Source of the DNA: Selenomonas sputigena ATCC 35185
Lineage (GTDB): Bacteria; Bacillota; Negativicutes; Selenomonadales; Selenomonadaceae
DNA length: 64,000 bases
NCBI RefSeq assembly: GCF_000208405.1
Contig: NC_015437.1
Location: forward strand, 806,001-870,000
Direction of reading: 5' to 3'
Part shown: positions 1 to 64,000 of the stretch, one piece after another
Position numbering within the stretch: position 1 is the first letter of the stretch
How the letters are laid out: the number at the start of each line of letters is the position of its first letter
Made by a program: the position numbers and the translations under genes
Notes under the pieces: generated by a model
Databases searched by the model: none
What the model was told of the DNA's origin: nothing
Seen by the model: only the letters and a program-made list of their open reading frames with translations

Positions 1-1
1 C

Positions 2-928
2 GTCGAGGCGGAGGACATCCCCGTGCTGCTCTCTTTGGGCAAGCAGCATCTCTACGTCTGGGAAAACGACGGCACACTGCTGCACGAGAACGAAGCGGCG
101 GAGATCCTGCGCGGCTTCTGTCAGAACGAGGGAATGGAAGCCTCTGAGCCGAAGGAGGGCAAGATCGAGCTTCGGGCGCTTCATGACGGCGTATTTGCCG
201 TCGATGTCGAGCGCTTCCATCGGCTCAACGATTTCGATGACATCATGGTGGCTTGTGCGCCGCAGTACATGGCGGTCAAGAAGGGCGATCTGCTCGCGGG
301 TATGCGCGTGATTCCGCTCGCCGTGAAGAAGGATTTGATGGAAGAGGCGGCGCGAGCCGTTGGCGAAGAGCCGATCTTTCGGCTTCTGCCGTACCGCTCG
401 CTGAAGGTCGGCGTCGTGACGACGGGATCGGAGGTCGCGCACGGCAGGATCAAGGACACGTTCACGCCTGTCCTTGACGCGAAGCTTCGCGGCTTCGGGC
501 TTTCGGTCAATGAGCACCGTATTTCTGACGACGCCTTGGAGCATACGCAGGCGGCGATCGAGGAGCTTCTTGATCGCGGCATGGACATGGTGCTGTGCAC
601 GGGCGGCATGAGCGTCGATCCCGACGACCGCACGCCCGCCGCGATCCGCGCTGCGGGTGCGGAGGTCGTGACGTACGGCGCTCCCGTCCTGCCCGGTGCG
701 ATGTTCCTGCTCGCCTATGCCGAGCGCGACGGGCGCACGGTGCCCGTGCTCGGCCTGCCGGGCTGCGTCATGTACAGTGCGGCGACGATCTTCGACATCG
801 TGCTGCCGCGCATCTTGGCGGGCGAGCGCGTGACGCGCCGCGAGATCCGCCGCCTCGGACTCGGCGGGCTGTGTCTCGCGTGCGAGACGTGCCACTATCC
901 GCGCTGCACCTTCGGCAAGTGGGAGTAG
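2..928 (+). CDS. Molybdopterin-binding protein (MoaB/Mog-like domain), 5' partial
   Basis: The reading frame is open to the left edge, so the true start lies before the window; a GTG at 23 is internal. The visible part has a short N-terminal region (LLSLGKQHLYVWEND) typical of stand-alone molybdopterin-binding proteins of anaerobes. It is followed by a MoaB/Mog-type domain with VTTGSEV and a CTGGMSVDPDDRT loop that would contact molybdopterin, then a GLPGCVMYSA segment. The end holds a Cys cluster (CLACETCHYPRCTFGKWE). The family is thought to bind or activate molybdopterin, but its exact reaction is not settled. The stop is 8 bases before moeA, so the two are probably co-transcribed. Confidence 0.8.
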   Translation, partial: VEAEDIPVLLSLGKQHLYVWENDGTLLHENEAAEILRGFCQNEGMEASEPKEGKIELRALHDGVFAVDVERFHRLNDFDDIMVACAPQYMAVKKGDLLAGMRVIPLAVKKDLMEEAARAVGEEPIFRLLPYRSLKVGVVTTGSEVAHGRIKDTFTPVLDAKLRGFGLSVNEHRISDDALEHTQAAIEELLDRGMDMVLCTGGMSVDPDDRTPAAIRAAGAEVVTYGAPVLPGAMFLLAYAERDGRTVPVLGLPGCVMYSAATIFDIVLPRILAGERVTRREIRRLGLGGLCLACETCHYPRCTFGKWE

Positions 929-936
929 GTGGAGCG

Positions 937-2163
937 ATGCAGGACATATCATTGGAAAAGGCGCAGGAGCTTCTTTTGCGCGAGGTGCGCGAGATTCCGC
1001 TGTCGGAAGCCGAGTCCGTGCCGCTTCTCGCGGCGCTCGGGCGAAGGCTTGCCGAGGACTGCTGCGCCGCCTTCGACCAGCCGCCGTTTGACCGCTCGCC
1101 GCTCGACGGCTATGCGCTCTTGGCTGACTGCACGCAGGGGGCGTCGGCGGACGCTCCCGCGCGCTTTCGCGTCATCGGCGAGGAGTGTGCGGGCAGCTTC
1201 TTCACCGGCAAGGTGGGCGCGGGCGAGGCGCTTCGTCTGATGACGGGCGCGGCGATGCCCGAGGGCGCGGACACCGTCGTGCGGCAGGAAGACGTGCGCG
1301 TGGAGGGCGAGGAAATTCTCGTGCCTTATGCGCTCAAGCATCACGAGAACTTCTGCTTTCGCGGGGAGGATGTGGAAGAAGGCGCCGTGCTCGCCAAGGC
1401 GGGCGATCGTCTGACGGCGGCGCACATCGCCGTCCTGGCAGGGCAGGGGAGGAAGCGTCTTCCTTGCGTGCGCCGCGCGCGCATCGTTTTGGCGAGCACG
1501 GGCGACGAGCTTGTCGAGCCGGGCGAGCCGCTCTGTCCCGGCAAGATCTACAACAGCAATCTTTATTTGCTCGCGGCAAGGCTCAAGGAAATGGGCTTCG
1601 AGGCGGAAATCCTCGGTGCGCTGCCCGACGATGCGGAGGAGGTTGCGCGTGCGCTCGTGAGTTCTGCCGAGCCGCCCGATCTCGTTCTGACGACGGGCGG
1701 CGTCTCCGTGGGCAAGAAGGACATCATGCACGATGTCGTCAAGGAGCTTAATGCCGAGCGCCTTTTCTGGCGCGTTCTGATGAAGCCCGGAGCGCCTGCG
1801 ATCGGCTATACGTTTTCGGCGGCGGGCGACTCGCGCCGCACGCTCGGCATCGCCCTGTCGGGCAATCCGTTCGCCGCTTCGGCGACGTTTGAGCTTCTCG
1901 CGCGTCCCGTGCTCGCCAAATTGACGGCGCAAGACGCGCTCTTGCCGATGCGCTGCCGCGCCGTCTTGCGGGACGGCTTTTCCAAGGAAAGCAGGGGCAG
2001 GCGCTTCGTGCGAGCGCAGTATGCGCAGGGCGAGGTGCATCTGCCCGAGAAGCATGCTTCCGGCGTGCTCTTCTCCGCCGTCGGCTGCAACGCGCTCGTC
2101 GATATTCCTGCCGGCTCGCCGCCCCTTGCGGCGGGTGCGGAGGTCGATGTCATCTTGTTGTGA
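937..2163 (+). CDS. moeA: Molybdopterin molybdenumtransferase MoeA
   Basis: MoeA inserts molybdate into adenylylated molybdopterin, the last step of Mo-cofactor synthesis. The 408-residue product has normal family length. The N-terminal part carries the MoeA signature PPFDRSPLDGYAL and MTGAAMPEGADTVVRQED. The central MoCF-binding domain has ASTGDELVEPG, GKIYNSN and TTGGVSVGKKD, and is followed by the KPGAP and ALSGNPFAA motifs. A C-terminal beta-barrel domain (domain IV) ends the protein. The ATG at 937 follows a GGTGGAG ribosome site right after the upstream stop; the frame is open further upstream, but that part overlaps the previous gene. The MoCF fold is shared with the gene before it. 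Confidence 0.93.
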   Translation: MQDISLEKAQELLLREVREIPLSEAESVPLLAALGRRLAEDCCAAFDQPPFDRSPLDGYALLADCTQGASADAPARFRVIGEECAGSFFTGKVGAGEALRLMTGAAMPEGADTVVRQEDVRVEGEEILVPYALKHHENFCFRGEDVEEGAVLAKAGDRLTAAHIAVLAGQGRKRLPCVRRARIVLASTGDELVEPGEPLCPGKIYNSNLYLLAARLKEMGFEAEILGALPDDAEEVARALVSSAEPPDLVLTTGGVSVGKKDIMHDVVKELNAERLFWRVLMKPGAPAIGYTFSAAGDSRRTLGIALSGNPFAASATFELLARPVLAKLTAQDALLPMRCRAVLRDGFSKESRGRRFVRAQYAQGEVHLPEKHASGVLFSAVGCNALVDIPAGSPPLAAGAEVDVILL

Positions 2164-2250
2164 AATTGTTGTGCGTTGATTGCGAGTTTGCCGATGTGTC
2201 TGCGCTCTTTGGGTCTGATTATCGGATATTCGTGGTAAGAGAGGCGTCGT

Positions 2251-3237
2251 ATGCTTGATTTTTATCGCCGCAAAATCGAATATGTGCGCATTTCCGTGAC
2301 GGATCGCTGCAATTTGCGCTGCCGCTACTGTATGCCCGCAGATGGCGTGGAGAAGCTCTCCCACGCGGACATTCTGTCCTTCGAGGAGATTGTGCGCGTC
2401 GTGCGTGCTCTCGCGCAGCTCGGCATACGCAAGGTGCGTCTGACGGGCGGCGAGCCGCTCCTTCGGCGCGGCGTCGTCGATCTCGTGCGCGAGATCAAGG
2501 CGGTCGAGGGCATCGAGCGCGTCGCTCTGACGACGAACGGCGTTCTCCTCGCCGACCTCGCAGAGGAGCTTCGCGCGGCAGGGCTTGACGGTGTGAACAT
2601 CAGCCTCGATACGCTGGCAGAGGACGCTTTCTATGACATCACGCGCCGTTCTGCCTCGCTTCTGTCCGTCGTGCGCCAGGGCATGGAGGCGGCGCTCGCT
2701 GCAGGGCTCAAGACGAAGCTCAACTGCGTGCCGCTTAAGGGAGTCAATGAAGCGGAACTTGTTTCGCTCGCTGCCCTCGCGAAGGAGCACCCGATCGACG
2801 TGCGCTTCATCGAGCTCATGCCGATCGGCATGGCGAAGGAGGCGGGGCTGACGGGCGTGCCGACCGCTGAGGTGCGCCGCATCTTGGAGGAATCTTTCGG
2901 TGCGCTCGTGCCCGTCGTCAAGGAAGCGCTCACCGGTCCCGCCGCGTGCTTTCGACCGGCAGGATTTCGCGGTGCGCTCGGCTTTATCGACGCGCTGGAG
3001 CACAAGTTCTGCAGCTCGTGCAACCGCGTGCGCCTGACGGCGGAGGGCTATCTGAAGCTGTGCCTTGCGTTGGATGCGGGACTTGATTTGCGCACACTTC
3101 TGCGCGCGGGTGCGGATGACGCGGCGCTCTTCAGGAAACTGCGGCAGGTGATTGCCGAAAAGCCGCGCGAGCATCGCTTTGAAGCGGCGGGCGGCGCGGG
3201 CGAGGAGAAGCGCCGCATGTACCAGATCGGAGGGTGA
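2251..3237 (+). CDS. moaA: GTP 3',8-cyclase MoaA (radical SAM)
   Basis: MoaA converts GTP to 3',8-cyclo-7,8-dihydro-GTP, the first step of molybdopterin synthesis. The 328-residue protein has the N-terminal radical-SAM cluster C20-x3-C24-x2-C27 (CNLRCRYC) and the LTGGEPLLR SAM-binding motif. The C-terminal 4Fe-4S cluster ligands are C254, C257 and C271 (CSSCNRVR...LC), and the protein ends in the conserved Gly-Gly tail. The 87-base gap after moeA holds no gene and I see no clear regulator site in it. The stop is only three bases before the next start, so the operon continues. Confidence 0.96.
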   Translation: MLDFYRRKIEYVRISVTDRCNLRCRYCMPADGVEKLSHADILSFEEIVRVVRALAQLGIRKVRLTGGEPLLRRGVVDLVREIKAVEGIERVALTTNGVLLADLAEELRAAGLDGVNISLDTLAEDAFYDITRRSASLLSVVRQGMEAALAAGLKTKLNCVPLKGVNEAELVSLAALAKEHPIDVRFIELMPIGMAKEAGLTGVPTAEVRRILEESFGALVPVVKEALTGPAACFRPAGFRGALGFIDALEHKFCSSCNRVRLTAEGYLKLCLALDAGLDLRTLLRAGADDAALFRKLRQVIAEKPREHRFEAAGGAGEEKRRMYQIGG

Positions 3238-3240
3238 GGA

Positions 3241-4167
3241 TTGGGAAAGATTGTAACGATTGCCGCGAGCGAGCGGCGCGGCACGAAGAAGAAGCCGCTG
3301 GAAAAGGCGCTCTTTCATGTGGGGCACGGCATCGTCGGCGATGCGCACGCGGGAAAATGGCACCGTCAGGTGAGCTTTCTGGGCGCGGCGGAGATCGAGG
3401 CGTTTCGCGCACGCGGTGCGACGGTCTCCCACGGCGATTTCGGCGAGAACATCGTTGCAGAGGGCTTCTCCTTCCGTGAGCTTCCCGTCGGTACGCGCCT
3501 CGCGGCGGGCGATGTCATCTTCGAAATCACGCAGATCGGCAAGGAGTGCCATGCGCACTGTGCCATCTACGCGGCGGTCGGCGACTGCATTATGCCGCGC
3601 GAGGGCGTTTTTGCACGTGTACTGCACGGCGGTACGCTGAAGCCCGGCGACGAGCTGCGCCTTTTCGAGGGCAAGCTGCCGCTTGACGCCGCCGTCATTA
3701 CGGCGAGCGACAAGGGCTCACGCGGAGAGCGCGAGGACAAGAGCGGCGACTTGGCGCAGCATCTGTTGGAGGAAGCGGGCTATCGCATCGCACGGCGTGT
3801 GATTTTGCCCGACGATGAGGAGGCGCTCGCGAAGGAGATGCAGGAATGCGCCGATCTCGGCGTCGCGCTCGTCGCCACGACGGGCGGCACGGGCTTTTCC
3901 GAGCGCGATGTGACGCCCGAGGCGACGCGAGCCGTCATCGAGCGCGAGGCGCCGGGCATCGCCGAGGCGATGCGCGCCCTCTCGATGCAGGTGACGCCGC
4001 GTGCCATGCTGAGCCGCGCCGTTGCCGGTATATGCAAGCGCACGCTGATCGTCAATCTGCCGGGCAGCGCCAAGGCGGTCGAAGAGTGCCTCGGCTTCGT
4101 CCTGCCGCAGTTGGCGCACGGCATTGAGATCTTGCGCGGCGACGCGGGCGAGTGCGCGAGAAAGTGA
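3241..4167 (+). CDS. MOSC domain - MogA/MoaB fusion protein
   Basis: A 308-residue two-domain protein. Residues about 1-140 are a MOSC domain, with the conserved IGKECHAHCAIY motif carrying the likely sulfur-binding Cys. Residues about 143-308 are a MogA/MoaB molybdopterin adenylyltransferase domain with ITASDKGSRGERED, TTGGTGFSERDVTPEAT and NLPGSAKA. The Mog part would adenylylate molybdopterin and hand it to MoeA. The MOSC part may handle sulfur or bind the finished cofactor, which is inferred from the family. Start is TTG (3241) behind GGAGGGTGAGGA at the end of moaA. Such fusions recur in anaerobic Firmicutes. The adenylyltransferase role is firmer than the MOSC role. Confidence 0.9.
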   Translation: MGKIVTIAASERRGTKKKPLEKALFHVGHGIVGDAHAGKWHRQVSFLGAAEIEAFRARGATVSHGDFGENIVAEGFSFRELPVGTRLAAGDVIFEITQIGKECHAHCAIYAAVGDCIMPREGVFARVLHGGTLKPGDELRLFEGKLPLDAAVITASDKGSRGEREDKSGDLAQHLLEEAGYRIARRVILPDDEEALAKEMQECADLGVALVATTGGTGFSERDVTPEATRAVIEREAPGIAEAMRALSMQVTPRAMLSRAVAGICKRTLIVNLPGSAKAVEECLGFVLPQLAHGIEILRGDAGECARK

Positions 4168-5324
4168 AGCCGCAAAGCCTCGCCGATGTGACGCTTCTCG
4201 TCGTCGCGGGCGGCAGAAGCCGGCGCATGGGCGAGGACAAGCGTTGGCTCGATGTCGGCGGCGTGCCGCTGTTGGAGGGGCTGCTGAAAAAGGCGGCTAC
4301 TGCGGGATTTGCGGAGATCTTTCTGTGCGTCGAAGAAAGGAGCGAGCGCCTGCAGGACTTGGCAAGCCGTTATGGCGCGAGGATTCTCGTCGATGAAACG
4401 GCGGGGCAGGGGCCTGTGGCGGGGCTTTCACGCGGCCTTGCGGCGAGTTCTCATGCTTGGTCCTTCGCCGTGTCGGCGGATATGCCCTTTTTCTCCTTCG
4501 ACGCAGCGAGAGAACTTCTGCCCAAGGCAAAAGGCGCGGCGCGAGCCGTCGTGCCCGTCGCCGAAGGACGGTGCGAGCCGCTTGCCGCGCTCTACCACAA
4601 GGAAACGGCGCACGTGTTCTCTGCGGCTATGGCGGCAGGTGAGCGCAGCCTTCGGAGAACGGACGCCGCGCTCCCCGCGCTTGAAGTTCCCGTTCACGCG
4701 GGTGCATGCTTCTTCAATGTGAATACGCCCGCCGCCCTTCGCTTGGCGCGCGGCCGAGCGGCGAACCTCGTGCGCCGCGTGCCCATCGTATCCATCGTTG
4801 CTCCCGCATCGGGCACGGGCAAGACAACCTTTGTTGAAAAGCTCCTGCCGCTCTTGACCTCGTGCGGCGTGCGCGTCGGCGTCGTCAAGAGCGATGCGCA
4901 CGGCATTGTCCTGAACGACGGGGCGAAGGACAGCGGACGCTTCCGCGCGGCGGGCGCGTCGAGCGTCGCCGTCGTCGCGCCTGCGGGCTTCTGGCTCTAC
5001 GAGCGCACGCAGGAGAAGCTCTCGCTGGAAGCGGCCGCCGCACGCATGACGGGCGTCGATCTCGTGCTCATCGAGACGCGCTCGCACGGCGTATTTCCCG
5101 CCTTGTCGCTCTGGCGCGAGCTGGAAGAGCCGCTGCTCGACGAGCGCGTCGCGGCGCTCTTCTCCTCTTGCCATGAGCGGCAGGCGGAAGGGATTTTGCA
5201 GCTTGACCTCGAAGCTATGGAGGATGCCGCACATCTCGTCCTTTTTCTGATGGGGCGGGAGGAAGGATTCGATCTGCGTCGAATCGCATGGGACGGCGGC
5301 CACAGCGGAAAGGGAGGCGCATAG
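4164..5324 (+). CDS. MobA-MobB fusion (molybdenum cofactor guanylyltransferase plus GTP-binding partner)
   Basis: The N-terminal half is MobA: the nucleotidyltransferase signature AGGRSRRMGEDK lies near residue 15 and SADMPFF near 115, and it would transfer GMP to the Mo cofactor. The C-terminal half is MobB: the Walker A motif APASGTGKTT lies near residue 215, followed by a short P-loop domain ending in IETRSHG. GTG at 4164 overlaps the upstream stop as GTGA; a GTG at 4152 is a possible alternative start four codons earlier. A guanylyltransferase implies that the client enzymes use the bis-MGD form, as in nitrate, formate or DMSO reductases, and so fits the narK-like gene downstream. Confidence 0.9.
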   Translation: MKPQSLADVTLLVVAGGRSRRMGEDKRWLDVGGVPLLEGLLKKAATAGFAEIFLCVEERSERLQDLASRYGARILVDETAGQGPVAGLSRGLAASSHAWSFAVSADMPFFSFDAARELLPKAKGAARAVVPVAEGRCEPLAALYHKETAHVFSAAMAAGERSLRRTDAALPALEVPVHAGACFFNVNTPAALRLARGRAANLVRRVPIVSIVAPASGTGKTTFVEKLLPLLTSCGVRVGVVKSDAHGIVLNDGAKDSGRFRAAGASSVAVVAPAGFWLYERTQEKLSLEAAAARMTGVDLVLIETRSHGVFPALSLWRELEEPLLDERVAALFSSCHERQAEGILQLDLEAMEDAAHLVLFLMGREEGFDLRRIAWDGGHSGKGGA

Positions 5325-5327
5325 CGC

Positions 5328-6017
5328 ATGAATGATATCGAAAAGAAAGAGCGCAAGGTGCAGCGCGCGTATCGCCAGCTCGGCAATATCGCGCGCCTAT
5401 ACGACGGCATGATGACGAATACGAGTTGGGCGGGGCGCTTTGCCATCCGCTGGCTCTGGGGTTTCGCCTCCTATCCGGAGTTTTTGGCGATGGCGTATCG
5501 CGGACTCCCCGCAGATTTTCGCGGCAGGCTGCTCGAAGTTCCCGTCGGCACGGGCGTGCTGTCGTTTCCGCATTATGAGAAGATGAAGGAGGCGCAGATC
5601 ACCTGCCTCGACGCTTCGGAGACGATGCTGGAGGCGGCGAAAAAGCACGCGGCGAACTTTTCGCTCGGCGCGACAGACTTTGCGCTCGGCGATGTCGGCG
5701 ATTTGCAGTATGCGGATGAAACTTTTGATTTCGTATTGTCCGTCAACGGCTTTCACGCCTTTCCCGAGAAGGAGAAGGCGTACCGCGAGACGGAGCGCGT
5801 CCTGAAGCGCGGCGGCATATTTTCCGGCTCGATGTATGTGCGCGGTAAGAGCCGGCGCACCGATTTTTTCGTCAAGCAGTTCTGCGAGCGGCGCGGCTTC
5901 TTCTCGCCGCCCTACGAGACGGAGGAGAGCCTGCGGGCAAGGCTTCAAGCGATGTACGGCGAGGTCGACATCATGACGATCGGCTCATTCGCAGGCTTTC
6001 GTTGCAAGAAGATTTAA
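5328..6017 (+). CDS. Class I SAM-dependent methyltransferase
   Basis: A 229-residue protein with a Rossmann-type SAM site: motif I LLEVPVGTGVLSFP (near residue 65), an acidic residue after strand 2 (TCLDASETML), and a post-motif stretch DLQYADETFDFVLSVNG. This is the methyltransferase type 11 pattern. The substrate cannot be read from the sequence. ATG 5328 lies three bases after the MobAB stop with GGGAGG upstream, so it is in the cofactor operon. No Mo-cofactor step is known to need such an enzyme, so the link may be only positional. Confidence 0.75.
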   Translation: MNDIEKKERKVQRAYRQLGNIARLYDGMMTNTSWAGRFAIRWLWGFASYPEFLAMAYRGLPADFRGRLLEVPVGTGVLSFPHYEKMKEAQITCLDASETMLEAAKKHAANFSLGATDFALGDVGDLQYADETFDFVLSVNGFHAFPEKEKAYRETERVLKRGGIFSGSMYVRGKSRRTDFFVKQFCERRGFFSPPYETEESLRARLQAMYGEVDIMTIGSFAGFRCKKI

Positions 6018-6044
6018 GTTGTTTTCATGAGGAGTGTTGAATCA

Positions 6045-7385
6045 ATGGCTGATGAAATGGCATGGAAGAATCTCGGTCCCAATCCATCGCGCAAGGAGAT
6101 CCTTGCATGCTGGAATCCCGAGGACGCGGGCTTTTGGGAGAAGTATGGCAAGCGCATCGCGACGCAGAACCTCTACACCTCGACTTGGGCGCTCGTCCTG
6201 AGCTTCGTTGCGTGGACGCTCTGGGCGACGATCGCGGCGAAGCTCAAGTTTATCGGCTTCAACTTCTCGGACGATCAGATTTTCACGCTCGCGGCGCTGC
6301 CCGGTCTCGTCGGCGCGACGGGACGCTTGTTTTACACGTATCTGCCGGGGTTGATCGGCGGCAGGAACTCCACTTTCATCACGACGGCGCTTCTTCTTCT
6401 GCCGCTCTTCGGCTTGGGTCGCGCTCTGCAGGATCCCACAACGTCGTATGAGACGTTTGTCCTTCTCGTGTCTTTCATCGGCATTGCGGGCGCAAACTTC
6501 TCCGCTTCGATGGCGAATATCGGCTTCTTCTTCCCCAAGGCGAACAAGGGATTCGCGCTCGGCATCAATGCGGGCATCGGCAACCTCGGCGTATCGCTCA
6601 TCTATCTGACGGCGCCGATCCTCTTGGGCTGGAATCTCTCCTCGCTCTTCGGCGAGGGCGTGCCGGGGCCTGATGGCATGATGTACGTGCAGAATGTCTG
6701 CTACTTCTGGACGATTCCGACGGCGCTGACGCTCGTCCTCATCTGGCTCTTCATGGACAATTTGCCGCTGCCGAAGCAAAGCCCCAAGAGCATGATGTCC
6801 ATCTTCGGCAACAAGCATACGTGGCTCATGTGCTGGATCTATACCTGCGGCTTCGGCTCCTTCATTGGCTTTTCGGCGGCGCTCGGGCTGCTCGTCGCGA
6901 AGGAATTCCCCGAGATGCCCTTTTCTTACGCAGCTTTCCTCGGCCCCTTCATCGGTGCGGGCATCCGTCCCGTCGGCGGCCTTCTGGCGGACAAGGTGGA
7001 CAGCGGTTCGCGCGTCACGCTCATCTCGCTCTTCGTCATGCTCGGCGCGAGCTTCCTCGTGCTCTTCGGCGTGGAGGCACATCGCTTCCCCGTGTTCTTC
7101 GGCGCATTCTTGCTGCTCTTCTTGACGACGGGCTTCATCAACGGCGCTTCCTTCCGCATGATTCCCTACATCTTCAACAATCCGTTCCACTCCTCGCTCG
7201 TCACGGGCTTCACGGCGGCAATCGCGGCCTACGGCGCGTTCTTTATCCCGAAGCTCTTCGGCTTCGCCTACGCGAACTACGGCGTCGTCGCGCCCGCCTT
7301 CTACATCCTCATCGCGTTCACGGTCAGCACCATCGTTATCACATGGTACTTCTACGACCGCAAGGGTTCGGGAATCCGCTGCTAG
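6045..7385 (+). CDS. narK: NarK-type nitrate/nitrite transporter (MFS)
   Basis: A 446-residue polytopic membrane protein with about twelve hydrophobic segments. The nitrate-signature-like glycine stretches GIAGANFSASMANIGFFFP and ALGINAGIGNLGVS are typical of NarK/NasA porters, and GRLFYTYLPGLIGGRNS is a loop 2-3 motif. It would import nitrate or export nitrite. I start at ATG 6045 because AGGAG at 6029-6034 is well spaced from it; ATG 6027 lies upstream of that site. Its place among Mo-cofactor genes argues for nitrate respiration, with the reductase outside the window. Confidence 0.85.
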   Translation: MADEMAWKNLGPNPSRKEILACWNPEDAGFWEKYGKRIATQNLYTSTWALVLSFVAWTLWATIAAKLKFIGFNFSDDQIFTLAALPGLVGATGRLFYTYLPGLIGGRNSTFITTALLLLPLFGLGRALQDPTTSYETFVLLVSFIGIAGANFSASMANIGFFFPKANKGFALGINAGIGNLGVSLIYLTAPILLGWNLSSLFGEGVPGPDGMMYVQNVCYFWTIPTALTLVLIWLFMDNLPLPKQSPKSMMSIFGNKHTWLMCWIYTCGFGSFIGFSAALGLLVAKEFPEMPFSYAAFLGPFIGAGIRPVGGLLADKVDSGSRVTLISLFVMLGASFLVLFGVEAHRFPVFFGAFLLLFLTTGFINGASFRMIPYIFNNPFHSSLVTGFTAAIAAYGAFFIPKLFGFAYANYGVVAPAFYILIAFTVSTIVITWYFYDRKGSGIRC

Positions 7386-7400
7386 GATGAGGTGCGTTTC

Positions 7401-7877
7401 ATGGCAAACGAATTGACGCATTTTGATGCGTCGGGCAACGCGCACATGGTCGATGTCAGCGAGAAGAAGGAAACGGAGCGCATCGCGCGTGCGAGCGGCC
7501 GCATCCTCGTAAGCCCGGCCGTCTACGAGGCGATTGCGGGCGGAACGGCAAAGAAGGGCGACGTCCTCGGCGTCGCGCGCATCGCCGGCATCATGGCGGC
7601 GAAGAAGACGAGCGATGCGATCCCGCTGTGCCATCCGCTGCCGCTGACGCGCGTGAGCATCGACTTTGGGCTTCTGCCCGAAGCATCTGCGGTCGAAGCG
7701 CGTGCCGAAGTCAAGACGCGCGGCGTCACGGGCGTCGAGATGGAAGCGCTGCACGCTGTGAGCGTCGCACTCTTGACGATCTACGACATGTGCAAGGCGC
7801 TCGACAAGCGCATGGAAATCACCGCGCTGCACTTAGACGCCAAGAGCGGCGGCAAGAGCGGCGATTTTCAGCGCTGA
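7401..7877 (+). CDS. moaC: Cyclic pyranopterin monophosphate synthase MoaC
   Basis: MoaC rearranges the MoaA product to cyclic pyranopterin monophosphate. The 158-residue protein shows the family hallmarks MVDVSEK near the N-terminus, [21 protein letters not shown], and [23 protein letters not shown] with the catalytic Asp/Lys region near the C-terminus. ATG 7401 follows GGATGAGGT; an in-frame GTG at 7392 lies too close to that site. It is the last gene of the molybdopterin block and is followed by a strong terminator. No moaD or moaE is present in the window, so the sulfur-transfer step must be encoded elsewhere. Confidence 0.95.
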
Positions 7878-7897
7878 TGGAAAATCAACAAACAGCA

Positions 7898-7938
7898 ATA
7901 AAAATCCCGCGCACTTTTGAGGTGCGCGGGATTTTTAT
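7898..7938 (+). terminator. Rho-independent terminator after moaC
   Basis: Perfect inverted repeat AAAAATCCCGCGCAC / GTGCGCGGGATTTTT around a 7-base loop, with a T run on the plus strand and an A run on the other. It can therefore work in both directions and also ends the minus-strand nuclease gene. Confidence 0.92.
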
Positions 7939-7965
7939 TGCTTCGCCGATGGTTGGCGATGTTTT

Positions 7966-8982
7966 TCAATTCAAATTGGGCATCTTTTGGTGCAAGGTTT
8001 TGACTTCTTCCATTGACAAGTTTGTGATACGTGCAACCATATCGGTGGGAAGTCCTTCTTTGAGCATGGAAAGAGCCGTTTCTCTGCGGGTGTTTTCTGC
8101 GCCGCGTTCCATGCCTTGGGCGATGCCGCGCTCCATGCCTTGTTCATAGATGCCTGTACTCAAATTGCACATCGTTTTCATCTCCTCTTCTATATCTGTA
8201 GTCGTATCCATATCGAATTCATCTTTCAGAAGTTGCTTCTTTCTCATCGCTGGCGTTCGTGTGTCTTTGAACAGCAGACGCAGGAAGCGGATGAGCCAAT
8301 CTTCATCGGGTGGCTGCTCTTCACCGAGATAGATTGTGATGATGCTTATCAGGTCATAATCCGCATGATTGGCTTTATATTCATGAAGAATATAATGTTC
8401 GTTGAGATCGTAGCGATTGATGGAGCTTTTGCCATCGGGCGAATCCATGCAAAGCCAGATGCTGTAGACCTTTTTGAGGTCATCGTAGGATGAGCCTGTA
8501 AATTCGGTTTCTTTCTGGGATGAAATTAAACGACTCGCATAGTAGATAGCTCGTTTCAAGAGTGCATAGCCAAGTTTGGAGCGTCGCTGCGTTCTTTGTG
8601 CTTCGACGTTGATGATCAGGGTGATAAGCTCGCCCGATTTCGGAACACGCGCGTGAAAGAGGATGTCAAAACGAATCCAGCCCTCCGTGATGCCGATATT
8701 TTCCGTAGCGGAATCGAGAAACTCTTTTGGAGAGTGCAGGGTGTTTCCAACCGCATTTGTCATATCCCTGTCAATAGGAATCTCACTAATCTGCGGTGTG
8801 CCTTCGATATATTTTTCAGCAATATCGGAAATCGTCGCTTCTTTGAATTCCGGCACGGTTCGTTTGAGGAGGCGTGCCATGATAGTTCTTTGTGCGAGCA
8901 GGCGTTTGGCATGTTGATCATACGTCGGATTTCGATAATCAGACGCATGATATTCCGACGGGAGGTCTTCTTTCTGCTGCAT
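7966..8982 (-). CDS. Rpn family recombination-promoting nuclease / PD-(D/E)XK transposase-like protein
   Basis: A 338-residue protein of the Rpn/YhgA-like family. The N-terminal part has the family opening (FKEATISDIAEKYIEG replaces the usual KxLFxxF region). The PD-(D/E)XK core reads IRFDILFHA ... ITLIINVEAQ, giving the Asp and Glu-x-Gln metal ligands near residues 105-130. The C-terminus carries repeated GMERGIAQGMERG segments and a small helical domain (ALSMLKEGLPTDMVARITNLSMEEV) seen across the family. Such proteins are DNA endonucleases linked to RecA-independent recombination; a defence or mobility role here is inference. It stands alone on the minus strand between the moaC terminator and a long repeat element (9002-9287). 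Confidence 0.8.
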   Translation of the reverse strand: MQQKEDLPSEYHASDYRNPTYDQHAKRLLAQRTIMARLLKRTVPEFKEATISDIAEKYIEGTPQISEIPIDRDMTNAVGNTLHSPKEFLDSATENIGITEGWIRFDILFHARVPKSGELITLIINVEAQRTQRRSKLGYALLKRAIYYASRLISSQKETEFTGSSYDDLKKVYSIWLCMDSPDGKSSINRYDLNEHYILHEYKANHADYDLISIITIYLGEEQPPDEDWLIRFLRLLFKDTRTPAMRKKQLLKDEFDMDTTTDIEEEMKTMCNLSTGIYEQGMERGIAQGMERGAENTRRETALSMLKEGLPTDMVARITNLSMEEVKTLHQKMPNLN

Positions 8983-9001
8983 GATGCAATGTCACCTTCT
9001 T

Positions 9002-9287
9002 TGAGGAAGCACTGATAAAATGAGGTCGCCCAGATTCGCACAGATGCGCTGTATCTATAGCGGTCAACGTCAGCCAATCATGCAGCGCGCTTCGCGCTTG
9101 CATTCTTGGGACGTTTTCGCATACGAGCCGTTGGCCAATCGTCTGCGTCCTTCGGACTCGACTCTTGGACGGCTCAGCAAGGAGACAAACCGCAGGTGTA
9201 GCGGTGCTACGTCGAGGATTTGTCGACGACGAGAGGACAGCGCAGATGTGTGAAGATGGGTGGCTGAATTTATCAGTGCTTCCTTGA
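9002..9287. repeat. Dispersed TIR element, copy A (long form with extra insert)
   Basis: Terminal inverted repeats are perfect over 15 bp: GGAAGCACTGATAAA (9005-9019) and TTTATCAGTGCTTCC (9269-9283). Both halves of the common core are present (GAGGTCGCCCAGATT..., GTGCTACGTCGAGGATTTGTCGA..., AGATGTGTGAAGATGGGTGG). Between them lies about 125 bp not seen in the other copies, with two related stretches containing CCAATC and TTCTTGG, and small hairpins (GCGCGCTTCGCGC, GTCCTTCGGAC). I see no coding capacity. Confidence 0.85.
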
Positions 9288-9358
9288 GTTTATTATATCA
9301 TTGAAACGCCATTCTATCCAGTGTCGCTAAGGTGTGGCGGATTGTTTTGAAAAAATGC

Positions 9359-9412
9359 GAAAAAGCCCGCCATCCCCACTTCGATAAGTATTGGGGGAAC
9401 GGCGGGCTTTGC
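9359..9412 (-). terminator. Terminator of the Bax-inhibitor-like gene
   Basis: Read on the minus strand, AAAGCCCGCC and CCCCCA pair with TGGGGA and GGCGGGCTTT around a loop of about 15 bases, followed by TTTTTCGCATTTTTT. It lies just past the stop of the minus-strand gene. Confidence 0.85.
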
Positions 9413-9419
9413 GTTGAGG

Positions 9420-10136
9420 TCAGTCTCTTCCCGACAGCATTCGCAGCAAATCGAGAATCTCGACGTAGAGCCAGATGAGGGTCACGAGCAGCGAGAAGGC
9501 GCAGTACCATTCGTAGTCTTTCGACAGGCCTTCCTGCACGCTGCGGTTGATGAGCTCATAGTCCATGAAGAGGCACAGCGTCGCGACGCCGATGATGACA
9601 AGCTCGATGGCGATGGCGACGATGCCGCCGTCGTGCAGCATCGGGAAGTGGATGCCGAAGAAGCCGAGCACCATTTCCGCGATGTACGTGAGGACGACGC
9701 CCGTCAGAGCGATCATCGTGATGCGCATGAACTTCGAGTTGACTGTCACAAGGCCGCGTGCATAGACGAGTCCGGCAGCGATGGCGATGCCGAAGGTCAG
9801 CATGACGGCATTGACGAGGATGTACGGCGAGATGAACGCAAGCGTTACAGAGAGACACGCGAGGCACATGCCTTCAAGAATCGCATAGAGCGGCGCGAGA
9901 AGCCCCGCTGTGCCTGGCTTGAAGGAAACGATCAAGGCCGTGATAAGCCCCATGACGGCGGTGACCATCGTCGTCGTCGGTGTTGCATAGCCCGTGAGCC
10001 AAGTGATGACGGCGGAAGCCGCGACAATGAGGACGAGTCCCGTGCTCTTTATGGCGATGCCGCTGTAGCTTGCGGCTTCGCCCGAGAAGACGGCATCCGT
10101 CGCTCTGCTCATTCTCGATAACATGGGATTGTTCAA
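9420..10136 (-). CDS. Bax inhibitor-1 / YccA family membrane protein
   Basis: A 238-residue protein with about seven hydrophobic segments, of the bacterial Bax-inhibitor-1 (BI-1/YccA) type: SYSGIAIKSTGLVLIVAASAVITW, a glycine-rich middle, and a C-terminal YEWYCAFSLLVTLIWLYVEILDLL segment followed by LRMLSGRD. The family is tied to membrane quality control and ion leak; the substrate is unknown. I place the start at TTG 10136, because AAGGAG lies eight bases before it; the frame stays open for 15 more codons upstream, but those would overlap that ribosome site. Confidence 0.85.
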   Translation of the reverse strand: MNNPMLSRMSRATDAVFSGEAASYSGIAIKSTGLVLIVAASAVITWLTGYATPTTTMVTAVMGLITALIVSFKPGTAGLLAPLYAILEGMCLACLSVTLAFISPYILVNAVMLTFGIAIAAGLVYARGLVTVNSKFMRITMIALTGVVLTYIAEMVLGFFGIHFPMLHDGGIVAIAIELVIIGVATLCLFMDYELINRSVQEGLSKDYEWYCAFSLLVTLIWLYVEILDLLRMLSGRD

Positions 10137-10245
10137 GAGATCAGCTCCTTTGCTGTAGTTGATGAACCAAGGCGCAGACAAGCTGCGACTTTCTTCTATT
10201 ATAAAGGGAGGCAGATGTTTTGTCTACGTTCCTCATGAAATGTAA

Positions 10246-10315
10246 AGAAAGCGCTGATAAAACGAGGTCGCCCAGATGTGCGAAGATGGGTGGCTGAATT
10301 TATCAGTGCTTCCTA
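10246..10315. repeat. Dispersed TIR element, copy B (internally deleted)
   Basis: About 70 bp: AAAGCGCTGATAAA at the left, TTTATCAGTGCTTCC at the right, joined by GAGGTCGCCCAGATGTGCGAAGATGGGTGGC. Compared with the full copies it lacks about 90 bp of the centre. It lies between the divergent Bax-inhibitor-like gene and the glmS promoter. Confidence 0.85.
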
Positions 10316-10361
10316 AAGAAACGGTGTACCACGAGCGGCGAAAGAGGGCGCGTGAATCCTA

Positions 10362-10390
10362 TTGACAAATCAGGGCAGATAAACTAAAAT
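10362..10390 (+). promoter_or_regulatory. glmS promoter (sigma-A type)
   Basis: TTGACA (10362-10367), 17-base spacer, TAAAAT (10385-10390). It lies about 120 bases before the ribozyme and drives it together with glmS. Confidence 0.8.
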
Positions 10391-10510
10391 AGCAAAAATA
10401 TACATCATGCGGTGCATGGAAAATGCTTTCATGCGCTGAATATGAGCGGTCTGCCTGTCGGCTGCGGTGATGGGAAGGAGCATGGAGAACGGGAAAAGGC
10501 GTATGCCTTA

Positions 10511-10637
10511 GCGCGAGACCTTGCAGGAGCGTACTGCAAGGGGACGAGGAAGAGGTTGTCGAACATTCAGCGGATGCCTCTCGGCTGCATCGGTCGTAAA
10601 AAGCTGCAAAGCCCCTTGGTGACGAGGGGGACAAGGT
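10511..10637 (+). ncRNA. glmS ribozyme (glucosamine-6-phosphate activated)
   Basis: The conserved core is plain in the leader of glmS: A/GCGC at the cleavage position (cut expected between 10510 and 10511), then GGACGAGGAAGAGGTT, TCGAACATTCAGCGGATGCC, TCTCGGCTGCATCGG, and a 3' pseudoknot part with GCAAAGCCCCTTGGTGACGAGGGGGAC. Known biology: with glucosamine-6-phosphate bound, the RNA cuts its own 5' end and the message is degraded, giving feedback control of amino-sugar synthesis. The distance to the glmS start (about 80 bases) fits the class. Confidence 0.93.
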
Positions 10638-10676
10638 AGTTCATAAGATGGGCAGGAACAGAAATGAATATGGAAT

Positions 10677-10696
10677 GGCAGGCGTTTTGCCTGCCG
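10677..10696 (+). other. Short hairpin between ribozyme and glmS ribosome site
   Basis: GGCAGGC GTTTT GCCTGCC forms a compact stem directly before TAGGAGG. There is no T run, so it is unlikely to be a terminator; it may shield or stabilise the 5' end of the cleaved message. Confidence 0.5.
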
Positions 10697-10718
10697 GAAA
10701 CTTAGGAGGTTTTTGCCT

Positions 10719-12548
10719 ATGTGTGGAATCGTTGGTTATGTCGGCAAGCGTCAGGCGACGCCGTTTCTCATCGAGGGGCTGACGAAGCTTGAGTATCGCG
10801 GCTATGATTCGTCGGGCATCGCCGTCTTGAACGAGGAGAAGATCCGCGTGGAAAAATGCGTGGGTCGTCTTGCCGAACTCAAGCGAATCATCGAAGGAAA
10901 TGAGCCGGCAGGTCATATCGGCATTGGGCATACGCGTTGGGCGACGCATGGACGTCCGTCGGACAGCAACGCACATCCGCATACGGACTGCGCGGGCAAT
11001 TTTGCCGTTGTGCACAACGGCATCATCGAAAACTATATGTCGCTGAAGGAAGATTTGATTGAAAAAGGTCATTCCTTCAAGTCGGAGACGGATACGGAGG
11101 TTGTCGCACACCTGTTGGAGGAAGTCTACAACGGCGACTTCGAGGCCTCGGTGCGCGAGGTGCTTTCTCGTATCGAAGGATCTTACGCTCTCGTATTCAT
11201 GTCGCGCGAGCATCCCGACCGTCTGATCTGCACGAAGCAGGACAATCCGCTTGTCATCGGTCTCGGCGAAGGGGAGAATTTCATCGCGTCCGACATCCCC
11301 GCGATCATCGCGCGCACGCGGCGCACCTACATCGTCAATGACGGTGAGATGGCGGTCGTCAAGGCGGACGGCGTGCACATCACGAATCGCCGCGGCGAAG
11401 TCGTGACGAAGAAGGTCTTCGAGGTCAACTGGAACGCCGAGGCGGCGGAAAAGGGCGGCTACGAGCACTTCATGCTCAAGGAGATTCACGAGCAGCCGAA
11501 GGCCGTGCGCGACACGATGTCGCCGCGCATTGCCAAGGACGGCAAGCATATCGTCATGGACGAGCTGCGCTGGAGTCGCGAATTCCTCGATTCGTTCAAT
11601 AAGGTTTACATCGTCGCCTGCGGCACGGCGTATCATGCGGGTCTTGTCGGCAAGTACTACATCGAGAAGCTCGCGCGCATCCCCGTCGAGGTTGACGTTG
11701 CGTCGGAGTTCCGCTACCGTTCGCCGATCATCGACGAGAACACCCTGATGATCGTCGTCAGCCAGTCGGGTGAGACGAGCGACACGCTCGCTGCCTTGAA
11801 GGAAGCCAAGCGTCTGGGTGCGAAGAGTCTCGCCGTCACGAACGTCGTCGGCTCGTCCATCGCGCGTGAGGCCGCGCAGGTTCTCTACACCTGGGCGGGA
11901 CCTGAGATCGCCGTTGCCTCGACGAAAGCGTACACGACGCAGCTCATCTTGATGTTCATGCTCGCCGTCTACATGGCAGATCTCAAGGGAACGCTCGCGA
12001 AGGAGCGCAGCGAGGCTTTGATCGAGGGACTTACGAAGATTCCCGCGCAGATCAGCGAGACGCTGAGCGACGTCGAGCCGATCAAGACGTTTGCGAAGCA
12101 GTACGGCTTCAACGAGGACGTCTTCTTCATCGGACGCGGTCTCGACTATCATGTGGCGCTTGAAGGCTCGCTGAAGCTCAAGGAGATTTCCTATATTCAC
12201 GCTGAGGCCTATGCGGCGGGCGAGCTCAAGCACGGCACGCTCGCGCTCATTGTCGAGGGCGTGCCCGTCATTGCGCTCGCGACGCAGAAGAGCGTCTATG
12301 AGAAGACCTTGTCGAACATCAAGGAAGTCAAGGCGCGTGACGCCGTTGTCATCGGCATTGCCGCCGAGGGCGATACGGAACTCGAAAAGTACGTCGATCA
12401 CGTCATCCACGTGCCTGAGACGGATGAACTTCTGATTCCTCTCTTGACGGTCGTGCCGCTGCAGCTGCTCGCCTACTTCGCCGCCATCACGCGCGGCTGC
12501 GACGTGGACAAGCCGCGCAACCTCGCGAAGTCCGTCACGGTCGAATGA
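10719..12548 (+). CDS. glmS: Glutamine-fructose-6-phosphate aminotransferase GlmS
   Basis: Makes glucosamine-6-phosphate from fructose-6-phosphate and glutamine, the entry to peptidoglycan and LPS amino sugars. The 609-residue protein has an N-terminal class-II glutaminase domain starting MCGIVGYVG, where Cys2 becomes the N-terminal nucleophile, with HTRWATHG and HNGIIENY. Two SIS isomerase domains follow (SQSGETSDTLAAL and STKAYTTQ; then GRGLDYHVALEGSLKLKEISYIHAEAY), and it ends PRNLAKSVTVE. ATG 10719 is fixed by TAGGAGG and the need for Cys2; a TTG two codons earlier is less likely. Regulated by the ribozyme upstream. Confidence 0.97.
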   Translation: MCGIVGYVGKRQATPFLIEGLTKLEYRGYDSSGIAVLNEEKIRVEKCVGRLAELKRIIEGNEPAGHIGIGHTRWATHGRPSDSNAHPHTDCAGNFAVVHNGIIENYMSLKEDLIEKGHSFKSETDTEVVAHLLEEVYNGDFEASVREVLSRIEGSYALVFMSREHPDRLICTKQDNPLVIGLGEGENFIASDIPAIIARTRRTYIVNDGEMAVVKADGVHITNRRGEVVTKKVFEVNWNAEAAEKGGYEHFMLKEIHEQPKAVRDTMSPRIAKDGKHIVMDELRWSREFLDSFNKVYIVACGTAYHAGLVGKYYIEKLARIPVEVDVASEFRYRSPIIDENTLMIVVSQSGETSDTLAALKEAKRLGAKSLAVTNVVGSSIAREAAQVLYTWAGPEIAVASTKAYTTQLILMFMLAVYMADLKGTLAKERSEALIEGLTKIPAQISETLSDVEPIKTFAKQYGFNEDVFFIGRGLDYHVALEGSLKLKEISYIHAEAYAAGELKHGTLALIVEGVPVIALATQKSVYEKTLSNIKEVKARDAVVIGIAAEGDTELEKYVDHVIHVPETDELLIPLLTVVPLQLLAYFAAITRGCDVDKPRNLAKSVTVE

Positions 12549-12572
12549 TGCTAGAAGAAATGAGGGGTTAAA

Positions 12573-14075
12573 ATGGCATATTATTTCACAGAGCCGTCGC
12601 ATACCTTTGGTGAATACTTGCTCGTGCCCGGGTACTCCTCGGAGCAGTGCGTTCCGGCGAATGTCTCGCTTCAGACGCCGCTCGTGAAGTTCCGTCGCGG
12701 AGAAGAGCCGAAGATCAAGATGAACATTCCGATGACCTCGGCGATCATGCAGGCGGTATCGAACGACACGATGGCGATTGCCTTGGCGCGCGAGGGCGGC
12801 GTGTCCTTCATCTACGGTTCGCAGACGCCCGAGCAGGAAGCGGCGATGATCTCTCGCGTCAAGAACTATAAGTCGGGCTTCGTGAGCAGCGATTCGAACA
12901 TCAAGCCGACGACGACGCTCGGCGAGGTCTTGGCGCTCAAGGACGCGACGGGACATTCGACGATGGCGGTCACGGAGGACGGCACGCCGAACGGCAAGCT
13001 CGTCGGCATCGTCACGAGCCGCGACTACCGCGTGACGCGCATGAGCTTCGACACGCCCGTCAAGGACTTCATGACGCCGTTCGAACGCCTCATTTATGCG
13101 GATGCCAATCTCACGCTGCCGCAGGCGAACGATCTCATCTGGGAGCATAAGCTCAACATGCTGCCGCTCATTGACGAGAACCAGCGTCTGCGCTACATGG
13201 TGTTCCGCAAGGACTATACGGACAACAAGGAAAACGAGTTGGAACTGATCGACGAGCGCAAACGCTATATCGTCGGCGCGGGCATCAATACGCGCGACTA
13301 CGCCGAGCGCGTGCCAGCGCTCCTTGAGGCGGGCGCGGACGTCCTTTGCATCGACTCTTCCGAGGGCTATTCGGAGTGGCAGAAGAAGACGCTTGAGTAC
13401 ATCCACAAGGAATTTGGCGAGGATGTCAAGGTCGGTGCAGGAAACGTCGTTGACGGCGAAGGCTTCCGCTTCCTCGCGGATGCGGGCGCAGACTTCGTCA
13501 AGGTCGGCATCGGCGGCGGCTCGATCTGCATCACGCGCGAGACGAAGGGTATCGGCCGCGGTCAGGCGACGGCGGTCATCGACGTCTGCCGCGCACGCGA
13601 CGAGTATTTCAAGGAAAAGGGCGTCTACATCCCCGTCTGCTCGGACGGCGGCATCGTGCACGACTATCACATGACGCTCGCTCTGGCGATGGGCGCGGAC
13701 TTCATGATGCTCGGCCGCTACTTCTCGCGTTTTGACGAGAGCCCGACGGACAAGGTCAAGGTCAACGGCACCTACTATAAGGAATATTGGGGCGAAGGAT
13801 CGAACCGCGCGCGCAACTGGCAGCGCTACGACCTCGGCGGCGACCGCAAGCTGTCGTTTGAAGAGGGCGTCGACTCCTACGTTCCCTATGCCGGTTCCCT
13901 GCGCGACAACATCCACATCTCGCTGAGCAAGATCCGCTCGACGATGTGCAACTGCGGTGCGCTCAACCTCAGTGAGCTGCGCGACAAAGCGAAGATCACG
14001 CTCGTATCCTCGACGAGCATCGTCGAGGGCGGCTCGCACGATGTCATCTTGAAGGACAAGTTTGGACGCGACTGA
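12573..14075 (+). CDS. guaB: Inosine-5'-monophosphate dehydrogenase
   Basis: Oxidises IMP to XMP with NAD, the committed step to GTP. The 500-residue product has the (beta/alpha)8 barrel with two CBS domains inserted at about residues 95-230 ([11 protein letters not shown] ... [13 protein letters not shown] and [12 protein letters not shown] ... MLPLIDE). The catalytic loop [12 protein letters not shown] contains Cys319, and [28 protein letters not shown] is the phosphate site. The start is ATG 12573 after GAGGGG. It follows glmS by 24 bases and is followed by a strong terminator, so a glmS-guaB transcript is likely. Confidence 0.95.
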
Positions 14076-14097
14076 TTTTTTGCGATTCATAGCATAG

Positions 14098-14131
14098 CAA
14101 AAGCCCTTCCGCACCGGCGGAAGGGCTTTTG
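14098..14131 (+). terminator. Terminator after guaB
   Basis: AAAAGCCCTTCCGCC-type stem: AAGCCCTTCCGC, loop ACC, GGCGGAAGGGCTTTT. Near-perfect pairing and a T tail. Confidence 0.9.
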
Positions 14132-14318
14132 ACGTGGTGAGCCGCCCTTACAGAAGCTCGGAATCTCAGCAGACTGCCTATTGCTTTCTGTAAAGAGTGA
14201 GGACATATGTACAGCGTGCCGCCCTGATGAAACTGTTGCGAGAAACAGGCAAAAAGCAAATCATACCGTTTCGCGTGACGGCTGAATAAATGTCCTAAAG
14301 GTTTACACATTTTTATCC

Positions 14319-14350
14319 TTGACAATGCTCGCCGCAGTACGTACCATGAT
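14319..14350 (+). promoter_or_regulatory. Candidate promoter of the BREX operon
   Basis: TTGACA (14319-14324), 17 bases, TACCAT (14342-14347), running on into GATAGAAGAATTAG. The stretch 14132-14318 before it holds no gene I can support. A repeat element (14419-14582) lies between this site and brxA. Confidence 0.55.
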
Positions 14351-14418
14351 AGAAGAATTAGCGACGGAGTTTGTTGGCTTCTTCATTCGATGATGCTTGC
14401 ACGAGATGTGGCAAACGT

Positions 14419-14582
14419 AAGGAAGCGCTGATAAATGAGATCGTCCAGATTTGCACAGATACGCTGTATCTATCGAGGAGATAAACCGCAGGCGTAGTGG
14501 TGCTACGTCGAGGATTTGTCGACGACGAGAGGACAGCGCAGATGTGTAAAGATGGGCGGTTGAATTTATCAGTGATTCCTTA
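14419..14582. repeat. Dispersed TIR element, copy C (full length, in the BREX leader)
   Basis: 164 bp from AAGGAAGCGCTGATAAA to TTTATCAGTGATTCCTT. The core is GAGATCGTCCAGATTTGCACAGATACG..., then CGCAGGCGTAGTGGTGCTACG, TCGAGGATTTGTCGACGACGAG and AGATGTGTAAAGATGGGCGG. It would form part of the untranslated leader of the BREX message. Confidence 0.88.
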
Positions 14583-14666
14583 ATTGAAAGCTTTGCTGCA
14601 GTGTGGAGATGTAATGGGGATCGTTGCTATGCAAAGAAAATGAAACCATACGGCCGGAGGTGAATC

Positions 14667-15296
14667 ATGCCGCAGGAAATCGACGGAAAAAGAAAAGCAT
14701 CCAGTCCATACAGCGCGGTCATGACACGAGAGCAGTTCTTGTTTCACGAAACGCGAATCACGGCGAAACTGCTGGATGAAGGACTTGAAAAGGATGAAAT
14801 CATAAAGAAGGTTTTTTCCGAAAATCTTTTTCAGTATCCCACAGAAAAATCTATTCGCCGTATGGTTCTTACTTGTCTGCGGCGCTTGGAGGCTTTGTCC
14901 GATCAAACATTGATCACTGCCATAGCTGTTGAATCTGGTGATGTGGCAAAGCAAATATGTCTTTATGCCATGATGCGCCAATATCGCTTGGTATGGGATT
15001 TTATGCTCACGGTCATTGGCGAGAAATATCGTAATTTGGATCATTCCTTCAGCAAGATGGATTTGCATGGATTTTTCCTGCGGCTGCAGGAGCAGGATGA
15101 TGGGGTGGCTGCATGGAGCGATCAGACGATTGCAAAACTTAGGCAGGTGCTCACGAAAATCTTGGTGGAAAACGGGTATCTGGACAGCATCAAAGCGGAG
15201 AGATTGAATCCCGTGCTGCTCAGTCCGATTTTGGAACGTGCGATACGAGAGTCTGGGCAGGAAGCAGCCCTGCCGGCTTTCAACTGTCTGGGATAG
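14667..15296 (+). CDS. brxA: BREX protein BrxA (DUF1819)
   Basis: A 209-residue protein. The family is a small helical, DNA-binding-like protein that opens most type I BREX operons. The N-terminal part (SSPYSAVMTREQFLFHETRITAKLLDEGL) and the run LFQYPTEKSIRRMVLTCLRRLEAL match the usual pattern. ATG 14667 follows CCGGAGGTG. The gene is 12 bases before brxB and its third-position use is more AT-rich than in neighbouring housekeeping genes, which suggests horizontal gain. Assignment rests on sequence plus the unmistakable operon order. Confidence 0.85.
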   Translation: MPQEIDGKRKASSPYSAVMTREQFLFHETRITAKLLDEGLEKDEIIKKVFSENLFQYPTEKSIRRMVLTCLRRLEALSDQTLITAIAVESGDVAKQICLYAMMRQYRLVWDFMLTVIGEKYRNLDHSFSKMDLHGFFLRLQEQDDGVAAWSDQTIAKLRQVLTKILVENGYLDSIKAERLNPVLLSPILERAIRESGQEAALPAFNCLG

Positions 15297-15308
15297 GAGA
15301 ATAAGCGG

Positions 15309-15866
15309 ATGAGCAAACTGAACGAGCGCCTTGACGCCCTTCGGAAGCTGGTGCAGAGTCAAGATTTTCTCAACGGAAAAGGACTGTCCAACGAGGTCAA
15401 TATTCGCATTTTTTGTTATCATCCCAAGGATGAAATGGCTGTCCGTCATTTTACGGAAAAATTGACGGAGGGTGTTGGCACGGGCTGCCGCATCATAGAA
15501 TACAACCTTTACAAAGTGTTTCTTGCCATTTGCGAGGATAAGCGCATCGCGGACAAAATCCCCGATTTAGAAAATAAAAAGGGACATAAATTCGTCTTGG
15601 GACACCTGGCGCGTATAGCAAACAATCTCGCCTTTATCGAAAAAATGAAGGCTGAGCCTCATAACGTCGGCGATGTCATTCTCATCACGGGCGTGGGAGA
15701 GGCGTTTCCCTTTATCCGTGTTCATGCGCTTTTGGATGCCATGCAGCCGCATTTTTGCGATGTGCCGATCCTGGTCATGTACCCAGGGACATTTGACGGC
15801 CGCTATGTAAGATTGTTCGACAAGCTGACACCCAATCCGTATTATCGAGCCTTTAATGTAGTGTAG
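15309..15866 (+). CDS. brxB: BREX protein BrxB (DUF1788)
   Basis: A 185-residue protein with the DUF1788 features: an N-terminal helix (SKLNERLDALRKLVQSQDFLNGKGLSNEVNIRIF, in parts), a middle KGHKFVLGHLARIANNL segment and a C-terminal VMYPGTFDG...LFDKL...YYRAFNVV. Its biochemical role is not established; it is required for BREX methylation and defence in studied systems. Second gene of the operon, ending 12 bases before the likely brxC start. Confidence 0.87.
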   Translation: MSKLNERLDALRKLVQSQDFLNGKGLSNEVNIRIFCYHPKDEMAVRHFTEKLTEGVGTGCRIIEYNLYKVFLAICEDKRIADKIPDLENKKGHKFVLGHLARIANNLAFIEKMKAEPHNVGDVILITGVGEAFPFIRVHALLDAMQPHFCDVPILVMYPGTFDGRYVRLFDKLTPNPYYRAFNVV

Positions 15867-15878
15867 GAGATGTGCCTT

Positions 15879-18800
15879 ATGATGATAAAAAACATGTTCG
15901 CCGAGGACATTGACCGCAAAATCAACGGCGTAGTCAAAGTTGAGCAGGATGAAAGCGCCATTCTCGTGCAGGAACTGGATGAATATGTCATCACGAAGGA
16001 ACTGAAAAAGCACTTTATCGCTTTTTTCAATAACTACGGCGAGTCCTTTGAAGAAAATATCTCCGATATTGGCGTGTGGATTTCCGGCTTCTTTGGCAGC
16101 GGTAAATCCCACTTTTTGAAAATGCTCTCCTATCTCCTGGAGAACAAAGAAGTGCAGGGCGTAAAGACCGTGGAGCGTTTCCGTAAGAAATTTGAGGACG
16201 ACGCCGCCGCGTTCATGCCGATTGACAAGGTCACCCGTGGAGAAACGCACACCATTCTCTTCAATATTGACGTGCAAAGTTCCGGACAAAAGGACGAAAC
16301 GGCTGTTCTTCGTGTATTTGCCAAGATGTTTTATCACTATCTGGGCTTTTACGGTGAAGATTTGAAGGTCGCAAAATTGGAGCAGTTTATCGAAAAACAA
16401 GGCAAGACCGCCGAGTTCCGTCGGGTATTCGAGGAAAAGAACGGCGCATCGTGGCTGTCCTCCCGTGATTCCTTTGCGTTCTTTGAGGACGATGTGGTCA
16501 GCACTCTGACGCAAGTCCTCGGCATGAGTGAGAGTGCCGCTGAAAACTGGTTTAACGGCACACAGACCGTGGACATCTCCATTGCCAAGCTGGTATCCGA
16601 GATCAAGGAATATTCGGATGCCAAGCCTCAGGATTTTCGGCTGCTCTTTATGATTGATGAAGTGGGGCAGTATGTTGGCGATGACAGAAGTTTGCTTCTC
16701 AATCTTCAGTCGCTGGTGGAAACGATCGGAGCTGAGTGCAAAGGAAAAGTTTGGGTGGTCTGCACCGGGCAGGAAGCCATCGACGAGGTCATCAAGGCGC
16801 GGGAAAATGAGTTCTCCCGCATTCAGGCGCGATTCAAGACGCGTCTCTCCCTCTCCTCAGCCTCGGCGGATGAGGTGATTCAGAAGCGTATCTTGAAGAA
16901 AACGCCGGACGCCCAAGAGGAGCTGGAATCTCTCTATACGCAAAACGACTCCGTGCTGAAAAACCTCTTCAGCTTCACGGAGTCGGTGAAAGATATTCGC
17001 GGCTACAACGGCGCCGCCGAATTTGCCCGGAATTTCCCCTTCGTCCCCTATCAGTTCATCCTCATGCAGAAGGTCTTTGCCGAAATCCGCAAGCACGGCA
17101 ATTCCGGCAAACATCTCTCGGGCGGCGAACGTTCCATGCTCTCGGGCTTTCAGGAGGCGGCGCAGAAAATCGAAGACAAGAACGAGTATGCCCTTGCGCC
17201 TTTCTATCTTTTCTATGACACAGTGCATACCTTCCTTGACAGTTCCATTCGCCAGGTCATCGAGCGGGCAGAACGGGCAGCCGAGGCAGGACATGGCCTG
17301 GAAATGCAGGATGTGGCTGTGCTGAAACTCCTCTACCTCGTGCGCTATGTGGACGATGTGAAAGCGACCCTCGACAATCTTGTTATCCTTATGGCGGATA
17401 AGATCAGCCTCGATAAAATCGCCGTGCGGGAGCGAGTGGGCGCGTCCCTTGAGCGGCTCCTCACGCAGAACTACATCGGTCGCGCAGGGGAAATCTATAG
17501 CTTCCTCACCGACGAGGAACAGGATATTCAGCGCGACATTTACCGCAATACCGTCGTGGATACCGCCGCCGTCGTGTCCCAAATCGGCAGCATGATTTTT
17601 GGCGATATTTATACAGCCAGGAAATATCGCTATGGCGGCAAATATGATTTTCCCCTTGACGGGATGGTGGATAACACTGTCGTAGGCACAGCGACGGGCG
17701 GCATGAAACTCAAAATCCTCACCGTAGCTGCAGATGCCGTCGAAAAAACAGACCTGCGTCTTACTGCCGAATCCGTTGGGCAGGCTTTGGTCGTTCTCGC
17801 CGACACACCTTACTATCAATCCCTTGAAAACGCCATGAAGGTGCATAAGTACGTCAAGCAGAAAAATATGACGCAGCTTCCTCCGTCGGTGCAGGCCATC
17901 ATCCGAAGCCATCAGGAAGAGGCGCGAAAGTACGAGTTGGAAGCAAAAAAAGAACTCGTCAAAGCCATAGAAACGGCGGAGTTTTATGTAGACGGAGAAC
18001 ATCTGCTGCTGAAAGGCGGCGATGCCAAGGGGATGATCGACCAGGCGCTGGAGTATCTCGTCGACCATGTCTACAGCGATCTTTCTCTGATTCGTAAAAA
18101 TGCGGACAGCGAGGCGGATATTTCCTCCATCCTGCGCGGTACGGAGCAGACCCTCTTCGGCACGGGAGCGAACAGCGAAGCCGCTGTCAAGGTGGAGGAA
18201 TATCTGGAGATACAGCACGCCAAAAAACTGCGCACCTCGATGCAGGACATCCAGAGTCGCTATAAGGGGATTCCCTACGGTTGGAAGGAATTGGACATCG
18301 CCTGTGTGGTGGCGCAGCTCATCCACGAGCAGAAGGTCACCGTGAAATATGGCGGCAGTACCATCCAGCCGAATGATCCGAAACTCCCTCAGATGCTTCA
18401 TAAGAAGAGTGAGATCGGCAGCACTATCGTTTCGAAGCGCCAGACGGTATCTCTTGCCAAAATCCGCGAAGTCCGAGAGTTCCTGCGCGATTACTTCGAT
18501 GAGATGGACGTGCCCGAGGACGAGGATGGGCTGATCCGCCACATCACAGTCCGATTCGAGGGGGAAAAGGCGCGGTATGAAAACCTCCTCGCCCTCTATG
18601 CGGGGCGCAAATACCCCGATAAACTCCTGGTTTCTTCGGCGGTAGATGCCATGAAGGAGCTTCTCTCGCACGCCAAGGACAATATGGCGCTCATTGACTA
18701 CGTAATCAAAAAGCAGGATGCGATCTGTGATCTGAAAGAACAGGTACAGAATGTCGAATCCTTCTTCAGCAATCAGAAAGCGCTTTTTGACGAGGCGGTG

Positions 18801-19421
18801 AAGTACGAGGAAGCGCTCCAACACGACCTTGAATACATCGCTAAGGATAAAGAGGCAGAGAAGGCGCTCAACACGATTCGTCTCATTACCTTGATTCCGG
18901 ACGGCGGCGGTTTCAACTATAGGCGGCTGCCGGAGCTGAACGACCTGCTGGCGAAGGTACATGCCAAGCATGATGCCATGTTGGAGGAAAAACGGCAGGA
19001 ACTTCTGAAGATTGTCGATGATTGCCTGGAAGAAATCCGCGCCAAAGCCAAGACCGAGAGCAAGGCGAGGGACATCCTTCAACAAGAAGAGGGCTATTTC
19101 GCTCGCAAGAAAGAGTATATCGCTGGCATCCGGGTGCTGACCCTCATGGACGGGCAAATGCCCAATATTTGGCTGCGCAAGGACGAGGCTATATCTCGCA
19201 TCGAGAACCTCTGCAAAGAGGATGACAAGCGGGAAGAAGAACAGAAACCATCGGTTACGGCAGGCAAAAAGCCGAAGAAAATCATCAAATCGGTCTATCG
19301 TCAGTCGATGTTCCCCAAGCGCACGATCGAAACGGATGCGGACATTGACGAATATGTGGAACATATCCGGCGGCGCATGAAAACCATGCTGAAGGACTGC
19401 GACGGCATCCGACTCGATTAG
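15879..19421 (+). CDS. brxC: BREX ATPase BrxC
   Basis: About 1180 residues, the normal size of this large P-loop ATPase. Walker A is GFFGSGKSH (Lys76, Ser77); Walker B is LLFMIDEVGQYVG (Asp260, Glu261). The rest is helical, with coiled-coil-like stretches around residues 960-1060. BrxC is part of the BREX core complex with BrxB, PglX and PglZ and probably uses ATP to act on or along DNA. I choose ATG 15879 because AGGAGA (15865-15870) is eight bases before it; ATG 15870 overlaps that site. Both leave the protein nearly unchanged. Confidence 0.93.
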   Translation: MMIKNMFAEDIDRKINGVVKVEQDESAILVQELDEYVITKELKKHFIAFFNNYGESFEENISDIGVWISGFFGSGKSHFLKMLSYLLENKEVQGVKTVERFRKKFEDDAAAFMPIDKVTRGETHTILFNIDVQSSGQKDETAVLRVFAKMFYHYLGFYGEDLKVAKLEQFIEKQGKTAEFRRVFEEKNGASWLSSRDSFAFFEDDVVSTLTQVLGMSESAAENWFNGTQTVDISIAKLVSEIKEYSDAKPQDFRLLFMIDEVGQYVGDDRSLLLNLQSLVETIGAECKGKVWVVCTGQEAIDEVIKARENEFSRIQARFKTRLSLSSASADEVIQKRILKKTPDAQEELESLYTQNDSVLKNLFSFTESVKDIRGYNGAAEFARNFPFVPYQFILMQKVFAEIRKHGNSGKHLSGGERSMLSGFQEAAQKIEDKNEYALAPFYLFYDTVHTFLDSSIRQVIERAERAAEAGHGLEMQDVAVLKLLYLVRYVDDVKATLDNLVILMADKISLDKIAVRERVGASLERLLTQNYIGRAGEIYSFLTDEEQDIQRDIYRNTVVDTAAVVSQIGSMIFGDIYTARKYRYGGKYDFPLDGMVDNTVVGTATGGMKLKILTVAADAVEKTDLRLTAESVGQALVVLADTPYYQSLENAMKVHKYVKQKNMTQLPPSVQAIIRSHQEEARKYELEAKKELVKAIETAEFYVDGEHLLLKGGDAKGMIDQALEYLVDHVYSDLSLIRKNADSEADISSILRGTEQTLFGTGANSEAAVKVEEYLEIQHAKKLRTSMQDIQSRYKGIPYGWKELDIACVVAQLIHEQKVTVKYGGSTIQPNDPKLPQMLHKKSEIGSTIVSKRQTVSLAKIREVREFLRDYFDEMDVPEDEDGLIRHITVRFEGEKARYENLLALYAGRKYPDKLLVSSAVDAMKELLSHAKDNMALIDYVIKKQDAICDLKEQVQNVESFFSNQKALFDEAVKYEEALQHDLEYIAKDKEAEKALNTIRLITLIPDGGGFNYRRLPELNDLLAKVHAKHDAMLEEKRQELLKIVDDCLEEIRAKAKTESKARDILQQEEGYFARKKEYIAGIRVLTLMDGQMPNIWLRKDEAISRIENLCKEDDKREEEQKPSVTAGKKPKKIIKSVYRQSMFPKRTIETDADIDEYVEHIRRRMKTMLKDCDGIRLD

Positions 19422-19445
19422 GGCAGGGAACTGGGGGAGAGTGCG

Positions 19446-22400
19446 ATGAATAAGAATGCGATAAAGAAATATGCGGTATGGGCAAGGCGCGAGCTGATCG
19501 ACCGTGTGTCGAAGAAGGCGATGCGCTATGGCATTGCCCCTGAAATCCCTGCTGACCCCGAAGCGGACAGCGTTGAAGGTCGCCTTCTCTCCGATACCGA
19601 GAAGAAAGAGCGGCGTGCGCTCATCGAGAAAGTGGCAGCGCACGGCTACGAGCAGACGATGGAAGAAGCGGCCTACACTTGGTTCAACCGCTTCGCCGCG
19701 CTTCGCTTCATGGAGGTCAACGGCTATCTGCCCTCGCATGTGCGGGTATTCACCAACGATGCCGGAGAGTTCAAGCCGCAGATTCTCGCCGAGGCGATCC
19801 ATCTGGACTTGCCGGGGCTGGACAAGGAAAAAGTCTATGCCTTGAAGGAAGGCAATGACGAGGAGGCGCTCTTTCGCTATCTTATCATCGTGCAGTGCAA
19901 TGCCCTGAATGAAATCCTGCCGGGAATGTTTCAGCGACTGGAGGATTTCACGGAATTGCTGCTGCCCGACAATCTGCTCCGCGAAGGCAGCGTGATTGAG
20001 CGTCTTGTCAAGCAGGGCGATGCGGGAAGCATTCCTGAGGAGGATTGGCGCGATCAGGTGCAGATCATCGGCTGGCTGTACCAATACTACAACACGGCTT
20101 TAAATGAATTGGTATATGACGGCAATCTTTCTAAAGAGAAGATTCCAAAACATTTGCTCCCTGCGGCAACAACAATTTATACACCAGATTGGATTGTTCG
20201 CTACATGGTGGAAAATTCCCTAGGCCGCTTGTGGCTCGAAGGACATCCGAACGAAAACCTGCAAGGCGAATGGAAATACTATCTGCCTGAAGCCGAGCAG
20301 GAGGAGTCTGTGCAGAAACAGCTTGCCGAGATGCGCAAAGAATCTGCCAACCGCAAGCCGGAGGACATTCGCTGCATCGACCCCTGCATGGGCAGCGGAC
20401 ATATCCTCTGCTACATGTTTGACGTACTGGTGAAGATCTACGAGGACTATGGATATACGGCTCGTGAAGCCGCAGCATCCATCGTGCAAAACAATCTCTA
20501 TGGCCTAGACATCGACGACCGTGCGGCACAGCTTTCCTATTTTGCCGTGATGATGAAGGCGCGGCAGTATGACCGTCGCTTTTTCAGCCGTGGGATTCAG
20601 CCGAATGTGATGGCGATAGAGGAGAGCAACGGACTTGCGACTTGGGCGGAAACGGCAGGGGACAGCCTCGTTTCCGGGCAGCTCACCTTTGAGGACGATT
20701 TCATCCGTATGGCGGATTATCTGATTGAAATATTCCAAGATGCCAAGGAATATGGCTCTATTCTGACGGTGCAGGCAGATCGCTATGATGCACTCGTGGA
20801 CTTTATCGAGAAAACTGGGCAGGAGACAGGAAATCTCCTCTTTCGGGCGTGGATCGATGAAGTCGAACGAAGGATTCTACCGCTGATTCAACAGGCAAAG
20901 GTATTCTCGCAAAAATATGATGTGATTGTGACTAATCCTCCATACCTTGGAAGTACGCGTTTTAGTTTCAAGCTTAACGAGTATGTGAAGAAATATTTCC
21001 CAAATGAGAAAAGTGATTTGAGCATGGTTATGCTCAAAAAATCGCTTCAAGAAACTGCCAAAACAAATGGCTATGTGGCATTTGTTACCACGGCATCTTG
21101 GATGAGTTTGTCGAGTTTTGAAAAACTGCGTTCTTATATGTATAAAGATTGTGCTATTGACACGTTAGTTGATTGTGGCACAGAGCTTTTTGAAGGAAAA
21201 GTAGGGCATAATTCTATAGTTTCATGGGTTGTTCGCAAAACGAAATTCAATTATAGGATGACTGCTGTCCGATTGGTTGATTATTGTTATTCAAGACGGG
21301 ATGAAAAAGAGGTGGAATTTTTTAATAAGAAAAACTATTTTGTTGCCACACAGGAAAACTTTTCCAAGATTCCGGGCAGCCCAGTGGCTTATTGGGTGAG
21401 TGAGGCAATGCTTCGTTGCTTTGGAGAAAAATGCATAAAGGATTATGGCTTTGCTGGCATCGGTATGCGAACTGGTGACAACGAAAGATTTTTAAGATTA
21501 TGGTATGAAGTGTCTGCAAACAATTTTAGTATTACAAGCAAAGGCGTTATAAAATGGATTCCATATAATAAGGGAGGAAATTTTCGCAAATGGTATGGTA
21601 ATAATGAATATGTAGTTAATTGGGAGAATGATGGAGAAGAAATCAAAGATAATACACGGCTAAATTATCCTGAACTCGGAGATAATTTGGGTTGGAAAAT
21701 AAGTAATGAAAAATACTATTTTAAGCCTGGTATAACTTGGACGGGTGTAACTATGGCAAAGTTTAGTTGCCGAATATATCCAAGTGGATTTATTTTTGAT
21801 TCAGGTGCCAATGGGCTTTTCCCTTACAAAAAGCAGGATGAATCATATTTGGCAGGTTTTCTTAATACGAAAATTGCAAATGACATATTGCGAATAATAA
21901 ACCCTACAATAAACACAGGCTCTGGAACTGTAAAGTCTATACCGGTAATCAAAAGCAAGACTCAACAAAAAAAAGTTGATGAATTAACCAACCAAAACAT
22001 CTCCATCTCCCGCGCCGACTGGGATGCTTTTGAAACCTCATGGGATTTCCAGTCCCATCCTCTTGCACCTACGGCTTACGAACGCCGCGAGCAGCTTTCC
22101 TATGGCATCCACTCTGCCGAGCGCAAAAAATCGGTCTCACTTCTGACGGATCGCTATGCCTACTGGGAGCAGGCTTGCAATGATCGCTTTTCCGCATTGA
22201 AGGAAAACGAGGAAGAACTCAACCGCATCTTTATTGACATCTACGGCCTCGCGGATGAACTCACGCCCGAGGTCGAGGACAAGGATGTGACTGTGCGGCG
22301 AGCCGATCTTCCACGCGATATACGGAGCTTGATTTCCTACGCCGTCGGCTGCATGTTTGGCCGCTATTCCCTCGATACGCCGGGGCTTGTCTATGCCGGG

Positions 22401-23021
22401 GGTGAATGGGATGACAGCAAGTATAGGACGTTCCTGCCGGATGAGGATGCCATCATCCCAATATGCGACGATGAATATTTCGATGATGATATTGTCGGTC
22501 GTTTCGTGGAGTTTATCGCGACGGTTTTCGGCAAGGAAACCTTGGAAGAGAATCTGCAATTCATCGCCGATGCCCTTGGCGGCAGGGGCAGTTCGCGCGA
22601 GGTCATCCGAAGCTACTTCCTCACGGGTTTCTATGCCGATCACGTCAAGACGTATCAGAAACGCCCGATTTACTGGCTCTTTGACAGCGGGAAGAAAAAC
22701 GGCTTCAAGTGCCTCGTCTATATGCACCGCTACTGCCCGGACACCATCGCCCGCATCCGCACGGACTATGTCCACGAACAGCAATCGCGCTACCGCACCG
22801 CCATCGAGAGTCTGGAACAAGCGCGGGATAACGCCGCCACCGCAGGGGACAAGGTGAAAGCCGGAAAGAAACTGGCGGCTGTGGAAGCCCAAGCCAAGGA
22901 ACTCCTGGAATACGAGGAAAAAATCCACCACCTCGCCGACCAGATGATCGCCATCGACCTGGACGACGGCGTGAAGCACAACTACGCGATTTTTCAGGAT
23001 GTATTGGCGAAGATCAAGTGA
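19446..23021 (+). CDS. pglX: BREX adenine-specific DNA methyltransferase PglX
   Basis: A 1191-residue type I PglX, of normal length. It marks host DNA by N6-adenine methylation so that BREX spares it. SAM motif I is CIDPCMGSGH (Asp312, Gly316-Gly318), and the catalytic motif IV is TNPPY (Asn497-Tyr500). The part after the catalytic core, about residues 485-850, holds the expected specificity region; its DNA is visibly more AT-rich (20.9-22.0 kb) than both ends of the gene. The C-terminal part has long helices (LEQARDNAATAGDKVKAGKKL). The frame is open throughout. GGGGGAGAG precedes the ATG. Confidence 0.94.
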   Translation: MNKNAIKKYAVWARRELIDRVSKKAMRYGIAPEIPADPEADSVEGRLLSDTEKKERRALIEKVAAHGYEQTMEEAAYTWFNRFAALRFMEVNGYLPSHVRVFTNDAGEFKPQILAEAIHLDLPGLDKEKVYALKEGNDEEALFRYLIIVQCNALNEILPGMFQRLEDFTELLLPDNLLREGSVIERLVKQGDAGSIPEEDWRDQVQIIGWLYQYYNTALNELVYDGNLSKEKIPKHLLPAATTIYTPDWIVRYMVENSLGRLWLEGHPNENLQGEWKYYLPEAEQEESVQKQLAEMRKESANRKPEDIRCIDPCMGSGHILCYMFDVLVKIYEDYGYTAREAAASIVQNNLYGLDIDDRAAQLSYFAVMMKARQYDRRFFSRGIQPNVMAIEESNGLATWAETAGDSLVSGQLTFEDDFIRMADYLIEIFQDAKEYGSILTVQADRYDALVDFIEKTGQETGNLLFRAWIDEVERRILPLIQQAKVFSQKYDVIVTNPPYLGSTRFSFKLNEYVKKYFPNEKSDLSMVMLKKSLQETAKTNGYVAFVTTASWMSLSSFEKLRSYMYKDCAIDTLVDCGTELFEGKVGHNSIVSWVVRKTKFNYRMTAVRLVDYCYSRRDEKEVEFFNKKNYFVATQENFSKIPGSPVAYWVSEAMLRCFGEKCIKDYGFAGIGMRTGDNERFLRLWYEVSANNFSITSKGVIKWIPYNKGGNFRKWYGNNEYVVNWENDGEEIKDNTRLNYPELGDNLGWKISNEKYYFKPGITWTGVTMAKFSCRIYPSGFIFDSGANGLFPYKKQDESYLAGFLNTKIANDILRIINPTINTGSGTVKSIPVIKSKTQQKKVDELTNQNISISRADWDAFETSWDFQSHPLAPTAYERREQLSYGIHSAERKKSVSLLTDRYAYWEQACNDRFSALKENEEELNRIFIDIYGLADELTPEVEDKDVTVRRADLPRDIRSLISYAVGCMFGRYSLDTPGLVYAGGEWDDSKYRTFLPDEDAIIPICDDEYFDDDIVGRFVEFIATVFGKETLEENLQFIADALGGRGSSREVIRSYFLTGFYADHVKTYQKRPIYWLFDSGKKNGFKCLVYMHRYCPDTIARIRTDYVHEQQSRYRTAIESLEQARDNAATAGDKVKAGKKLAAVEAQAKELLEYEEKIHHLADQMIAIDLDDGVKHNYAIFQDVLAKIK

Positions 23022-23033
23022 GGAGGGATTTTC

Positions 23034-24506
23034 ATGACGCAATCAGGCATAAATTCCATGCTTACTTTGGAGTATATGCAGACTGCCAAAGAGAACAAGT
23101 ATTTTGACAGGAAATCTGCCAGAATCAGACCTTCCGATCTTGCACCGATTATCTCTGCATTTGCCAATGCAGACGGTGGAACGATTGTTCTCGGCATCAG
23201 CGATAAAACGCATACCGTGGAAGGTATAAATTTCATCGGCGAAGACCATTTGAACGAATTGATAACGGCGCCGAAAAACTGCTGCAAGCCTATGCCGAAA
23301 TTTGAATATGAACTGCTTGACGTTGAAAATGCGAAGGGACAGGCAGACCGTCTTTTGTTGCTCCATATCAAAAAGAGCGTAGATTACATCGTTCGCACCA
23401 GTAATGACAGCACTTATCTGAGGATAGGCGACAAAACCAAGGAGATGAAGGGCGAGGATTTAATCAACTTGGAATATGCCAAAAGTACCCGGAACTATGA
23501 GGATGAAATCAACCGAGATGCTACGCTGGAGGACTTGGATGAGGAACTCTTGAGAGAATACCGGCATCGCCTAGAGGCCGATGATTCCACCAACCATCAT
23601 GTGCTGAAGGCAAGAGGCTTTATAAAGACGGTGGATGATCGCGAATTTTTAACCCATGCAGCAGTGCTTCTTTTTGCCAAGAACATCGCTCAGTTTTATC
23701 CGAATTGCCGTATCCGCTTCCTACGGTACGAAGGAACTACCGCTATGTCCGGCACTAAAATCAACATCAGCCGCGATAAAAGCATCGAGCTTCCCTTGCT
23801 TCGTATTGTGGATGCCGCTAAGACATTCCTTGCGACCCAACTCCGAGAATTCACCATGCTCGACGTGAAAAGCGGAAAATTCCGCATTGTGCCGGAGTAC
23901 CCGGAGTTTGCTTGGCTGGAGGGGATTGTCAACGCTGTCACGCACCGTGAGTATGCCATGAGTGGGAATTTCATCAAGGTTAGTATGTATGATGACCGAT
24001 TGGAAATCGAAAGCCCGGGCAAGCTCCCCAATATTGTTACTTTGGCAAACATCAGGGAAACGCGCTACTCGCGCAATCCTCGGATTTCCCGTGTCATGAC
24101 AGAGTTCGGCTGGGTACGGGAAGTGAATGAAGGCGTCAAGCGCATCTACGAGGATATGGCAGAACTTTTTTTGGATGACCCGGTGTACAGTGAGCCTGGC
24201 GAGTCTCTCCGTCTGCTTTTGAAGAATAATATCGTCATGCGGAGGATGCGTCAGGAACTGTATGCCTTGAACAATGTAGGCATTTCGAGATGGAATCAAC
24301 TGGATGCTACGGAACAGGCTATTATGGCCTATATCCTGAATCGGGGGGCTGCCAGCAGGGCGCAGTTATCTGCTTATATAGGGAAATCCGACAATACGAT
24401 CAGGACTCGCCTAAAAACTCTGATGGCCAAGGGATTCTTAAAGGCCAACGGCAATACCTATGACCCCAATCGCACTTACGAGGCGGGGCCTCTATTGACG
24501 GAATAG
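23034..24506 (+). CDS. AlbA_2 domain / ATPase-like predicted regulator within the BREX operon
   Basis: A 490-residue protein of the AlbA_2 (Schlafen-like, divergent AAA) group. Residues about 10-135 form the AlbA_2 domain (ESxxxEFK-like opening replaced by AKENKYFDRKSARI; ISAFANADGGTIVLGISD; DSTYLRIGDKT). The middle resembles the HATPase-like C-terminal domain of COG2865-type regulators (EGIVNAVTHREYAM, IKVSMYDDRLEIESPGKLP). A winged-helix segment ends the protein (RAQLSAYIGKSDNTIRTRLKTLMAKGFL). It could bind DNA or RNA and control the operon, or act as an effector. AGGAGGG precedes ATG 23034, 12 bases after pglX, so it is co-transcribed. It is not one of the six core type I BREX genes. Confidence 0.85.
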   Translation: MTQSGINSMLTLEYMQTAKENKYFDRKSARIRPSDLAPIISAFANADGGTIVLGISDKTHTVEGINFIGEDHLNELITAPKNCCKPMPKFEYELLDVENAKGQADRLLLLHIKKSVDYIVRTSNDSTYLRIGDKTKEMKGEDLINLEYAKSTRNYEDEINRDATLEDLDEELLREYRHRLEADDSTNHHVLKARGFIKTVDDREFLTHAAVLLFAKNIAQFYPNCRIRFLRYEGTTAMSGTKINISRDKSIELPLLRIVDAAKTFLATQLREFTMLDVKSGKFRIVPEYPEFAWLEGIVNAVTHREYAMSGNFIKVSMYDDRLEIESPGKLPNIVTLANIRETRYSRNPRISRVMTEFGWVREVNEGVKRIYEDMAELFLDDPVYSEPGESLRLLLKNNIVMRRMRQELYALNNVGISRWNQLDATEQAIMAYILNRGAASRAQLSAYIGKSDNTIRTRLKTLMAKGFLKANGNTYDPNRTYEAGPLLTE

Positions 24507-24510
24507 AAAA

Positions 24511-24674
24511 TTTGCGAGGTTAGAACGGCGTTTTGCGAGGTTCAGGGGCAATTTTGCGAGGTTCAAGCCACAGCAATGCCTTTCCTGCCCGCCAAACCTT
24601 GATTTTAAGCCACGTGAGCCGCTTATAAGGCTGGGCGTGTTTTTGCGAGGTTCAAAAGCGATTTTGCGAGGTTC
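24511..24674 (+). repeat. 21-bp-period repeat array between the AlbA_2 gene and pglZ
   Basis: Five copies of (T)TTTGCGAGGTT(C). The GCGAGG cores begin at 24514, 24535, 24556, 24645 and 24666, so spacings are 21, 21, 89 and 21 bases. The first three follow the stop codon at once; the last two lie after a 76-base stretch with AAGCC / GGCT dyads. A 21-base period is two helical turns, which fits protein binding, and also seven codons, which fits a decayed coding repeat. Confidence 0.85.
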
Positions 24675-24738
24675 CCTGACAGCACTCCGCATAGACATGG
24701 AAAAGAATCACGATAACTACAGATGAGGGAGGAATGAC

Positions 24739-27330
24739 ATGGACATAGAACAGATTATCGCCGATCTAAACCGCCGCTTTGCCGAGCCTTTGCCGGAGTT
24801 TTATCGGCGGCGCATGATCGTCTGGCATGACGAGGAGAAGGAGTTTGTCGATAAAATCGACGAGATACGACTGAATAATGCCAAAATTGCCATTCTCACA
24901 GGAACAAACTATTTTTCTGTGAAAAAACTTCTCGCCGTGGACGATACGGACAGCAACTATCTTCTCTATTCTCCCTTCGCCTACGAAACGCTGGAGGATA
25001 ATTGGCTTCTGGATATCGAACTGTACAGCGAAGAGTTCCGCGCTGATCTCATTTCCATGTGGCTGAGCGAGATGGGACTGCCGCAGACGCCGAGCCTTAG
25101 AAGCGCCATCAAGCCCTACCGCAAGTTTATGAACGCCAAGGAACGCCGCAAGAAAATAATGGCGCAGACGAATCTTCCCACTACTGCCGGAGGATTGCAC
25201 CTCTCGATCATGGCGGCTTTGGCAGGGATAAAAGACGCAAAGCCCGCCGGAATTATCAAGGCGGTTCTGAAGGCAGGACTAAATCATTCAGCCAATAATC
25301 TGTGGCAGGATTTTGAAGGCTACCATATTGCTGATGTGTTTTGGCGTATGGTTGCCCAGGGTACGGGGTACGCGCAGGAAAATCCCACCCTTGGGGCATT
25401 GGCTGTCCATATCCTTCTGACAGCTGTCAGCCGCACCCTGCGGCAGGAATTTTTGAAGGGGCTGGATACATATATATCCACGGCTCATGCGGCTTTTTGC
25501 TATGACCTTGTTTCCGATTGGCTCTATGCCGAAGACCATCATGCTTTGCACGAAATTGCCGAATTTGCAGAGTCTGAAGCGAATCTTCATGAGCGATTTA
25601 TGAAACTTGAAATCGCTGATTTGTTGCATACTGCCATATTCCCTTGCGTGAACGAGATTATCCTCGTAAAGCTCATGCGGGATATGGAGAAAAACGTCAT
25701 CGATCCGAAATTCGTCAAGGAAATCGTGGAAAAGCGACGTACCTTCGCTTGGTATGAGGCAAGCCGCAATTTTTACGAAGGGCTATACCAAGCAGCGAAT
25801 ATGCAAGAGTTTTTCAAGAGCCATGCAGACGGCTTCCATGCGATAGCGCCGAAAAAAATCTGGCAGGGATACACCGAGGAATATTATCGCTTCGATACCT
25901 TTTATCGCCGATTCCACCGAAGCTACGACGCCAGTTTGAAAAATTGCCATGCGGATTTATCGGATATGTTTGCCGATATCAAAGATATGGCAGAAGGGCT
26001 GTATGTCAACTGGTTTTTGGAGGAACTTGGAACAAGTTGGTTGAACGCTGTAGAGGAGAGTCTTTCTGCACACGGAAAAGCCTCTGATATTCCCATGCAG
26101 ACAGATTTTTACCGTCACAAGGTTTATCCTGCGGATTCGAGAGTTTATGTCATAATTTCCGATGCGCTCCGCTATGAAGTGGCTGCTGAACTTGCCGACG
26201 ACCTCCGACGGGAAACACAGAGCAAGGTGGAACTTGGTTCCATGCAGGGAATATTCCCCACGATTACCAAGTTCGGTATGGCGGCGCTCTTGCCTCATAA
26301 AAGACTTTCCGTGGAGGAAAAGGCCGGCAGATTGTCCGTTTTGGCGGACGGCGAATCGACAGAAGCGCCCCGGCGGGATAAAATTCTGAAAGCCGCCAAT
26401 CCCAAAAGCGTCGCACTGAAATATAAGGATATGCTCGGCATGAAGCGACCGGAGCGGAGCGCCTTGGTACGCGGCATGGATGTGGTGTATATTTACCACG
26501 ATACCATCGACGAGGCAGGACATAGTGAAAGTTCTATTTTCGGGGCGTGCGGCGAGGCCATCGAAGAAATCAAGAATATGGTGCGGATCATTACCGGCGA
26601 GTTCAGCGGGACACGCATCTTCATTACCGCTGACCACGGCTTTCTCTATACCTTTAATCCGCTCCGGGAAGATGACAAGGTGGATAAAATTACAAAGAGC
26701 AGCCAGGATGTGGAAATCGCCCGCCGCTATGCCATCGTGCGGAAAGGCGCTGCGCCGGAGTATCTTCTGCCTGTAAAATTCTTGGATGGGGATACGGAAT
26801 ATGATGCATTCGCCCCTCGTGGCAACCTTCGCATAAAAATGAAGGGCGGCGGCCTGAATTTCGTACATGGCGGGATAAGCCTTCAAGAGATGGTCGTGCC
26901 GCTGATCGACTACCGTTATCTCAGAAACGACTCCAAAGAATACAAAAAAAATAAAGCACGGTACGACACTAAGCCTGTAACGCTAAGCCTCTTATCCTCC
27001 AGCAGAAAAATCAGCAATATGATATTTTCTCTGAATTTTTACCAGAAAGAGGCTGCGGCGGGAAATAGAGAGGCGGCTGTTTATACCGTGTACTTTACGG
27101 ACAGCAACGGGAAAGTTGTCAGCGATACGGTGCACATTATCGCCGATAAGACTTCGGATCATGCCGAAGAACGTACGTTTAGGGTAGGTTTTAATTTGAA
27201 GTCGCTCAAATACGACAGCAAAGAAAACTACTATCTGGTCATCGCCGACGAGAGCGGTCTGCCCGTCAGGCAGGAGAAATTCTCCATTGATATCGCCTTT
27301 GCGGTGGATGAATTTGATTTTTTTAGCTAG
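24739..27330 (+). CDS. pglZ: BREX phosphatase-like protein PglZ
   Basis: An 863-residue type I PglZ with the alkaline-phosphatase superfamily core: metal-site motifs VIISDALRYEVAAEL (Asp475) and FITADHGFLYT (Asp632, His633), and HDTIDEAGHSES between them. The N-terminal third is the family-specific helical region starting ADLNRRFAEPLPEFYRR and containing RRMIVWHDEEKEF. PglZ is essential for defence in studied BREX systems and joins the PglX complex; recent work on the family points to nuclease or phosphodiesterase activity. GAGGGAGGA lies before the ATG. Its stop codon overlaps the left end of repeat copy D. Confidence 0.93.
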   Translation: MDIEQIIADLNRRFAEPLPEFYRRRMIVWHDEEKEFVDKIDEIRLNNAKIAILTGTNYFSVKKLLAVDDTDSNYLLYSPFAYETLEDNWLLDIELYSEEFRADLISMWLSEMGLPQTPSLRSAIKPYRKFMNAKERRKKIMAQTNLPTTAGGLHLSIMAALAGIKDAKPAGIIKAVLKAGLNHSANNLWQDFEGYHIADVFWRMVAQGTGYAQENPTLGALAVHILLTAVSRTLRQEFLKGLDTYISTAHAAFCYDLVSDWLYAEDHHALHEIAEFAESEANLHERFMKLEIADLLHTAIFPCVNEIILVKLMRDMEKNVIDPKFVKEIVEKRRTFAWYEASRNFYEGLYQAANMQEFFKSHADGFHAIAPKKIWQGYTEEYYRFDTFYRRFHRSYDASLKNCHADLSDMFADIKDMAEGLYVNWFLEELGTSWLNAVEESLSAHGKASDIPMQTDFYRHKVYPADSRVYVIISDALRYEVAAELADDLRRETQSKVELGSMQGIFPTITKFGMAALLPHKRLSVEEKAGRLSVLADGESTEAPRRDKILKAANPKSVALKYKDMLGMKRPERSALVRGMDVVYIYHDTIDEAGHSESSIFGACGEAIEEIKNMVRIITGEFSGTRIFITADHGFLYTFNPLREDDKVDKITKSSQDVEIARRYAIVRKGAAPEYLLPVKFLDGDTEYDAFAPRGNLRIKMKGGGLNFVHGGISLQEMVVPLIDYRYLRNDSKEYKKNKARYDTKPVTLSLLSSSRKISNMIFSLNFYQKEAAAGNREAAVYTVYFTDSNGKVVSDTVHIIADKTSDHAEERTFRVGFNLKSLKYDSKENYYLVIADESGLPVRQEKFSIDIAFAVDEFDFFS

Positions 27331-27402
27331 GGAAGTGCTGAGTATAATGGAGTCACCTGAATGTGTGAAGATGGGGAACTGAATTTATCCGTAATTCCCT
27401 AA
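27329..27402. repeat. Dispersed TIR element, copy D (short, between pglZ and brxL)
   Basis: About 74 bp from AGGGAAGTGCTGAGTATAA to AATTTATCCGTAATTCCCT, with the right-half core AATGTGTGAAGATGGGGAACTGAA. Its left end includes the pglZ stop TAG. Confidence 0.75.
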
Positions 27403-27416
27403 GATGGAGCGAGGAT

Positions 27417-27928
27417 ATGGATTTTATGGCAGAAGAAAAGGAAATGGACGATATGCTGCTCCAAGATGAGCCGGAAGTTACCGATACCCAAGAGGGTACA
27501 GACAGCACGAGGGAAATCCTCAAGCGGAAACTCCGTGAGCATTTTGACGGCAAAATCGTCCGCAAAGACCTCACCAAAAAATAAAAGAAGGGGCGAATGT
27601 CCCCGTCTATGTCCTTGAATTCTTGCTGGGGCAGTATTGCAGCTCGGATGACGAGGAGATTATCGAAGGCGGCATCCAGAAAGTCAAGAGAATACTGGCG
27701 GATAATTTCGTCCGTCCCGATGAAGCGCAAAAGATACTCTCCAAGCTTCGCAGCCAAGGCAGCCATACGGTTATTGATTCCCTTACCGTGCGGCTTGACA
27801 TCAAGAAGAACATCTATGTGGCTAACTTTTCGAATCTGGGACTTACCAATGTGCCAATCGCCGATGAATACCCGGAGAAGTACGATCGCTTGTTTCCGCA
27901 AGCTGCAGCTGTCTTTGCCAGTCATTGA
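27417..27928 (+). pseudogene. brxL: brxL remnant: frameshifted and truncated Lon-like BREX protein
   Basis: The N-terminal part of BrxL is recognisable in two frames. ATG 27417 reads 55 codons (...LREHFDGKIVRKDLTKK) to TAA 27582. One base back, the next frame continues IKEGANVPVYVLEFLLGQYCSSDDEE, KVKRILADNFVRPDEA and NFSNLGLTNVPI, and stops at 27928. The shift lies in a run of six A (27576-27581); seven would restore the frame. Even then the product would be about 170 residues, against the usual 650-700, with the whole AAA+/Lon-like protease part missing. The rplU promoter begins seven bases after the stop, which marks a deletion junction. GAGCGAGG precedes the ATG. Confidence 0.88.
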
Positions 27929-27934
27929 AAGCGT

Positions 27935-27963
27935 TTGACATTTCCCATACCGTATGATATTAT
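27935..27963 (+). promoter_or_regulatory. Promoter of rplU-prp-rpmA
   Basis: TTGACA (27935-27940), 17 bases, TATTAT (27958-27963), with overlapping TATGAT before it. Confidence 0.82.
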
Positions 27964-27969
27964 CTTACG

Positions 27970-28066
27970 GTAAATGCATGTGCGTCTTTCGCACGGCATT
28001 TTTCAACCGCTCGGCGAGGTTTTGAAACGGCTTTGCCGTACCGTAGTCGGCGAGTAACACGCAGGG
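27970..28066 (+). ncRNA. Candidate L21 leader (ribosomal protein autoregulatory element)
   Basis: About 100 bases of untranslated leader before rplU with nested stems: GTGCG TCTTT CGCAC, and AACCGCTCGGCGAGGTTTTGAAACGG with pairing between AAACGG and the CCG of the next stretch. Position and the CTCGGCGAGGTT core fit the L21 leader class of Firmicutes. I judge this by eye only. Confidence 0.5.
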
Positions 28067-28076
28067 AGGTGTTTTC

Positions 28077-28388
28077 ATGTACGCTATTATCAAGACCGGA
28101 GGCAAGCAGTACCGCGTTGCCGAGGGCGATGTCATCCGCATCGAGAAGCTCAATGCCGAAGAGGGCGAGGGCGTGACGTTCGATGAGGTTCTGACGGTTG
28201 TTGACGGCGATACCGTCAAGGTCGGCCGTCCGCTCGTCGAGGGCGCGAAGGTGACGGGCAAGGTTCAGGCGCAGGGCAAGGATAAGAAGATTCTCGTCTT
28301 CAAGTATAAGGCGAAGTCGAACTACCGTCGTCGTCAGGGTCATCGTCAGCCTTTCACGAAGGTCGTTATCGAAAAGATTGAAGCTTGA
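28077..28388 (+). CDS. rplU: 50S ribosomal protein L21
   Basis: A 103-residue protein starting [20 protein letters not shown] and ending with the [17 protein letters not shown] signature of L21. A 23S rRNA-binding protein of the large subunit. GGGAGGTG precedes ATG 28077. The order rplU-prp-rpmA is the standard Firmicute one, and the stop overlaps the prp start. Confidence 0.98.
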
Positions 28389-28699
28389 TGATCGAGATCG
28401 AGATCGAGCGTCAAGACGGGAAAATATCGGGCTGCCGGGTCAAGGGGCACAACGGCGAATATGGCGCCGACATCGTCTGTGCGGGAGTTTCCTCCATCGT
28501 GCAGACAGCTCTTCTCGGCATAGGAAAGCATCTGCATCGCGAGGTAAGCTATCGTGTCGCGAGCGGGGACTTTTTCCTGAAGCTCAAGGAAGCGCCCGAC
28601 GATTTCACCGAAGCTGTGTTGGAAACAATGCGGCTGGGGTTGGAGGAGATCGAAAAGATCGAGCCCGACGCCGTAAAGATTTCATACAAAGAGAGGTGA
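28388..28699 (+). CDS. prp: Ribosomal-processing cysteine protease Prp
   Basis: A 103-residue protease that removes the N-terminal extension of L27. The catalytic His and Cys are in [17 protein letters not shown] (His about 21, Cys about 33), the diagnostic GHxG...GxDIVCAxVS pattern. ATG 28388 overlaps the rplU stop (TGATG); a TTG one codon earlier is in frame. It sits between its substrate gene rpmA and rplU, as in other Firmicutes. Confidence 0.93.
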
Positions 28700-28704
28700 G
28701 ATCC

Positions 28705-28986
28705 ATGTTTAAGTTTGATTTGCAGCTTTTCGCGCATAAGAAGGGCGTGAGCAGCACGCGCAACGGCCGTGACAGCGAGTCCAAGCGCCTCGGCGTAAAG
28801 GAGCACGCGGGCACGGTTGTGACGGCGGGGAGCATTCTCGTGCGTCAGCGCGGCACGCATTTCCATCCGGGTCACAACGTGGGCATCGGCAAGGACGATA
28901 CGCTTTTCGCCAAGGTGGCGGGCAAGGTCGCTTTTGAGCGCAAGGGTCGCTACAACCGCCAGGTCAGCGTTTATCCGACGGCTTAA
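28705..28986 (+). CDS. rpmA: 50S ribosomal protein L27 with cleavable N-terminal extension
   Basis: A 93-residue L27. It begins [24 protein letters not shown]; the first ten residues are the extension that Prp cuts off before HKKG, leaving the tail that reaches the peptidyl-transferase centre. The body has [31 protein letters not shown] (in parts), typical of L27. GAGAGGTGAG precedes the ATG. Genes with this extension are a Firmicute and near-relative trait. Confidence 0.97.
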
Positions 28987-28989
28987 GGC

Positions 28990-29024
28990 TTAAGGAGGTG
29001 CTGAGTTTATTGGCGCTTCCTTAA
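28990..29024. repeat. Dispersed TIR element, copy E (ends only)
   Basis: TTAAGGAGGTGCTGAG TTTATT GGCGCTTCCTTAA: the two ends of the family almost abutting, four bases after the rpmA stop. It could fold as a hairpin in the message. Confidence 0.6.
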
Positions 29025-29041
29025 ATATGTTGCAAGAAAGA

Positions 29042-29078
29042 GTACCTGCGCCTTTTGCGACGCAGGTATCTTTTTCTA
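29042..29078 (+). terminator. Terminator after rpmA
   Basis: GTACCTGCG, loop CCTTTTGCGA, CGCAGGTAT, then CTTTTTCT. The bases 29079-29194 before obgE hold a second GC-rich hairpin (CAGCGCCGC AGGTTTT GCGGCGCTG) without a T run, and no gene. Confidence 0.85.
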
Positions 29079-29194
29079 TCTGAGGTTCGGAGCGCTTGGC
29101 GCTCATGCTCCAGCGCCGCAGGTTTTGCGGCGCTGAGGCATGTGCATCAAGGGCGCAGGGACGACGCCGAGGGCGTTCTTGAAAGGAGGCAGCG

Positions 29195-30484
29195 ATGCAG
29201 TTTATCGATCGTGCGAAGATCAGCGTGAAAGCGGGGGATGGCGGCAAGGGAAAGTCGGCGTTCCGCCGCGAGAAGTTCATCCCCAAGGGCGGGCCTTCGG
29301 GCGGTGACGGCGGCCGCGGTGCGGACATCGTCTTCGTCGTCGACCGCAATATGAACACCTTGCTCGATTTCCGCTATCATCGGAAGTTCAAGGGCAAGGA
29401 CGGCGGCAACGGGGACATCAAGAATATGACGGGCGCGAACGCCGAACCGTGCATCATCAAGGTGCCGCCGGGAACGCTCGTCAAGGATGCGGCGACGGGC
29501 GCGGTGCTCGCCGATCTCACGGAGGTTGGGCAAGAGGCCGTCATCGCGAAGGCGGGGCGCGGCGGGCGCGGCAATGCACGCTTCTCCAATTCGGCGAACC
29601 GTGCGCCGACGTTTGCGGAGCTTGGCGAACCGGGCGAGAGCAAGGAGCTTCTGTTGGAGCTCAAGCTGCTCGCCGATGTCGGACTCGTCGGCTATCCGAG
29701 CGTCGGCAAGTCGAGCCTCATCACGGCGGTTTCGGCGGCGCGTCCTGAGGTTGCCGCTTACCACTTCACGACCCTCGTGCCCGTGCTCGGCGTCGTGCAG
29801 ACGGACTACGAGAAGAATTTCGTCATGGCGGATATCCCGGGACTCATCGAGGGTGCAGCGGACGGTGCGGGACTCGGGCACGACTTCCTGCGCCATGTCG
29901 AGCGCACGCGTCTCATCCTGCATCTCGTCGATGCTTCCGGCATCGAGGGACGCGATCCCGTAGAGGACTACTACCGCATCAACGCGGAGCTCAAGAAGTA
30001 CAGTGAGAAGATCGCTGCACGCACGCAGATCCTCGTCGCTAACAAGATGGACTTGCCCGAAGCGGCTGAGAATCTGCCTCGTCTGGAAGCCCTCGCAAAG
30101 AAGGAGGGCATTCGCATCTTCGCCGTTTCAGCGGCCGCGCATCAAGGCTTGAAGGAACTCATCGACTATGTGGGCGAGACGCTCGAAACCTTGAAGGACG
30201 AGCCGCAGGAGAAGGCGGAAGAGGTGCGCGTCTACGATGCGTCCTTTGAAACGGCAGAGGAGGACGCCGTGACGATCACGCGCAACGACCGCGCCGATTT
30301 CATCGTCTCGAACAAGGCGTTGGAAAAGCTCGTCGCCATGACGAACTTCGGCAACGATGAGGCGGTGCGCCGCTTCCAGTATATCTGGCGCATGAAGAAG
30401 ATCGACGCGCTCTTGAAGGAGCGCGGCATCAAGGAAGGCATGACGGTTCATATCGGCGATATGGAGTTCGAGTACCGCGAGTAG
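29195..30484 (+). CDS. obgE: GTPase Obg/CgtA
   Basis: Ribosome-associated GTPase involved in 50S assembly and stress response. The 429 residues show the three usual parts: a glycine-rich Obg domain (about 1-158: FIDRAKISVKAGDGGKG, GGPSGGDGGRGADI), a G domain with Walker A GYPSVGKSS (Lys172), the switch regions FTTLVPVLG and DIPGLIEGA, and NKMD, and a C-terminal OCT domain (about 345-425: VSNKALEKLVAMTNFGNDEAVRRFQYIWRM, in parts). AAAGGAGG precedes the ATG. A normal-length, intact copy. Confidence 0.96.
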   Translation: MQFIDRAKISVKAGDGGKGKSAFRREKFIPKGGPSGGDGGRGADIVFVVDRNMNTLLDFRYHRKFKGKDGGNGDIKNMTGANAEPCIIKVPPGTLVKDAATGAVLADLTEVGQEAVIAKAGRGGRGNARFSNSANRAPTFAELGEPGESKELLLELKLLADVGLVGYPSVGKSSLITAVSAARPEVAAYHFTTLVPVLGVVQTDYEKNFVMADIPGLIEGAADGAGLGHDFLRHVERTRLILHLVDASGIEGRDPVEDYYRINAELKKYSEKIAARTQILVANKMDLPEAAENLPRLEALAKKEGIRIFAVSAAAHQGLKELIDYVGETLETLKDEPQEKAEEVRVYDASFETAEEDAVTITRNDRADFIVSNKALEKLVAMTNFGNDEAVRRFQYIWRMKKIDALLKERGIKEGMTVHIGDMEFEYRE

Positions 30485-30491
30485 CGGTGAA

Positions 30492-30546
30492 AAGGGAAGC
30501 GCAAATGTGTGAAGACAGGCGGCTGAACGTATCAGCGGTTCTTCGA
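30492..30546. repeat. Dispersed TIR element, copy F (degenerate)
   Basis: AAGGGAAGCGCAAATGTGTGAAGACAGGCGGCTGAACGTATCAGCGGTTCTTC: the right-half core and worn ends of the family, between obgE and proB. Confidence 0.55.
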
Positions 30547-30560
30547 GGGAGGCATGATGT

Positions 30561-31688
30561 ATGAATGCACGCGAACGTCTGCGCGAGGCGAAGCGCATCG
30601 TCGTCAAGGTCGGCACGAGCACGCTCGTGCGCACTTCGGGAAAGCCTGATTTTCGGCGCATGGATCGCCTCGTGCGCGAGATTGCCGACCTCAAGAACGC
30701 GGGGCGCGAGATGGTTCTCGTGAGCTCGGGCGCCATCGCCATCGGCATGGACAGCATCGGCCTGCAGAAGAAGCCGGCGGAGATTCCCGCACGCCAGGCC
30801 TTGGCGGCCATCGGGCAGTCGAGCCTCATGACGCTTTATAAAAAGTTTTTTGCCGACTACGGACAGACGGCGGCGCAGGTGCTCCTGACGAAGGAGAATG
30901 CCGCGCGTCACCATCAGTATGCCAATTCGCGCAACGCGCTCCTGGAGCTTCTTGCCATGGGCGCCGTGCCCGTCATCAACGAGAACGATGTCGTCGCCGT
31001 CGACGAGATCAAGATCGGCGACAATGACACGCTGTCGGCGACGGTCGCGACGCTTATCGACGCCGACGCCTTGCTCATCCTTTCGGATATTGACGGGCTT
31101 TATACGGCGAATCCGCAGGAAGACAAGACAGCACGATTGATTCCTGAGGTCGCGGAGATCACCCCAGAGATTGAGCGCATGGCGGGCGGTGCTGGCTCTT
31201 CCTTCGGCACGGGCGGCATGGCGACGAAGATCGAGGCGGCGAAGATTGCTGTGAATGCGGGCGCGACGTTTGTCATTGCGCCGAGTGCGAAGGATGACGT
31301 GATTTCCGCTGTCCTTGCGGGTGAGTCTGTGGGCACGGTATTCCCTGCGAGGGAGTCGCATCTTCGAGTCAGAAAGAGCTGGCTCGCCTTCGGCAAGCGC
31401 ATCGCGGGCGACGTCATCGTCGACGAGGGCTGCGAGGAGGCGATGCGCACGCATGGCTCAAGCCTTCTGGCAGCGGGCATCCGCGCCGTCGAGGGCGGCT
31501 TCGCGGCGGGTACGACGGTGCGCGTGCTGTCAGCGCGTCAGCAGGAGATTGCGCGCGGCATCGTCAATTACAGTGCGCAGCAGATCGAGAAGATTGCAGG
31601 GCGCAAGAGCCGTGATTTCGCAGGACTCATCGAGGGCGAGATCCACGAGGAGGTCATCCACCGCGACAATATGGTTCTGATGGTCTGA
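30561..31688 (+). CDS. proB: Glutamate 5-kinase ProB
   Basis: Phosphorylates glutamate to gamma-glutamyl phosphate, the first step of proline synthesis. The 375 residues comprise an amino-acid-kinase domain (IVVKVGTSTLV, LVSSGAIAIGM, AVPVINENDVVAVDEI, GDNDTLSATVATLI, GTGGMATKIEAAKIA) and a C-terminal PUA domain (from about residue 275). GGGAGGCATG lies upstream; ATG 30561 starts the reading. It pairs with proA 44 bases downstream. Confidence 0.96.
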   Translation: MNARERLREAKRIVVKVGTSTLVRTSGKPDFRRMDRLVREIADLKNAGREMVLVSSGAIAIGMDSIGLQKKPAEIPARQALAAIGQSSLMTLYKKFFADYGQTAAQVLLTKENAARHHQYANSRNALLELLAMGAVPVINENDVVAVDEIKIGDNDTLSATVATLIDADALLILSDIDGLYTANPQEDKTARLIPEVAEITPEIERMAGGAGSSFGTGGMATKIEAAKIAVNAGATFVIAPSAKDDVISAVLAGESVGTVFPARESHLRVRKSWLAFGKRIAGDVIVDEGCEEAMRTHGSSLLAAGIRAVEGGFAAGTTVRVLSARQQEIARGIVNYSAQQIEKIAGRKSRDFAGLIEGEIHEEVIHRDNMVLMV

Positions 31689-31712
31689 AGCCCCGCATAG
31701 CGGCGGGGCTTC
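31687..31712 (+). other. Hairpin between proB and proA
   Basis: Perfect 10-bp stem GAAGCCCCGC / GCGGGGCTTC with a 6-base loop, starting at the proB stop. There is no T run, so it is more likely an RNA-stability or partial attenuation element than a full terminator. Confidence 0.6.
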
Positions 31713-31732
31713 AGTATGGGGAGGGGTTCATC

Positions 31733-32992
31733 ATGGACATTGAGGCGTTGGTCAAGGAAAAGGCACAGGCGGCGAAGGAGGCGTCGAGACTTCTGGCAGT
31801 CATGAAGCCTGAGGACAAGAATAGGGCGCTTCATGCCATGGCGGATATGCTCGAAAAGCGGATGCGTCTCATCTTGGATGCGAACGCCGAAGATCTCGAA
31901 GAGGCGCGCATGAAGAAGGCGATCAAGCGCTCCTACCTCGACCGCCTTATGCTTGATGAGAGCCGCATTCACGCGATGGCGCAGGGTTTGCGCGAGACGG
32001 CAGCTCTTGCCGATCCCGTCGGGCGCGGCGACTTCTCGACGGTGCGCCCCAATGGGCTCGAAATCCGTCGCGTGCGCGTGCCGCTCGGCGTCGTCGGCAT
32101 CATCTACGAGGCGCGTCCCAATGTGACGTCGGATGCGGCGGGGCTTTGCCTGAAGTCGGGCAACGCCGTGCTGCTGCGCGGCGGCAAGGAGGCGATCCGC
32201 TCGAATACGGCGATCGCGTCGCTTCTCGCGCAGGCGGCGCAGGAGGCGGGAGTGCCTGCGGGCGCGATCGGCTTCATCGACTCGGCTGACCGGCAGGGCG
32301 TCGAGGCGATGCTGCACCTCGACGGCCTCTTGGATGTCGTGATTCCGCGCGGCGGGGCGGGTCTCATCCGCGCTGTGGTGCAAAACAGCACGGTGCCTGT
32401 CCTGGAGACGGGCAGCGGCGTCTGCCACACTTTCGTCGACGAGAGCGCCGACCTTGCCATGGCGGAGAAAATCGCTCTGAATGCGAAGGTTTCGCGCCCG
32501 TCGGTCTGCAATGCGATGGAAACGCTGCTCGTGCACGAAAGTATCGCCGAGGAATTCCTGCCGCGCCTCGTGCGGGCGATGGAAGCGGCGGGCGTCGAGC
32601 TGCGCGGCTGCGAAAAGGCGCGTGCCATTTGCACCTCGCTCAAGGAGGCGCAGGAGGAGGATTGGTCGACGGAGTACGGCGATCTCATCCTCTCCGTCAA
32701 GGTCGTGCGTGATCTAGAAGAAGCCATCGCACATATCAACCGCTACAATACGGGTCATTCGGAGACGATCGTCACGAACGACGTCAAACATGCGCACCGC
32801 TTTCAGGCGGAAGTCGACGCGGCGGCGGTCTACGTCAACGCCTCGACGCGCTTCACGGACGGCGGCGAGTTCGGCTTCGGCGCGGAGATCGGCATCAGCA
32901 CGCAGAAGCTGCACGCGCGCGGTCCCATGGGACTTCTGGAGCTGACTTCGATGAAGTATCTGATCTACGGCGAAGGTCAGGTGCGCGAATGA
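31733..32992 (+). CDS. proA: Gamma-glutamyl phosphate reductase ProA
   Basis: Reduces gamma-glutamyl phosphate to glutamate semialdehyde with NADPH. The 419 residues are an aldehyde-dehydrogenase fold with VPLGVVGIIYEARPNVTSDAA, LLRGGKEAIRSN, and the catalytic Cys region ETGSGVCHTFVDESAD / SRPSVCNAMETLL. The C-terminal part has STRFTDGGEFGFGAEIGIST. The start is ATG 31733 after GGGAGGGG. The stop overlaps the start of a small membrane-protein gene (ATGA). Confidence 0.96.
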   Translation: MDIEALVKEKAQAAKEASRLLAVMKPEDKNRALHAMADMLEKRMRLILDANAEDLEEARMKKAIKRSYLDRLMLDESRIHAMAQGLRETAALADPVGRGDFSTVRPNGLEIRRVRVPLGVVGIIYEARPNVTSDAAGLCLKSGNAVLLRGGKEAIRSNTAIASLLAQAAQEAGVPAGAIGFIDSADRQGVEAMLHLDGLLDVVIPRGGAGLIRAVVQNSTVPVLETGSGVCHTFVDESADLAMAEKIALNAKVSRPSVCNAMETLLVHESIAEEFLPRLVRAMEAAGVELRGCEKARAICTSLKEAQEEDWSTEYGDLILSVKVVRDLEEAIAHINRYNTGHSETIVTNDVKHAHRFQAEVDAAAVYVNASTRFTDGGEFGFGAEIGISTQKLHARGPMGLLELTSMKYLIYGEGQVRE

Positions 32993-33141
32993 AGCGCCTC
33001 CTCGGTTATGCGCGTGCCATTAGGCAGTATCTGGCGACGGAAAAGGGCGCGTACGATTTCTACGATGCCGTGCGTGCCGTCTTCGTCATCTTTCTGAGCA
33101 TGGCGGCGGCGCTGGCCTTGACGTTCTTTCTTTTCGGCTGA
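32989..33141 (+). CDS. Small single-span membrane protein (50 residues), unknown
   Basis: ATG 32989 overlaps the proA stop as ATGA, the same coupling used by genes just downstream. The product MKRLLGYARAIRQYLATEKG... has a basic N-terminal half and one hydrophobic helix at the C-terminus (VFVIFLSMAAALALTFFLFG), so it is probably membrane-anchored with its N-terminus inside. I do not recognise a family. Support is its coupling, composition and lack of any other use for the proA-nadD gap; it could still be spurious. Confidence 0.55.
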   Translation: MKRLLGYARAIRQYLATEKGAYDFYDAVRAVFVIFLSMAAALALTFFLFG

Positions 33142-33206
33142 TTCACGAAGGGTGCTTTCGCTGAATCTGCCGCATTCGTTTGTCGCATGGGAAGCGGGGT
33201 GAGGTC

Positions 33207-33821
33207 GTGGCACAGGAGAAGAAGCGCGTCGGCATCATGGGCGGCACGTTCGATCCCATCCATCTCGGGCATCTTGTCATCGCGGAGGCGGCGCGGGAGG
33301 AATTGGCGCTCTCCGAGGTGATCTTCATTCCCGCGGCGCAGCCGCCGCACAAGCCCGGACGGAAGGTGGCAGCGGCTGCGCACCGCCTGCGTCTCGTGCA
33401 GCTTGCCGTGGAAGGCAATCCTTTCTTCCGTGCGCTCGACGTGGAGATGCGGCGCGAGGGTCCGTCGTATTCCTACGATACGCTGCGTGATCTCGTCGAA
33501 ACGCATGGCGAGAGCGTGGACTTCTATTTCATTGTCGGCGGCGATGAGATCAGCGCCATCCTCACATGGCATCGCGTCGCCGAGCTTTTTTCCCTTTGCC
33601 GCTTCGTGGCGGCGAGGCGCAAGGGGGCGTCGCTCTCCCTGGACGAGGTGCGCACGCATCTCGGCGAGGAAGCGCTCTCGCGCATACGACTCGTGCAGAC
33701 GCCGGAGCTGGAAATCTCCTCTACGGACATCCGGCGTCGCCTGCAGGGGGGGCGCTCGATTCGCTATCTCGTGCCCGAAAAGGTCGAAGCCTACATCTAT
33801 AAAGAAGGTCTGTATTCATGA
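33207..33821 (+). CDS. nadD: Nicotinate-nucleotide adenylyltransferase NadD
   Basis: Makes deamido-NAD from nicotinate mononucleotide and ATP. The 204-residue protein has the nucleotidyltransferase motif GIMGGTFDPIHLGHL near the N-terminus and the C-terminal ISSTDIRRRLQGG signature, with VGGDE in the middle. GTG 33207 is the best start, with GGGGTGAGG upstream; the frame extends a few codons further. Its stop overlaps yqeK (ATGA), the usual Firmicute nadD-yqeK-rsfS order. Confidence 0.94.
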   Translation: MAQEKKRVGIMGGTFDPIHLGHLVIAEAAREELALSEVIFIPAAQPPHKPGRKVAAAAHRLRLVQLAVEGNPFFRALDVEMRREGPSYSYDTLRDLVETHGESVDFYFIVGGDEISAILTWHRVAELFSLCRFVAARRKGASLSLDEVRTHLGEEALSRIRLVQTPELEISSTDIRRRLQGGRSIRYLVPEKVEAYIYKEGLYS

Positions 33822-34408
33822 ATTACGAGGCGATGAAAGAAGAACTCGCTCAGCGGCTGCAAAAGAAGCGCTACGAGCACTCCCTCGGCGTCGCGGACAC
33901 TGCCGCCATGCTCGCCGGGCGCTTCGGCGTGGACGTGGAAAAGGCGCGTATTGCGGGGCTTCTGCACGACTGCGCACGCGAATATCGGACGGCGGATCTT
34001 CCCGCTGAGGCGGCGCGGCGCTCGATTGCCTACGGCGAGGTCGAGCGTGCGATGCCGCTCCTTCTTCATGCCTACGTGGGCGCAAGGCGTGCGGAGGAAC
34101 TGTACGGCGTGACGGACGCGGAGATTCAGCAAGCGATCTGGCGCCATACAGTCGGCGGCGAGCGCATGACGAAGCTCGATAAGATCATCTACTTCGCTGA
34201 CATGATCGAGCCGCAGCGCGACTATCCTGAGGTCGAGGAGCTGCGTGCGCTGTCGCGCACGGCGAGTCTCAATGCGATGGTGCTCGAAGGGCTTTCCCAG
34301 TCCATCGCATTCGTCCTGCAGTCCGGAAGGCTCATCCATCCGGCGACGGTGGCGGCACGCAACGAAATTCTCCTTCGCGCCCGTGCGAAAGAGGGTCATG
34401 CGCCATGA
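33818..34408 (+). CDS. yqeK: HD-domain hydrolase YqeK (diadenosine tetraphosphatase)
   Basis: A 196-residue HD-domain protein. Members split diadenosine tetraphosphate to ADP. The metal ligands are visible: HSLGVADTA (first His), GLLHDCAR (HD pair), LLHAYVGA, and IWRHTVGGERMTKLDKIIYFADMIEP (last Asp). It overlaps nadD by four bases and the next gene by four bases, so the three are translationally coupled. Confidence 0.92.
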   Translation: MNYEAMKEELAQRLQKKRYEHSLGVADTAAMLAGRFGVDVEKARIAGLLHDCAREYRTADLPAEAARRSIAYGEVERAMPLLLHAYVGARRAEELYGVTDAEIQQAIWRHTVGGERMTKLDKIIYFADMIEPQRDYPEVEELRALSRTASLNAMVLEGLSQSIAFVLQSGRLIHPATVAARNEILLRARAKEGHAP

Positions 34409-35436
34409 CGCAGAGAAAGAGGAGCCGCACGCAGGAAAACATCCGCTTGAAGCGCAAGGAGCAGGCGCGTCGCCGCCGCATCGCGCGTGCACGCTTCCTC
34501 GTGCTGATGTTCTTCCTTGCCATATTCATCGCCGTGCTCGCCGTCGCAGGCTACTTTCTCTACGGCATCGGGCACAGTATTTATCAGGAAATCGACGCCG
34601 TCTATCAGGGCTACGAAGAGCGGCGACAGGAGCGCGACCGTCACGTCGATGCGAAGTTTGACGGCTACACGAACGTCCTCGTGCTCGGCATTGACGACGG
34701 TGCGGACGAGAACGGCACGGAAGGGCAGCACGCCGACACGATCCTGCTCCTCAGCATGGAAAATGCGACGGGTCGTCTGCGTGCCATCACGGTGCCGCCC
34801 AATATGATCGTGCAGCTGCCGCAGAAGGGCGGCGAGATACGTGCAACCGATCTCTACGCGCACGGCGGCGCTCCGACTATGGTGCAGGCGCTGTCGGATC
34901 TTCTCGGCGTCTCCATCCATCAGTATGTGACGCTCGACACGCATGCTCTCGCTGATCTCGTCGATGTCTTGGGCGGCGTCGACCTCTATGTCGAGGACGA
35001 GATGAACTACGACGACCCCGAGGCGGGGCTTTCCATCCATATCCCCAAGGGATTCCAGCACTTGGACGGCGACACGTCGCAGAAGTATCTGCGCTACCGC
35101 AGTTCGGAGCTTGGCGAGGTCGGCAGGCTGCACCGTCAGCAGCGTTTCGCCAAGGCGCTCTACGAGAAGTTCCTGCAAGTCGACACGATCCCGAAGCTGC
35201 CTGATGTGGCGGACATCTTCAAGTATCGCATGACGACGAGTGCGGAGATTTTCGATTCGGCGCGTCTCGCGAAGGTCTTGAAGAACCTCGGCGATGAGCC
35301 GCCGACGACGCTGCTTCTTCCCACCGTGCAGCGTGAAGGCTATTGGCTGCCGGATCGCGCGGCGATCGGGCAAAAGATCGAAGAATTATTCCCAGAATTG
35401 GTAAAGCATGAGGGAGAAAATGACGATAATAAGTGA
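34405..35436 (+). CDS. LytR-CpsA-Psr (LCP) family protein with altered active-site motifs
   Basis: A 343-residue protein with a basic cytoplasmic tail, one membrane helix (about residues 31-55) and an extracytoplasmic LCP domain. The family moves undecaprenyl-linked glycopolymers to the cell wall. Family features kept are VLVLGID, ADTILLLSMENATGRL, DLVDVLGGVDLYVEDEMNYDDPE, and LRYRSSELGEVGRLHRQQRF. The usual RSDT is HADT and the usual SIPRDT is TVPPNM, so the conserved Arg residues at both places are missing. This may mean altered chemistry or a non-catalytic role. ATGA overlap with yqeK. Confidence 0.88.
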   Translation: MTQRKRSRTQENIRLKRKEQARRRRIARARFLVLMFFLAIFIAVLAVAGYFLYGIGHSIYQEIDAVYQGYEERRQERDRHVDAKFDGYTNVLVLGIDDGADENGTEGQHADTILLLSMENATGRLRAITVPPNMIVQLPQKGGEIRATDLYAHGGAPTMVQALSDLLGVSIHQYVTLDTHALADLVDVLGGVDLYVEDEMNYDDPEAGLSIHIPKGFQHLDGDTSQKYLRYRSSELGEVGRLHRQQRFAKALYEKFLQVDTIPKLPDVADIFKYRMTTSAEIFDSARLAKVLKNLGDEPPTTLLLPTVQREGYWLPDRAAIGQKIEELFPELVKHEGENDDNK

Positions 35437-35458
35437 AGAGCAGTAGGAGGCATGGATT

Positions 35459-35812
35459 TTGAGCAACACACCGGAAGAAATGAGTCGGGCGATCGCCAGA
35501 GCTGCGAGCGACAAGAAGGCGCAGGACATCGTCATCATGCGCATGGCGGAGCTCACGACAGCGGCGGATTATTTCATCGTCTGCTCGGCGAATACGGCGA
35601 CGCAGGTGCGCGCCATCGCCGACAATATCGAAGACGAGATGCTGGAGAAGCATGAGAAGCCGTATCTGCACAAGGAAGGCTACCGCGAGGGCGAGTGGGT
35701 TCTCCTCGACTACGGCGACTGTGTCGCGCATGTTTTCATGACGGAGAGCCGCGCGTTCTACGCTTTGGAAAGGCTATGGAGTGATGCGCCGGCAGAGCAT
35801 TATGAGGACTAG
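35459..35812 (+). CDS. rsfS: Ribosomal silencing factor RsfS
   Basis: A 117-residue Iojap/RsfS-family protein that binds L14 and blocks subunit joining when nutrients are short. Typical motifs: KKAQDIVIMRMAELTTAADYFIVCSANTATQV (in parts), EGYREGEWVLLDYGDCVAHVF, and the tail REFYxLERLW form SRAFYALERLW. The start is TTG 35459, set by AGGAGG eight bases before it. It is followed at once by cvfB. Confidence 0.95.
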   Translation: MSNTPEEMSRAIARAASDKKAQDIVIMRMAELTTAADYFIVCSANTATQVRAIADNIEDEMLEKHEKPYLHKEGYREGEWVLLDYGDCVAHVFMTESRAFYALERLWSDAPAEHYED

Positions 35813-36730
35813 ATGATGGCGGAAGAAAAGCGCAGGAAGTACGGACCGAGTACGGTCGCGAGCCTTCGCGTTGCGCGTATAAGCGAGCTTGGCGCGTTCC
35901 TCGATGCCGAGACGGGCAATACATCGGACGATATCCTGCTGCACAAGACGCAGCAGACGCGCGAAATCTCCGTCGGAGAAGAGGTCGAAGTGTTCCTCTA
36001 CCTCGATCCCAAGCATCGCCTGACGGCGAGCATGAGGACGCCGCGCATGAAGGAAGGGCAGATCGCACGGCTCACGGTCATCAACGTGAGCCGCGACGGC
36101 GCTTTTCTCGATGTCGGCGCTGAGCGCGGCATCTTTCTGCCCTACGCGGGAATGCGCGGCAGGCCGCAGATCGGCGAGGTCGTCTGGGCGAAGCTCTACA
36201 CGGACAAATCGGGAAGGCTCGCCGTGACGATGGAGGTCGAGGACGAACTGCGGCGCGCCTCGAAGCCCGCGACAGATGTGAGCGTCGGCGCTCATCTATC
36301 CGGCTCGATTTACAACATAACGGAGAGCGGCGCGTTTATTTTCACCGACGAGCGCTACATCGTGTTCGTTCCCCACAAGGACATGCGCGAGCGGCCGCGC
36401 GTGGGCGAGGAAGTCACCGTGCGCATCACCTATGTGCGCACGGACGGCAGGCTCAACGGCTCCCTGCGTGAGCCGAAGGAGAAGGCGCTCGTCACGGACG
36501 CCGAGCGCATCCTCGCCTACCTTGAGGAGCACAAGGGCAGGATGCCCTACAGCGACAAGACGACGCCTGAGATCATCAAGGCGAAGTTCCAGATCAGCAA
36601 GGCGGCGTTCAAGCGTGCTCTCGGGCATCTGCTCAAGGTGGGAAGCGTCGAGGAGAAGGATGGCTGGACGCTTCTTAAAGACGGGGCTTCGCTTGAGGAG
36701 GGCGAGGGGAAGCGCGAAAATAATCCGTGA
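35813..36730 (+). CDS. cvfB: CvfB/YitL family S1 RNA-binding protein
   Basis: A 305-residue protein with three S1-like folds (about 10-70, 75-140 and 150-220) and a C-terminal winged helix (YSDKTTPEIIKAKFQISKAAFKRALGHLLKVG, in parts). CvfB is an RNA-binding regulator in Firmicutes (virulence factor B); its target here is unknown. Motifs such as DGAFLDVGAERGIFLPYAGM and ESGAFIFTDERYIVFVPHKDM are S1 loops. ATG 35813 begins right after the rsfS stop; a second ATG follows at once. Confidence 0.85.
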   Translation: MMAEEKRRKYGPSTVASLRVARISELGAFLDAETGNTSDDILLHKTQQTREISVGEEVEVFLYLDPKHRLTASMRTPRMKEGQIARLTVINVSRDGAFLDVGAERGIFLPYAGMRGRPQIGEVVWAKLYTDKSGRLAVTMEVEDELRRASKPATDVSVGAHLSGSIYNITESGAFIFTDERYIVFVPHKDMRERPRVGEEVTVRITYVRTDGRLNGSLREPKEKALVTDAERILAYLEEHKGRMPYSDKTTPEIIKAKFQISKAAFKRALGHLLKVGSVEEKDGWTLLKDGASLEEGEGKRENNP

Positions 36731-36738
36731 TTCCCCGC
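36704..36738. repeat. Dispersed TIR element, copy G (ends only, over the cvfB stop)
   Basis: AGGGGAAGCGCGAAAATAATCCGTGATTCCCCG: both ends of the family joined, covering the last codons and stop of cvfB. It could form a short hairpin. Confidence 0.5.
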
Positions 36739-36811
36739 AAATAAAAGAAGGATTTCAGGTCTTTTTAACGAATTGTGTCTTTGAAAGTATGAAATAGGGG
36801 GCGGATTTTTC

Positions 36812-37771
36812 ATGGCAGAAGAAAAAAAGGGCATTTTGCTGGAAACCGGCACGAATGAGTTTGAAATCATCGAGTTCAACATCGGCGCTGTCGATTACGG
36901 CATCAATGTCGCGAAGGTGCGCGAAGTCATCAAGGCATCGGATTTTCCTGTGACGACGATGCCGCAGGCGCATCCGTACATCAACGGACTGTTTACCCTG
37001 CGCGGCAGGGCAGTGCCGCTCGTCGATCTGCCGCGCTGCCTCGGCGTCATGAGCGGACAGGCGGCGGGACGCTCGCAGAACATCATCGTGACGGAGATCA
37101 ACGGCTACGACATGGGATTCCTTGTCGACAATGTTTCGCGCATCCATCGCATCTCGTGGAAGAACATGGAGCCGGCGCCGGAAGTCGGCGATCAGTCGCG
37201 CGTCGTCGGTCTCGTGAAGATGGAAGGCAAGATCGTCCTTCTGCTCGACTTTGAGACGATCATGGCGGAGATCAATCCCGAGATCAATCAGAAGCTCACG
37301 ACGGTTGACGATACGACGGAGGACATCAAGCAGAAGCGCGCCACGCAGCACATCATTGTGGCGGAGGACTCGGTGCTCCTGCGCGACCTTCTCGTCAATA
37401 CGCTGCACGGTGCCGGATATACGTTCGTGCGCGATTTCGGCAATGGCGAGGAGGCGTGGAACTTCCTCAGGGGCATTGCGGAGAAGACGGAGCCTGATCA
37501 GATTTTCGAGAAGGTGCGCATCATCATCTCGGATGTCGAGATGCCGAAGATGGACGGACACCGCCTGCTGAAGCTCGTGCGCGGCGACGATCGTCTGCGT
37601 CCGATTCCGCTCATCCTATTCTCGTCGCTGATTTCCGAGGAAATGCGTCGCAAGGGCGACGACCTCGGAGCAAGTGCCCAGATTTCGAAGCCCGAGATCA
37701 ACCAGCTCATCCATACGATCGACAAGCTGATTTTCGGCATCGACACGACGGGCATGGACGACGATTTTTAA
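36812..37771 (+). CDS. cheV: Chemotaxis protein CheV (CheW-receiver fusion)
   Basis: A 319-residue protein. Residues about 15-155 are a CheW scaffold domain (FEIIEFNIGAVDYGINVAKVREVI, in parts; INGLFTLRGRAVPLVDL). Residues about 175-305 are a receiver domain with the acidic pair AEDS, phosphorylation Asp in IIISDVEMPKMDG, the SS/Thr position LFSSL and Lys in ISKPE. It couples receptors to CheA with adaptation by phosphorylation. No other chemotaxis gene lies nearby. A GGGGG stretch precedes the ATG. Implies a motile organism. Confidence 0.93.
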   Translation: MAEEKKGILLETGTNEFEIIEFNIGAVDYGINVAKVREVIKASDFPVTTMPQAHPYINGLFTLRGRAVPLVDLPRCLGVMSGQAAGRSQNIIVTEINGYDMGFLVDNVSRIHRISWKNMEPAPEVGDQSRVVGLVKMEGKIVLLLDFETIMAEINPEINQKLTTVDDTTEDIKQKRATQHIIVAEDSVLLRDLLVNTLHGAGYTFVRDFGNGEEAWNFLRGIAEKTEPDQIFEKVRIIISDVEMPKMDGHRLLKLVRGDDRLRPIPLILFSSLISEEMRRKGDDLGASAQISKPEINQLIHTIDKLIFGIDTTGMDDDF

Positions 37772-37789
37772 AAAAGGATTCTTCTTGCC

Positions 37790-37818
37790 GCAGCGCCTTC
37801 ATGGCACTGCGGCTTTTT
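37790..37818 (+). terminator. Terminator after cheV, with an IS inserted just past its T run
   Basis: GCCGCAG, loop CGCCTTCATGGCA, CTGCGGC, TTTTT. The left 13-bp direct repeat of the IS starts inside the T run. Confidence 0.85.
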
Positions 37819-37827
37819 CGTGGCAGG
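37815..37827. repeat. Left 13-bp flanking direct repeat of the IS
   Basis: TTTTCGTGGCAGG; identical to 39392-39404. Removing the IS and one copy leaves a continuous stretch from the cheV terminator to the tRNA promoter. Confidence 0.75.
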
Positions 37828-39391
37828 CGTAAATTCGCAAAGTAACTTCCGCTGATGTAAGTCTATGGGATTTAGTCTAAGAAAGCCGATAGGAGTAAGT
37901 GCGAGAAGCATCAGAATTTGTATGCAATGGATGACCTGAGCACAATATCGTCTTAAAAGCGACCGAACCATAAGGGATAAGCTAGAAAGAAGGACATGCT
38001 TCGCACTCCGAAAAGCGAGGCTTTTCAGAGTAAGTTCCACCCTGGCGGGATTTACTATGAGAAAGATGTGCAGCGCAAGATCAGCCCTTTAGAAGTCTAG
38101 GAGACTGCACGACATCTTCCGGCGCAACATACGAGATGCCCAAAAGAGCAGCCAGTTCCTCGGAAAAAGCGAACGTAAACATCTCATAGGGAGACTTGCC
38201 GCTGTAAATGTTGCGACGGACGCCATTGATGTGCGAAAAAATCAAATTGACGGTATCCTGTGTGAAATGGTCGAAAGAAGACCCCTTCGGCACAATATCG
38301 CGAAAAAGCGTGTGATTCTTCTCAATTTGCGCCTTCTGGTAAGACTGCATGGGATCGCAGAAAAAAAGGCAGGCCTCCTTTTCCCCCTCAAGATTGTTCT
38401 CAAAGGCGAAAACATCGGAGAACTCTCCACCGTTGTCCGTAAGCATCACGGGCATAAGGGCAGGAAAAGCAAAACCGCCTGCAGTCAAAGTTCGTTTGAC
38501 CTCTTGGAACTTCAAGGCAGCCTGCACAGCCGTCTTGTTTTCGAGCAGAAGCCCGAACATGAAATTGAACGCAGTGAAGTGGACGGTGAGGATGACTTTG
38601 CCGCCTGAAACTCCGATAACGGTATCAAGCTGCGTATGTGCGCTAAGCCCTTCCCGTTCCATATGAGCGAGGAAATCCGCATAGGTGCGTTCCTTCTTTA
38701 TGGCAGAAGGAACGACATCCGCCCGCTTCTTTTTGCGAGGCTTGAACTTTACGGCGCGTGGAAGGTGAATCTTGGAAGCCGAATAATATCCCTTGGAAAA
38801 ATGCCGATAAACTGTGCTGAGAGACACATTGAGCTCTGGGTGAGAAGCGACGATATGATAAATGTGCTGCCCCTTCTCAATGCAAGAGGAAATGATGCGA
38901 TCCTGCTTGTAAAAAGACGCACGGTTCAACGGAATGCCTTCGCGTGCATCGTGCAGGAGCGCTTCGTATTCGGCATGTGCCTGCGGAGCGACATAGAGAA
39001 GGCGGAGGAAGCGGCAGTTAGCAGAACGGCGCTTGGGGCAGGCGTTGCAGACGAAGGGTGCCTTTTCGAGCAAGGGGCAGAGTTCGTCTGTTTGCACGAA
39101 CGCATTGCGGTGCTCTTTGCGATGTCGCTTCACTTCGTAAGATATGGTGGTAGGATCTTTCTGAACGAGCAGGGCGATCGCCTTGAAGGACAATCCCCTG
39201 TCGAGCCCGTTCATGATTTCCTGGCGGTCTTGTGCAGTAAGGTGCTTGTTCTTCTTGTTGTTGTCTGCTTGCTTCATGATGACAGCCTCCTTTGTGTAGA
39301 GAGATTTCTCACACTAAATTCAGCCATAAATTCTTCTCAGAGTAAATCCCGTTAGTGACCTATTATGTGGGATTTACTTTGGAAATTTACC
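37828..39391 (-). mobile_element. IS30-like insertion sequence
   Basis: About 1564 bp. The ends are related inverted repeats: CGTAAATTCGCAAAGTAA at the left and, read inward from the right, GGTAAATTTCCAAAGTAA (15 of 18 match). Flanking TTTTCGTGGCAGG is present on both sides (37815-37827 and 39392-39404) and reads as a target duplication. Behind each end is a dyad of the type GTAAATCCC ... GGGATTTAC, and a third similar dyad lies at 38032-38060. The stretch 37828-38080 holds no other gene. Confidence 0.82.
38081..39277 (-). CDS. IS30 family transposase
   Basis: A 398-residue transposase with no break in frame. The N-terminus is a helix-turn-helix (HLTAQDRQEIMNGLDRGLSFKAIALLVQKDPTTISYEVKRH, in parts) followed by a Cys-rich stretch (CNACPKRRSANCRF). 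The DDE core is visible: TQLDTVIGVSGGKV (first Asp), MLTDNGGEFSD (second Asp), and AQIEKNHTLFRDIVPKG (Glu). It makes the cuts and strand transfer for the element. Its intact frame suggests recent arrival or possible activity. Confidence 0.92.
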   Translation of the reverse strand: MKQADNNKKNKHLTAQDRQEIMNGLDRGLSFKAIALLVQKDPTTISYEVKRHRKEHRNAFVQTDELCPLLEKAPFVCNACPKRRSANCRFLRLLYVAPQAHAEYEALLHDAREGIPLNRASFYKQDRIISSCIEKGQHIYHIVASHPELNVSLSTVYRHFSKGYYSASKIHLPRAVKFKPRKKKRADVVPSAIKKERTYADFLAHMEREGLSAHTQLDTVIGVSGGKVILTVHFTAFNFMFGLLLENKTAVQAALKFQEVKRTLTAGGFAFPALMPVMLTDNGGEFSDVFAFENNLEGEKEACLFFCDPMQSYQKAQIEKNHTLFRDIVPKGSSFDHFTQDTVNLIFSHINGVRRNIYSGKSPYEMFTFAFSEELAALLGISYVAPEDVVQSPRLLKG

Positions 39392-39404
39392 TTTTCGTGG
39401 CAGG
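39392..39404. repeat. Right 13-bp flanking direct repeat of the IS
   Basis: TTTTCGTGGCAGG, identical to the left flank. Confidence 0.75.
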
Positions 39405-39427
39405 GAAAAGAAATTTTCGCAAATCCC

Positions 39428-39456
39428 TTGCAAAGCCATGACGTATCGTGTATAAT
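39428..39456 (+). promoter_or_regulatory. Promoter of the tRNA pair
   Basis: TTGCAA (39428-39433), 17 bases, TATAAT (39451-39456). Confidence 0.75.
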
Positions 39457-39473
39457 CCTATTGTTGTCGATTT

Positions 39474-39549
39474 GCTGATGTAGCTCAGTCGGCAGAGCGT
39501 ATCCTTGGTAAGGATAAGGTCACCGGTTCAATCCCGGTCATCAGCTCCA
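39474..39549 (+). tRNA. tRNA-Thr (anticodon GGT)
   Basis: All stems close: acceptor GCTGATG / CATCAGC, D arm GCTC/GAGC, anticodon stem TATCC / GGATA with loop TTGGTAA, T arm ACCGG TTCAATC CCGGT, and encoded CCA. 76 bases. Confidence 0.95.
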
Positions 39550-39558
39550 TCATAATAG

Positions 39559-39635
39559 GGCGGCATAGCTCAGTTGGCTAGAGCATGCGGTTCATACCCG
39601 CAGTGTCCGGAGTTCGAATCTCTGTGCCGCCACCA
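39559..39635 (+). tRNA. tRNA-Met (anticodon CAT)
   Basis: Acceptor GGCGGCA / TGCCGCC, D arm GCTC/GAGC, anticodon stem TGCGG / CCGCA with loop TTCATAC, T arm with TTCGAAT, encoded CCA. 77 bases. It lacks the initiator features, so it is an elongator; a lysidine-modified tRNA-Ile2 cannot be fully excluded by eye. Confidence 0.9.
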
Positions 39636-39643
39636 TTTTTTAA

Positions 39644-39663
39644 CCCCTGCGAGGGGTTTTTGT
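39644..39663 (+). terminator. Terminator after the tRNAs
   Basis: CCCCTGCGAGGGG followed by TTTTTGTT. Confidence 0.8.
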
Positions 39664-39744
39664 TATGTTGGCCAGTTGCGAGATGAAGGCTAGTTGTATA
39701 ATGAAAGCGGAGACTAGAAACGGATTTGTCTGCTTCCATTGGAC

Positions 39745-39772
39745 TTGACTTCTTAAATTTTCGTGGTAAAAT
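39745..39772 (+). promoter_or_regulatory. Promoter of rplM-rpsI
   Basis: TTGACT (39745-39750), 16 bases, TAAAAT (39767-39772). Confidence 0.75.
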
Positions 39773-39777
39773 ACTTC

Positions 39778-39850
39778 TGTATGAGTCGTAGCAAGCGCAT
39801 CCATTAGCCCCGGAGCGCCGGCAGGCCATCATTCATGAAAATAATGCATT
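39778..39850 (+). ncRNA. Candidate L13 leader
   Basis: The untranslated stretch before rplM contains GCAAGCGCATCC, a GC-rich stem around CCGGAGCGCCGG, and a possible AATGC/GCATT pairing. Size and place fit the L13 leader class of Firmicutes, seen by eye only. Confidence 0.45.
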
Positions 39851-39874
39851 GCAATAGGTTGAGGGAGGATTCGC

Positions 39875-40315
39875 ATGAAGACGACATTTATGGCGAATGC
39901 AGCGAATATCGAGCGCAAGTGGTATGTTGTCGATGCTGCCGGCCAGACAGTAGGACGTTTGGCGGCGGAAGTCGCCAAGGTGCTTCGCGGCAAGAACAAG
40001 CCGACCTTCACGCCGCATGTTGACACGGGTGATTTCGTCATTGTGATCAACGCGGAGAAGGCGGTCTTTACAGGCAAGAAACTCACGGATAAGATGTACT
40101 TCCGTCATTCCGGATATCCGGGTGGCACGACGTTCACAGCGGCAGGGAAGCTCATGGAGAACGCTCCGGAGAAGGTCATTGAGAAAGCGGTGCGCGGCAT
40201 GTTGCCGAAGAATCGCCTCGGTGCACAGATGTACCGCAAGCTCAATGTCTATGCTGGTTCTGAACATCCCCATGCAGCGCAGAAGCCTGAAGTGCTCGCG
40301 TTCGACATCCGTTGA
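39875..40315 (+). CDS. rplM: 50S ribosomal protein L13
   Basis: A 146-residue L13. It opens [21 protein letters not shown], has [37 protein letters not shown], the [19 protein letters not shown] stretch and a C-terminal [23 protein letters not shown] precedes ATG 39875. Binds early in 50S assembly. Paired with rpsI, 25 bases downstream. Confidence 0.98.
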
Positions 40316-40340
40316 TTTCTGGAAGGAGGAGCTTTAATCC

Positions 40341-40733
40341 ATGGCATTAGTCAGCTATTACGGCACAGGTCGCAGAAAGACCTCGGTCGCTCGCGTTCGC
40401 TTGGTTCCCGGTGACGGCAAAGTCACAATCAACGGTCGCGACATGGAAGAGTATTTCGGTCTCAAGACGCTTGAACTCATCGTTCGTCAGCCGCTGAATC
40501 TCACTGATACGGTGGACAAGTACGATGTCATTGCCAACGTCAAGGGCGGCGGTGCGTCGGGCCAGGCAGGTGCAATTCGCCACGGCATCACGCGTGCTCT
40601 GATGGAACTCGATGGAGAACTCCGTCCTGCATTGAAGAAGGCAGGTTTTGTCACGCGTGACCCGCGTGAGAAGGAGCGCCGCAAGTACGGTCTCAAAAAA
40701 GCCCGCAAGGCTTCGCAGTTCTCGAAGCGTTAA
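40341..40733 (+). CDS. rpsI: 30S ribosomal protein S9
   Basis: A 130-residue S9 with [16 protein letters not shown] at the N-terminus, [19 protein letters not shown] in the middle and the basic C-terminal tail [17 protein letters not shown] that reaches the P-site tRNA. GGAAGGAGG precedes the ATG. Last gene of the pair, followed by a terminator. Confidence 0.98.
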
Positions 40734-40759
40734 GCAGCAAGAACCGAATAGAAAGTTAC

Positions 40760-40795
40760 AAAAGCCCGTCAGTCCAGTGCTGGCGGGCTTTTTTG
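40760..40795 (+). terminator. Terminator after rpsI
   Basis: AAAGCCCGTCAG, loop TCCAGTG, CTGGCGGGCTTTTTT. The following 40796-40999 holds no gene; TATAAT at 40916-40921 is a possible -10 for the next gene, with no clear -35. Confidence 0.9.
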
Positions 40796-40999
40796 CTTAT
40801 CTCGGCGTGCTGAAGCTGCCGTAAGATTGACAAAATATGTTAATTTTCGGGCTGAAAGTTACATACAAGTTACAAAGGTTTTCATGGTACGAGGCGGATG
40901 CTTTTGAAATCCAAGTATAATGTGTGTGCAGCAGGAAAGAATGAAACGGAAGGCGAATAGGCAAAGAAGGGATAGGGCGATGATGGCGGAGGTGCAGGT

Positions 41000-42658
41000 A
41001 TGGGCGTAAAGGACATGGGCCAGAGGCTCTGCCGGTCGGTGCAGGGCGGCTATCAGCGTTTTCGCACAGCGATGATTCTTGATGTTGTACTGTTTGTTTG
41101 CGTGGGTGTGCTTACATACTGCCATGTGTATGAGATACAAGATTGGTATACGGAGGAGATTGGCTGCGCGGCGGCAGCGGCGGCGATCGGCTGCATCTTC
41201 GCGGCTGCCCTGCGACTTTTCTTGGAGCGGCGCGGACAGGAGCGGCATGGCTTCGAGGTGCTGCTGCCGGTTGTCGTATTTGTGTTTTTCTTCATTCTTG
41301 TGCAGGGACATGCTTGGACGGATCCCTATATTCTGCTCAAGACGGCAGGGCCAGCGCTTGTTTTTGCTTCTGTCGGTCTTTACTGCCTTGAGTCGCAGAA
41401 CGAAGGCGAGGAGCCGGCACTTGCTGTGTTTTTTGCAATCTCTAAGGCATGGCTTGTCGGCACTCTTTTGATCGTGTCTCTCAGTACATGCTTGACGGCG
41501 TTCGATTCACTGCTTTTTTCTTTGGAAGGCAGATTGCATACGACGCTGTATTTTCTCATTGCAGAGTTCTCTTTTCTTTTTATCGGGATGCAGGTCTTTC
41601 TCGCGAGCTTGCCTGAGCAGGGGAAAAACATGGGGACGCCCGCGCTCTTTCGCGCTCTCCTCATGCGCGTGCTTTGGCCCGTCTATTTGATTCTGCTCGC
41701 GATTCTCTATCTCTATGTGGCAAAGATCATCTATGGTTGGGCGATACCCGTCGGTATGATGAATTGGTTTGCCTCGCTGGCTCTTCTAGCCTTTAGCGTG
41801 TTTTTCTTCTGCTTTGCGAATGATGCACGCTATTTGCTGCTACGGCATTTCCTGCGCTGGGGTCTTTTGCTCTTTCTGCCGATTCTTGCGGTGCAGGCTA
41901 TCGCTGTTTGGCAGCGAGTCGAGCCGTACGGCCTGACGGTGCTGCGCTATACGTCGATCCTCTGCACGATTTTTGGTATCTTTTTGCTCGTGCTTGCTTT
42001 CCTGCGCCGCTCGCCACGTCCGGCGTTTCTTGTCTTGGCACTCATGATTGCCGCATTCACGCTGACGCCGCTCAATATCGTCGATGTGCCGCTTCGCACG
42101 CAGGAAGCGCGCCTTTGGGGCGTGCTTGAGGAAAACGACATGCTGCAGGATGGCGAAGTCGTGGAAAATCCCGCACTTGCTGAAGGGGCGCGTGACAGGC
42201 TCTTGAGCGCTTCGGAGTATCTGACCGATCAGAAGAAGACGTCGTTTCTCGAAACGCCGGGCATGCGTGAGACGCTTGCGAAACTGCGTGGGATGCAGAA
42301 GAGGGAAAAAACTACCGAATGGTTCGAGTTTCAAGCGGAAAATCCTGTCTGCATTCCTGTAGATGGTTGGAAGAAAGCTTATCGGATTGACAATCCTGCT
42401 GTGGAGGATGGCGTGATTTTCGTGGACAAGGGGGACGGAACAAAGGAACGATTCGATGTTTCTGTGTATCTCGAGGAGCTTTTGGCATACGCGCACAAGG
42501 AGGATGCGAGAGGAACGGGAAAATTCACGCAGGAGCTTAGAATAGATATAGATGAAAACACTTGTCTTTGGCTGTATGATGTCGGCTTGTCCGTCCGCAG
42601 CCATAAGGGCAGAGAGGATATAACGGCGCAAATCAAGGGTGTGCTTTTGAAGCGCTAG
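41000..42658 (+). CDS. DUF4153-type polytopic membrane protein
   Basis: A 552-residue protein with about ten hydrophobic segments in the first 360 residues, then a soluble C-terminal part. The LTPLNIVDVPLRTQEARLWGVLEEN stretch after the last helix resembles DUF4153 proteins, in which a similar Asn-x-x-x-x-Ser/Pro...Gln motif recurs. Function unknown. GGAGGTGCAG precedes ATG 41000. It is followed 28 bases on by a MATE transporter, possibly in one transcript. Confidence 0.75.
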   Translation: MGVKDMGQRLCRSVQGGYQRFRTAMILDVVLFVCVGVLTYCHVYEIQDWYTEEIGCAAAAAAIGCIFAAALRLFLERRGQERHGFEVLLPVVVFVFFFILVQGHAWTDPYILLKTAGPALVFASVGLYCLESQNEGEEPALAVFFAISKAWLVGTLLIVSLSTCLTAFDSLLFSLEGRLHTTLYFLIAEFSFLFIGMQVFLASLPEQGKNMGTPALFRALLMRVLWPVYLILLAILYLYVAKIIYGWAIPVGMMNWFASLALLAFSVFFFCFANDARYLLLRHFLRWGLLLFLPILAVQAIAVWQRVEPYGLTVLRYTSILCTIFGIFLLVLAFLRRSPRPAFLVLALMIAAFTLTPLNIVDVPLRTQEARLWGVLEENDMLQDGEVVENPALAEGARDRLLSASEYLTDQKKTSFLETPGMRETLAKLRGMQKREKTTEWFEFQAENPVCIPVDGWKKAYRIDNPAVEDGVIFVDKGDGTKERFDVSVYLEELLAYAHKEDARGTGKFTQELRIDIDENTCLWLYDVGLSVRSHKGREDITAQIKGVLLKR

Positions 42659-42686
42659 GCTGCGACAAGGGAAAGAAGGAAGTTTT

Positions 42687-44051
42687 TTGCTGGGGATTCA
42701 TCGAAGAGAAATCAATATGCTTGAAGGTTCGCTTTGGGATAAGATCATCGTCTTTGCCCTGCCCATCGCTTTGACGGGCATTTTGGAGCAGATGTTCAAT
42801 GCGGCGGACGTCGCGGTGCTCGGGCGCTTCGTCGGGACGGAGGCGATGGCGGCAGTCGGCAACAACGTGCCCATTGTCGGACTCATTGTGACGTTCTTTC
42901 TCGGACTTTCTCTCGGCGCCAATGTCGTCATCGCACAGTACATCGGCGCACGTCGCCTCAAGGAGGCGAGCCGTGCCGTCCATACGGCTCTTGCACTTTC
43001 GATCCTTGCAGGCATAGGTGTGGCCTTGCTGGGCGAGCTTTTCGCTGCGCCATTGCTTTCCCTGCTTGACGTGCCCGATGCCGTCATGCCGCTGGCGGAG
43101 CTTTACCTGCGCGTATTTCTTGTAGGAATGCCCTTTATGAGCGTCTATAATTTTGCTTCGGCGATCCTCCGAAGTCATGGCGATACGGGCACGCCGCTCA
43201 TCGCGCTCCTGGCGGCGAGCGCTCTCAACGTCGTCCTTGACTTGGGCTTCGTGCTTGTCCTGGGACTGGGCACTGACGGCGTGGCGTGGGGCACGGTGCT
43301 CTCGTATCTCGTGGCGGCATCCCTGCTCATCCGTGCCTTGCGCCGTGAAGAGGGTGTCCTGCGGCTCGACTTTCGTCTCCTGCGCGTGCGCCGTCACCAT
43401 GCGAAGCGCATCTTCGTCATCGGCATGCCCGCCGCCGTGCAGGGCATGGTTTTCTGCTTTGCGAACCTCGTCATTCAGGCGGCTTTGAACAGTCTCGGCG
43501 CGGAGGTCATGGCGGCGTCTGCGGCGGCATTCACGATCGAGATCAACATGTACTGTGTGATCGCGGCCTTTCAGCAGGCGTGTACGACCTTCGTCAGCCA
43601 GAACTACGGTGCGGGAAATCTGCCGCGCTGCCGCGAGGTCACACGCTGGAGTCTTCGCCTGAATATCGTCGCCATGCTCGTTCTCGGCGCACTCATACTT
43701 CTCTTCATGCGCCCGCTGCTGCGCATCTTTAACGGCGATCCTGCCGTTGTCGAGATCGGCGTCATACGCATCGTCTACGTCGTCGTACCCGAGATTCTTG
43801 CCGTATTCATCGACATTTTCTCCGGCTCGATGCGTGGCTATGGCTACTCTCTGATGCCGGCTATCGTCACGCTCGTTTGTATCTGCGGCGTGCGCCTCTC
43901 GTGGGTCTGGCTCGTCTTCCCGCATCGTCCGACGTTCGAGACGCTCATGATCATCTATCCGATCAGTTGGGCGGTGACATCGCTGTGCCTCTATTTTTTG
44001 TATCGTTTCTACCTCAAGCATTTGAAGGTGATGTGCATCCGACCAGAGTGA
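42687..44051 (+). CDS. MATE family efflux transporter
   Basis: A 454-residue protein with about twelve membrane helices in two similar halves. The N-terminal EGSLWDKIIVFALPIALTGILEQMFNAADVAVLG is the NorM/DinF-type MATE signature, and the second half repeats it around KRIFVIGMPAAVQGM. It would expel drugs or cations with Na+ or H+ entry. TTG 42687 keeps the REIN stretch often found before EGS in the family; ATG 42717 is an alternative. AAGGAAG is upstream. Confidence 0.9.
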   Translation: MLGIHRREINMLEGSLWDKIIVFALPIALTGILEQMFNAADVAVLGRFVGTEAMAAVGNNVPIVGLIVTFFLGLSLGANVVIAQYIGARRLKEASRAVHTALALSILAGIGVALLGELFAAPLLSLLDVPDAVMPLAELYLRVFLVGMPFMSVYNFASAILRSHGDTGTPLIALLAASALNVVLDLGFVLVLGLGTDGVAWGTVLSYLVAASLLIRALRREEGVLRLDFRLLRVRRHHAKRIFVIGMPAAVQGMVFCFANLVIQAALNSLGAEVMAASAAAFTIEINMYCVIAAFQQACTTFVSQNYGAGNLPRCREVTRWSLRLNIVAMLVLGALILLFMRPLLRIFNGDPAVVEIGVIRIVYVVVPEILAVFIDIFSGSMRGYGYSLMPAIVTLVCICGVRLSWVWLVFPHRPTFETLMIIYPISWAVTSLCLYFLYRFYLKHLKVMCIRPE

Positions 44052-44159
44052 GCGCTGTCTTCGTCATATAAAATGTCGGGTTTGCAGGTCATCCATGATA
44101 TAATTCACTTGTAAGAGTTTGTGTCACGGTCAAGAGGTCTGTCAGAATAGGAGGTCTTC

Positions 44160-45761
44160 ATGAGAAACAAGATGCAAAAACTCATCGGCGGTCTTTTCGC
44201 GGCGGCCTGGATTGCCTCTCTGCCGCTGATCGTGCACGCGGATGCTGTCATTCTGCACACGAATGACGTGCATTGCGGTGTCGCAAAGAACATCCATATC
44301 GCTGCTGTCACGCGGTACAAGCACGACTTGCAGAAGGAAAATCCAGAGGTCATCCTCGTCGATGCGGGCGATGCGGTGCAAGGAGAGCCGCTCGGCAGCC
44401 TCTCGCGCGGTGCGGCGATCATCCGCATCATGAACCGTGCCGACTACGATTTCGCCATCCCCGGCAACCACGAGTACGATTTTGGCATGGATCGCTTCCT
44501 GGAGCTTGCATCGCAGCTCAAGTGCGGCTACTATAGCTGCAACTTCATCGACAAGAGGACGAATCAGCCTGTATTCAAGACACATAAGATCGTCACGCTC
44601 GATGGCAAAAGAATCGCATTAATCGGCGTGACGACACCGGAAACGATTGTTTCGTCGTCGCCGAAGGAGTTTCAGGATGAGAATGGCAAGTTCGTCTACA
44701 GCTTCCTCGAAGATGAGGACGGCTCGAAGCTCTATGAGGGGATTCAGAAGGCGGTCGATGAAGCGCGCGCAGAGGGTGCTCAGTACGTCATGCTCGTCGC
44801 CCATCTGGGCACGACGGGCGCCGTTCCTGTTTGGTCGAGCGGCGCTGTGGCTGCGCATACGAGAGGGATCGACGTCATCATCGACGGACATTCGCATGAG
44901 CAGTACACGCGCGTCGACAAGAACAAGGACGGCAAGGACGTCCTCGTCGAGCAGACGGGCACGAAGCTTGCGAGCGTCGGCAAGATCACCGTCCATGACG
45001 ACGGCACGATCACGGGCGAACTCGTCAAGGGGCTGACGGCGGTCGATGCCGATGTCAAGCGGCTTGTAGATGAGGAACTCGCGCAGGTGGAGAGGCAGCT
45101 TGCCAAGCCTGTCGGCACGACGACCGTTGACCTCGTGACCGATGTCGACGGTGAATACCGCGTGCGCAGCGGTGAGACGAATCTCGGCGATTTTGTTGCA
45201 GATGCATTTCGCGCCTCGGTTCATGCTGATGTGGCGCTCGTCAATGGCGGCGGTTTTCGTGAGCCGATTTCGACAGGAAAAGTGACGTATAAGACGCTCG
45301 CAGCGCTGTTCCCCTTTACGAACAACCTTGTCGTCAGAAGTGTCACGGGGCAGCAGCTTCTTGATGCGCTCGAAATGGGGGCGGCAAAGTATCCCGAAGA
45401 ATCCGGCGGCTTTTTCCATGTTTCAGGACTTACCTATACCATCGACGCGCGTGTGCCGTCGTCGGTGGTTCAAAATGAGCAGGGCGGTTTTGTTCGTGTC
45501 GATGGAGCTTATCGCGTCAAGGATGTCATGGTCGGCGGCGTGCCGCTCGACTTGACGGAGGATTATACGGTCGTCAGCAATTCCTACATCATGAGGAACG
45601 GCGGCAACGGCATGACGATGTTCGACGGCACGCCGCTGCTGCGTGACACGGCGTTCTCCGACATCGACGCGATTGCCGACTACGTCAAAGAGCAGGGCGG
45701 CATCGTCGGCAAGGGCTACGAGAATCCTGCCGGCGCGGGGCGCATCACGATCCTTGAGTGA
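44160..45761 (+). CDS. Secreted 5'-nucleotidase / 2',3'-cyclic phosphodiesterase family protein
   Basis: A 533-residue periplasmic or surface enzyme. A Sec signal peptide (KLIGGLFAAAWIASLPLIVHA, cleaved near residue 27) precedes a calcineurin-like metallophosphatase domain with HTNDVHCG, DAGDAVQGEPLG, GNHEYDFG, and DGHSHEQ. The C-terminal 5'-nucleotidase domain has RSGETNLGDFVADAF, NGGGFREPI, LFPFTNNLVV and NGGNGMTMF. It salvages nucleosides and phosphate from outside the membrane. AGGAGG is before the ATG. No LPXTG anchor is seen, fitting a diderm cell. Confidence 0.93.
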   Translation: MRNKMQKLIGGLFAAAWIASLPLIVHADAVILHTNDVHCGVAKNIHIAAVTRYKHDLQKENPEVILVDAGDAVQGEPLGSLSRGAAIIRIMNRADYDFAIPGNHEYDFGMDRFLELASQLKCGYYSCNFIDKRTNQPVFKTHKIVTLDGKRIALIGVTTPETIVSSSPKEFQDENGKFVYSFLEDEDGSKLYEGIQKAVDEARAEGAQYVMLVAHLGTTGAVPVWSSGAVAAHTRGIDVIIDGHSHEQYTRVDKNKDGKDVLVEQTGTKLASVGKITVHDDGTITGELVKGLTAVDADVKRLVDEELAQVERQLAKPVGTTTVDLVTDVDGEYRVRSGETNLGDFVADAFRASVHADVALVNGGGFREPISTGKVTYKTLAALFPFTNNLVVRSVTGQQLLDALEMGAAKYPEESGGFFHVSGLTYTIDARVPSSVVQNEQGGFVRVDGAYRVKDVMVGGVPLDLTEDYTVVSNSYIMRNGGNGMTMFDGTPLLRDTAFSDIDAIADYVKEQGGIVGKGYENPAGAGRITILE

Positions 45762-45794
45762 AGAAGAAAGAATAGAAAACGTCGCTTTTCAAGG

Positions 45795-45826
45795 ACTGCC
45801 GTACGGAATGTGCGGCAGTTTTCTTT
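45795..45826 (+). terminator. Terminator after the 5'-nucleotidase gene
   Basis: ACTGCCG, loop TACGGAATGTG, CGGCAGT, then TTTCTTTT. Confidence 0.82.
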
Positions 45827-45876
45827 TGTGTGCGCGTCCTTCCCGGTGGCGCGGTGCGCTTCTCTGTGATATACTA

Positions 45877-45908
45877 TAGGAATCGTTGCATTTATCCGTG
45901 CTTCCTAT
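45877..45908. repeat. Dispersed TIR element, copy H (ends only)
   Basis: TAGGAATCGTTGCA TTTATCCGTGCTTCCTA: the two family ends joined, in the leader of the SpoIID-domain gene. Confidence 0.5.
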
Positions 45909-45937
45909 CGTGCAGGGAAGGGAAAGGGGCGTTGGTC

Positions 45938-47182
45938 TTGTCAGAAAAGCGAAGCGGCATGTGGTGCGGCGCAATTCTTTTCTTTTTGTGCGGCTTGTTC
46001 TTCTGCTGCTCCCATACGGCGTCGGCGGGCCGCGTGATCGACTTTCAGGGTGCAGGGAAGGCGCAGAGGGAGGCGGCGTCCAAAGAGGTGAAGCAGGAGA
46101 AAGCGCACGCATCTTTGCAGGAGATTCGCGTGGGGCTGCTCCTCGGGCAGAAGAGCGTGCTCATCTCGTCGGACGCTGGATTTTCCATCGTCGAGGACGG
46201 AAGCAGCAAGGTGCTGACGACGATCGCGCCGAATGCCGCCATCAAGCTGGAGGGCGGCGGGGCGGGAATCTTCCTCGATGGCAAGCGCCTCTCCGGCGCA
46301 TCCCTGCGCCTTGTGCCGCAGCGTGCCGAGGGCGTCTTTCAAATTGGTGCCGGGCATTATCGCGGCAGTTTCTTCGTGCGCGTCGAGAGCAAGGGGCTTG
46401 ACCTCATCGAGCAGCTTTCTCTTGACGACTATGTGAACGGCGTGCTCGCCGAGGAGATGCCCGCTTCGTGGCATATAGAAGCCTTGAAGGCGCAGGCGGT
46501 GGCGGCGCGAACCTATGCCCTTCGCAGCAAGGGACGCCATCGGTCGGAAGGTTACGACGTCTGCGCGACGACACATTGCCAAGTCTACGGCGGCGTCGAT
46601 GCGGAAACGCCCGCGACGCGTGCGGCGGTCGCGCAGACGGCGAATCAGGTACTCCTTTACGCGGGAAAGCCGGCGGAAACGCTGTTTCACAGTGATTCGG
46701 GCGGCATGACGGAAAGCCGCGAGGCGCTTTGGGGCGCGGGTGTGCCGTATCTCGTTCCCGTCAAGGAGGATGTGCAAAGGACAAGCCCGTGGCAGGTGAT
46801 CTTGTCGGAAACGGATTTCCTCAGGAAGCTCGCCGCCGCAGGCAAGGAGGTGGGAAGCTTGAAGAAGATCGGGCTTTCCCCGCTCGTCATCGGCAGGGGC
46901 GACGCCTACCGCACGCCTTCGGGACGCGTTTCGCACATGACGATCGAAGGCTCGAAACGAATTGTGGAGCTGACGGGAAGCGAGATGCGCTCCCTCTTTG
47001 GACTCAAAAGCACGCTCTTCGACGTGAAGCGGGAAAAGGGGCAGATCGTGATCGCCGGTTTCGGCAGCGGTCATGGCCTGGGACTGTCACAGCATGGCGC
47101 AGAGAGGCTTGCGGGCCGCATGAAGTATGACGCTATTCTGGCACATTATTATCCAGGAACGAAGTTGGAGATTCAACCGTGA
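45938..47182 (+). CDS. SpoIID/LytB domain protein, exported
   Basis: About 414 residues. An N-terminal hydrophobic segment (CGAILFFLCGLFFCCSHTASA) is a signal peptide. The SpoIID domain has LDDYVNGVLAEEMPASWHIEALKAQAVAARTYAL (in parts), HCQVYGGVDAETPATRAAV, ETLFHSDSGGMTE, and the C-terminal GFGSGHGLGLSQHGAERLA. The family are lytic transglycosylases or amidase enhancers acting on peptidoglycan. TTG 45938 is chosen after AAAGGGG; TTG 45932 is close. It need not mean sporulation, since LytB relatives serve in growth. Confidence 0.85.
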   Translation: MSEKRSGMWCGAILFFLCGLFFCCSHTASAGRVIDFQGAGKAQREAASKEVKQEKAHASLQEIRVGLLLGQKSVLISSDAGFSIVEDGSSKVLTTIAPNAAIKLEGGGAGIFLDGKRLSGASLRLVPQRAEGVFQIGAGHYRGSFFVRVESKGLDLIEQLSLDDYVNGVLAEEMPASWHIEALKAQAVAARTYALRSKGRHRSEGYDVCATTHCQVYGGVDAETPATRAAVAQTANQVLLYAGKPAETLFHSDSGGMTESREALWGAGVPYLVPVKEDVQRTSPWQVILSETDFLRKLAAAGKEVGSLKKIGLSPLVIGRGDAYRTPSGRVSHMTIEGSKRIVELTGSEMRSLFGLKSTLFDVKREKGQIVIAGFGSGHGLGLSQHGAERLAGRMKYDAILAHYYPGTKLEIQP

Positions 47183-47197
47183 GGAGAAGCGGAAAAT

Positions 47198-48213
47198 ATG
47201 CTGCTCAAGGATTTTGATTATGAACTGCCGGAGGAACGGATCGCGCAGAAGCCGATCGAGCCGCGCAACGCATCGCGGCTCATGGTGCTCGACCCGGTGG
47301 CGAAGACGATAGAGCACCGTCATTTCTACGACTTGGGCGAGTTCCTCGCGCCAGGCGACGCCTTGATTCTGAACGATACGCGCGTCCTTCCCGCGCGTCT
47401 CTATGGCAGGCGCGAGCCGACGGGCGCGCATATCGAGGTGTTTTTGCTGCGCCGCCTCGACAAGGATTCGTGGGAGACCTTGGTGCGCCCTGGCAAGAAG
47501 GCGCAGGTTGGACAGGTCATCCGCTTTTCCGACGAACTTTGTGCTGAGGTCATGGCGCATACGGATTTCGGCGGGCGCATCGTGAAGTTCCGCTATGAAG
47601 GCGTATTCGAGGAAATCCTCGATCGCTTGGGCGAAACGCCTCTGCCTCCCTACATCCATGAGAGATTGGAGGACAAGGAGCGCTACCAGACGGTCTACTG
47701 CCGTGAGGAAGGTTCGGCGGCTGCGCCGACGGCGGGTCTGCACTTCACGAGGGAGCAGCTTGCCGAACTCAAGGCGCAGGGCGTCCATATCGGCTTCGTC
47801 ACGCTCCACGTCGGACTCGGAACGTTTCGCCCCGTGAACGTGGAAAAGATCGAAGAGCACAAGATGCACAGCGAGTATTACCAACTGCCCGAGGAGACGG
47901 CGGAGCTGATTCGCCGCACGAAGGCGGCGGGCGGCCGTGTCATCGCCGTCGGCACGACATCGATCCGCACGTTGGAATCGGCGGCTGAGGCGCAAGGCGT
48001 CATTTCAGCGAAGAGCGGCTGGACGGACATCTTCATCTATCCGGGCTATCGCTTCAAGATCGTCGATGCCCTTGTGACGAATTTCCACCTGCCGAAGTCG
48101 ACGCTGCTCATGCTCATCAGCGCTTTCGCGGGGAGAGAGTTCGTACTGCACGCCTACGAGGAAGCGGTGCGCGAAAAGTATCGCTTCTTCTCCTTCGGCG
48201 ATGCGATGTTTTT

Positions 48214-48229
<16 letters not shown>
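47198..48229 (+). CDS. queA: S-adenosylmethionine:tRNA ribosyltransferase-isomerase QueA
   Basis: Makes epoxyqueuosine in tRNA from the preQ1 base put in by Tgt. The 343-residue protein opens [28 protein letters not shown] (in parts), with [54 protein letters not shown] and [19 protein letters not shown]. The last five codons and stop (TTAAGGAAACGCGGATAA) are part of the left end of repeat copy I, so the C-terminus FLRKRG has been shaped by that element. Confidence 0.96.
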
Positions 48230-49532
<1,303 letters not shown>

Positions 49533-49535
<3 letters not shown>

Positions 49536-49632
49536 GGAATTTTCCCCGCAATAAAGGGAAACGGCGAGATGCGTCGAAAGAAATGAACTGTGAGGTTTTT
49601 GGGGAAGAGCTGAATCTGTCAGTGATTCCTTG
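49533..49632. repeat. Dispersed TIR element, copy J (over the tgt stop)
   Basis: About 100 bp from TAAGGAATTTTCC to CTGAATCTGTCAGTGATTCCTTGA, with a diverged centre. The tgt stop TAA is its first three bases. Confidence 0.6.
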
Positions 49633-49647
49633 ACTAGGAGGAATACC

Positions 49648-49944
49648 ATGGATGCAAATATGATGAATGCCCTTTATACATACGGCCCTTTGATCTTCAT
49701 GGTGCTCGTCATCTATTTTTTGATCATCCGGCCGCAGCGCAAGGAGCAGAAGCGCCGCAAGGAGATGCTCGACGGACTCAGGCGCGGCAATAGCGTCGTG
49801 ACGATCGGCGGCATTTACGGCACGCTGACCGAGGTGCACGATACGATGGTCAAGATGAAGATCGCCGAGCATGTGGAGATCGAGGTGTCGCGTGCGTCCA
49901 TCCATGCGAATGTCACGGATGGCGGGGCGCAGGAGAAATCCTGA
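49648..49944 (+). CDS. yajC: Preprotein translocase subunit YajC
   Basis: A 98-residue membrane protein with one helix (YTYGPLIFMVLVIYFLIIRPQ, in parts) and the conserved IIRPQRKEQKRRKEM and GGIYGTLTEV. It is an accessory of the SecDF complex at the inner membrane. AGGAGG precedes ATG 49648. The secD and secF genes follow four genes later, with three unrelated small genes between. Confidence 0.95.
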   Translation: MDANMMNALYTYGPLIFMVLVIYFLIIRPQRKEQKRRKEMLDGLRRGNSVVTIGGIYGTLTEVHDTMVKMKIAEHVEIEVSRASIHANVTDGGAQEKS

Positions 49945-49947
49945 CGC

Positions 49948-50535
49948 ATGACAGCCGAGGAGATTTTGCAGGCGAAGAAGCGCCTGCGGCAAGAGGCCTT
50001 GAAGCGGCGCGGCAGCCTTTTGGCGCAGACGAACCGGATGTTCAGCGAGGCCATAGAAGCGAGACTGATGTCGCTCGACGTTTGCCGCGAGGCTCGGACA
50101 GTCTTCGCCTTCGCTGCGATGTCGGACGAGGTGCAGCTCTACAGCTTCATGGAAAAGGCGCTGGCCGAGGGAAAGCGCGTCGCCGTGCCGCTTATCGTCG
50201 GCAAGGGCGTGATGGAAGCGGTGCGCGTGCGGGCGCTTTCCGACCTCGTGCCGGGAGCGTTTGACATCCCGACCGTGCGTGAAGAGCGGCGCGAGATCGT
50301 CGCTCCAAAGAGCCTTGACTGCGTGCTCGTGCCTGGTGCGGCATTTTCGCGCGACGGGGCGCGGCTCGGCCTTGGCGCGGGCTTCTATGATCGCTTCTTG
50401 GGCGAGAAGGCGCCGCAGGCGCAGCGAATCGCCGTGGCATTTTCTTGTCAGATCATGGACGAGGTTCCCCGAGAGGCGCATGACGTCATGATGCACGCGA
50501 TTGTTACGGAGAACGAAACTATACTTTGCAGGTGA
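49948..50535 (+). CDS. 5-formyltetrahydrofolate cyclo-ligase family protein
   Basis: A 195-residue enzyme that turns 5-formyl-THF into 5,10-methenyl-THF with ATP. Motifs: AKKRLRQEALKRRGSL at the N-terminus, FAFAAMSDEVQ, the LVPGAAFSRDGARLGLGAGFYDRFL ATP-site stretch, and AFSCQIMDEVP. ATG 49948 begins three bases after yajC. Retrieves folate one-carbon units. Confidence 0.92.
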   Translation: MTAEEILQAKKRLRQEALKRRGSLLAQTNRMFSEAIEARLMSLDVCREARTVFAFAAMSDEVQLYSFMEKALAEGKRVAVPLIVGKGVMEAVRVRALSDLVPGAFDIPTVREERREIVAPKSLDCVLVPGAAFSRDGARLGLGAGFYDRFLGEKAPQAQRIAVAFSCQIMDEVPREAHDVMMHAIVTENETILCR

Positions 50536-50544
50536 GAAGCATTG

Positions 50545-51255
50545 ATGAAGATAAAAGTGGGCATGGCGAAGATCAACAAATACGCGATGCAGCATTGCGG
50601 CGACAGCTTCGATATCATTGAGCGGCCTTACGGCGGACTTTCCGCCGTCATTGCCGACGGGCAGGGAAACGGGCTGGCGGCGCACCATACGAGCAGCTGG
50701 GTCGTGAACAAGGCGGCTTCACTCATCGCTGACGGCGCACGCGACGGCGCTGTCGCACGCGCCGTGCACGACTACCTCTACGCGATGAAGGACAAGAAGG
50801 TGTCGTGCACGCTGACGCTCCTGAGCGCCGATTTGGAATCGGAAACGGTCGTCATCAGCCGCAATTCCAACTGTCCGACGATTGTCAAGACGGACGAGTA
50901 CCTGACGATCTACGACGATGAGGTTTCGCCGATCGGCGTCAACCGCCACATGAAGCCCCTCGTCTATGAACTGCCGTTCGCCCCGGGCATGATCGTCGTC
51001 TCTTTCACGGACGGCATCGCGCACGCGGGAAAGAAGTACGACGGCGCGTCGATGGATATGAAGAAGATCCTTGCCATCATCGAGGACAATGCGCCCGAGG
51101 ACTGCGACTTCATCGCCAAGAGCATCTTGGAATACGCGCTCTCCTTGGACAAGGACAAGGCGGGAGACGATATGACGGTCGTCGTCATGGGCATAGCGGA
51201 AGCCACAGCCGATGCGCCGAAGATCGAGCAGCTTTCCGCTTCGTATCCGTTCTAG
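50545..51255 (+). CDS. SpoIIE/PP2C-like serine phosphatase
   Basis: A 236-residue stand-alone phosphatase domain of the SpoIIE/RsbU kind: IADGQGNGLAAHHTSSWVVNKAA (metal Asp and Gly), SRNSNCPTIV, VVSFTDGIAHAG, and KDKAGDDMTVVVMGI (last metal Asp pair). Such enzymes usually act on anti-sigma-factor antagonists, but no partner kinase or STAS protein is in the window. ATG 50545; a TTG one codon earlier is in frame. The last codons merge into a 15-bp tandem repeat. Confidence 0.85.
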   Translation: MKIKVGMAKINKYAMQHCGDSFDIIERPYGGLSAVIADGQGNGLAAHHTSSWVVNKAASLIADGARDGAVARAVHDYLYAMKDKKVSCTLTLLSADLESETVVISRNSNCPTIVKTDEYLTIYDDEVSPIGVNRHMKPLVYELPFAPGMIVVSFTDGIAHAGKKYDGASMDMKKILAIIEDNAPEDCDFIAKSILEYALSLDKDKAGDDMTVVVMGIAEATADAPKIEQLSASYPF

Positions 51256-51287
51256 TCGTAGCCGTTCCGGTAGTAGCCGGTCCGGTA
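51243..51287 (+). repeat. Tandem 15-bp repeat, three units, across the phosphatase stop
   Basis: GTATCCGTTCTAGTC, GTAGCCGTTCCGGTA, GTAGCCGGTCCGGTA. The first is worn and holds the stop codon. Probably slippage products. Confidence 0.7.
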
Positions 51288-51321
51288 GAATGAAGCCATT
51301 GCGCTTCCAAGGGAGAAAGCT

Positions 51322-51663
51322 ATGCGAATTGCTGTTGTCGGCGTCTGTGCGTCGGGCAAGACGACGCTCGTGCAGGGACTGAAGGATGCGGGCTTTGACG
51401 CATACAACGTGGCGCAGGAGCATTCGTGCATCCGCGCTTTTTGGAACAAGCACCGTCCCGACATCCTCGTGATGATCGATGCGACGCTTCCTGCAATCAA
51501 GAAGCGCCGCCGCGTCTCGTGGACCGAGGAGCGTCTTGTCGTGCAGCACGAGCGATTGCGTGACGCGCGGGAACATGCTGATCTCTATCTGCAGACGGAC
51601 GATCTTTCGGCGGCGGAGGTCTTGGAGATGGTCGTCGCATTCCTGCGTGAAAAAGGGGCTTGA
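51322..51663 (+). CDS. Small P-loop nucleotide-binding protein
   Basis: A 113-residue protein with a Walker A motif at the N-terminus (GVCASGKTT, residues 7-15), then MIDATLPAIKKRRRVSWTEERLVVQHERL, which resembles the base- and lid-region of small kinases. It is short for a full kinase. A role next to the phosphatase is possible but unsupported. ATG 51322 follows AAGGGAGAAAG. Confidence 0.7.
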   Translation: MRIAVVGVCASGKTTLVQGLKDAGFDAYNVAQEHSCIRAFWNKHRPDILVMIDATLPAIKKRRRVSWTEERLVVQHERLRDAREHADLYLQTDDLSAAEVLEMVVAFLREKGA

Positions 51664-51729
51664 ACCGTGTCTTTTGCGCCTTGCGCTTGAGTGCGGAAGA
51701 ATAATATGTATCAGAGGAGATGGGAAAAT

Positions 51730-52974
51730 TTGAGACAGGACGCTTTACTGAAGCTCATCGCGGTCATCGCGGTGATCGTCGGCGTTTTTTTCGCCTTCGT
51801 CTCGCCGTTGGCAAATTCCATACGCCAAGGCCTTGACCTGCAGGGCGGCACGCATGTCGTGCTCGAAGCGGTCGATACGCCGGAAGCGCAGGTCAACGAC
51901 GATGCGATGCAGCGCGTCGTCAAAATCATGGAGAAGCGCGTCAACGAGCTTGGCCTGACCGAGCCGCTGATCCAGCGCCAAGGCGAGCGCCGCATCATCA
52001 TCGAATTGCCGGGCATCAAAGATCCCGATTCTGCCATTAAGACGATCGGCAAGACGGCGATGCTCGAATTCAAGGACGAGGATGGAAATACCGTCATGAC
52101 GGGCACGGACCTGAAGAACGCGCAGGACGCCCGCAACCAGCAGAATCAATATGTGGTCAACTTGGAGTTTTCCGACGAGGGCGCGAAGAAGTTCGCCGAT
52201 CTGACGACGAAGAACGTCGGCCGCCGCATCGCCATCCTGCTCGACGGAGAAGTCTTGACGAACCCGAATGTGCGCGAGCCGATCACGGGCGGCAGAGCTG
52301 AGATTACGGGACAGGAGAGTCAGGAAGAGGCGCATCGCATCGCGATGCTTCTGAGAAGCGGCGCACTTCCTGTCAAGGTCAATATCATCGAGACGCGCAC
52401 GGTCGGGCCGACGCTCGGACAGGACTCGAAGGACAAGAGCGAGTTCGCTTTTGTCATCGGTATTTCCGCCGTCCTCGTGTTCATGATTCTCTTCTATCGC
52501 CTTTCGGGTCTCATCGCCGATCTCAGCCTCATGGCCTACGTCATCCTGCTGCTCTTCCTCTTGAAGATGCTCGATGCGACCTTGACGCTGCCGGGCGTCG
52601 CGGGCATCATCCTGTCCATCGGCATGGCGGTCGATGCGAACGTGCTGATCTTCGAGCACTTCAAGGAAGAATTCCGCTTGGGCAAGACGCTGCGCCTTTC
52701 GATGGAGGCGGGCTTCAAGCGCGCTTTCACGACGATCTTCGATTCAAACATCACGACGATCATCGCGGCGCTCGTGCTGTTCTTCTTCGGCACGGGAACG
52801 ATCAAGGGCTTTGCCATCACGCTCGGACTCGGCGTCGTGCTCAGCATGCTGACGGCGATCACGCTCACGCAGTACATGCTGAAGCTCCTCATCGCCTCGA
52901 ATATTTGCAAGAATCCCGCCGTCTACGGTGCGACGGGATTGACTGGCGGAAGCGGGGTGAAGAAAGATGCATAA
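51730..52974 (+). CDS. secD: Protein translocase subunit SecD
   Basis: A 414-residue SecD. The N-terminal helix (LLKLIAVIAVIVGVFFAFVSP) is followed by the periplasmic P1 domain with GLDLQGGTHVVLEA, VNELGLTEPLIQRQGERRIIIELPGI (in parts), then the NITTIIAALVLFFFGTG membrane region of the RND-like core and TGGRAEITG. It uses the proton gradient to pull exported proteins across. The start is TTG 51730, set by AGAGGAG; ATG 51706 is in frame but lies upstream of that site. It overlaps secF by eight bases. Confidence 0.94.
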   Translation: MRQDALLKLIAVIAVIVGVFFAFVSPLANSIRQGLDLQGGTHVVLEAVDTPEAQVNDDAMQRVVKIMEKRVNELGLTEPLIQRQGERRIIIELPGIKDPDSAIKTIGKTAMLEFKDEDGNTVMTGTDLKNAQDARNQQNQYVVNLEFSDEGAKKFADLTTKNVGRRIAILLDGEVLTNPNVREPITGGRAEITGQESQEEAHRIAMLLRSGALPVKVNIIETRTVGPTLGQDSKDKSEFAFVIGISAVLVFMILFYRLSGLIADLSLMAYVILLLFLLKMLDATLTLPGVAGIILSIGMAVDANVLIFEHFKEEFRLGKTLRLSMEAGFKRAFTTIFDSNITTIIAALVLFFFGTGTIKGFAITLGLGVVLSMLTAITLTQYMLKLLIASNICKNPAVYGATGLTGGSGVKKDA

Positions 52975-53884
52975 GTTCGACATTGTAAAGCGCACGAAGA
53001 TTTGGTTCATCCTCTCCCTGTGCGTCATTCTGCCCGGCATTTTCAGCATGTGCACGCAGGGTTTCAACCTCGGCATCGACTTCACGGGCGGCACGATCAT
53101 CGAGCTGCGCTTCCAGAAGGAAGTGACCTTGGCGGATGTGCGCGGCGTCCTGCGCGAGTACGGGCTCGACAACAGCACGATCCAGTTCTCGGGCGACGCG
53201 GCGAATGCTGAAGCTGCGCCCACGGTCATGGTGCGAAGCGTCGACCTTGAGGAAGAGGAGCGCAAGGCCGTCATGGCGTCGCTCAAGCAGCAGCTCGGCG
53301 ACTACGATGTGCTACGAGAGGAGAAAGTCGGCGCGACGATGGGCGCCGAGCTTATCATGAACGCCCTTTGGGCGCTCGCGCTCTCGTGGGTCATGATCGT
53401 GCTCTACGTCTCGTACCGCTTCGAGTTCAGGTTCGGCATTTCCTCCATCTTGGCGCTGGTTCACGACATCCTCATCGTCCTGAGCGTCTTCTCCTTGACA
53501 CAGCGGCCGATTGATTCTTCGTTCGTCGCGGCGCTTCTGACGATTGTCGGCTACTCGATCAACGATACCATCGTCATCTTCGACCGCATCCGCGAGAATC
53601 TGAAGCTGCACTTTAGGCGCGGCGGCGACATCAACGAGCTTGTCAATACGAGCATCTATCAGACGCTGACGCGCTCGATTTACACGGTATGCACCGTGCT
53701 CTTCACGACGTTCGCGCTCTACTGGTTCGGCGGCGATACGACGAAGGACTTCTCGTTCGCTCTTCTCGTCGGTTTCTTTGCCGGCTGCTATTCGTCCATC
53801 TTCATTGCAAGCCCCATCTGGGTCGTCCTGCGCAATTTCTCGGAGAAGCGCCGCAGGGCGGGCAGTGCGGCTGCAGCGAAGTGA
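52967..53884 (+). CDS. secF: Protein translocase subunit SecF
   Basis: A 305-residue SecF with six membrane helices: the N-terminal KIWFILSLCVILPGIFSM, GIDFTGGTIIELRF, the periplasmic domain (residues about 55-125), and GYSINDTIVIFDRIRENL, the SecF signature. It works as a heterodimer with SecD beside SecYEG. Its ATG lies inside the secD end. Confidence 0.95.
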   Translation: MHKFDIVKRTKIWFILSLCVILPGIFSMCTQGFNLGIDFTGGTIIELRFQKEVTLADVRGVLREYGLDNSTIQFSGDAANAEAAPTVMVRSVDLEEEERKAVMASLKQQLGDYDVLREEKVGATMGAELIMNALWALALSWVMIVLYVSYRFEFRFGISSILALVHDILIVLSVFSLTQRPIDSSFVAALLTIVGYSINDTIVIFDRIRENLKLHFRRGGDINELVNTSIYQTLTRSIYTVCTVLFTTFALYWFGGDTTKDFSFALLVGFFAGCYSSIFIASPIWVVLRNFSEKRRRAGSAAAAK

Positions 53885-53927
53885 TCGTTGTTCATAATTT
53901 GCGCGGCGGAACGCCAAGCTGATGAAA

Positions 53928-53971
53928 GGGCTGTGCACAGGCTGAAAGGTCTGTGCAGCAGCCCCTTTTAT
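53928..53971 (+). terminator. Terminator-like hairpin after secF
   Basis: GGGCTGTGCACAG, loop GCTGAAAGGT, CTGTGCAGCAGCCCC, TTTTA. Imperfect near the base. Confidence 0.6.
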
Positions 53972-54008
53972 GTAGGTTGCTCCATCGGCGACAGATGGGA
54001 GGAGGACA

Positions 54009-55979
54009 ATGGAGAAAGAATGGTCGCTCTTGCCTGATACATCGGCGAGAGCTGTGGAATTTTCCCAGCGCATCGGCACGACGCCCTTCACGGCGGCGCT
54101 TCTTCTGCATCGCGGCATCACATCGGACGAAGAGGCGCGGGCGTTCCTTCATCCGGAAAAGCAGCCGTTTCACGATCCGTTCTTGATGAGGGATATGGAA
54201 AAGGCCGTCTCGCGCATAGAGCAGGCGATCGAAGCGCAGGAGCGCATCGTCGTCTATGGCGATTACGACGTCGACGGCATCACGGCGACCTCGCTTCTCT
54301 GCCGCAATCTGCGTCAGCTCGGCGCGGCTGCAGACTACTTCATTCCGCATCGTCAGAAGGACGGCTACGGGCTGCACAAGGAAACGCTCGATGAGATCAT
54401 CGCTGGGGGCGCCAGGCTCATCGTCACGGTGGACTGCGGCATCTCCGCCGTCGAGGAGGCGGCAGCGGCAAAAGACAAGGTCGATCTCATCATCACCGAT
54501 CACCACCTGCCGGGCAAGGAACTGCCCAAAGCCCTCGCCGTCATCGATCCGCATCGTGCAGACTGCTCATATCCCGACAAGAACATCGCGGGCGTGGGCG
54601 TGGCGTTCAAGCTCTGCCAAGCGCTTTGGCAGAAAATGCGCGGCAAGGCCTTCACGGGCGATCTTGACATCGTCGCCCTGGGCACGGTCGCCGACGTTGT
54701 GCCGCTCCTCGGGGAAAATCGGAAGATCGTGCAGCAAGGTCTGCGCGTCTTGAAGAAATCGAAGCGTCCGGGTATTCAGGCGCTTCTCGCTGTGACGGAA
54801 CTCCAAGAGAAGGAGATCACGGCCGGACATATCGGCTTCGTGCTCGCGCCGCGGCTCAATGCGGCGGGACGCCTGGCGTCCGCGCTGCGCGGCGTCGAAT
54901 TGCTCCTGACGGAGGACGGGGAGGAAGCGCAGGCGATTGCGGAGGAGCTTGATGCGGCGAATCGCGAGCGTCAGGCCGTGGAGCAGGAGATCCTGCAGGT
55001 GGCAGAAAAACAGATCGAGGAGATTGACGTCAAGCGAGCGCATGTGCTCGTGCTTCATGGAGAAGGCTGGCATCCCGGCGTCATCGGCATCGTGGCCTCG
55101 CGCATCGTCGAGCGCTATTACCGTCCGACGGTCATCATCGCGGAAGAAGACGGCATCGGCAAGGGATCGTGCCGCAGCATACGCGGCTTCCACATGTTTG
55201 AAGCTCTTTCTGCCTGCGGGGAGCATCTTCTGGGCTTTGGCGGCCACGCACAGGCGGCGGGGCTTTCGCTTCGCTCGGCGGACGTCGCTTCCTTCCGTGA
55301 GGCTATGGAGGCTTATGCGGCAAAGGTGCTGACGGAAGAGGATTTCGTGCCGATTCTCGACATCGAGCTGGAACTTGCACCCGAGAAGATTACGGAGCAG
55401 CTGATGACGGAGATCAAGCTTTTGGAGCCGTACGGCATGGGAAATCCCAAGCCGCTCTTTTCGACGCACGGCGTTCGCGGCAGTTATGCGCGGCAGATCG
55501 GCAAGGAGGGGCAGCACCTGAAGTTTGAGCTTGACGGCTTGGACGCGAGCATTGACGTTCTGGCTTGGGGCAAGGGCGAGGAGGCGCCGCTCGTCAATCG
55601 CGAGCGCATCGACATCGCGTATTTTCCCGAATACCATGTATGGCGCGAGAAGCGCTCTCTGCAGCTCATGCTTGAAGATTTTCGTCCGGCACGCGCCGAG
55701 GCGAAGCATCCCGACCGTGACGCGCTGGCCTCGGTCTATCGTTTCCTGCTCGCACGTCAAAGAGCGGGCGAAGGTCTGCCGGCAGATGCGGAAAAACTTC
55801 TGGCAGAGTATCTGCTTCATTTCCCCGTCATGGGAATCTTCACGTTTCAAAAAGCGCTGCAGATTTTCGAAGAACTCGGCATCCTGCTGCCTGACGACGG
55901 ACGATATGCGTTCTGCCCGCCGCAAGAGAAGCTCGACTTGCAGAAGTCGCGCATCTTCCGTGAAGGAAATCCGCTGTGA
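54009..55979 (+). CDS. recJ: Single-stranded-DNA-specific exonuclease RecJ
   Basis: A 656-residue 5'-3' ssDNA exonuclease for recombination and mismatch repair. The DHH-family motifs are plain: VYGDYDVDGITATSLL (Asp85, Asp87, Asp89), VDCGIS, DHHLPG (Asp164-His166), LGTVADVVPL, and GFVLAPRLNAAGRL. The DHHA1 domain has GEGWHPGVIGIVASRIVE and GFGGHAQAAGLSL. A C-terminal OB-like region follows. GGGAGGAG is upstream of the ATG. Confidence 0.95.
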   Translation: MEKEWSLLPDTSARAVEFSQRIGTTPFTAALLLHRGITSDEEARAFLHPEKQPFHDPFLMRDMEKAVSRIEQAIEAQERIVVYGDYDVDGITATSLLCRNLRQLGAAADYFIPHRQKDGYGLHKETLDEIIAGGARLIVTVDCGISAVEEAAAAKDKVDLIITDHHLPGKELPKALAVIDPHRADCSYPDKNIAGVGVAFKLCQALWQKMRGKAFTGDLDIVALGTVADVVPLLGENRKIVQQGLRVLKKSKRPGIQALLAVTELQEKEITAGHIGFVLAPRLNAAGRLASALRGVELLLTEDGEEAQAIAEELDAANRERQAVEQEILQVAEKQIEEIDVKRAHVLVLHGEGWHPGVIGIVASRIVERYYRPTVIIAEEDGIGKGSCRSIRGFHMFEALSACGEHLLGFGGHAQAAGLSLRSADVASFREAMEAYAAKVLTEEDFVPILDIELELAPEKITEQLMTEIKLLEPYGMGNPKPLFSTHGVRGSYARQIGKEGQHLKFELDGLDASIDVLAWGKGEEAPLVNRERIDIAYFPEYHVWREKRSLQLMLEDFRPARAEAKHPDRDALASVYRFLLARQRAGEGLPADAEKLLAEYLLHFPVMGIFTFQKALQIFEELGILLPDDGRYAFCPPQEKLDLQKSRIFREGNPL

Positions 55980-55990
55980 GGCGATGCCCT

Positions 55991-56020
55991 TTGTTCAAGC
56001 CTTGCGCGATGGTGTATAAT
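55991..56020 (+). promoter_or_regulatory. Candidate promoter of relA
   Basis: TTGTTC (55991-55996), 18 bases, TATAAT (56015-56020). Part of the recJ-relA gap. Confidence 0.55.
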
Positions 56021-56094
56021 ATATAACATGAGATTAAAGCGGGCGAGCATGGACGTTTGCCCGTAAAATGCCGAGGAAAGCCGGGTGGAGTGCA

Positions 56095-58317
56095 ATGAGT
56101 GAAATGAATCCCGTGACGATCGATGCGATCTTGGAAGCGGTCAAGCGCTATCAGCCAAATGCGGACACCGACCTCATCCGAAGGGCGTACGAACTTGCGG
56201 ACGCCGCACACAAGGGACAGAAGCGCGTTTCGGGTGAAGACTACATCATCCATCCGCTGGCTGTCGCGAAGATTTTGACGGATCTGCAGATCGACGACAT
56301 CACGATCAGCGCGGCCATCCTGCATGACGTCGTGGAAGATACGACGCATACGCTCGATGAAATGCGCGAGCTTTTCGGCGATGAGGTCGCAATGCTCATC
56401 GACGGCGTGACGAAGCTCGGCAGGATCCAATATAAGTCGAAGGAAGAGCAGCAGCTCGAAAGCTATCGCAAAATGTTTCTCGCGATGGCGAAGGACATCC
56501 GCGTCATCATGATCAAGCTCGCCGACCGCCTGCACAACATGCGCACGCTCAAGTACATGCGCGAGGACAAGCAGAAGCGCATCGCGCGGGAGACCATCGA
56601 GATCTACGCGCCGCTCGCGAACCGCCTCGGCATATCGAATGTCAAGTGGGAGCTTGAGGATCTGTGCCTGCGCTATCTCGATCCCAAGGCGTACTACGAT
56701 CTCGTCGAGAGCGTCAAGCAGAAGCGGCAGGAGCGGCAGGCGTTCATCGACGAGGCGCACGAGCAAATCGTGGAAAAGCTCGAAGAAGCGCATATAACGG
56801 CGGAAATCCAGGGACGTGCCAAGCATTTCTACAGCATCTACAAGAAGATGAAGCGCGATCAGAAGGACATCAGCGAGATCTACGACCTGTCGGCTCTGCG
56901 CGTGCTCGTCGACTCCGTCAAGGACTGCTACGGCGTGCTCGGCATCATCCATGCGATGTGGAAGCCGCTGCCCGGCCGCTTCAAAGACTACATTGCCATG
57001 CCGAAGTCGAACGGCTACCAGTCCCTGCACACGACCGTGATCTGCCGCGGCTATCCGCTTGAGATTCAGATCCGCACGTTTGCCATGCACAAGGTTTCAG
57101 AGTACGGTGTTGCCGCGCATTGGAAGTACAAGGAAGCGGGAAAGAGCGTCGGCGCGACGCGCGAGTACGATCAGAAAATGTCGTGGCTGCGTCAGATGGT
57201 CAGCCTGCAGCATGAGTTGGACGATCCGCGCGAATACTTCGAGGCTCTGAAGGTCGACGTCTTTTCCGACGAGGTCTTCGTCTTCACCCCTAAGGGCGAT
57301 GTCGTCGATCTGCCCAAAGGATCGATTCCCATAGATTTCGCCTACCGCATCCACACGGAAGTCGGGCATCACTGCGTGGGCGCCAAGGTCAACAGCAAGA
57401 TCGTGCCGCTCGAATACAAGCTGAAGAACGGCGACATCGTTTCCATCATTACGAATAAATCGAACAACGGGCCGAGCCGCGATTGGCTCAACATCGTTGC
57501 GTCCTCGGAGACGCGCACGAAGATACGCTCGTGGTTCAAGAAGCAGCGCAAGGAAGAAAATATCGCGCGCGGCATGGACATGATGGAGAAGGAGGCCAAG
57601 CATCTCGGCTATGTACCAAAGGAGATCTTGAAACCCGAGCGCCTTGAACTTTTGGCGAAGAAGCTCAATATACCGCAGGTAAATGACCTCTTGGCATCCA
57701 TCGGCTACGGCGGCATAACGCTCAACGGCATCCTAGGAAAGCTCATCGAAATGCACAAGCAGGATCTGCAGAAGGCGACGCCGCCCGATATTTCCCAAAT
57801 GCTCAGCGAACTAAAGCAGCCGCTCAAGAACCGCAAGAAGAAGGCGAGCCACGGCATCCTCGTGGAAGGGGAGGGCGGCTTCCTCGTCCGTCTGGCACGC
57901 TGCTGCAATCCGATTCCAGGCGATCCGATCACGGGCTACATCACGCGCGGGCGCGGCGTTTCCGTGCATCGTTCGGACTGCCCGAATCTCTTGAACGATA
58001 TGGATTTCTCGCGCGTCATCGAGGTCAACTGGGATGTCGGCCTCGACAAGGTATATACGGTGCAGATCGAGATCGTCTGCAACGATAAGACAGGCATGCT
58101 TGCCGAACTTTTCGCCCTGCCGGCCGAGATGAAGGTCAACATCAGCTCACTCACGGCGAAGACGAACAAGACGAACAGAACCTCAATCGTCAATATGGGG
58201 CTTGATGTGCGAAACTCGCAGCAGGTGGCGCAGATCATGACGAAGATCCGCCGCATGAAGGACGTCTACAGCGTATCGCGCTCTCTGGGCACGTCAGCAA
58301 AGGATGATGAATTATGA
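56095..58317 (+). CDS. relA: Bifunctional (p)ppGpp synthetase/hydrolase RelA/SpoT
   Basis: A 740-residue long RSH protein. The N-terminal HD hydrolase is intact (YIIHPLAVA, AAILHDVVEDT with the HD pair, LADRLHNMRTL). The synthetase domain has GRAKHFYSIYKKM, YDLSALRVLV, KDYIAMPKSNGYQSLHT, and EIQIRTFAMH. TGS (VFVFTPKGDVVDLPKG), a Cys-containing helical part (LARCCNPIPGD) and a C-terminal ACT domain follow. Controls the stringent response. ATG 56095 after GGTGGAG; an ATG at 56068 is nine codons earlier. Ends overlapping the next gene (ATGA). Confidence 0.95.
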   Translation: MSEMNPVTIDAILEAVKRYQPNADTDLIRRAYELADAAHKGQKRVSGEDYIIHPLAVAKILTDLQIDDITISAAILHDVVEDTTHTLDEMRELFGDEVAMLIDGVTKLGRIQYKSKEEQQLESYRKMFLAMAKDIRVIMIKLADRLHNMRTLKYMREDKQKRIARETIEIYAPLANRLGISNVKWELEDLCLRYLDPKAYYDLVESVKQKRQERQAFIDEAHEQIVEKLEEAHITAEIQGRAKHFYSIYKKMKRDQKDISEIYDLSALRVLVDSVKDCYGVLGIIHAMWKPLPGRFKDYIAMPKSNGYQSLHTTVICRGYPLEIQIRTFAMHKVSEYGVAAHWKYKEAGKSVGATREYDQKMSWLRQMVSLQHELDDPREYFEALKVDVFSDEVFVFTPKGDVVDLPKGSIPIDFAYRIHTEVGHHCVGAKVNSKIVPLEYKLKNGDIVSIITNKSNNGPSRDWLNIVASSETRTKIRSWFKKQRKEENIARGMDMMEKEAKHLGYVPKEILKPERLELLAKKLNIPQVNDLLASIGYGGITLNGILGKLIEMHKQDLQKATPPDISQMLSELKQPLKNRKKKASHGILVEGEGGFLVRLARCCNPIPGDPITGYITRGRGVSVHRSDCPNLLNDMDFSRVIEVNWDVGLDKVYTVQIEIVCNDKTGMLAELFALPAEMKVNISSLTAKTNKTNRTSIVNMGLDVRNSQQVAQIMTKIRRMKDVYSVSRSLGTSAKDDEL

Positions 58318-58955
58318 GTTTGAACATGAAGGCGCTCGTGGTAGGGGCGCTCGGCGTCAACTGCTATATTCTGCATGAGGAAGGAAGCAAAGAGGCGATA
58401 GCGATCGATCCGGGCGGCAGCGAAGAGACTGTATGGCAGCATATCCAAGAAGATGGACTGAACCTCAAGGCGATTCTCAACACACATGCCCATGCCGACC
58501 ATATCGGCGCCATCGACTTTCTGCGCGAGAAAACGGGCGCGAAGCTTTATATCCATGAGGCTGATGCGCCGATGCTCCTCGATGCGCAAAAGAACTTGTC
58601 CGCCTTTATGGGCACGCCGATCATGACGCGCCCCGCCGATATTCTCTTGAAGGGCGGCGAGGTCTTGGAGATCGGCGGCATGAAGTTCACCGTGCTCCAT
58701 ACGCCCGGACATTCCCCGGGCGGCGTCTGCTACCTCATGGAGGATCGCGTTTTCAGCGGCGACACGCTGTTTGCTGAATCCGTCGGCAGGACGGATTTTC
58801 CCGGCTCTTCCTCCCGAGATCTCCTGACTTCCATTAAAGAAAAGCTCATGACGCTGCCCGACGAACTTGCCGTATACTGTGGGCATGGCCCGGCGACGAC
58901 AATCGGGCATGAGAGAAAGTGCAATCCTTATATCAATGGCTTTGGTTTCATGTAG
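58314..58955 (+). CDS. MBL-fold metallo-hydrolase (glyoxalase II-like)
   Basis: A 213-residue metallo-beta-lactamase fold with THAHADHIGAI (metal ligands), HTPGHSPGGVCY, FSGDTLFAESVGRTDFPG and the last His in CGHGPATTIGHE. It resembles the YqgX/GloB group of thioester hydrolases; substrate not certain. It overlaps relA by four bases (ATGA), which is the common Firmicute order relA-(dtd)-MBL. Confidence 0.9.
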   Translation: MSLNMKALVVGALGVNCYILHEEGSKEAIAIDPGGSEETVWQHIQEDGLNLKAILNTHAHADHIGAIDFLREKTGAKLYIHEADAPMLLDAQKNLSAFMGTPIMTRPADILLKGGEVLEIGGMKFTVLHTPGHSPGGVCYLMEDRVFSGDTLFAESVGRTDFPGSSSRDLLTSIKEKLMTLPDELAVYCGHGPATTIGHERKCNPYINGFGFM

Positions 58956-59109
58956 AAGCAAGGAGATGCGGCGTCTTGCGACTGCATTTTGCCGCTCATG
59001 GATTCCTGATCGGCAGAAGAGTAACAGGTGCAGGAGCCTGTCCTGTTCGTGTCTGATTTTATTTTACAATGAACCTTTTCTGTGAAGTTTGAACGGATTG
59101 AATAAATGT

Positions 59110-59138
59110 TTGTATTCTTTGATACTTTTTGCTACAAT
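59110..59138 (+). promoter_or_regulatory. Candidate promoter of fur-hemZ
   Basis: TTGTAT (59110-59115), 17 bases, TACAAT (59133-59138). Upstream 58956-59109 holds no gene. Confidence 0.55.
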
Positions 59139-59191
59139 AGCTTATAAAGACTTTGAATTGACAGATACTTTCAATGTCTGCTCATTTTTCA

Positions 59192-59242
59192 TGTAAGGAC
59201 GGCGCACAATGTCCGCAAAGTGGACGTTTGTGCGTGTAGTTT
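59192..59242 (+). repeat. 51-bp direct repeat with inner dyad, copy 1 (fur leader)
   Basis: Starts TGTAAGGACGGCG and ends GTGCGTGTAGTTT. Inside, CGCACAATGTCC pairs with GGACGTTTGTGCG around GCAAAGT. Copy 2 is 105 bases on and differs at two positions. Confidence 0.85.
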
Positions 59243-59296
59243 ACCATGAAGCCCCAAGAGGTCAAGCCGAAGGCGTAGGCCGATTGGTCAGGCTTC

Positions 59297-59347
59297 TGTA
59301 AGGACGGCGCACAATGTCCACAAAGTGGAAGTTTGTGCGTGTAGTTT
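59297..59347 (+). repeat. 51-bp direct repeat with inner dyad, copy 2 (fur leader)
   Basis: Same as copy 1, except GTCCACAAAGTGGAAG in the middle. It ends 27 bases before the fur start. Between the copies lies 54 bp with no gene. Both would be part of the fur leader transcript if the promoter at 59110 is used. Confidence 0.85.
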
Positions 59348-59374
59348 CGCAACAAATCGTAAAGGAGTATGGTC

Positions 59375-59821
59375 ATGGCTAAAATAACAATGGAGGATCT
59401 GAGAAAGAGGCTGCAGGAACGTCAGCATAAGATGACGCCGCAGCGGCAGATCGTTCTGCAGGTTTTCATGGATCGTCCTGGCCAGCATATCAGCGCGGAG
59501 GACGTGCACATGATCTTGCGCGCCAATCATTCGGAAATCGGCTTGGCTACTGTCTATCGCAGCTTGGAGCTTCTCGTCGAGCTGGGGCTTTTGCAGAAGA
59601 TGGAGTTCGGCGACGGCTGCAGCCGCTACGAGATCTCGGATCTCAATCCTGGCGAGCATCAGCATCATCACTTGATTTGCCTGAGCTGCGGCAAGGTCAC
59701 CGAGTTTTCTGAGGATCTTCTGGAGAATCTTGAGAAGAAGGTTGCCGATGAATGCGACTTCCAGATCGAGGATCATCAAGTCAAGCTGTTCGGTTACTGC
59801 AAGGAGTGCCGCAAGCATTGA
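59375..59821 (+). CDS. fur: Fur family transcriptional regulator
   Basis: A 148-residue repressor. A winged helix (about 10-85) with TPQRQIVLQVF, ISAEDVHMILR and LATVYRSLELLVELGL precedes a metal-binding dimerisation domain with EHQHHHLICLSCGKV and CKECRK (two CxxC, structural zinc). It may be Fur, Zur or PerR; the HHH ligand stretch suits Fur. ATG 59375 is eight bases after AAAGGAG; ATG 59369 is too close. It overlaps the next gene by its stop. Confidence 0.9.
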   Translation: MAKITMEDLRKRLQERQHKMTPQRQIVLQVFMDRPGQHISAEDVHMILRANHSEIGLATVYRSLELLVELGLLQKMEFGDGCSRYEISDLNPGEHQHHHLICLSCGKVTEFSEDLLENLEKKVADECDFQIEDHQVKLFGYCKECRKH

Positions 59822-61344
59822 TTGTTCGACGTTTCTTGCTCGACCGAAAAGAGGAGGTCATCGTCAAGCTCGTGCGCGAGCTTTTGGAACTCTTCAAGAT
59901 TCGGGTGTTGGATCTTGAAGAGGAGTGCGGCGAGGAACAGGCGGATTTTGCCGTATTGTCTGTGCGGCATGAAATTGCCATGGATCCTGTGCCTGCAGTT
60001 CATACGGAACTTCTTGCTGTGGAGGAGACGGGGGAGGAACGGCGCTTTTCTATAGGGGGCGCCGCAAGGCAGGGCGAAAAGGCGATGGCGGCTGTCCATC
60101 GCCTCGTCAAGCTCAACCTCTACCGTCTCTTTCGTACGCATTTCGCTATGCCTGCGGCGGCATGGGGCATCCTGCACGGCGTCCGCCCGACGAAGATCGT
60201 GCATCGCTTCATCGAGGCGGGACTTTCGCGTGAGGAGATCGTCGCACGACTCGTGGAGGACTACGAGGTTTCTTTGGAGAAGGCTTCGTACATGACGGCG
60301 ATGGCGTTTCGCCAGAGACCGTTCCTGCAGACCTCGGACGAGCGGACGATCAGCGTCTATGTTGGCATACCGTTCTGCCGCTCGCGCTGCCTTTACTGCT
60401 CGTTTCCCGCCTACATCCTGCCGAATGATGAGCAGCTCAGCGCTTTTTTTGCCGCATGGGACAAGGATCTCGCGGCAGCGAAGCGCGAGATTGAGCGTCA
60501 TCGCTTGAAGGTGCAGAGCATCTACATCGGCGGCGGCACGCCGACGAGTCTCAGCAATGCGGATTTCGAGCGCGTGCTTTCCCTCGTCGAGGGAGCATTT
60601 TACGGCGAGCATACGGGCGAGTTTACCGTGGAGGCGGGACGTCCCGATACGATGACGCCGGAAAAGGCGCTCTCGATGAAGGAGCATCGCGTGAGCCGCG
60701 TCAGCGTGAATCCGCAGACGATGCAGCAGCGCACATTGGAGCGCATCGGCAGGGCGCATACGCCCGAAGACATCGTCCGCATGTTCCGCCTGTTGCGCGA
60801 GACGGGAGATTTTTCCATCAATATGGACGTCATCCTCGGCCTGCCGGGGGAGACGCGCTCGGACATCGCCGATACGATGGCGAAGGTTCTCGCGCTCGCC
60901 CCTGACGACGTGACGCTTCATTCGCTCGCCTTGAAGCGCGGCTCGAAGCTTAAGATGCACTTGGAAGAATATGAGCTTCCGAATGACGCCGAGGTGCAGG
61001 CGATGTTTCGGACGGCGATGGAGCAGGTGCAGGACAAGGGTTTTTTGCCGTACTATCTCTATCGGCAGGGCTATATGAGCGGGCAGATGGAAAATGTCGG
61101 CTGTGCGCGTCCGGGCGCTGAGAGCATGTACAATATGCAGATCATGGACGAGCATCAGACGATCCTAGGCATCGGCTGCGCCGCGACGAGCAAGATCATG
61201 AATTTCCGCACGAAGAGGCTCAAGGCGTCGTTCAACGCCAAGGATTTTCATACTTATGTGCGCGATATCGACGATTATATCGCGAAGCGATCCGCTCTTT
61301 TAGCGGAGGCTTACCGAAACGAGGGGGAGGAAGAAACGTGTTGA
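59818..61344 (+). CDS. hemZ: Coproporphyrinogen III oxidase-like radical SAM enzyme HemZ
   Basis: A 508-residue HemZ-type enzyme. It has about 165 residues of family-specific N-terminal region (HGVRPTKIVHRFIEAGLSREEI, in parts), then a radical-SAM core VGIPFCRSRCLYCSF with the CxxxCxxC cluster, IGGGTPTSL, RVSVNPQTM, and DVILGLPGET. Relatives take part in oxygen-independent haem synthesis, though HemZ activity is not proven in all hosts. TTG 59818 overlaps the fur stop (TTGA) with AAGGAG 11 bases before. The pairing with fur suggests iron-linked control. Confidence 0.88.
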   Translation: MIVRRFLLDRKEEVIVKLVRELLELFKIRVLDLEEECGEEQADFAVLSVRHEIAMDPVPAVHTELLAVEETGEERRFSIGGAARQGEKAMAAVHRLVKLNLYRLFRTHFAMPAAAWGILHGVRPTKIVHRFIEAGLSREEIVARLVEDYEVSLEKASYMTAMAFRQRPFLQTSDERTISVYVGIPFCRSRCLYCSFPAYILPNDEQLSAFFAAWDKDLAAAKREIERHRLKVQSIYIGGGTPTSLSNADFERVLSLVEGAFYGEHTGEFTVEAGRPDTMTPEKALSMKEHRVSRVSVNPQTMQQRTLERIGRAHTPEDIVRMFRLLRETGDFSINMDVILGLPGETRSDIADTMAKVLALAPDDVTLHSLALKRGSKLKMHLEEYELPNDAEVQAMFRTAMEQVQDKGFLPYYLYRQGYMSGQMENVGCARPGAESMYNMQIMDEHQTILGIGCAATSKIMNFRTKRLKASFNAKDFHTYVRDIDDYIAKRSALLAEAYRNEGEEETC

Positions 61345-62603
61345 TCAACGGACCGCGCGGCACGAAGGATATTTTGCCTGATACGGTCGCACAATGGACG
61401 CATGTGGAGAAGGTGATCCGCGAGCTATGTGCGCGATATGGTTACCGTGAAATCCGCACGCCGATTTTCGAGCATACGGAGCTTTTCCTGCGCGGCATCG
61501 GCGAGACGACTGACGTCGTGGAAAAGGAGATGTACACGTTCACCGATCGCGGCGAGCGCAGCCTTACGCTGCGGCCCGAGAATACGGCGTCCGTCGTGCG
61601 CTCGTACCTGCAGAACAAGCTCTATGCCGCCGACGCTCTCGTGAAGCTCTTCTACATCGGCTCGATGTTCCGCTACGACCGGCCGCAGGCAGGGCGCTAC
61701 CGCGAGTTCCACCAGTTCGGCGTGGAAGCCCTAGGCGAGGAAAACCCCGCAGTTGACGCGGAGATCATCGTGCTGGCGGTCGAGTTTCTGCGTGCGCTCG
61801 GCTTGCAGGAGCTGAAGCTGCATCTCAATTCCGTCGGCTGTCCCAAGTGCCGTCCCGTCTATCGCGAGAGGCTGCAGGAGTTCTTCCGCCCGCATCTCGA
61901 AGAGCTTTGCACGGACTGCCGCTCGCGCTTCGAGCGCAATCCGCTGCGCCTTTTGGACTGCAAGAACGAGCATTGCCATGCGCTCGCAGAAGGTGCGCCG
62001 CGCATCACGGACTGCCTTTGCGACGAGTGCCGTGTGCATTTCACTGAGGTGCAGTCGTATCTTACGGCGGCGGGCATTCCTTTCGAGCTTGATGCGAATC
62101 TCGTGCGCGGCCTCGACTACTATACGAAGACGGCATTCGAGGTCAAGTACACGCCCTTGGGAGCACAGAGCGCCGTGGCGGGCGGCGGCCGCTATGACGG
62201 GCTTGTCGAGGAGGTCGGCGGACCGCCGACGCCCGGCATCGGCTTTGCCGTGGGGCTTGAGCGCGTGCTGCTCGCCTTGGAAAAGCAGGAGCTTCTGCCC
62301 GAGGAGCTGGAAGCGGTCGACGTCTTCGTCGTCGCCTTGGGCGAGGCGGCGCAGATTCCTGCCTTCAAGCTTCTGCATGAGCTTCGCGCGGCGAAGCTCT
62401 CCGCTGCCATGGACTTCGCAGGGCGCAGCATGAAGGCGCAGATGAAGCAGGCAAACAAGAAGAACGCCCGCTTCGTGGCGATCTTAGGGGAAGATGAGGT
62501 CAAGGAGGCTTCTGCCCTCTTGAAGGATATGAAGACGAGCGAGCAGAAGAAGCTCGCTTTGAAGGATTTTGTTCCTGCATTATGTGTTGAGGTGAAGAAT
62601 TGA
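61338..62603 (+). CDS. hisS: Histidyl-tRNA synthetase
   Basis: A 421-residue class II synthetase. Motif 1 is in PIFEHTELFLRGIGE; motif 2 is FRYDRPQAGRYREFHQFGVE; the His-specific LVRGLDYYTKTAFEV; motif 3 is GIGFAVGLERVLLAL. The C-terminal anticodon-binding domain (about 325-420) has the usual shape. GTG 61338 overlaps the hemZ end; TTG at 61341 is the next possible start. Ends overlapping the aspS ATG. Confidence 0.96.
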   Translation: MLINGPRGTKDILPDTVAQWTHVEKVIRELCARYGYREIRTPIFEHTELFLRGIGETTDVVEKEMYTFTDRGERSLTLRPENTASVVRSYLQNKLYAADALVKLFYIGSMFRYDRPQAGRYREFHQFGVEALGEENPAVDAEIIVLAVEFLRALGLQELKLHLNSVGCPKCRPVYRERLQEFFRPHLEELCTDCRSRFERNPLRLLDCKNEHCHALAEGAPRITDCLCDECRVHFTEVQSYLTAAGIPFELDANLVRGLDYYTKTAFEVKYTPLGAQSAVAGGGRYDGLVEEVGGPPTPGIGFAVGLERVLLALEKQELLPEELEAVDVFVVALGEAAQIPAFKLLHELRAAKLSAAMDFAGRSMKAQMKQANKKNARFVAILGEDEVKEASALLKDMKTSEQKKLALKDFVPALCVEVKN

Positions 62604-64000
62604 TGGAAACATTGGAAGGCATGAAGAGGACACGCCATTGCGGCGAGCTGCGTGAGGGTGATGTCGGCGCCGAGGTCGTGCTCTCGGGCTGGGTATCGAG
62701 GAGAAGGGATCACGGCGGTCTGATCTTCGTCGATATGCGCGACCGCTCGGGGTTCGTGCAGGTCGTCTACGATGAGGCGGCGATGGGCAAGGAAGCGTTC
62801 CACAAGGCGGAAACCCTGCGCAACGAGTTCGTCATCGGCGTGCGCGGCAAGGTGCGCGCGCGCTCGGAGGATACGGTCAATCCGCATATCGAGACGGGCA
62901 AGATCGAGGTCGTCTGCGAGGAGCTGCGCATCCTGAATACGGCGAAGACGCCGCCCTTCTACATCCAGGACAACATCGACGTCGACGAAACGCTGCGCCT
63001 CAAGTATCGCTATCTTGACCTGCGCCGCCCCGAGATGCAGGCGAATCTCATGCTGCGCCACCGCGTGACGAAGATCATGCGCGACTTCCTAGACCGTCAT
63101 GAATTCATTGAGATTGAAACGCCGATGCTCTGCAAGAGCACGCCCGAGGGCGCACGCGACTTCCTTGTGCCGAGCCGTCTGAATCCCGGCAAGTTCTACG
63201 CACTGCCGCAGTCGCCGCAGATCTTCAAGCAGATTCTCATGGTCGCAGGCTTCGAAAAGTATTTCCAGATCGTGCGCTGCTTCCGCGATGAGGATCTGCG
63301 TGCCGATCGACAGCCCGAGTTCACGCAGCTCGATATCGAGACGTCCTTCCTCGATGAGAACGACATCTTGGAGTTGATGGAAGGGCTCGTCGCGGAGCTT
63401 TTCGACAAGACGCTCGGCATCAAGCTCGAAACCCCGTTCCTGCGCATGAAGTGGGACGAGGCGATGGAGCGATTCGGCTCAGACAAGCCCGATCTTCGCT
63501 TCGGCATGGAGCTCATGGACATCTCGGAGTACGTCAAGGGTTCGGACTTCAAGGTCTTCTCCTCCGTCCTCGAAAACGGCGGACAGGTCAAGGTCATCAA
63601 CGTCGAGGACTATGCGAATATCCCGCGCCGTGAGCTGGACGGTCTCGTGCAGTATGTGCAGGGTTACGGCGCGAAGGGTCTCGCGTGGATTCAGTACACG
63701 GAAGAGGGCGTGAAATCGCCGTTCAAGAAGTTCTACGCCGATGAGGTCTTCGAGAAGATCAAGGAGGCCTGCCATGCCAAGACGGGCGATCTCCTGCTCG
63801 TCATCGCGGACAAGCCGCTCGTCGTCGCACAGGCGCTCGGCGAACTGCGCCTTGAGATGGCGCGCCGCCGCGGCCTCATCGATGCCGATGCGCTGAAATT
63901 CCTCTGGGTCACGGACTTCCCGATGTTTGAATACAACGAGGAAGAGAAGCGCTGGAAGGCCATGCACCATCCGTTCACGGCGCCGCGCCGCGAGGATGTC
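62603..64000 (+). CDS. aspS: Aspartyl-tRNA synthetase, 3' cut by the window edge
   Basis: The ATG at 62603 overlaps the hisS stop (TGATG) and the frame is open to the last base (466 codons seen of about 590-600). An OB-fold anticodon domain leads (SGWVSRRRDHGGLIFVDMRDRSG, in parts), followed by the class II core with FKQILMVAGFEKYFQI and motif 2 CFRDEDLRADRQPEFTQLDIE. The insert domain has begun. The bacterial type may charge tRNA-Asp only or also tRNA-Asn; this needs the full context. hisS-aspS is the standard order. Confidence 0.96.
   Translation, partial: METLEGMKRTRHCGELREGDVGAEVVLSGWVSRRRDHGGLIFVDMRDRSGFVQVVYDEAAMGKEAFHKAETLRNEFVIGVRGKVRARSEDTVNPHIETGKIEVVCEELRILNTAKTPPFYIQDNIDVDETLRLKYRYLDLRRPEMQANLMLRHRVTKIMRDFLDRHEFIEIETPMLCKSTPEGARDFLVPSRLNPGKFYALPQSPQIFKQILMVAGFEKYFQIVRCFRDEDLRADRQPEFTQLDIETSFLDENDILELMEGLVAELFDKTLGIKLETPFLRMKWDEAMERFGSDKPDLRFGMELMDISEYVKGSDFKVFSSVLENGGQVKVINVEDYANIPRRELDGLVQYVQGYGAKGLAWIQYTEEGVKSPFKKFYADEVFEKIKEACHAKTGDLLLVIADKPLVVAQALGELRLEMARRRGLIDADALKFLWVTDFPMFEYNEEEKRWKAMHHPFTAPRREDV

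Follow-up and report, generated by a model that had tools for sequence, protein, structure and literature searches.

Five identical 11-bp boxes, arranged in two clusters directly behind a gene for a Schlafen AlbA_2/ATPase/winged-helix protein, probably constitute a DNA-binding array for the product of that gene, as judged from comparison of sequences across its homologues. The gene and its boxes interrupt a BREX operon within a 64,000-nucleotide stretch of the Selenomonas sputigena ATCC 35185 genome, hereafter the window. That the boxes are real and tied to the gene we regard as practically certain.

Boxes at 21-bp steps between an AlbA_2 gene and pglZ

The array occupies the space between the stop codon of the AlbA_2/HATPase_c_4/winged-helix gene and pglZ of a type 1 BREX operon, and consists of exact copies of TTTGCGAGGTT on the + strand at steps of 21/21/89/21 bp (Table 1). 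An earlier note on this DNA had described boxes at 21-base steps within clusters, and the exact 11-mers bear this out: the cores that it placed at 24514, 24535, 24556, 24645 and 24666 are the GCGAGG inside the boxes. The longer 13-mer TTTTGCGAGGTTC is complete at four of the five boxes, with box 1 reading ATTTGCGAGGTTA instead. Across the whole genome (2.57 Mb, one contig), TTTGCGAGGTT occurs nine times as an exact copy, always on the + strand; the array accounts for five of these occurrences, and the remaining four stand singly. When up to three mismatches were allowed, just one 21-bp box pair was found in this genome outside the array, at three mismatches. Self-similarity at lag 21 is not exceptional, as parts of the coding sequence in the window reach similar scores at lags 15, 21 or 24. 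We therefore did not rely on periodicity, which alone is insufficient, and judged the array real because boxes and spacing are kept, and spacers are not, behind homologues of the gene in other genomes.

We do not claim strict helical phasing from one cluster to the other, since the distances of 79, 86 and 89-91 bp seen among the loci correspond to 7.5 to 8.7 turns. A CRISPR array was rejected as well: CRISPR repeats measure about 21-50 bp and alternate with unique spacers of similar length, whereas the window has five copies of an 11-bp box separated, within clusters, by 10-bp gaps. We also make no claim for a central ATATCAAGG element between the clusters: it recurs in loci L058, L122-L125 and L051, but most loci lack it and its background rate is 15%.

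The surrounding genes brxA, brxB, brxC, pglX and pglZ lie in a single operon, as expected of BREX type 1, and the operon contains no intact brxL. A brxL remnant was seen at 27417-27928 of the window; it comprises the N-terminal part, is frameshifted after about 55 codons and stops early, after roughly a fifth of the usual length. In a BREX operon of Ligilactobacillus salivarius, pglX and pglZ are separated by only 20 bp with nothing between them, and the gene and array of the window therefore look like an insertion.

Table 1. Coordinates of the array, the adjacent gene and the BREX genes in the window, and of the upstream sites in two related loci
Feature	Position	Strand	Remarks
brxA	14667-15296	+	earlier BREX operon gene
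brxB	15309-15866	+	earlier BREX operon gene
brxC	15870-19421	+	earlier BREX operon gene
pglX, BREX-1 methyltransferase	19446-23021	+	upstream neighbour of the AlbA_2 gene
Schlafen AlbA_2 gene, presumed cognate protein	23034-24506	+	Pfam; AlphaFold model; PDB matches
Winged-helix codons (aa 421-485)	24294-24488	+	predicted secondary structure; MarR/ArsR-like matches
Box 1, TTTGCGAGGTT	24511-24521	+	4 bp past the AlbA_2 stop codon
Box 2, TTTGCGAGGTT	24532-24542	+	21 bp on
Box 3, TTTGCGAGGTT	24553-24563	+	21 bp on
Inter-cluster gap	24564-24641		box-to-box distance 79-91 bp in relatives; length roughly kept, sequence poorly kept
Box 4, TTTGCGAGGTT	24642-24652	+	89 bp after box 3
Box 5, TTTGCGAGGTT	24663-24673	+	21 bp on
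pglZ, BREX-1	24739-27330	+	downstream neighbour; start 65 bp past the last box
Upstream four-box site, L065 (G029)	8557-8698		reverse-complement coordinates
Upstream four-box site, L066 (G031)	8773-8914		reverse-complement coordinates

The adjacent gene encodes a predicted Schlafen, ATPase and winged-helix protein

Domain searches placed the protein in its family with the order SLFN_AlbA_2 (aa 20-139), HATPase_c_4 (aa 311-396) and C-terminal winged helix, all with Pfam scores above cut-off (PF04326, 61.2 bits; PF13749, 78.5; PF13412, 22.9). Residues E20 and K27 and an acidic residue at position 25, in the putative RNase domain, are conserved across nine aligned sequences. The AlphaFold model (mean pLDDT 82.9, pTM 0.67) matched Schlafen N-domains, and its secondary structure predicts a recognition helix at aa 453-465. 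Residues 409-490 matched MarR/ArsR-type winged helices, with Z values reaching 11.5 across alignments of about 60-80 residues. The best structural match, DIP2311 (PDB 3lmm), covers residues 1-404 with Z 23.1; its rmsd of 12.1 Å over 335 residues indicates a match of separate domains rather than of one rigid body, and as an uncharacterised protein it is uninformative about the boxes. PADLOC returned a pAgo model as its top match, but this covers the AlbA_2/ATPase part, and we rejected identification as an Argonaute system.

Box layout is kept in close relatives and box sequence changes in distant ones

A search for boxes beside homologous genes elsewhere, which the earlier note had put forward as a check, was positive in several families and phyla. 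Within the Selenomonadaceae, exact 21-bp box pairs stand directly behind the homologues of G146, G164, G167 and G122. Behind homologues of 78-79% identity, the layouts read 21/89/21 in G167, 21/79/21 in G146 and 21/90/21 in G122, compared with 21/21/89/21 in the window, and the box sequences of these four genomes are the same save for a single base change in a box of G167. Spacers of 11 bp between the boxes show a mean identity of 45% between genomes, and two of their 11 bases are the T's flanking the next box. Constant spacing over unconserved spacer sequence indicates spatial constraint and not recent duplication.

The homologue shared by G029 and G031 (65% identity) is followed by a different box, TTGTAAGGTT, with gaps of 91/21. 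In both of these loci, four further boxes, more diverged and with gaps of 21/90/21, form a second site in front of the gene (Table 1); this site has five mismatches of 40, versus at least 16 for unrelated sites in the locus. All other scanned loci have boxes on one side of the gene only. A further set was noted on contig 145 of G122 (L014 1435-1532), with three exact boxes on the - strand, two of them 21 bp apart. Two Succinivibrionaceae genomes carry an exact 21-bp box pair that is well conserved between them (L037 7790-7821, L038 2207-2238). Exact pairs from Succinivibrionaceae, Fusibacter and one IMG/VR contig (L037, L038, L040, L042) were left out of the comparison, as no homologue appeared in the flanking sequence covered.

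Further homologues, at about 40-65% identity, come from other families and classes of the phylum, from Streptococcus and Fusobacterium and from IMG/VR contigs, and are followed by boxes of their own. Steps of 10 bp separate the boxes TTGTTAGGTT, TTCCTAGTAC, GTCCTAGTAG, TTTTAAGTAG and TTTATAGCAG, as well as the longer runs of GATACAGTAG (19 copies) and TTTATTGTAG (15 copies); TTTCGAGTAG boxes follow at 11-bp steps, TTTCTAGTAG boxes at 10 or 11 bp, and TTTCGAGTAA boxes as composite 20/70 units. On the tree, three changes are needed to explain the 10-bp layout, which means that loci have moved between layout classes on more than one occasion. In G292, G711 and G569 the boxes occupy the opposite strand, at 21- to 22-bp steps (G292 gaps, 21/86/21); G161 and G162 have boxes on both strands. 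The phage homologues L105/L106 and L113 showed no clear array, and a tblastn search of plasmids and phages with a second query added no new homologues. The Streptococcus dysgalactiae type I restriction-modification (R-M) locus has 19 near-perfect copies of its 10-bp box (L102 5444-5634), an array that is likely prone to copy-number change.

Arrays recur across the subfamily and co-vary with the predicted recognition helix

We applied a uniform test to the subfamily, scoring for each member the highest self-match over lags 9-24 in the 300 bp behind the gene, with a threshold of at least 11. The threshold was reached by 21 of 32 members, at lag 21 in 11 cases, lag 10 in eight, and lags 11 and 9 in one each. 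Among other genes of the same loci, five out of 176 did so (Fisher p 2e-16, an optimistic value since the rows are related). The same self-match test scored none of 28 upstream regions and one of 16 remote COG2865 relatives.

Box sequence follows the predicted recognition helix in several groups. Proteins with a (G/R)KSDNT(I/V)R helix share TTGCGAGGTT; the KRSSGTILKRL helix goes with TTGTAAGGTT, the GKSGTTVNNRL helix with TTGTTAGGTT, and SRPY helices with TTTTAAGTAG, TTTATTGTAG and TTTATAGCAG. With box consensus sequences assigned by hand, box distance correlated with recognition-helix distance once the remainder of the protein had been corrected for (partial r 0.40, Mantel p 0.0005, 20 loci). 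The converse correlation, of the box with the rest of the protein after correction for the helix, was about as strong (0.38). The co-variation thus partly reflects shared ancestry; it is consistent with recognition of the box by the helix rather than proof of it.

Gene and array occur in and outside defence loci

PglZ is encoded in only seven of the 22 genomes that carry the gene, indicating that the array is not a BREX-specific control element. BREX settings comprise the window, G122 and G342. In G122 (L069 232-7078), pglX is split into two ORFs, between which lie a PIN-domain gene, the Schlafen-winged-helix gene and the array; about 12 residues are missing at the pglX junction. Type I R-M genes are the other recurrent neighbours. 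The unit stands between hsdS and hsdR in G029 and precedes hsdR in G031, where little beyond the 3' end of hsdS is present upstream, and two plasmid records have it next to type I R-M genes; neighbours of this kind were seen in S. dysgalactiae and, by translated sequence, Fusobacterium records. Integrase genes are neighbours in phages, in a phage-like Streptococcus record and in G351, and no defence neighbour was recognised in G146, G164, G166 and G167. In G225 (L077 811-9486), the homologue adjoins a type II CRISPR-Cas9 operon (cas9), and the contig ends near the stop codon, with no array visible there.

From the array to the next gene, the distance is 65 bp in the window (pglZ), 36 bp in G029 (hsdR) and 77 bp in G122 (second pglX part); in G342 the following gene is further away. 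The position of the array before hsdR, as before pglZ, fits a gating of the downstream gene. Some units are solitary, with little downstream to control, and one has a terminator-like sequence soon after the array.

Read-through control and competing explanations

The earlier note had suggested that the boxes could be an operator array for the winged-helix protein encoded upstream, controlling pglZ separately from the earlier genes. One part of this suggestion, that the boxes are an array of sites for that protein, is strongly supported by the comparison with homologues. The array may also control pglZ separately, but a classical operator is unsupported, as a scan limited to sigma-70-like promoters found none on the + strand near the array (22800-24800). 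Given that the array lies behind the gene, shortly before pglZ, hsdR or the second pglX part, and that no promoter was recognised, we favour limitation of read-through. The best overall explanation, and in our estimate a moderately probable one, is a cognate array that carries a local nucleoprotein complex limiting read-through; on whether local transcription control is the main role of the array, our judgement is evenly balanced.

In molecular terms, the C-terminal MarR/ArsR-like winged helix would read a box of about 10 bp, composed of TTNNN, then AGG, AAG or AGT, and finally T/A-rich sequence. With direct repeats spaced two helical turns apart (20-21 bp), or a single turn (10-11 bp) in relatives, protomers would lie next to each other on one helix face, and the 3 + 2 boxes of the window, in clusters about 90 bp apart, may serve as one composite site. 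The bound protein would form a local nucleoprotein complex and lower transcription from its own gene into pglZ or hsdR, with local feedback on defence effector levels as the putative outcome. Gene and array would move as a unit into BREX, type I R-M and phage lysogeny modules and into solitary places. What the sequences show is co-occurrence, spacing, box-protein co-variation, strand reversal and the absence of RNA structure; binding itself, cooperativity and repression or roadblock action are what we infer. The location of the array behind the gene and not in front of it, which holds except in two closely related loci, was counted against this reading, as were the solitary units, the phage homologues with no clear array and the share of ancestry in the co-variation.

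Were the boxes instead to act in the transcript, as a 3' UTR or intercistronic element, they could be bound by the AlbA_2 RNase domain and either limit the protein's own mRNA or provide a type III-like repeat-RNA antitoxin. The domain is Schlafen-like, the array would be co-transcribed with the gene, and boxes are on the sense strand in most loci. We consider this quite unlikely all the same: RNA folding of the array revealed no excess structure (z +0.68), the array had no Rfam match, the steps follow helical turns with unconserved spacers, and boxes are antisense in three loci, as expected of DNA sites and not of RNA sites, and present on both strands in G161 and G162. On the same folding and Rfam results, a ToxIN-like type III toxin-antitoxin system, which calls for a structured repeat RNA, was rejected. 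Opposite-strand boxes in three loci also argue against a decayed coding repeat, which the earlier note had allowed for and which would consist of seven-codon repeats left over from a former longer 3' end of the gene. Although 21 bp equal seven codons and one open frame runs through the array, the 89 bp between the clusters are no multiple of 3 and put them in different reading frames, and relatives use 10-bp steps; we reject this account as scarcely credible.

Helically phased direct repeats, in two clusters next to the gene of the presumed binder, recall plasmid parC and iterons, and would suit a centromere- or iteron-like nucleoprotein site on which the protein polymerises or clusters, either for marking, holding or segregating DNA or for keeping the Schlafen RNase inactive until infection releases the enzyme. 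Arrays of up to 19 copies of 10 bp and a plasmid centromere-binding winged-helix protein among weak Foldseek matches point the same way. However, the winged-helix matches are of generic MarR/ArsR types, the settings are chromosomal operons, and no partition or replication gene was recognised among the neighbours examined, which in the window are BREX genes, making such a site unlikely. It is also rather improbable that a Schlafen RNase with a GHKL-type ATPase is parked inactive on its own array and/or senses infection there, by way of lost DNA, displaced protein or the local state of the DNA, with release leading to tRNA or RNA cleavage and the bound state holding the neighbouring restriction effector in check; if true, box and recognition helix would co-diversify, insulating each unit from others. 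A mobile cassette whose recombination or insertion ends are the boxes, marking the points of gene entry into operons, would account for operons being interrupted at different points (the pglX/pglZ junction in the window, the inside of pglX in G122) and for the boxes flanking the gene on both sides in G029 and G031. Yet boxes are one-sided in the other scanned loci, the unit lacks a recombinase, and array length and box vary freely, so that we deem cassette ends very improbable.

Relation to known systems

Our search of the literature, largely open-access, on the protein family together with repeats, restriction genes and operators yielded no description of the array, and we know of no DNA target for Schlafen-ATPase-winged-helix proteins. 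A rapidly diversifying, gene-attached array is a candidate for such a target and would allow the binding of DNA by the winged helix to be tested in a simple shift assay, and the matched protein-box pairs represent a natural set for decoding winged-helix specificity. These observations suggest that Schlafen-ATPase-winged-helix proteins are regulators or DNA-tethered switches, beyond being RNases.

Clustered direct repeats at helical-turn spacing with an adjoining binder gene are familiar from parC of plasmid R1 and from iteron arrays, which differ from the window array in their proteins and their role; no replication or partition genes were recognised here. Sites of the BREX regulator BrxR lie in front of the operon and are not known to form a direct-repeat array behind the gene. 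Like the protein proposed here, BrxR (PMC9122589) and the wider WYL family at defence islands (PMC9122601) represent locus-encoded DNA binders controlling BREX, but BrxR has a WYL domain and is unrelated to AlbA_2/HATPase. The protein class beside BREX is already known: the accessible text of PMC12839542 describes proteins with a Schlafen-family RNase, a minimal histidine-kinase-like ATPase and a winged helix-turn-helix, the same three-part make-up as the window protein, and places them next to BREX or BREX-related loci in at least 1017 taxa. That text presents them as a backup effector and does not mention an adjacent box array. A precedent for the proposed roadblock action is the R-M controller C.Kpn2I, a locus-encoded DNA binder that, according to the portion of the report available, tunes R-M expression through a roadblock to RNA polymerase elongation (PMC6237814); as described there, it differs in being a small controller protein that blocks elongation on its own gene with no long array.

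Follow-up and report, generated by a model that had tools for sequence, protein, structure and literature searches.

The twin repeats before fur in Selenomonas sputigena probably belong to a dispersed palindromic element of the Selenomonadaceae

The two near-identical repeats in the leader of fur in Selenomonas sputigena ATCC 35185 are probably (at a rough probability of 0.7) part of a dispersed, non-autonomous, REP/BIME-like palindromic mobile element of the Selenomonadaceae that is kept as a structure, rather than a purpose-built fur switch. The element is multicopy and mostly intergenic, occurs singly or in arrays without a preference in orientation, has been gained or lost between sister species, and has a conserved structure. 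As regards fur, the repeats are most likely passengers, although the hairpins may have some effect on it. What looks like a tidy hairpin pair in a regulator's leader is here one site of a genome-wide repeat, and recognizing it as such corrects a tempting misreading.

Within the 64,000-nucleotide stretch that was analyzed (the window), a repeat search confirmed the twin 51-nt copies reported by a first-pass annotation (59192-59242 and 59297-59347; 96% identical; 105 bp from start to start). Each copy comprises GCACAA-N17-TTTGTGC without mismatch, and these are the only exact occurrences of the dyad in the window. The dyad with up to three mismatches was not enriched there (23 matches versus 16.9 expected; 14 of 100 shuffles were equal), and a version with an 8-base gap yielded no match because the real spacing is 17. 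Two features had been overlooked by the annotation: the 54 bp separating the copies form a further, different hairpin (s), and the repeats are members of a dispersed family. The repeating unit of this family is about 108 bp and comprises the s hairpin followed by the h hairpin of the 51-nt copies, such that the h-s-h order of the fur leader corresponds to a truncated unit followed by a full unit (Table 1). The s hairpin is built from a TTAC/GTAA base, GAAGCC/GGCTTC, CCAA-GA...GA-TTGG, GGTC/GGCC (with one wobble pair), and GCC-GAA-GGC. The predicted RNA fold of 184 nt spanning both copies is strong (-72 kcal/mol, z -6.0, matched by none of 200 shuffles), as is that of the complete unit by itself (z -4.7 as RNA and -3.8 as DNA). 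The probable fur promoter was not listed by a consensus promoter scan; its stretch is identical in the sister species (G001, the only other genome of the genus that was compared with this genome, G000), and TTTGCTATAAT-like promoter sequence is present in the fur leaders of several relatives. A scan of the fur leader found no terminator-like site.

Table 1. Features of the window that bear on the repeats (window positions).
Feature	Position	Strand	Evidence
Two s-type hairpins without h (9065-9117, 9126-9174)	9065..9174	-	R1, 27.7 and 23.3 bits; CCAAGA...GATTGG
Partial s hairpin (profile positions 1-48)	39721..39770 (G000 845721-845770)	-	nhmmer
Probable fur promoter	59110..59138	+	TTGTAT, 17 nt, TACAAT, TG ahead; by eye
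h hairpin of 5'-truncated first unit	59188..59242	+	Repeat search; profile positions 54-107
Complete unit, s then h	59240..59347	+	cmsearch, model R1 positions 1-108, 124.4 bits (unit is itself among the 61 from which R1 was built)
s hairpin	59240..59301	+	Structure counted on alignments A2 and A3; near-fixed internal-loop bases
h hairpin of complete unit	59307..59340	+	Repeat search, A2 structure count, DNA fold
Right end of unit, GTAGTTT	59341..59347	+	End counts over 46 G000 and 37 G001 arrays
fur (PF01475)	59369..59821	+	Pfam, E 1.2e-36
Radical SAM gene (hemZ in the first-pass annotation)	59836..61344	+	PF04055, E 3.1e-25; start from home-made gene call

Genome-wide searches revealed that the twin repeats are real but not specific to fur. 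Counts per genome from the BLAST and R1 searches are lower bounds, because the candidates scored per genome numbered at most 40 (BLAST), 20 (family-wide R1) or 10 (class-wide R1), and the larger searches were run with stricter filters. BLAST with a 176-bp stretch of the fur leader returned at least 48 matches in G000 (40 of 108 first-look candidates scored), and at least 45 in G001. A 29-base h pattern (up to three mismatches) matched 68 times in G000, 52 times in G001, and 32 and 83 times in two further relatives (G003 and G170, respectively); the reversed pattern matched in none of the nine genomes tried. Copies, partial ones included, were found at 63 places in the examined stretches of G000. 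The covariance model R1 had matches in 61 of 189 genomes of the family, from 15 of 30 genera (E ≤ 0.01). A class-wide search at E ≤ 1e-4 recovered matches in 57 of 380 genomes, of which 51 were within the family and six outside; matches in these six were weak, with the best among the matches listed at 43.5 bits. No match to the element was found in phages, plasmids, or IMG/VR. Comparison of the fur-leader stretch to Rfam gave only two sub-threshold matches (E 1.6 and 3.3), and Rfam comparison of 16 loci gave no match to the unit and one tRNA elsewhere in one locus. A literature search on Selenomonas repeats listed nothing relevant, and the word Selenomonas is absent from the main texts of PMC3733652 and PMC6006769. 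The lack of a match in Rfam and of relevant literature suggests that the repeat family is apparently undescribed.

Units are found alone or in head-to-tail arrays with a repeat length of about 105-108 bp, in which the outermost units are often truncated. Across 46 arrays in G000 and 37 in G001, the left end is mostly TTTAC and the right end mostly GTAG(T/C)TT; the next base after the right end is A in 27 of 46 arrays, the one after that is C in 27 of 46, and 16 arrays have both (a manual count). Structural conservation was evaluated with two alignments: A2, comprising 61 of 68 full units from two species (we dropped seven near-duplicates), and A3, comprising 77 family-wide matches (73 distinct) from 66 loci that we chose. 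Covariation in relatives, a check proposed by the first-pass annotation, is strong. Among the 35 pairs, 11 had changed on both sides in A2, and four of five measures exceeded all 500 shuffles; the fifth, further pair types, did not (30 versus 28.9; 162 of 500). In A3, 31 of 35 pairs had changed on both sides, 95.2% of cells were paired (27-46% with slid-partner controls), and none of 500 shuffles was as good on all five measures, although these pair counts lean towards the model to which A3 was fitted. This covariation is strong for a dispersed repeat. The internal-loop bases of s (GA opposite GA; AA opposite GCA) are near-fixed and among the most constant bases, while the intervening pairs vary: the GA/GA counts are G 69/72 and A 69/72 opposite G 70/72 and A 69/71, and C33 and G82 are each 72/72. 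An excess of G-U, sought as a signature of RNA, was not seen in either alignment. G-U cells were barely more common than A-C cells (42 versus 36 in A2 and 52 versus 48 in A3; binomial p 0.57 and 0.76) in a count that omitted one G-U-dominated pair per alignment and in which misaligned rows may inflate A-C. This suggests that the pairing is not specifically RNA-like, and a folded strand of DNA accounts for it no less well than RNA does.

The units are nearly all intergenic, with an overlap of more than 30 bases with a called gene in three of 64 hits in G000 and two of 68 in relatives (neighboring genes were called with a home-made codon model). At least two of the 64 hits (388477 and 1718696) match a palindrome already counted on the other strand, and some are partial units. 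Of the 60 hits in G000 with both neighbors called, 17 were co-directional with both genes, 22 were antisense to both, 11 lay between divergent genes, and 10 between convergent genes; the corresponding numbers for 68 arrays in relatives were 22, 17, 11, and 18. Gap types with the element (34 co-directional, 13 divergent, 9 convergent) resembled those without it (34, 9, and 7). Likewise, there was no replication-strand bias among 63 arrays (29 versus 34, p 0.61), with the origin and terminus placed from the GC skew of sampled stretches. The lack of an orientation rule, the ordinary gap types, and the lack of strand bias argue against a function linked to a single neighbor's transcript. In seven of 32 cases (one of these with a truncated last unit), an antisense gene ended no more than 5 bases from the right end, versus 0/27, 1/28, and 0/33 for the other gene-side combinations, which fits insertion at TTTA-like sites that overlap stop codons. 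No transposase-like cluster was seen by eye among the 25 largest clusters of proteins encoded beside copies. At positions 546241-546348 of G001, a unit seems by eye to extend into the 3' portion of a short reading frame that may be antitoxin-like.

Comparison of G000 with G001 provided evidence of turnover. Both flanks match G001 next to a unit for 16 of 63 arrays in G000 (a manual count), although the left-flank match for one of these (105554) lies about 250 bp away. At two sites (G000 2505524 and 2544889), G001 has the two flanks joined and no unit between them. One of these empty sites is at TTTA, and the other, at which G000 has a degenerate copy, is in the T-run of a terminator. The stretches of G001 were sampled around its own units, such that most sites in G000 were not comparable for emptiness; four further sites that were compared were not interpretable. 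Array size differs at sites common to the two genomes (e.g., fur, 1039032, and 2203579). As regards the hallmarks of a classical MITE, duplication of a target was not evident, as left and right ends do not co-vary as a duplication would, and no long inverted repeats were seen by eye at unit ends. If the element is mobile, a trans-acting protein may recognize the folded single strand through its outer stem, GA/GA mismatch, AA/GCA loop, and h hairpin, and may move or copy the unit into T-rich, TTTA-like sites. Where such a site is the right end of a unit already in place, an array would result. Against the reading as a dispersed mobile repeat stand the small number of clean empty sites (just two, one with a degenerate copy), the lack of an evident target duplication, the lack of a gene family strikingly recurrent beside copies, the retention of the fur-leader unit in both genomes of the genus, and the copy-rich genomes G001, G003, and G170, in which PF01797, the Y1 transposase family, was not found.

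A dispersed element of this kind has several counterparts among described systems. REP/BIME/REPIN sequences with RAYT (TnpA-REP) transposases are likewise short, dispersed, intergenic palindromes that are often in tandem, form single-strand hairpins, and carry conserved stem mismatches, which the E. coli TnpA-REP requires (PMC8266576, PMC3116915). The s-h unit shares the property of multicopy intergenic palindromes but is longer (108 bp) and comprises two different hairpins in direct order; its consensus 5' of h is GTAAGGGCG, with GTAG 3' rather than 5' of the hairpin, and no Y1 transposase (RAYT) was found in G001, G003, G004, or G170. CGTC-tagged REPs are also palindromic repeats without a known mobilizing enzyme and are described as apparently lacking a dedicated transposase (PMC3733652); the s-h unit differs in that CGTC is not conserved as a tag, the stretch preceding h being GGGCGG in the consensus and GGACGG in the fur copy. 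By description, the STAR elements of staphylococci are similar in being interspersed, intergenic direct repeats (PMC3532100).

Both genomes of the genus carry a unit in the fur leader, whereas none was identified in approximately 3-kb fur loci of 11 family genomes outside the genus (ten with units elsewhere, and G002, in which R1 had no match). The h-s-h arrangement is not conserved even between sister species: the fur leader of G001, with similar flanks, has a single full s-h unit of another stem type (GAAAAT/ATTTTTC). Compared with this full AAAAT-type unit, the junction of the first h in G000 (CTC-ATTTT-TCATGTAAGG) fits a deletion between ATTTT repeats, and its left edge, CTCATTTTTCATGTAAGG, is what would be expected to remain had the sequence from the flanking ATTTT to that in an AAAAT-type s been deleted. 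This comparison of sequences suggests an ancestral two-unit array at fur that was cut differently in the two genomes, with deletion and loss of a unit possibly yielding h-s-h in G000 and s-h in G001. The fur leader of G177 has a different repeat with ends GGAAGCACTGATAAA and TTTATCAGCGCTTCC, by eye like the element at 9004-9284 of the window, which suggests that the leader tolerates insertions. A second Fur-family gene lies within a cluster of several units in both orientations (G000 about 2543000-2544995).

These observations bear on the proposal of the first-pass annotation that the twin repeats are a tandem control element of fur, with RNA hairpins as one option. The hairpins are supported by folding and by covariation across the family; the control element is not. 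The annotation had stated that it would be refuted by copies dispersed over unrelated loci together with a fur leader in which relatives do not conserve them. Scattered copies were found, and conservation before fur is absent outside the genus but not within it, where G001 shares the unit. A dedicated element is argued against by the unrelated locations of the other copies and by the missing unit at fur in all 11 genomes outside the genus. A narrower version, in which the paired hairpins act in cis within the leader of the fur mRNA, as an RNA switch or attenuator with iron, heme, or another signal as its input, is in our view highly improbable: the strong fold, the location between the probable promoter and the ribosome-binding site, and retention within the genus are consistent with it, but the unit has dozens of copies next to other genes in either orientation, is arranged differently in the sister species, lacks a match in Rfam, and is accompanied by no terminator-like site. 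Provided that the promoter is correctly placed, the h-s-h stretch would nonetheless be co-transcribed with fur, and it may influence the mRNA passively. A broader possibility is that the units are a genome-wide structured RNA, or a protein-binding site in RNA or DNA, with a cellular role (mRNA stability, nucleoid or supercoiling, small RNA) and have spread by recombination rather than transposition. Conservation of the pairing and loop bases across genera argues for it, in that this exceeds what a purely selfish repeat would need and could reflect a cellular role, as does the recurrence of related hairpins, also inside another repeat. We nevertheless consider it unlikely given the insertion difference at two sites, the lack of an orientation link to transcription or replication, and, for a role as RNA, G-U cells hardly above A-C cells, though misaligned rows may inflate the latter.

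If the repeats are instead a mobile REP/BIME-like element, the question is which enzyme moves them. One answer, compatible with this reading and naming the enzyme, is IS200/IS605-type (Y1 HUH) single-strand transposition, in which a host TnpA, present or past, would cut the unit at TTTA-like sites and carry it along as a passenger. Like IS200/IS605-derived non-autonomous elements, the unit has hairpin ends, fixed T-rich ends, and no evident duplication. G000 encodes six near-identical, IS200-like Y1 copies, two of which (about 1181474 and 2040591) immediately adjoin an s-h unit on its right side, following TTA/TTTA, although this may be mere use of the site. PF01797 was detected in 72 of 189 family genomes, comprising 30 of 61 with R1 matches versus 42 of 128 without (Fisher p 0.037, uncorrected for kinship). 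This weak, recounted association raised our estimate slightly, to a level that is still doubtful. PF01797 is missing from nine of the 16 genomes in which R1 matched 10 times or more (including the four relatives noted above), replication-strand bias is lacking, and the ends of the six IS copies in G000 are by eye unlike those of the unit, with no matching autonomous element among these copies. Several genomes rich in the element gave no match to the enzyme with which repeats of this type are commonly associated. Another, tentative, answer is a new class specific to the Selenomonadaceae, in which a hairpin module whose GA/GA and AA/GCA core is near-fixed, present in at least two kinds of repeat (the s-h units and an element with terminal inverted repeats), would be read as a folded single strand by an undescribed non-Y1 host or mobile protein; our estimate of this was lowered slightly because the weak association with Y1 was found.

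The s module extends beyond the s-h unit. The pattern CCAAGA-N8-38-GATTGG matched 116 times in G000, a few of these looking like chance matches inside other sequence, versus 0 for the reversed pattern. The two s-type hairpins without h at the beginning of the window (Table 1) are inside an element of about 281 bp (9004-9284) with 21-nt terminal inverted repeats (AGGAAGCACTGATAAAATGAG), suggesting that the s module is common to more than one kind of repeat. The matches include paired and alternating hairpins with other stems, as at positions 323489-323823 of G000, where six CCAAGA...GATTGG hairpins of two alternating types follow one another at a spacing of about 60 bp in a BIME-like array.
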